From: Byssothecium circinans
Lineage: Eukaryota > Ascomycota > Dothideomycetes > Pleosporales > Massarinaceae
Assembly: GCA_010015675.1 (NCBI GenBank)
Contig: ML977018.1
Coordinates: 91,725 to 112,538 of the forward strand
DNA: 20,814 nucleotides
Direction: 5' to 3'
Shown one piece after another: positions 1 through 20,814 of the stretch. How positions within the stretch are numbered: position 1 is the stretch's first letter; each line of letters opens with the position of its first letter. The translations under genes and the position numbers were made by a program. The notes beneath the pieces were generated by a model. It saw only the letters and a list, made by a program, of their open reading frames with translations, was not told the origin of the DNA and searched no databases.

Positions 1-163
1 GAGTAACTTTATTCTATACTAATATAGCTTACTAAGAAATTAGAAATCCTAGAATATTCTTTTTTAACCTTTTAGATCTATATTATATATATCTGTATTT
101 AAAATATCAGCTTAATAGCTCTAATATTTAAATTGTTATTAAAGGTTGAATATTTGATTTTCC
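1..163. other. Left flank outside the outer element, no gene
   Basis: AT-rich sequence with stops in all frames and no recognisable family. It lies outside the 9-bp duplication and is probably host DNA or an older decayed repeat. Confidence 0.5.
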
Positions 164-172
164 TTGCCAAGC
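164..172. repeat. Left target-site duplication, TTGCCAAGC
   Basis: The 9-mer TTGCCAAGC immediately precedes the left terminal inverted repeat. It recurs in the same orientation directly after the right one at 20742..20750. A direct repeat abutting inverted termini is the signature of a target duplication made at insertion, so both ends of the outer element are probably present. Confidence 0.8.
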
Positions 173-231
173 TTTTGAGCGGTTCGGTGGTGTGGGCGGT
201 TCGGTGGTGCTTTACGTTATAATTATATATT
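173..231 (+). repeat. Left terminal inverted repeat of the outer element
   Basis: Begins TTTTGAGCGGTTCGG and matches the reverse complement of 20683..20741 with a few substitutions through TGGTGCTTTACGTT and a following AT stretch. It is GC-rich in an otherwise AT-rich window. It contains two copies of GCGGTTCGGTGGTG (179..192 and 196..209) spaced 17 bp apart, possibly binding sites for the recombinase. The length of about 59 bp is by eye. Confidence 0.8.
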
Positions 232-241
232 TAATACTATA

Positions 242-540
242 AGACGCCCACCTAGAGCTATTAGAAGGGAAGGCCATAATAACCTACCCTATGAATGGTA
301 CTTTAATAACATATATCAAGTACACCTCTTAGAGAAACTTAGGAAAGGTTTCCTACGATGAGACGAATAACTAATAGAGCATGGGTGCTTATTATAGATA
401 GCATACTATGATAATAGCTGCTACATACACCTATCTAATAAACAAGGATTAGGCTAGTTTCTAAAGAAACTATAAGGGTTAAAAAACTAGGATGCTACTA
501 GGGATAGGGTTACACTGGTAAGAGCATTCCTATAATAACC
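242..540 (+). pseudogene. Gypsy gag C-terminal remnant with decayed zinc knuckle
   Basis: Frame 2 reads as a basic segment followed by a Glu-His-Gly-Cys-rich stretch around 375..425. This resembles the CCHC knuckle region of fungal Gypsy gag, with Cys positions apparently changed to Tyr or lost. The frame is interrupted by TAG, TAA and TGA codons. The pol frame that follows is frame 1, so a shift or decay separates them. Identification rests mainly on position before the protease. Confidence 0.45.
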
Positions 541-2430
541 TTATATAACATACGATACCTAGATCTACTAGTTCATTAATTAAAGGTAGAGGTGCGCGTA
601 TATAGATGTAGGCTTACAGCACTTATAGATAGTAGAGCTGCATAGATAATTATCTCCCTATAAGTAGTTAAGAAATATAACATACTATATCAAGATAAGG
701 AACGTCTGATATAAGTGGTATTAGCTAACGATAGACTAATATCCTACGGCAATAGATTCTTAAGGTTGGAAACCTAAGAAGTGTCATTCTACGTACTTAG
801 AATTAAGGACATAACATCCCTTAACATCATAGATCTTAGTAAAGAAGACATGTTAATTAGTTATAATTAGCTTAGGAAGCATAATCCTACTATTAATTAG
901 TAGAAAGGTATGATGTTTAGCTAAGAACTAGCGTGTAAGGTTGCTAAAACATGCTATAGAAGATTAAGCCTAATAATCTAGAGCTTACCTAGTTAGACTA
1001 GATAGATTAGCAAGATATCACCTTATAAGATTAAGAGAATCTATAAGAAGGTCCCTTTACAGATAGGAGTTATCTAGATATAGAGAGTTACGCCTATAAA
1101 GGATGAACCCTAGCTAATGATACTACTAGAATATAAGGAGTTTTAAGACCTATTTAAGGAAATAAAGGAAACCGCATTACTAGATCACTAGGATTAGGAT
1201 TATGAGATTCACCTAGAAGAAGGCGCGAAGCTACGCCTAGGACTAATATATCTACTCACTCTAGATTAGTAGTTGGAACTGCGGGAGTACATTAAAAAAA
1301 ACTTAAAGTAAGGATATATATAAGAGAGTATTAGCCTAATAGCTTCACTAATTCTCTTTATCCTAAAGAAGAATAAAAAGCTATAACTCTATGTAGACTA
1401 CAGATAGCTTAACTATGTTATAAGGAAGAACTAATACCCTCTTCCTCTAATCTAGGAACTCATAGACCGCCTCTAAGAAGTTAGGTAGATCACGAAATTT
1501 AATATATAAGATAGATTCTATTAAATACAAATAGCTAAGGGCTACAAATAGCTAATAGCTTTTAAGACCTAGTATAGTCTATATAAATACACAGTTATGC
1601 CCTTTAGATTAACGAACGCGCCTGCAACATTTCAGGCACTAGTCAACAGAGCACTTCATGAATACTTAGATATCTTTGTAACTACGTACCTAGATGATAT
1701 ACTAGTGTATACCTTAGGAACGCTTAAGGATTATATTAAACATATTAGAAAGGTGCTTAGGAAGCTTAGGGAGTATTAATTGCCCCTATAGCTAGAGAAA
1801 TGCGAATTCCACGTTAAGGAGACGGATTACTTAGGATTTATTATCTCACGAGATAGCATTACTATAGACCTGAAGAAAGTCAAAACTATAAAGGAATAGC
1901 TAAAACCTAAGATAGTTAAGGACGTGTAATCCTTCTTAAGATTCGCTAACTTCTACTAAAAGTTTATTTAGGGATATTTAAAGACTACAGCACCTCTTAT
2001 AGAGATTACTAAGAAAGAAAAGGGATTCTAATAAGGATAAGAGTAGTAAAAGGCTTTTAAAAAGATAAAGGAACTATTCCTATTAGCCCCTATACTATAG
2101 ATGCATAATCTAGAACGTCTACTATAAGTAGAGATAGATACATTAGACTACGCCTTAGGAGTAATCCTTTTATAGTAAGGTGATGATAGAAAGTAGAGAC
2201 TAGTATTCTACTACTCTTAGAAGTTTTTAGGAGTAGAACTTAACTACGACGTTCATGATAAGGAACTACTAGTAATAGTAGATGCCTTTAAATAATAGCG
2301 AGCCTAATTAGTAGGCGCTAAATACTAGGTAGAGGTATATTTAGATTACTAGAACCTGATAAGTTTCATAATAACTAAGAAACTTAACTAAGGACAGGTC
2401 AGATAGGCTAAGTTAATGGTAGATTATTTT
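541..2430 (+). pseudogene. pol: Gypsy pol, first half: protease, reverse transcriptase, RNase H
   Basis: Frame 1 stays readable throughout apart from in-frame TAG/TAA at Gln/Trp positions. The aspartic protease motif near 613..640 reads Ala-Leu-Ile-Asp-Ser-Arg-Ala where the family has Asp-Ser-Gly, a G-to-A change. RT follows with YVDYRQLN near 1390, the palm segment PFRLTNAPATFQ from about 1600, and the catalytic YLDD at 1687..1698. RNase H follows with the family block DKELLVIVDAF near 2260..2290. The frame ends inside the C-terminal part of RNase H (AKLMVDY), where the Helitron inverted repeat begins. The rest of RNase H resumes at 11897 with NGAADALS. Function in life was cDNA synthesis; it is now a RIP-inactivated pseudogene. 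Confidence 0.9.
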
Positions 2431-2439
2431 GCGGAGCGA
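2428..2439 (+). repeat. Left 12-bp inverted repeat of the inner element
   Basis: TTTGCGGAGCGA is the exact reverse complement of 11886..11897. It falls where the Gypsy RNase H reading frame stops, so it marks, or lies very near, the Helitron left end. Confidence 0.7.
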
Positions 2440-2873
2440 GGAACGAGCGTAGCAAATCTATAATCCAAATCGCGCCTGAGGGCTTCCAAAAAATCGCATT
2501 TTGACGTACTTCTACCTATTGAATTTCATTGCTGATTTTTCTATATATGCTAAAAACTGTACCCTTGATAGTTCTACTAATAGCAGCCTATATTTAATTC
2601 GTTATAATAGGTATGAGTAGATAAAACAGTGTTTTTTAAATGATGTTCTTCGGAATCACGACTAATACGCGTGTCGCGTGTCCTATATTAGGCAGTGAAA
2701 CAGGGGCTCAGGGTCTAAAAGCTGCTTGCGCCACTTTATCTACCAGCCACTGCATGCGGCAACATGACTAAACCCTATTTTATAAAGAAAAAATTCGCTA
2801 TACTATAGGCCTAATACCTCGCAACACTACCTAATACTACTTCCCTCCATCCACGTACCCTTACACGTTATTA
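2440..2873 (+). promoter_or_regulatory. Helitron left region, upstream of the helicase gene
   Basis: No reading frame of note. It directly precedes the first plausible Met codon of the helicase gene and presumably holds its promoter. A pair of heptamer motifs (CCTAATAC at about 2806 and 2829) lies near the 3' end. Confidence 0.4.
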
Positions 2874-5800
2874 TGGATGTTCCACACTGCAATCGCTACA
2901 ACGCACCTCTTATGCCTGGCGTTGATTAATTTTGTAATAATAAATAGAAGAAGAACTGTCAGGCTTGCCTTACAGTTACTCAGAGTTATAAACGGCGAGC
3001 GAATACGTTAGAGCACAAAGCTGCACCCCCTACAAAGTATCACGCAACGCTAACGTCAGACTCTAGTCCTTTATCTAGTATTCTCCGTACTCTAACGCTA
3101 GTCTAACCTTAATCTATACTAACGTCTACGCCGCATGCGCTAACCGCACTAGGGACTCCACTTGAGCAGCAGCTTCTTCGTGCGGCTGGTATTAGTCTTA
3201 GTATCAGGCTACTATCTTAGTCTTTAAATATGTTACTATTACCTTACCTATCCTAACTTCCCCCATTAGCACTACTAAGCGCTATAACTCCCATTAAACC
3301 CCTATCATTGTTATAAACGCTTTCTAGTTAACTATTACCATGGATGGCCGCGATACATTCTACATCACAGCCGTGGTATTCATAACAGCAAGGGGAGGGT
3401 GTTTTATGGAATACCCCTCCATCTTTAGTATAATCACGCGATACTTGCTCTAGTATTGGTCCTAGTATTAGTCGTACAACCTATATAGTAGCTAAGTCTA
3501 AAGAACATGTAGTTAATGAGTTGGATGATGGTATAGTAGCAGCTGAGTCTTAAGAACATGTGGTTAATGAGTTTAATGATAGTGTAGATAGAGAGATGCT
3601 TATAGAGGTGGAAGAGAATATATATGACTTCCCTCTAGAAGAGCCCCTATTACGAATTTAGGATGATAGTTCTTATCTTTCTAATCCTACATTATCTAAT
3701 TAAGATAAAACGTATATCTCTACGTTTTATAACGCACTCAAGAAAGAAGAGATAGAGATGTGTATAATTTGCAACCGTTATTAGTTTCACCTAAACGTTC
3801 GCCGTGGGGAATGTACTACCTATTTAACTAATCGCGTTAAACATAGTACTAAAGAGGATTAGGTGCCTATATTTAGTGCTGTAAACAATATAGATCTAGG
3901 TGTAATATCTAACCTCCCTTCTCTTACTAATGTTAAGGAGATGCTTATTGCCTAGGTTCACTGTTTTATATAGATATGTTAGCATCGTGGGCAGTAGTAT
4001 AAGTATAGAGGGCATATATGTCATTTCACCATTAATGTAGCTAGGGTATTTTTAAGGCTTCCTGTCCTTCTATCTGAGCTTGATATTATTATCCTTAAAC
4101 TACTACATTTAGATGAGGACGACCACGCTTCGGTTGAACGTTAATTCAAGAAGAGTTAGAAAGTAAGGCGCACTGTAGTGTTGCGTTGGCTGTAATAGTT
4201 AAAGGCACATCACTCTAGATACAGCAATATTGTTATTGATGATAAGGCTATTCAAGAACTCCCTATTAATGGGTATGTAGACGATTAATTTACTATGCTT
4301 TAGCATGGGGATATAGATATTAGGCTGGGGGATTATCCTAATACGCAAGAGCTAGTGTCGCCATCCTATACGCTAGACTATTCACCCCTACTATCTATAC
4401 CTGCTATGACCGCCCATATACTAGATAGGTCACCACCTAATACTAGGCCTAATACTAGCGCGGATTCCTACTACGATGGTAGCTTGATTTTTGATGAGGA
4501 CGATAATGATGATAATGGAGCTGACACGACCATGGTTCCTAATATTGTTCCTAATGTTAGCGAATTTAAGACTTTACGTCGTTAAATCTAATTAAGACCT
4601 TCCTACCTTACTATGGGCTTAGTGCAAAGGACACCTATTTCTAAATATAGTAATTAGGAAAAGATCCTTAGTCTTGCATTTCCTACCTTGTATCTAAATG
4701 GAATTAGTAACTATATGCAACTAAAGATGTAGGAGGTTGCATATACAGACTATGTTTAGCACATAATAAGCTATAAGGATGGACGTTTTACTTATTACTC
4801 ACGTTTCCATTTTGCTACCTTTAATACGCTTCTCCGCAGGCAAACTACTGCAAAGGTGGGTTTCTTTATAAGGAAGACACTAGACGGCGCTTCTATGATG
4901 GCTAAGGATATTCAAGCTCAGTTTAACAGCGCTGATGGTGGGTAGAGTTTAATTAACGCTATAGTGTAGTTCTCTACCTCTATTTAAGGTTCTTATGCGT
5001 ATTAGAAAGTAGAGGGTACAAACCTAAAGGCTATGGTACGTGTGGTCTGCCTAATACCTAGCTAATACCCTTATTGTTAATATCTAACTTTTATTAATAG
5101 GTTTATTAGCTGTGATGTCCTTATCTATTTATCACATACTCTGCTGCGGATTACCATTAGGCTAATCTCATGAGATTTATGGGAGAGGAGGCCTTTGCTG
5201 AGTAGTAGACTGTAACTAATGCACGTTAAGTAAGGCTGGCATAGGATTTCATACGCGATAACCCACATATTATTGCTTACTAGTTCTACCGTCGATTTAA
5301 ACTATTTAAGAAGCATGTTATAACGCCTAAGTTTAACCTTGTTAACTTCTAGCATCATTACGAGTGGTAGGGCCGTGGTAGTACTTATAACTATAGCCTA
5401 TACTACTATAGAGATGCACCTTATCCTGATTAGTATTTAGCTTAGAATGCTACTAAGCTTGAGAAGCGACGATTAGCAAAGTATTAGGGCTATTACATTA
5501 GCACTGTTCATCCCAACCCACACAAGGCTACTCTAGAGCATTCATATAGCTCCCCCTTATCTCTTGCATTTGATCAGATGGTTTTTGACTTTCATGAACT
5601 TGCTACTATCTTGACTAAGTGCTACATGCATGTATGTCATCTTAGTTACTGCTAAAGGAAAAATAAGAAGATAGGTAAGATAGTCTATCACTTTAAGGCT
5701 TCCTAGCCACGTATAGCTAATCCCTACTTTACTAAATTAGCTAGGAAGTCTTTTTACCGTCTCCACGCTTAACGGAATCATCCACTTCTAAACGCGTACT

Positions 5801-8286
5801 GTCGAACTCTAGTATTAGGCTAGCGGGCTAATACTAATATATAGCCCTGCACTAGTACTATAGGTGTTGTTTAATATGTTAGTCTATATGTTAGCAAGGC
5901 AGAGCAGCAGACGACGTTGTTTAAGGATATGGCTACTGAGATACTACCTTATATCTAGTCTGAGAATGCTATATTCAAGTTTGTAGCAAAGTTAATGAAC
6001 AAATTGGCGGGCTAGAGGGACTATAGCGCTTAGGAAGTTTGCTACATCCTCTTTAATCTGCCCCTTACGGATTATAGTCGTACTATTCTTAACGTTAACC
6101 TTCATTGTGAGGAGGATTAGCCTAAGACGTACGTCTTTCAAGCTAATCATCAAGTTGATGATGAAGTGTTTAAGGAAGATACACCTTAGTTTACTAAGGG
6201 CCGTTCTATGCTAGTAAAATACAAGGAGAGGCCTCCATCACTTGAAGCCGTATCCTATTTAGACTACCTTCTTCATTACGACCATGCAAAGAATTGAGTT
6301 AGGCCCTAGGCTAGGCCTAGGATTTTGAAGTTTTACCCTCTATACTCTCCTGAGTTAGATAGGGAAGACTTCTCTCGCGTCAAGCTTATGCTACATCATC
6401 CATTTCAATAGGTATTAGATGTAAGGACCTTTGCCGGCTAGGAGTACCAGTTATTCTTGCAAGCCTATTGGAACTGCCTGTTGGTATGCAATCACCCTTT
6501 ACCTGATAGCTTTGGAGAGGTGTTACCTAAAAATGAGGAAGAAGATCTAGATTAGGAAGACGTAGATTTAGCGGATGAGTCATTATAGAATAAGCTTGCT
6601 AGTCGTCTCCCTAGTGCTGATGGTGTTATTATTGATAAGGATAACCTAGGCAGTTAGCTAGTTGATCTAGAGAAGGATTAGAACGTACCTAAGCATAAGG
6701 ATAGTTACGGCCTTAATGCACGTTAATATTAGAAGGAGATAAAGATAGCTCATCTAGTTAATTACGCTACTAGACCTAATACCTCACCTAATACCCTTTA
6801 GTCTAAATAGTGGCTACTATTCGATCTCATCATCAATCATTATCAAGCCTACCTAGATGGGAATAGGCTAGAGCAGCTTCTTCTTAACCTTAATGGCTAG
6901 GGTGGTACTAGAAAGACGTACGCTATTAAGGTTATAACCTCTACTATAGATAGTATTGCGAGGGCTTTAGGGAAGAAATTACCTATTATATGGTGCGCAC
7001 TAACTGGAGTAGCCACTTTTCTTATTTCAGGAAAGACTATCCACTCTACCTTCCGCATACTAATTCAACCTCCTGGTGGTGTGCTTCCACCTCTTACTCT
7101 AGTAGCGTTAGCTTAGACCTAAGCGCTATTTACTAATGTTTATTACCTTATTATAGATGAGAAGTCTATGGTAGGGCTAACAACACTAGCGTGGTTAGAT
7201 ATAAGGTGCCATGAGATCTTTCTAGCACAGGCTAGGTATCCTTTTAGCAGTTTAAATATTATCCTAGCTAGTGATTTTTACCAGTTACCCCCTATCGCGA
7301 GAAGGCCTATGTTTGATACTACAAAGAGCCACAGCTCTTCAGATACAGCTAGTGCGGCGCTATATAAACTATTTACTAGAACTATTGTTCTAGATGTAGT
7401 TATGCGCTAGCAGGGTTCTGAATAGGCTTCCTTCCATGATACTCTTACACGTATCCGTGAGGAGAAGCCTAATATCCATGACTAGCTTCTCCTTATGAAA
7501 CGCTGCAGCGTTGAGCTTAGCGAGGTAGAACGGAACTCCTTTAATTCTACCTTGCGTATATGCGCAAAGAGGATAGAGGTAGCTACTATTAATCATAACT
7601 GCCTCTAGGACTCTGGCCAGCCTATCCTTATTTTATAGGCCACACATAATAGTTAAGATCAAGAGAAGGTGTCTACTAAGGATGCGGGGAATCTCCATAA
7701 CTAGCTCCCTATATTTATTGGTGCCCGGGTTATGCTACTTAACAATATCTAGATAGAGCGTGGTTTAGTTAATAGGGCTATAGGGGTTATTAATAATATC
7801 CTTTAGCAGCCTAATACCTAGGATTGTCGCAAGGCTACACTAAAGGCAGTATTAGTCGCTATAGATAAGTATAATGGGCTATGTCTTTATAGCCTTCTAG
7901 ATGGTACAAAGGTTATTCTAGTGTTTCCTCTTATTTAGGAATTTACTGTTAATTAGAGTATGCATGTGCGTATTTAATTCCCTATTACACTTGCCTAGGC
8001 TATTACAGTTCATAAATCCTAGGGTTTAAGTGTGGATAAGGCTATGATCACAGTTAGTAGGGAGTGAGATCACTACCCTAGCTTAATGTACGTTGCGCTT
8101 TCAAGGGTTAAGACTGTTGATGGTTTAATGTTTAAGGATGTATTTTCCTATTAGTGGTTAAAGCAAAAGAGAAGCAAGGTATCAGAGATATGAGAGCGGG
8201 ATATAAGGCGTAGGGCGCGTCATCACGTTATAGTGCAGCAGACTATTTTCTAGGTCTAATACCTAGACCAATACCACTGTCATTGA
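2874..8286 (+). pseudogene. Helitron DUF6570/Rep/PIF1 helicase
   Basis: The N-terminus at 2874 carries Cys-rich CxxC-like pairs and a basic stretch typical of fungal Helitron proteins. A DUF6570-type zinc region with CIIC follows near 3758..3770. The Helitron_like_N segment is at about 4640..5030, and SAAD, conserved in the family, is near 5148. The Rep active-site region at 5377..5400 reads GSTYNYSL where the family has His-x-His, so both catalytic His codons look converted to Tyr. The conserved YVSLYVSKAE Tyr pair lies at about 5875..5900. The PIF1 helicase begins at about 6800: Walker A near 6890..6922 reads GxGGTRKT (Lys and Thr kept, one Gly now Arg), Walker B IIDEKSMVG is near 7150, the DFYQLPP-type motif near 7273, and TVHKSQG and YVALSRVK lie at about 8008..8110. 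At least one intron, near 5040..5125, is needed to keep frame; others near 3187 and 3452 are likely. The protein would nick and unwind DNA for rolling-circle transposition. TAG and TAA at Gln codons throughout make this a RIP pseudogene. Intron borders and the stop (TGA 8284..8286) are provisional. Confidence 0.85.
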
Positions 8287-8378
8287 GAGGTTTTGTAAGG
8301 GTAGTTTCCTATAATATAAGCATTCCTATGAAAGTTTCCCTAATCTATCTAGATAGATAGAGCACCTAATACCACAGC
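8287..8378. other. Convergent gap between helicase gene and unknown gene
   Basis: About 90 bp between the 3' ends of two convergent genes. It holds a heptamer pair at 8366..8386, overlapping the proposed stop of the minus-strand gene. Confidence 0.4.
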
Positions 8379-10071
8379 CTAATACTCCGTGACTATATCC
8401 TAATCCCTAGAGCATATAGTCTCTGTGTCTGTACCATCTACTAAATACAGACTTAGATTAACGTCACCCTTATCGCCTAGCCTCTTAAGCTCTATGAATT
8501 TCGTAATGTTAGGCATCTTCACACTGTTATTATAGCCTTGATAGGGAACCTCTAGCTTAATACCTTCCATTGCATCTTCTTCCATTTGCACACCTTCTAT
8601 TGGTTCGCCTTGGGAAGTATTCTCTATAGGAAGTTCTGCAATGATATAGTTAAGTAGATCTGCAGCATATCCTGCATTCTCACCCTGTACCTTAGGGAAA
8701 TGTGCGCTATAGTCTTTAATAGTGCGTAGATTATACGTACTAGGAAGCTTGCATGCTTTACCATCGCGAAAGAGTTGGATAGTAGAGTCTGCATAATCCC
8801 TATCACGCTGTGCTTAGTAGATTAGAGAGAGTAGCACGCGTTATTGTTAGGGGAATAGCATAGGGAATAGCGGAATAGGCATCTTTGACTTAGTGTCAAC
8901 GCTAATCAGGTATCTATAAGGCACTTCTAACTTCTATAGTGCTGACCTTACAGCGATGATCTGTTATAGTTAGCTTATGCCTAATACCCTAACTAATACC
9001 ACACTTACTTAACCCCATCGCATAGGCAGCTTTAATTTAGTCTTCTTGAATACCTTTTAAGTAGCACTAGCCTATTAATGGTTAGTTCTAGACTAATACT
9101 AGGTCTAATACCCTACTCACCTATCCTAAACGTACTGGCTTCTTTCTAGCCACTAGAAGAGCGACTTGGTTATTGAGTGTTAGGTTAAGCCACTAGATAT
9201 AGCGCTGCTTAGTATTAGCCATGGTATTAGGTTAGTTACGTTGCACTTATAATAAACATGCCTTATGGCATGCGTAGAATGAATCCCTTCAGCCCTTGAT
9301 AATAGAGAATCCTTAACTTTTCCACCATAATATCAAGCTCTCTATTCTAGTATCTCTTCACCTGTAGCTAGTAGCTAAGCTCTATCCATTCTTCCCTCTC
9401 TTTATTGCTTAGGTTAGGCACTATTATATCAAATTTTTCTTTTTTCTCCTTGATGTCCATCATCTTTTTATCCGCTTTGCCTGCGTTAGATTTGCCCTTT
9501 TTACTTGACTTACTACTCTCTACACTCTCATTAATAGTAGACGAGGCAGCGTTAATAATATACTAAGGTAGCATGAACTCATCTTCTAGTGCCCAGACCT
9601 TTTCTTAAGGCTTAAAGACCAATCTCATAGTTTTGTAGTTAGATTCTGGCTTTCTAGTGCGTGCCATGGCTAGCTATATCTAGAGCAGATTCTAACTCTC
9701 CCTATGTATTATTAGTTATACCTAATACTAGACTAATACTCTTCTCATACCTAGCCTTAAGCGCTGCATTGCGACTCTGAATTTAAAGCATGTCCTCAAG
9801 TTGCTTACGCTCATTTTCATCTGTAGCGCTATCAAGCAGGTGCTAAATACGTGGCAAGAACTTCTTTATCTAGAAAGTAGAGCACGCCTTTACTAAGTTA
9901 GTATATAATTATTTAGGTATAGGGGGGTTGTTATACCTTATTATTGGCGTTTTTTCCCTTTTGAATCATGAAGTCTTCGCCTTGCTTGCTTGCGTGAAGT
10001 TTGTTATTTTTAATGGTGCTTGCATTTGATGAGTATGCATTAGTAGCCTTCACCTTCTTCTGGTCTGCCAT
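8379..10071 (-). pseudogene. Multi-exon gene of unknown function carried by the Helitron
   Basis: Not recognised. Starting at ATG 10071, one frame continues across proposed introns with no disruptions except TAG/TAA at likely Gln codons. Exon 1 (10071..9937) begins MADQKKVKA and is Lys/Asn-rich. Intron 9936..9888 has an exact TACTAAC branch site. Exon 2 (9887..9740) is charged and probably helical. Intron 9739..9702 follows, then an exon with a Ser/Lys-rich linker and a long Glu/Lys-rich helical stretch. Introns near 9235..9205 (borders do not keep phase cleanly), about 9133..9085 (GTGAGT donor) and about 9015..8968 (GTAAGT donor) come next. The last exon ends with ELKRLGDKGDV and an acidic tail. 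About 500 residues, mostly hydrophilic, with no signal peptide or membrane segment. Four of the five introns carry the double-heptamer motif. It is divergent from the H3-like gene, sharing 10072..10887. A DNA- or chromatin-associated role would be a guess. The stop TAG at 8381..8379 may itself be a RIP product. Confidence 0.6.
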
Positions 10072-10887
10072 TGCAGCGAGAGGGCTTAGCAGGATGTATT
10101 AGGTAGGTATTAGGCGTTATTTAGTAGTGGGGCAAAGTTACGTATAGTGCGTAGACGTTATATAAGGAGTATATAGGAAGTAGTGTTAAGTGGCAAATTT
10201 TTAGTAATAAGTTTATTTATAGTTACACGAAATTGAAAGTAGGGCTAGGTAGTAATCACGGGAAATTATCACTAGCCTATCGTGTGCGTTGAATGCGCCC
10301 AACACTTTACAACATGATTCTGGCATGAGCGTGTGCAGCTCAGTTAGCTGCATAAGTACATACTAGAATCATAGTATTAGGTTAGGTATTAGTCTCTCTT
10401 TAGAAGCCATTTCCCATCTTTATACGTAGTTTTCTTGCTAACGTAATGTTTTCTCTCTTATTTCACTTCTCTTTACGCCTTTACCTTTACTGCTTACCTT
10501 CACTGCTTACCCTTACCAGCCACCTTTACGTTGCCTTCTTACTTCTCGCGCTTACCTACCACCCCGCACTTTAACAACTCTCAATCTTTGCGATTTTACT
10601 GTCTTTGTGGTCGCAAAGCTTTGCAGCTGTAGTATAGCTATAACTAAAGTATTAGGCTTAGTATTAGCCTTTCTATGTATATACTCCCCTACAATTTCCC
10701 CTTCTATTACCTACTAATTTCAACTTCCTTGCGTACTATCACTATTCCTATTTCTTACTTTTACTATTCTCATTTCTCACTTTCACTTTTACTGTTAACG
10801 TTATTAGTTTTCCATCTATTTTCTAACTAAAAAGTAGTTAGTTTACGTCTATCTTATTTTCTTTTATACACCTTACAACATACCATC
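10072..10887. promoter_or_regulatory. Shared upstream region of two divergent Helitron genes
   Basis: No coding frame. The H3-proximal half is pyrimidine-rich (about 10425..10860), as in many fungal core promoters, with a TATATAC at about 10677. Double-heptamer copies occur at about 10097, 10375 and 10650. The arrangement would allow joint expression of the unknown gene and the H3-like gene, or these could be 5' UTR introns. Confidence 0.45.
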
Positions 10888-11634
10888 ATGGCCGCTAAGA
10901 AGAATTGAGGCAAGCTGCCTGCAAAGGCTCCTCATGGCAGAGCTGGCAAGGGTAATAGCGCCTAAGGTAGGCTAGGTATTAGTCTTAGTATTAGCCACAT
11001 GTTAACTGTGTCTAGCTTTAGGTCCTCGCAAGAAAGGCTAGAAGAAGCTTCCTACCAATACTAGCACGAACCCATATGAGGGTCGTAAGAAGAAGGGAGG
11101 GTCGCCGCCGCTAACACGGAAGCTAATAAGCTACGCCATGCAGAAGGAGCGTGCTCCCATCTATAAAGGCCCTAGCAAGGGAGGCCCTCGCATTAGGCGT
11201 CGTAAGCCTAGTAGTAAGTTTTTGACCTATATTACTATAGCTAGACTAATACTAGTATTAGCCTTTGCTCTAGTAGAGATCTGTTTCTACTAGAAGACTC
11301 TAGGTGACTTAATTCTAGTAGCGCCATTTAGGAGATTAGTTCGCGAGGTGCTGTAGAATAATCAAGAGGGAAATGGTGACCTTGTGTCCTATTTCTAGTC
11401 TAGGGCTTTAGACGCCTTATAGGCTACTACTAAGGCCTTCCTAGTGGACATCTTGCAAGGTATTAGTCTAATTTATATAGTATTAGCCTCTACTAATAAT
11501 AGTGCCTAGTTACAAACCTTAGTGCTATCCATGGGAAGCACGTCACTATTCAAGCCAAGGATGTTAAGTATGTTATTAGTGTTGGCAAGATTCTTGCTCC
11601 ATATAGCAAGATTCTGTAGGACTTGCCCGCCTAA
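10888..11634 (+). pseudogene. Divergent histone H3-fold protein, CenH3-like features
   Basis: Four exons (10888..10966, 11016..11213, 11262..11459, 11510..11634) join in one frame through introns of 49, 48 and 50 nt with GT/AG ends; each intron holds the double-heptamer motif. The product is about 199 residues. A Lys/Arg/Gly-rich tail of about 92 residues has no ARTKQ start. Then comes a complete histone fold: TFALVEI and YQKT match the H3 alpha-N region, APFRRLVREV matches LPFQRLVREI, FQSRALDALQ and AFLVDIL match alpha 2, and TNLSAIHGKHVTI with AKDV matches the alpha 2-3 region. Between REV and FQS there are 14 residues against 9 in canonical H3, a loop 1 extension of the kind typical of centromeric H3. 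H3 packages DNA with H4 in the nucleosome. TGA at codon 7 and TAA/TAG at Gln codons show RIP damage. The N-terminus and the TAA stop are the weakest points. It could instead be a host H3 variant captured once by this Helitron. Confidence 0.85.
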
Positions 11635-11885
11635 TGCTGTATCTTACTATGCTACCTATCTCCTACATGTCAAGCTTAAGGGTATTAGGCGGTATGAGGC
11701 ATGACTACTAGCGTTAAATGGATATTATCTGCAAAGTATAGCTTTCTATACTACTCAATTTGAGGAGTTATAATGGACTGGAACACGGAAGGTTTCTAGT
11801 ATACTAGCTAGGATAGGTAGCTCAACTATCTGAATAAAAAAGCTTTATTGCGTAACTACTCTTCATCTCTACCCTAAGTGATAAA
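11635..11885 (+). other. 3' region of the H3-like gene and Helitron right end
   Basis: No gene seen. AATAAA at 11833..11838 could serve as a polyadenylation signal. It also forms a weak stem with TTTATT (11844..11849). The stem is about 50 bp from the right inverted repeat, further than the 3' hairpin of classical Helitrons. Confidence 0.4.
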
Positions 11886-11897
11886 TCGCTCCGCAAA
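11886..11897 (-). repeat. Right 12-bp inverted repeat of the inner element
   Basis: TCGCTCCGCAAA, exact reverse complement of 2428..2439. Gypsy RNase H coding resumes within about 40 bp after it. Confidence 0.7.
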
Positions 11898-13530
11898 TTC
11901 TAATTCCCGTTTACGAAAATTGGAAGGATCTTAACTTCAAAGTATACCATCACCTAGAATTACTGAACGGAGCTGCAGACGCTCTTAGCCAAAGATATAA
12001 CCTTTAGGAAATAGACAGACCTATTACACATGACGCGGTCCTATAGAAGGACTATAATAGAAGTATAAGCTATAATTAACCCTAATTAACTAAGGTAGCT
12101 AGGATTAATTATTAGGGACTAGAAGTATATGACTAAGCAGATTACAATCGTTTGACCCTAGGATAGAGGGTAGAATATAACTTAGTAAACTATCTAAGGG
12201 CGGGACCACCCTAAGATAAGAAATAATAGATTATACTATGAGAGGCTTACATACTAACCCTAATATGAAAGCTACATGAGTCTAAAGAATACGGACACCC
12301 TAAGATTAATGAAATAGTTTAATGGATCTTAAATAAGTACTTAATCCCTAAAGTATGAAAAGCAGTTTAGAACGCGATAGGCAACTGTTTAGCATGTTCT
12401 AAGAATAAGCCTAAGAGACATAAGCCCTATAGATTACTCTAATCACTTAAACTACCCGCACGCCTATGGATTAGTGTTATAATAGACTTTATTATAAAGC
12501 TCCCAAAATTATTAGAACCTAGATTAGCACGGCTATGCGACTTAATATTAGTAATCATAGACCAATTAACTAAAGCATTAATATTCGTACCTATGGAAGA
12601 AATAGTTATAGCTAAAGAAATAGCTTATAAAGTAACTAAGGCACTCATTAGTTAATACAGTATGCTAGAATAGTTCATTATTAATCGTAGAACACTATTC
12701 ACCTCTAAATATTAGAGTACATTCTTAGTAAAGCTTAGAGTTAATAAAAAGCTTTTAACTAGCTTTTACCTATAGATAGATAGTTAGATGGAATGAACGA
12801 ACTAGATACTAGAACAGTATCTAAGGATATACGCTAATAAGCTATAGGATAACTAGGTTAAACTTCTACTAATAGCTTAACTAGCCTATAATAGTATAAG
12901 ATCCTTAATAACAGGATACTTACTACACTACGTGAATTACGGATATAAGCTAACTACTTATCAAAATCCTAAGGACGTTAAGAGTCTTTCAGCTAGAGCT
13001 GATGATAAGGCATGACTACTTCACGAATTACATGATAAATTAAGCTAATAAATTGCTTAACGGAACCTTACAATAGCTAAATTAGTAAATAAGAAAAGGC
13101 TTAAGGGACTAACCCTTAAAAAGGGGGATAAAGTTTTCCTATCATGAAAAAATTTAAAAACTAAATAGCCATGCGATAAGTTAGATAACCTCTAAATAGG
13201 ACCATTCTAGATCCTAGAGGTTAAGAGACTAGTAACGTATAGATTAGAACTCCCTAGAAGTATGCGCATATACCCTATCTTCTATAAATCACTCCTTAAA
13301 CTAGCACTACTAGACGCTAAAGTTAAGACAAGGATTAAGCTTAAGGATGAAGACTATAAGGTTAAGGAGATTAAAGACCTATAAAAGTTTAAGCGTTAGT
13401 AGAAGTACTTAGTTAAATAAAAGGACTAGCTAACTAGCTAGAACACTTAAGAACTAATATAGAATCTTATAAGCTATAAGGATTTAGTAAAGAACTATTA
13501 CTAGTAGTATCTAAAGGTAGTAGTTCTAAG
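11897..13530 (+). pseudogene. pol: Gypsy pol, second half: RNase H end, integrase, chromodomain
   Basis: Frame 2 is continuous from 11897 apart from TAG/TAA at Gln codons. NGAADALS (about 11970) closes RNase H. The integrase zinc-binding HHCC is visible: HESKEYGHP near 12270 and CLACSKNK near 12390. The catalytic core follows, with Asp in VIIDFI near 12480. The second Asp site reads INRRTLF instead of Asp-Arg-Gly (about 12683). The Glu block DSQMEQTNQ is near 12780. A GPFQILEV segment (about 13200) leads to a chromodomain (DEDYKVKEI about 13346; YLVKQKDQLTSQNTQE about 13405..13455), which targets chromovirus integration to chromatin marks. About 12 residues just after the Helitron junction do not match the family, so the junction sequence is not clean. 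Confidence 0.9.
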
Positions 13531-13961
13531 TTTACTAGGAAAGTAGAGAAGTTAAAAGATAAGAAGGAATTAAATAAGAAAGAAGAGTTAGCCTGCAACC
13601 AGCCCAGGTCAGCTAATAATACGGGTAGTGATAGTGAAGGCACAGTGGTAGCATCTATACTCTTAGGAGTAGTAGTTAAGGACCTAGCCTTACGTTTAAG
13701 GCTCTCTATCTCTTCTATTAAAGCTAACTCTTAATAGTACATCTTCTTCTCTTAATAATTAAGCTTCTCTAACTCTAGCTAGGACTTAAGAATTAAAACA
13801 TAAAGCTAATTACGCTTCGCGTTAAGCTTAGCCTACTCTTAAGGAGTCACGACTAGATCATACTTAGAGTTATAATTAAGACACTTAAAATAGCGCCTAG
13901 AATCTAAGCTTATAATGCACTTTCAACTCTCCTTACAATAAACTAAGTAAGGGGAAGGCAT
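13467..13961 (-). pseudogene. Antisense ORF at the Gypsy 3' end, Cys-containing small protein
   Basis: From ATG 13961 a frame of 165 codons runs to TAA at 13467, broken only by TAG/TAA at Gln positions. The N-terminus has spaced Cys residues (Cys-Lys-Glu-Ser, then Cys, then Cys-Leu). A Leu/Glu/Lys-rich segment follows that is probably coiled coil (about residues 45-95), then a Ser/Thr/Pro-rich tail. Fungal Gypsy elements often carry a comparable antisense ORF between pol and the 3' LTR with a Cys-cluster plus coiled coil; its role is unknown. Its 3' half overlaps the end of pol on the other strand, and the C-terminal limit is uncertain. Confidence 0.6.
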
Positions 13962-14224
13962 TTTATGACCATTTATTAGAACGCGATAAGTAAGTAGTTT
14001 GTGATAAGTAGTAGACGTGCTAGTAGGAATAGATAGGGAATCTACTAGAGGAACCTTTAGGGCTTAAAGATAGGATTCCCTAGGCATAGTTAAGTAGAAA
14101 GTTAAGGAATATCTAAGAAAGATATGACACTACTTATAACAGGGAACTTACGCGCTTTATACGCTAGCTAAGGCCTAACGTGGCATAAGGGCTAGAACTT
14201 TTAGGTTATTAAGATGATAATCCT
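13962..14224 (+). other. Gypsy 3' untranslated spacer
   Basis: No gene seen between the antisense ORF start and the polypurine tract. It presumably holds the promoter of the antisense ORF. Confidence 0.4.
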
Positions 14225-14238
14225 AAAGAGGGGGATAA
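14225..14238 (+). promoter_or_regulatory. Gypsy polypurine tract
   Basis: AAAGAGGGGGATAA directly precedes the TGTTA start of the LTR. It is the expected primer site for plus-strand DNA synthesis in LTR retrotransposons. Confidence 0.75.
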
Positions 14239-14713
14239 TGTTATAAATAAGAAAGATATAGGGTATCTAGGACTAAATAGTGCGGCGTAGAAGGTATTAA
14301 GGCTAGAGGGTGGTAACATAAAGATGCGTAAGGTAGGATTAGGTTAGTAGTCACGTGATATTAATCTTGCTAAGAATAGAGATTACAGACTAATCTCTAG
14401 ATCTCTAGAGATTAAGGAATCAGGGATAATCTTAGGATCCCTAGAGATTATAAGAGTGAGGAAGTAGAATAAGTAGTATAAAGACTAGACGGATTTCCTT
14501 TATCTTTCTAATTCTAATTCTTCGTAGTTAACTCTTTACAGTTCATCTCTTACCTAGATTAATACTTAGTTATTCTATAGTTAGTTATAGAATTAGTTGC
14601 TTTCATACGTTTACCTTTTAAACTACTAAAGCACACTACCTAACGTATATACTATACACTAACTATCCTCCCCTTACCTAGATTAGGCTTAGCAAGTATA
14701 CCCCTTAGTAACA
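14239..14713 (+). repeat. Gypsy 3' LTR (475 bp)
   Basis: Begins TGTTA right after the polypurine tract and ends TAACA, an inverted TG...CA terminus. It contains a near-palindrome AATCTCTAGATCTCTAGAGATT-like block at 14392..14413. No 5' copy is present in the window, so LTR divergence cannot date the insertion. Flanking TCCTC at 14714 is the expected position of the right target duplication. Confidence 0.75.
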
Positions 14714-16318
14714 TCCTCCTATATTAATAGGAGCCGCATAAAAGTTTTTAGGAGGGCCACTAGCTGCTATTCATCCTTTTTATAGCACTCTTTCTCCTTT
14801 TCCTGTTCATATCTATTAATAGCAGCTAATGTTTCTGCTGCTAGCTAAGTAGACGATGGGACTCCCTTAATCATGCATTAAATAAAAGGATCTGCCAACT
14901 AACTAGCTTAGATGCCTTAGGGGTATACGTTTAGTATATAGGTTAATAGAGCTATTATCATCCTATTAGTAAACTTTGCGCTATTCCTAAAAGTATTAAT
15001 AGATGATGCACATAAAGTGTAGACTTAGATCTTACATATAGGTTTTAAGGCTCCTACTATAAGTTACTATAATCTTAATTCTAAGATAAGTGACTAGAAC
15101 TATCTATCGTTTACCCTGCCTCTTATAATCCTTTAAGCTCCGTCATTGCTGCGCCTTTACTCGTGGACTAACTTATTTACCATAATAGCTATATATGTCT
15201 TCTAGGACTACATCTATAGTAACGCTAGATATCCTCTTACCTTAGGAAAGTAGGTTTAGGAGATTTAGATCCTTCTATAGATTAATGCGTTTTTGCTCTA
15301 GATAATAATAAAGAAGAATTCTCGCCGCTTACAGCCTAAACAGATCTATAGCACAGTCATGCTTAATAGTCTTAGTATAATGAAGGCTCCTAAGCACATT
15401 CTCTACTACTAAGCTACTAGTAGTTAGATTGCTTAGGGGAACATGATCCTAGAGGCTATCCTATCCTTAACTATAGTAAAAAGACTCTATAAAGTATACT
15501 ATATCTCTTTAAAGAAAAGAGTTACTAAGCTTAATAATTTCTCCTGTATTCTTAAGCCCACGCGGAGAACTGCCTCTGTATAGAGAGTCTAGCCATCTTA
15601 AATCACGAAGGTAATAAGTGGGCAGGGGCGATGATGCTAACCATGCATATATACTATCATATACTAGGCTTAGGCTCTAGTTTAAGGAGGCCTAAGATGG
15701 TAACGCTAAAGAGAATTTAGTATAAAGCTCTACTTAAGAGGAGCTAGGTAGAGGAGTCTCCACTATATTATCTATAATCATGTTTGTTAGCTCGTTTAAG
15801 TTAGCAACTGTAGTTAGTATGTCACTCGTATTTTTAAACGTTAGAAGCGTTAGAATATAGGACATAGAGTAGCTTGCTATTAGTACTACGGTGGTATCTT
15901 TACTACAGTCTAATATCTCTGTATTAACACTTATAGCCTACTCATAGGGAGATAGGTAATCTTCTAGCGTAGTATAATTAGTAATAAGGCTACCACTATG
16001 CGCTATTTCTAGTATAGTTAGTTGAGGAGTAGAACTTATAGAGTGTAACTACTAGTCGCCTATAGTAGGAAGAGCGTTAGATAGCTAGGCATTCGCAGTA
16101 GTATATAGGCGAGATAGGGACTTATCTAGAGTAGCTTAAGGTATTTCACAGGCAAGCGAAGCAGGTGAGCCACGATTAAGAGATAGCTTATATAGTAAGA
16201 GCTTTGACTAGACGTAGTCTAGATCCTTAGCTTCTATAACTGCAAGCAGAGATAGGAAAGCCCTAACCAAGGAAATAAACTATAGAGTTAGCAAAATCGT
16301 TAGCAGGATATCTATCAT
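14714..16318 (-). pseudogene. Cargo gene of unknown function, 3' end cut by the Gypsy LTR
   Basis: Not recognised. From ATG 16318 one frame runs to about 14890 (about 475 codons), with TAG/TAA almost only at Gln or Trp positions. The reading then moves to a neighbouring frame for the last 55 or so codons. That segment has a charged stretch (INRYEQEKEKE and KKDEQQLVALL) and runs straight into the LTR, so the original C-terminus is lost or altered. The first 27 residues are strongly hydrophobic (MIDILLTILLTL...), a candidate membrane anchor. The middle is Ser/Leu/Thr-rich and the C-terminal third basic. It lies downstream of the DUF3435 recombinase on the same strand, the position of Starship cargo or accessory genes, but none of the usual cargo families (patatin-like, NLR, ferric reductase) is evident. 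The frame switch may be an intron or an indel. Confidence 0.6.
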
Positions 16319-16617
16319 ACCCCCTCTTCTCTTATTTAAGCACGCGCATAGCTTAGGAGCGACTTATTAGCGTTAGAATCCTGCTTAGTATAAGTACTAG
16401 TTATGTTAAGGTAAGGTTTACCCACTAGATAGACGTAACGCATAACGTTAGGAAGTAGATGTGTTCAAAGTAGCAGCATAGAAAAGATCTAGGATGAAAT
16501 ATCCTTAATTAGAGACTGATTAATAAAAAATATACTAATAAATAGATATTAATAAATATAGGTTGTAATAAAAATATATAAAATAGGAAATAAATATAGT
16601 ATAGTAAAGATATAATA
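16319..16617. other. Intergenic AT-rich stretch
   Basis: Upstream of the cargo gene and strongly AT-rich after about 16500. Nothing recognisable. Confidence 0.5.
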
Positions 16618-16829
16618 AAACTAGAAGATTTATAAGAATTATTAAAGATTTCCTTAAAGAATTACTAGAGATTTGCAAGGATTACTAGAGATTTGCAAGG
16701 ATTACTAGAGATTTGCAAGGATTACTAGAGATTTATAAGAATTGCTAGAGATTTCTTTAAAGAATTACTAGAGATTTCCTTAAAGAATTACTAAAGATTT
16801 CCTTAAAGAATTACTAGAGATTTGCAAGG
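16618..16829 (+). repeat. Minisatellite of 20-bp and 23-bp units
   Basis: About ten tandem units share ATTACTAGAGATTT. One class ends GCAAGG or ATAAGA (20 bp; e.g. 16661, 16681, 16701, 16721, 16810). The other ends CCTTAAAGA or CTTTAAAGA (23 bp; 16638, 16741, 16764, 16787). There are no spacers, so it is not a CRISPR-type array. It lies between cargo gene and captain. Confidence 0.9.
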
Positions 16830-17150
16830 ATTATACTAAAGTAAGTAATATAATTCTTTATTCTTTAGAAGACTAGCCTTCTCTATATCTAGCTTTAACT
16901 TTTAATTAAAACTATCTAAAGCACTATAGATATTAATCTCTACTAAAGTATAGTTAGATTAGTAACTAAAGAGAAGTATATAACTTATTATATTTTCTAC
17001 TAGTAAGTAAGTTGCTTAGGTAAGTAAATTACCTACCTTACTAATTTTTATGCCTCTATAGCGACTTATCTTAATAACGCCTTAAGGAAGTATAAGCAAG
17101 ATATACTAAGAAGGAGATAAATTAGCTAATACTATACTAGTAGCTTTAAT
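16830..17150. other. AT-rich spacer downstream of the captain
   Basis: No supported frame. It presumably holds the recombinase 3' UTR; the true stop could lie within it because RIP makes TAA and TAG unreliable as gene ends. Confidence 0.4.
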
Positions 17151-19573
17151 TTATATAGCACGTAATAAGATAGTATTATAGACCTTATATATATATTACT
17201 ACTAGTATATCTTATACTTAATATTAATCTAGCAAAGGGCGTACCTAAAGGGATTTCTATCTTATATATTTACTAGATGTCTTCTAATAAAATATTTGCT
17301 AAGATCGCCTAGAGTATAAAATAAGTATATACGCTAAGCTATTAATAATTTCTTATTATCTAGGTATATAAAATATATCCTTAGCCTTCTTTTCTTGTAT
17401 ACTAATATCTTAGCTACTTCTAACTTTTCTTTATTAACTTTGTACTGTAACTTTTCTTCTTTAGTAGCTAATAATACAATATAACCCTTTAATTCTTTTA
17501 GTTAAGAAAGGTATATTCTACTCTCTTTAATTCCCCTATTATACTAGCTAACTTACTCTTATAGGGATATTCCTAGTTACCTTAAAATAGCGTTAACTAA
17601 TACCTTTTAAACTAAAAGTATAGTATTATAAGAAATTGCTACTACTATAATATCTTTAGCTTTAATACTAGCAAGCTGTTGCTTAATATCGCGTATAGGT
17701 TACTTATACTCCTAGCACTCTTTAATCTTCTAAAGAAGAGTATATTGTAATTACTACCTTATCTAGTTAATCTTATAGTTAAGCGCTTAGTAGTATAAAT
17801 ATTTTATTTTAAAGCTATATTTAAGTCGCTCCTACTACTCTAGTAGTAGGTAAATAATAGGATTATTATTTATTAATACTAATTACTTTAGTATAAGGCT
17901 TCTTAGCCTTTAGGTATTAATTAATTAACTTATTATATAAGCTGCTTACATTAACGCGTCTTAGGGTTATATACCTTATATAACTACCTATGTATCTACT
18001 GTAACACGTCGCGATAGGTAGTATTTCAAGAATATCTGTATATTAGCATGTCCTATTATTAGGTTTTGCATAGCCTTGCTAATATTGCCTATATATACGT
18101 TAGTTCTAGATCTGCTAGGACTAGTAGCTAATACTAATATTACTATTCTTATTAAATGCCTTACCTCTAGCGTAGCGTAGTAAATAGGGCTAGGTAACCT
18201 ATATAAAACCTATGATTTCCCTAAGAGTTTTAATCTAAGGCTGTAACGTAGAGTCTAGAAGATATTTATCCTTAGAAATAACTTAGCTTTTTAGAGTCCT
18301 CTCTACTATGTAGAAAATAAGAATATTATCTAGTTTCTAATTAAGATATAATAAGAGCTTATTACGCTCTAGTAAGATAGAGAGCCTGCTTAGCTTTTCT
18401 AGAGATATTAGATTATACGTAGCAAACGCCCTATCATAGAAGAGCATCCCAAGTAGGAACACGTAGGGGCTAAAGATAAGGGTCTTATTATAGATAACTT
18501 TAGGAATAGGGAAAGTATTCCTAAGTTATTAGTATCTTTATAAGATAAATAGACCTTAGAAGAAAAAAAACTTACATATCTTTAATCCTAAGGAACTCCT
18601 TTATAAATTCAAAGGTTAGCTTAAGTAACACCTGATGAGGCCCACCCTCTAGATCCTAGAGCAGCGTAACTTGGACATGCCAATAGCAGAGGCTAAGAAG
18701 AGCTTTTAGCCAATTTGCCGTGAAACTGCCAAGTTGTAGGTAGACTTGGGTTTGTATCTGATAGCGTCCATGGGAATATCACTTTTTAGTTGTTACAAGA
18801 TTTATCTCTAGGACTCAAGTGAGGTCCTTCACGTACATACAGGCCTTATCTTAACCTATCTTCTTTAAGCCGTGCTCTTTAGCTAGCGTTCGTAACACCT
18901 GCGATATAGCTTAGACGTGCTATAGGGTAAAGAAGGTATGCAATAAGAGGTAAGATAGACCTTATGCATGCTCTAGTTTATCTACCTGTTTAGCTTATTA
19001 TTTATTGCTCTCTCGTATATGAGGCAGTACACCTTCTAGTACGTCCCAAGGGAGCTAGCGAACTTGATACCCTGGCGTTTCCAACCTCCCTTTCCTTGAT
19101 CCTGATTGAGTAGCCAGCTAAAGAAGGTGTATAGAGTGCTGATAGTGACGTTTTTATAGGAGCGGAGGTACTTTCTTCCTAGATAGGTCCAGCATCTATC
19201 TTGTATTAGTATCGCATTTCTTAGTTAAAAGAAAGCAGGAGGATAGAACTTACTGTTTCTATTAGTCTTTAATATGATCTAGTAGACGGGTACTGCTCTC
19301 CTTATAGTCCTCCTTAGTATACTCTCTTTCGTTAAACGTTTCTAGCATGCTAATGTAGTGCTGAGGCGGATGATTCTTATCAGCAAAGAGCCATGCTTAG
19401 TCCTCTACCTCTTCGCCTTGCTTGCCATCCTCATTACTGCATATTTCATCGTCTATGAGGTCCGTGTCTAACGTGACACTGTCGTCGGCATTAGACTTAG
19501 TATATTCGCTCTCATTAGAGGAATCGTTGATAGGTAGACAGCGTCATATGTTGCGTCAGTGCGGGGGGTGCAT
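17151..19573 (-). pseudogene. DUF3435 tyrosine recombinase (Starship captain)
   Basis: Captains cut and join element ends using a YR active site. An acidic N-terminus is followed by a core-binding region with TLYTFFSWLLNQ and SSLGTYQKVYCLIYERA (about 19140..19010). Three introns keep frame exactly: 18960..18899 (after HK), 18575..18521 (after IKD) and 18143..18089 (within KAFNKNSN). A further one near 19255..19210 is needed. The segment with GRYQIQTQVYLQL and ALLSLCYWHVQVTLL, then GGPHQVLLKLTFEF (about 18770..18600), is characteristic of DUF3435. Catalytic residues visible: Arg in LLRYARGKAFN (18159..18190), His in GHAN (18037..18054), Tyr in FLKYYLSRR (18008..18033). After VTVDTQVVIQGIQPQDALM comes a long helical C-terminus and a decayed C2H2-like finger (GDLSKYFIRRHL, then CQINI) near 17330..17180. 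TAG/TAA interrupt Gln codons, and a TGA lies near the start. The start (ATG 19573) and the end are provisional. It reads inward from the right terminus, as in Starships. Confidence 0.85.
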
Positions 19574-19622
19574 GCGCGTATCAGATGATAGGTATCGGAT
19601 GATAGGTAGGGCGGCTAGTTAA

Positions 19623-19630
19623 GTATATAA
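19623..19630 (-). promoter_or_regulatory. Candidate TATA box for the captain gene
   Basis: TTATATAC on the minus strand, about 50 bp upstream of the proposed Met codon at 19573. This sits in an otherwise GC-richer stretch. Confidence 0.4.
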
Positions 19631-20110
19631 GCGAGAGAGGAGGCGGTCCTTACTAGTGGTTCTGTGAAGGGCGAGGAAACCGCTTTAAGTACGCCGCTAG
19701 TAGGGCGGCCTCACCTTAGGTTAGCATGCTGCTAGTGACAAGAATAGCGAGTAGTGTTAAGAGCTACGCCCTACCCTCACGTTCCTAGTAGTAGGGGTGC
19801 CGTAATCCACCGCTTAGGCGAGACCCCAGACGAGAGTGCTATAGCGATGGCGATGAGATATCCGAGCGAGGGAAAGGAGAGCGCGTAGTGTTTTGAAACG
19901 CAGGATGTAATGTAATCTAGGCGCTGTTAGATTATGAATACGTGCTAAGAGCTCTACTGCTAAGCTTCTTTAAAGTTAGGGTAGTAGCGCGACTACGCTA
20001 GCTAAAGTAGGTAATCTAGAGAGCACGTGCGCCTAAGCTGTCTAGCGCATAAGTAGGGAGGTTTAGTGGCAAGTCAGCGTTAGAAAATAGCAGCACAGGC
20101 ACCCTAAATT
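19631..20110 (-). promoter_or_regulatory. Captain upstream region, no gene seen
   Basis: Less AT-rich than its surroundings, with many CpG and few RIP-like changes, and no frame of note. It could include a 5' exon of the captain or its promoter. Confidence 0.35.
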
Positions 20111-20682
20111 GGCAGCTAAAATGCCGTCGGATTATTTAAGGTAGTTATATATAAAAAATAAAAAAGTAGTAAATTAAAAGTCTAAGTTTTAAATAATATA
20201 AATAAGAACTCAAAACTTTATAAAAAAAAAGTAGATATTATAGTTAAAAAAAAAAGTTTAAAAAAAAAGCTTAGTATTTAAGTACTTTTTAGGTACTTTT
20301 TAAATAGCTTAATAAAGTATAAAATATATATAGAAAACTTCTACTTTATAAAATTAAAAACTTAAAAAACATTTTTTTAGATATAACTAAGAAGATAAAT
20401 ACTTCTATAGAAATTTTTTAAAAACTAAATAAAATACTACTTATTACTACTTATAATATTAAGCTAGCTATTTTTTTTTTTAAGTATTATTCTTATTCTT
20501 TTTAATAGCCTAAGTCTTTTTATTAGTAGTATTTATAAAATTAGTAAGCTTAAAAGTAAAAGACTATATATAGTAAAATAAAATAAAGTTTTAATAAGCT
20601 TTAGTTAAATACTTAATAGTAAAGTAAAAGTTATTAATATTACTAAAAAAAGTATTATAAAATAAAGTAACTTTACTTTAAA
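20111..20682. other. Extremely AT-rich subterminal block
   Basis: Almost only A and T, with A and T runs, between the captain upstream region and the right TIR. There is no coding potential. It may be heavily RIPed or a structural subterminal region. Confidence 0.6.
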
Positions 20683-20741
20683 AAATATAATTATTAACGT
20701 AAAGCACCACCAAACCGCCTACCCCACCGAACCGCCCAAAA
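20683..20741 (-). repeat. Right terminal inverted repeat of the outer element
   Basis: The reverse complement begins TTTTGGGCGGTTCGG and matches 173..231. The two internal GCGGTTCGG-type units are at 20722..20735 and 20705..20718 with the same 17-bp spacing as on the left. One unit has CG changed to TG/CA. Confidence 0.8.
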
Positions 20742-20750
20742 TTGCCAAGC
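20742..20750. repeat. Right target-site duplication, TTGCCAAGC
   Basis: Identical and same orientation as 164..172, directly after the right TIR. Confidence 0.8.
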
Positions 20751-20814
20751 AAAGGTAATACCTTAATAACAAAGCCAAACCTTAATATTTTCTTTTGAAA
20801 TTTTAAACATAGAT
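20751..20814. other. Right flank outside the outer element
   Basis: 64 bp of AT-rich sequence, no feature seen. Confidence 0.5.

Follow-up and report, generated by a model that had tools for sequence, protein, structure and literature searches.

A histone H3-type gene resident in a Helitron2-type transposon family of Byssothecium circinans

The genome of Byssothecium circinans contains a Helitron family of which a histone H3-type gene is almost certainly a standing part. The gene lies with the element at 26 places or more, and both its membership of the family and its mobility are firm. The copy described here is found in a stretch of 20,814 nucleotides (hereafter the window), corresponding to C42:91725-112538 of the 48.4 Mb and 109 contigs of the genome that was searched. 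Taken as a whole, the explanation we favour on balance is that a B. circinans Helitron2-type transposon took up an H3-type gene, now resident, whose product would alter chromatin to the transposon's favour.

The element occupies positions 2427-11931 of the window on the plus strand (9,505 bp), as delimited by ends common to its copies and by an empty site. It is inserted between the A and the T of a repeated gypsy-like element, a name that rests on RT- and integrase-like frames recognised by eye and not by profile. When the window copy is cut out and its two flanks are joined (2426 to 11932), the resulting sequence recurs as a colinear empty site at at least 40 other places, a count taken from the best 40 of 158 candidates scored (41 rows, two of them representing one place), and the two empty sites checked base by base were gap-free with no target duplication. 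The ends of the copies are sharp and common to them, the element beginning with TTTTGCGGAGCGAGG after an A and ending with AAGGATCT before TA, and an A precedes the element in all 19 of the plus-strand 5' junctions visible at the border, four of which belong to diverged relatives. The 5' arm of an asymmetric terminal inverted repeat (TTTGCGGAGCGA; 2428-2439, element positions 2-13) matches exactly over 12 bp the 3' arm at 11886-11897, which is set 34 nt inside the 3' end. Compared with shuffled sequences, the terminal hairpins were unexceptional (z of 0.07 for an 8-bp stem near the 3' end and 1.13 at the 5' end). Based on the 12-bp asymmetric inverted repeat, the insertion between A and T without target duplication and the Rep/PIF1 gene, the element is of the Helitron2 type. 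Further out in the window, a 47-nt inverted repeat, 91% complementary (173-219 and 20695-20741, with 20,475 nt between the arms), might mark the ends of a larger TIR element enclosing both the gypsy-like element and the Helitron.

The RepHel gene (2873-8253, plus strand) encodes a zinc-finger-like N-terminus, recognised by eye, followed by Helitron_like_N and a PIF1 helicase; it is damaged by RIP and its exons are partly delineated, with the ATG placed on the sequence and the stop codon by eye. On ORFs of the least damaged copy, C62, which has the same length as the window copy (9,505 bp), Pfam returned Helitron_like_N (PF14214, 39.7 bits) and PIF1 (PF05970, 42.9 bits). The joined helicase pieces found 147 homologues at E<=1e-10; the named organisms among the 120 listed were mostly fungal, as were the best relatives bearing organism names, and a B. 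circinans helicase, P0009, was 100% identical to C62 over residues 383-592. Two further helicases, P0007 and P0008, showed 57% and 53% identity. The RepHel of C62 is also broken (10 X in a join of 1,050 residues), and no autonomous copy was seen among the copies found. Elsewhere in the genome, C47:21406-24081 holds a sister helicase with many stops, its pieces 53-66% identical to P0009, which represents a further Helitron family.

In several of these features the element resembles FoHeli1-5 of Fusarium oxysporum, which in the sections of PMC5148889 drawn on here are described as Helitron2-type, with an asymmetric inverted repeat (12 bp in FoHeli1/2) whose 3' arm lies ~20-40 bp inside the end, with Rep and helicase, and with sharp empty sites, FoHeli3-5 being 9-11 kb long. 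The B. circinans element shares with them the 12-bp asymmetric repeat with an inset 3' arm, Rep and helicase, sharp empty sites and, at 9,505 bp, a similar length, its helicase being 34-35% identical to the listed F. oxysporum proteins. What sets the window Helitron apart from the FoHeli elements as described there is its H3-type gene, together with another gene that belongs to no recognised family.

The H3-like gene consists of four exons on the plus strand: 10888-10966, encoding a basic tail; 11016-11213, the rest of the tail; 11262-11459, αN, α1, loop 1 and most of α2; and 11510-11634, the end of α2, α3 and a new C-terminus. Together they comprise 600 nt, or 199 codons and a stop. The introns are short, at 49 nt (10967-11015), 48 nt (11214-11261) and 50 nt (11460-11509), and their splice sites are kept across the copies, with GT present in 26/27, 27/27 and 26/26 and AG in 27/27, 27/27 and 26/26 for introns 1 to 3. 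The first-pass annotation had proposed four exons and three introns giving one frame; the exons and introns held, but the frame is not open, as the splice product of the window copy contains eight internal stops. Two of the motifs it had read as YQKT and FQSRALDALQ are in fact Y-stop-KT and F-stop-SRALDAL-stop, TAG having been taken as Q. Its exon model was also adjusted by moving the start of exon 3 to 11262, which adds an H3-typical PGTFAL.EI stretch. In the C62 copy (L018), exons 2-4 are open and the sole stop is at codon 4, so that a later start is needed; the annotated model begins further in.

The search for other copies placed the gene firmly within the family. Its DNA occurs at 27 places, the 26 others being 91-95% identical to the window copy, and the whole 811-bp query was covered in 24 of the 27. 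The 292 bp between the gene and the 3' end of the element gave 30 matches, 26 full-length and four short, and every one of the 26 full-length 3' ends found in the genome adjoins a copy of the gene; the 27th gene copy runs into the end of its contig. The gene is therefore neither a chance neighbour nor a flanking host insertion, and its location in the Helitron, downstream of the helicase, is as previously proposed: ends, empty site and other copies agree. That further copies of the Helitron would carry the gene was a check named beforehand, and the 26 full-length 3' ends bear it out. Both ends lie on one contig in 19 copies, 9.4-11.7 kb apart, 11 of them spanning 9,495-9,520 bp from one outer match end to the other. 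For this pairing 25 of the 40 5'-end rows were used and 15 short, partial or diverged rows dropped; six of the 25 5' ends and seven of the 26 3' ends had no partner. Three of these 5' ends (C14:1081904, C30 and C23:107105) have N over all or most of the expected gene site, and the others are C59, which has the gene but stops at the edge of its contig, C99 and C69:45192.

Short non-autonomous relatives without the gene also exist, such as a ~1-kb example at C33:228557-229564 (L063) that matches the Helitron only over 308 bp at the 5' end and 48 bp at the 3' end. Within 29.7 kb on C17, a diverged relative (~79% identical) aligns with nothing beyond element positions 1-3201, and beside the C47 sister helicase the expected 1.8-kb gene site had no match to the element or to its proteins (best 22 residues, E 0.48); neither result tells the age of the gene's residence.

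All 27 gene copies contain stop codons, from 1 to 19 per copy, although the counts for L033 (an indel), L031 (match starting inside exon 1) and L035 (off the contig) are not comparable with the rest; all three carry stops. When the other 26 copies were compared with C62, 1,006 of 1,916 differing cells were C>T and 841 were G>A, together 1,847 (96%), and 762 of the C>T changes in CpA plus 593 of the G>A changes in TpG made 1,355. This pattern of damage is RIP, signs of which extend across the window (TA/AT of 1.32 to 2.01 per kb block). RIP also accounts for the stops TAG and TAA seen in the copies, and, as almost all differences among copies stem from it, these differences are nearly uninformative on selection.

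The histone nature of the product was examined through P0001, a protein found with the spliced product as query and named in its source 'histone-fold-containing protein [Byssothecium circinans]'. From KKGQKKL to its own end, a run of 168 residues, it does not differ from the C62 translation. Against the Pfam Histone family (PF00125), P0001 scored 88.4 bits (E=5.5e-25; curated cut-off 26.4), and even the window copy, with X at its stops and an approximate first splice model, scored 50.5 bits (E=3.1e-13). In the PDB, P0001 matched 176 sequences at E<=0.001, the best 60 of which were all named H3, headed by 7e9c (85.2 bits) and 4kud (85.1 bits), the latter a yeast nucleosome by its title. The H3 fold claimed by the first-pass annotation is thus upheld by the family profile and by the best matches among solved structures. 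An AlphaFold2 model (7 sequences) gave helices at residues 65-78, 84-98, 111-138, 146-154 and 160-167 with a mean pLDDT of 58.5, compared with 53.4 in an earlier structure model, and Foldseek searches with the model returned nucleosome structures first (best E 3.7e-6), with 40-51% identity in the best 50 rows. From this identity and the usual chain letters, we infer that the matched chains are those of H3. With model confidence this modest, the structure supports the H3 fold, short of proof.

Like canonical H3, the product has αN, α1, α2 and α3 in order, with RLVRE, FQS.A..ALQ and AIH.KRVTI, and the H3-specific αN is present as PGTFALAEIRFYQK in the predicted helix at 65-78. Unlike canonical H3, it is borne by a transposon, its loop 1 is five residues longer and VGKILAPYSKILQDLPA replaces RLRGERG at the C-terminus. 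Residues R52, K56, R69, R72, R83, H113, K115, R116, K122 and D123 are kept, and R49, R53, R63, K64, K79, C110, L126, R128, R129, R131 and R134 are changed; we take H113, K115, R116 and D123 to belong to the H3-H3' contact, and the lost R128, R129, R131 and R134 to contact DNA. The conserved N-terminal tail of the ARTKQTARKS type is absent from the product, whose tail alignment is unreliable, and ARKS occurs neither in P0001 nor in the 199-residue model. A tail of this kind makes the product an H3-type variant, and assignment as a canonical H3 fails. As read from its sequence, the predicted protein keeps the H3 fold pattern and the H3-H3' contact residues and differs in the tail, in several DNA-contact arginines, in the C-terminus and in a longer loop 1.

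Across the fold, identity of the product is 51% with the host H3 (47/93), 51% with the host CenH3 (49/96) and 42-58% with five other proteins found. Of the 67 positions common to host H3 and CenH3, the product retains 44; of the 26 at which the two differ, it has the H3 residue at 3 and the CenH3 residue at 4. The difference between shared and differing positions is pronounced (Fisher, P 2e-6 for H3 and 1.7e-5 for CenH3). Under neutral decay the shared positions would have changed like the rest; the protein was therefore under constraint during much of its evolution, and we consider the gene very probably coding and constrained over its divergence. In affinity the predicted product sides with neither paralogue. 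A test for purifying selection had been proposed, and it succeeded in part: the amino-acid pattern shows constraint, but copies that differ nearly always by RIP do not place that constraint in the Helitron rather than in a host gene before capture.

Among 522 candidates from the protein collection, none at E<=0.001 was a close relative from another named species. Besides P0001, five unnamed ENA proteins reach this threshold; AIHGKRVTIQAKD-like words are common to the five because candidates were picked by shared 5-residue words. Copies broken by RIP would be absent from protein collections, and absence of the gene elsewhere is therefore weakly shown. A virus-borne source was also considered and rejected, as no relative was found in viral_contigs, where four stretches matched a pattern and none was confirmed.

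The course of events that we favour begins with capture of an H3-type gene by the Helitron, after which it became a standing gene of the element. Most likely the product would have been made, paired with host H4 and placed in nucleosomes, and the resulting chromatin would be without the usual H3 tail marks, there being no ARKS context for methylation of K9 or K27. Heterochromatin would then be weakened on new copies or elsewhere, which would aid the element in escaping silencing. Host RIP afterwards damaged the copies, one of them only lightly. The almost intact copy is consistent with the suggestion of the first-pass annotation that the element may have encoded its own nucleosome component; that the product works as a histone altering chromatin in the element's favour is, judged from its sequence, a tentative proposal. 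Against the whole account stand the damage to all copies and the later start and broken RepHel of C62. If the product helped the element to escape silencing, it failed to prevent RIP, and nucleosomes built with its altered C-terminus might be unstable. The lack of a close relative in a named second species counts against long-term service to the element.

The last point is also what would be expected of a recent capture, and it bears on the strongest alternative, in which an active Helitron picked up a host H3 variant that had diverged beforehand, and amplified it along with itself as a passenger that did not serve the element. Helitrons are known to capture genes (PMC5148889, in the portion relied on here), all 27 copies found are broken, and the constraint could predate capture, in the host gene. 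Such a history would be less easily reconciled with a gene that stands beside all 26 of the full-length 3' ends, or with the lack of an unlinked host copy of the variant among the listed matches, which, with the best candidates scored, all fall in the family save for host histone-fold genes. We regard passive carriage as possible but somewhat doubtful.

Much less probable is a CenH3 carried by the element, which could seed or seek centromeres. The product does have a divergent tail and a longer loop 1, both like those of CenH3/CENP-A, and it matches host CenH3 at 49 of 96 fold positions; unlike a CenH3, it has the host CenH3 residue at only 4 of the 26 telling positions, next to 3 of 26 for H3, and it is equally close to host H3 (47/93). 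All of the best 60 of its 176 PDB matches are named H3, and within the genome the host H3 scores 80.3 bits and the host CenH3 58.1 bits, a comparison that introns may affect. With no affinity to CenH3 on this count, for which only the host sequences were used, a CenH3 origin was rejected. Slightly less probable again is a role in packaging a circular DNA intermediate or in rolling-circle replication, rather than in resident chromatin. The Helitron2-like FoHeli elements likely move through a circular intermediate, according to the sections of PMC5148889 used here, and fewer DNA-contact residues could suit transient packaging. A host H3 gene lying by chance beside the Helitron, or inserted in one copy of it, has next to no probability and is refuted by the copy search: of the 27 copies all but one adjoin the 3' end, and the element shows exact ends and an empty site.

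An unexpected feature of the element is the motif GTATTAG (CTAATAC on the other strand), which occurs 43 times in the window Helitron (2427-11931) and seven times in the 11.3 kb outside it. Markov expectation for the element is 3.7 to 6.9, with a maximum of 17 (200 runs, order 3). The spaced pair GTATTAG-N5-GTATTAG has 276 matches in the genome versus one for the reversed control, and of the first 100 of these places 88 are in copies of the Helitron family, three in the diverged relative on C17 and nine in two 12-bp tandem arrays. These arrays of the 12-mer GTATTAGAACTA, at C3:590273-590351 and C7:131977-132019, repeat this motif every 12 bp and lie outside the Helitron copies.

In the C62 copy (L066), 22 of 41 motif sites are paired on one strand at a spacing of 11-13 bp. 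In its two fully modelled genes no motif falls in 2,025 bp of exon and 14 fall in 394 bp of intron (P 8e-12), a contrast that is not fully independent because the exon borders were placed manually while the intron DNA was visible. Two motifs each are found in all three H3-like introns (10976 and 10988; CTAATAC at 11246 with GTATTAG at 11255; 11460 and 11480) and in four of the five introns of the second gene. Of the remaining C62 sites, 14 are in 1.7 kb of intergenic DNA, and 13 of the 41 are in the 5.4-kb helicase region, where exon and intron are unsplit and some sites are apparently coding. In the window, two plus-strand pairs (10374/10386 and 10649/10661, within 10370-10670) lie between the divergent H3-like and minus-strand genes. 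As pairs are also intergenic, introner copies, which would be whole introns, are not the simplest account of them.

The minus-strand gene (8400-10071) was drawn by hand on the C62 copy with six exons (10071-9937, 9869-9740, 9702-9251, 9204-9121, 9071-9009 and 8960-8400) and 474 codons, 18 of which are stops in the window copy. Scoring 7,997 candidates against its product brought up no homologue at E<=0.01, Pfam likewise gave no family at E<=5, and no VANC-like gene was recognised in the Helitron. The closest described pattern to the motif is that of VANDAL21 in Arabidopsis, where, in the part of PMC5735166 drawn on, VANC21 binds YAGTATTAY, which is dense in non-coding DNA, introns included. 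GTATTAG is likewise family-specific, dense and mainly non-coding, with introns included; unlike the VANDAL21 motif, for which binding of VANC21 is shown there, it is a candidate, some sites are apparently coding and orientation is mixed, and the likeness may be chance. From the presence of GTATTAG, often paired at 11-13 bp, in seven of the eight delineated introns and at gene borders, one could propose that the Helitron has its own chromatin-identity system. An H3-type histone without the host tail marks would be joined to an address code of GTATTAG. A protein of the element itself, perhaps the one encoded on the minus strand, would read this code and aim the variant histone or another anti-silencing activity at the element's own copies, much as VANC does for VANDAL21 but with a histone as effector. 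We think this extension unlikely.

The first-pass annotation had known of no description of a core histone as Helitron cargo, and within the open-access literature searched this stood: among the titles listed, none pointed to a histone as cargo of a transposon or Helitron. The word 'histone' is absent from the main text of PMC5148889 and PMC4289320, and histone cargo is not mentioned in the consulted portion of PMC10799480. The cargo is real and, within these searches, of a type not described before, whereas the element that bears it is of a known type. The nearest precedents, as set out in the relevant parts of PMC12730594, are TET/JBP dioxygenases carried by fungal DNA transposons, some of them Helitrons (P. 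graminis, Pezizales), and thought to counter silencing, and SET methyltransferases carried by HarbingerS and MuDR of Phytophthora. The H3-type gene is like the TET/JBP genes in being cargo of a fungal mobile element that bears on DNA or chromatin modification. It is unlike them, as they are presented in those parts, in that a structural histone in one family takes the place of a DNA-acting enzyme in many element lineages.

Enzymes that alter DNA methylation or histone marks are known as transposon cargo, and a core histone in the standing gene set would be a different strategy, that of supplying the nucleosome itself. In this family one can ask concretely if mobile DNA is able to determine the state of its own chromatin, and the motif arrays are a starting point for learning how that state might be directed to the element. 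More broadly, histone genes can be mobile, which bears on the origin of odd histone variants.
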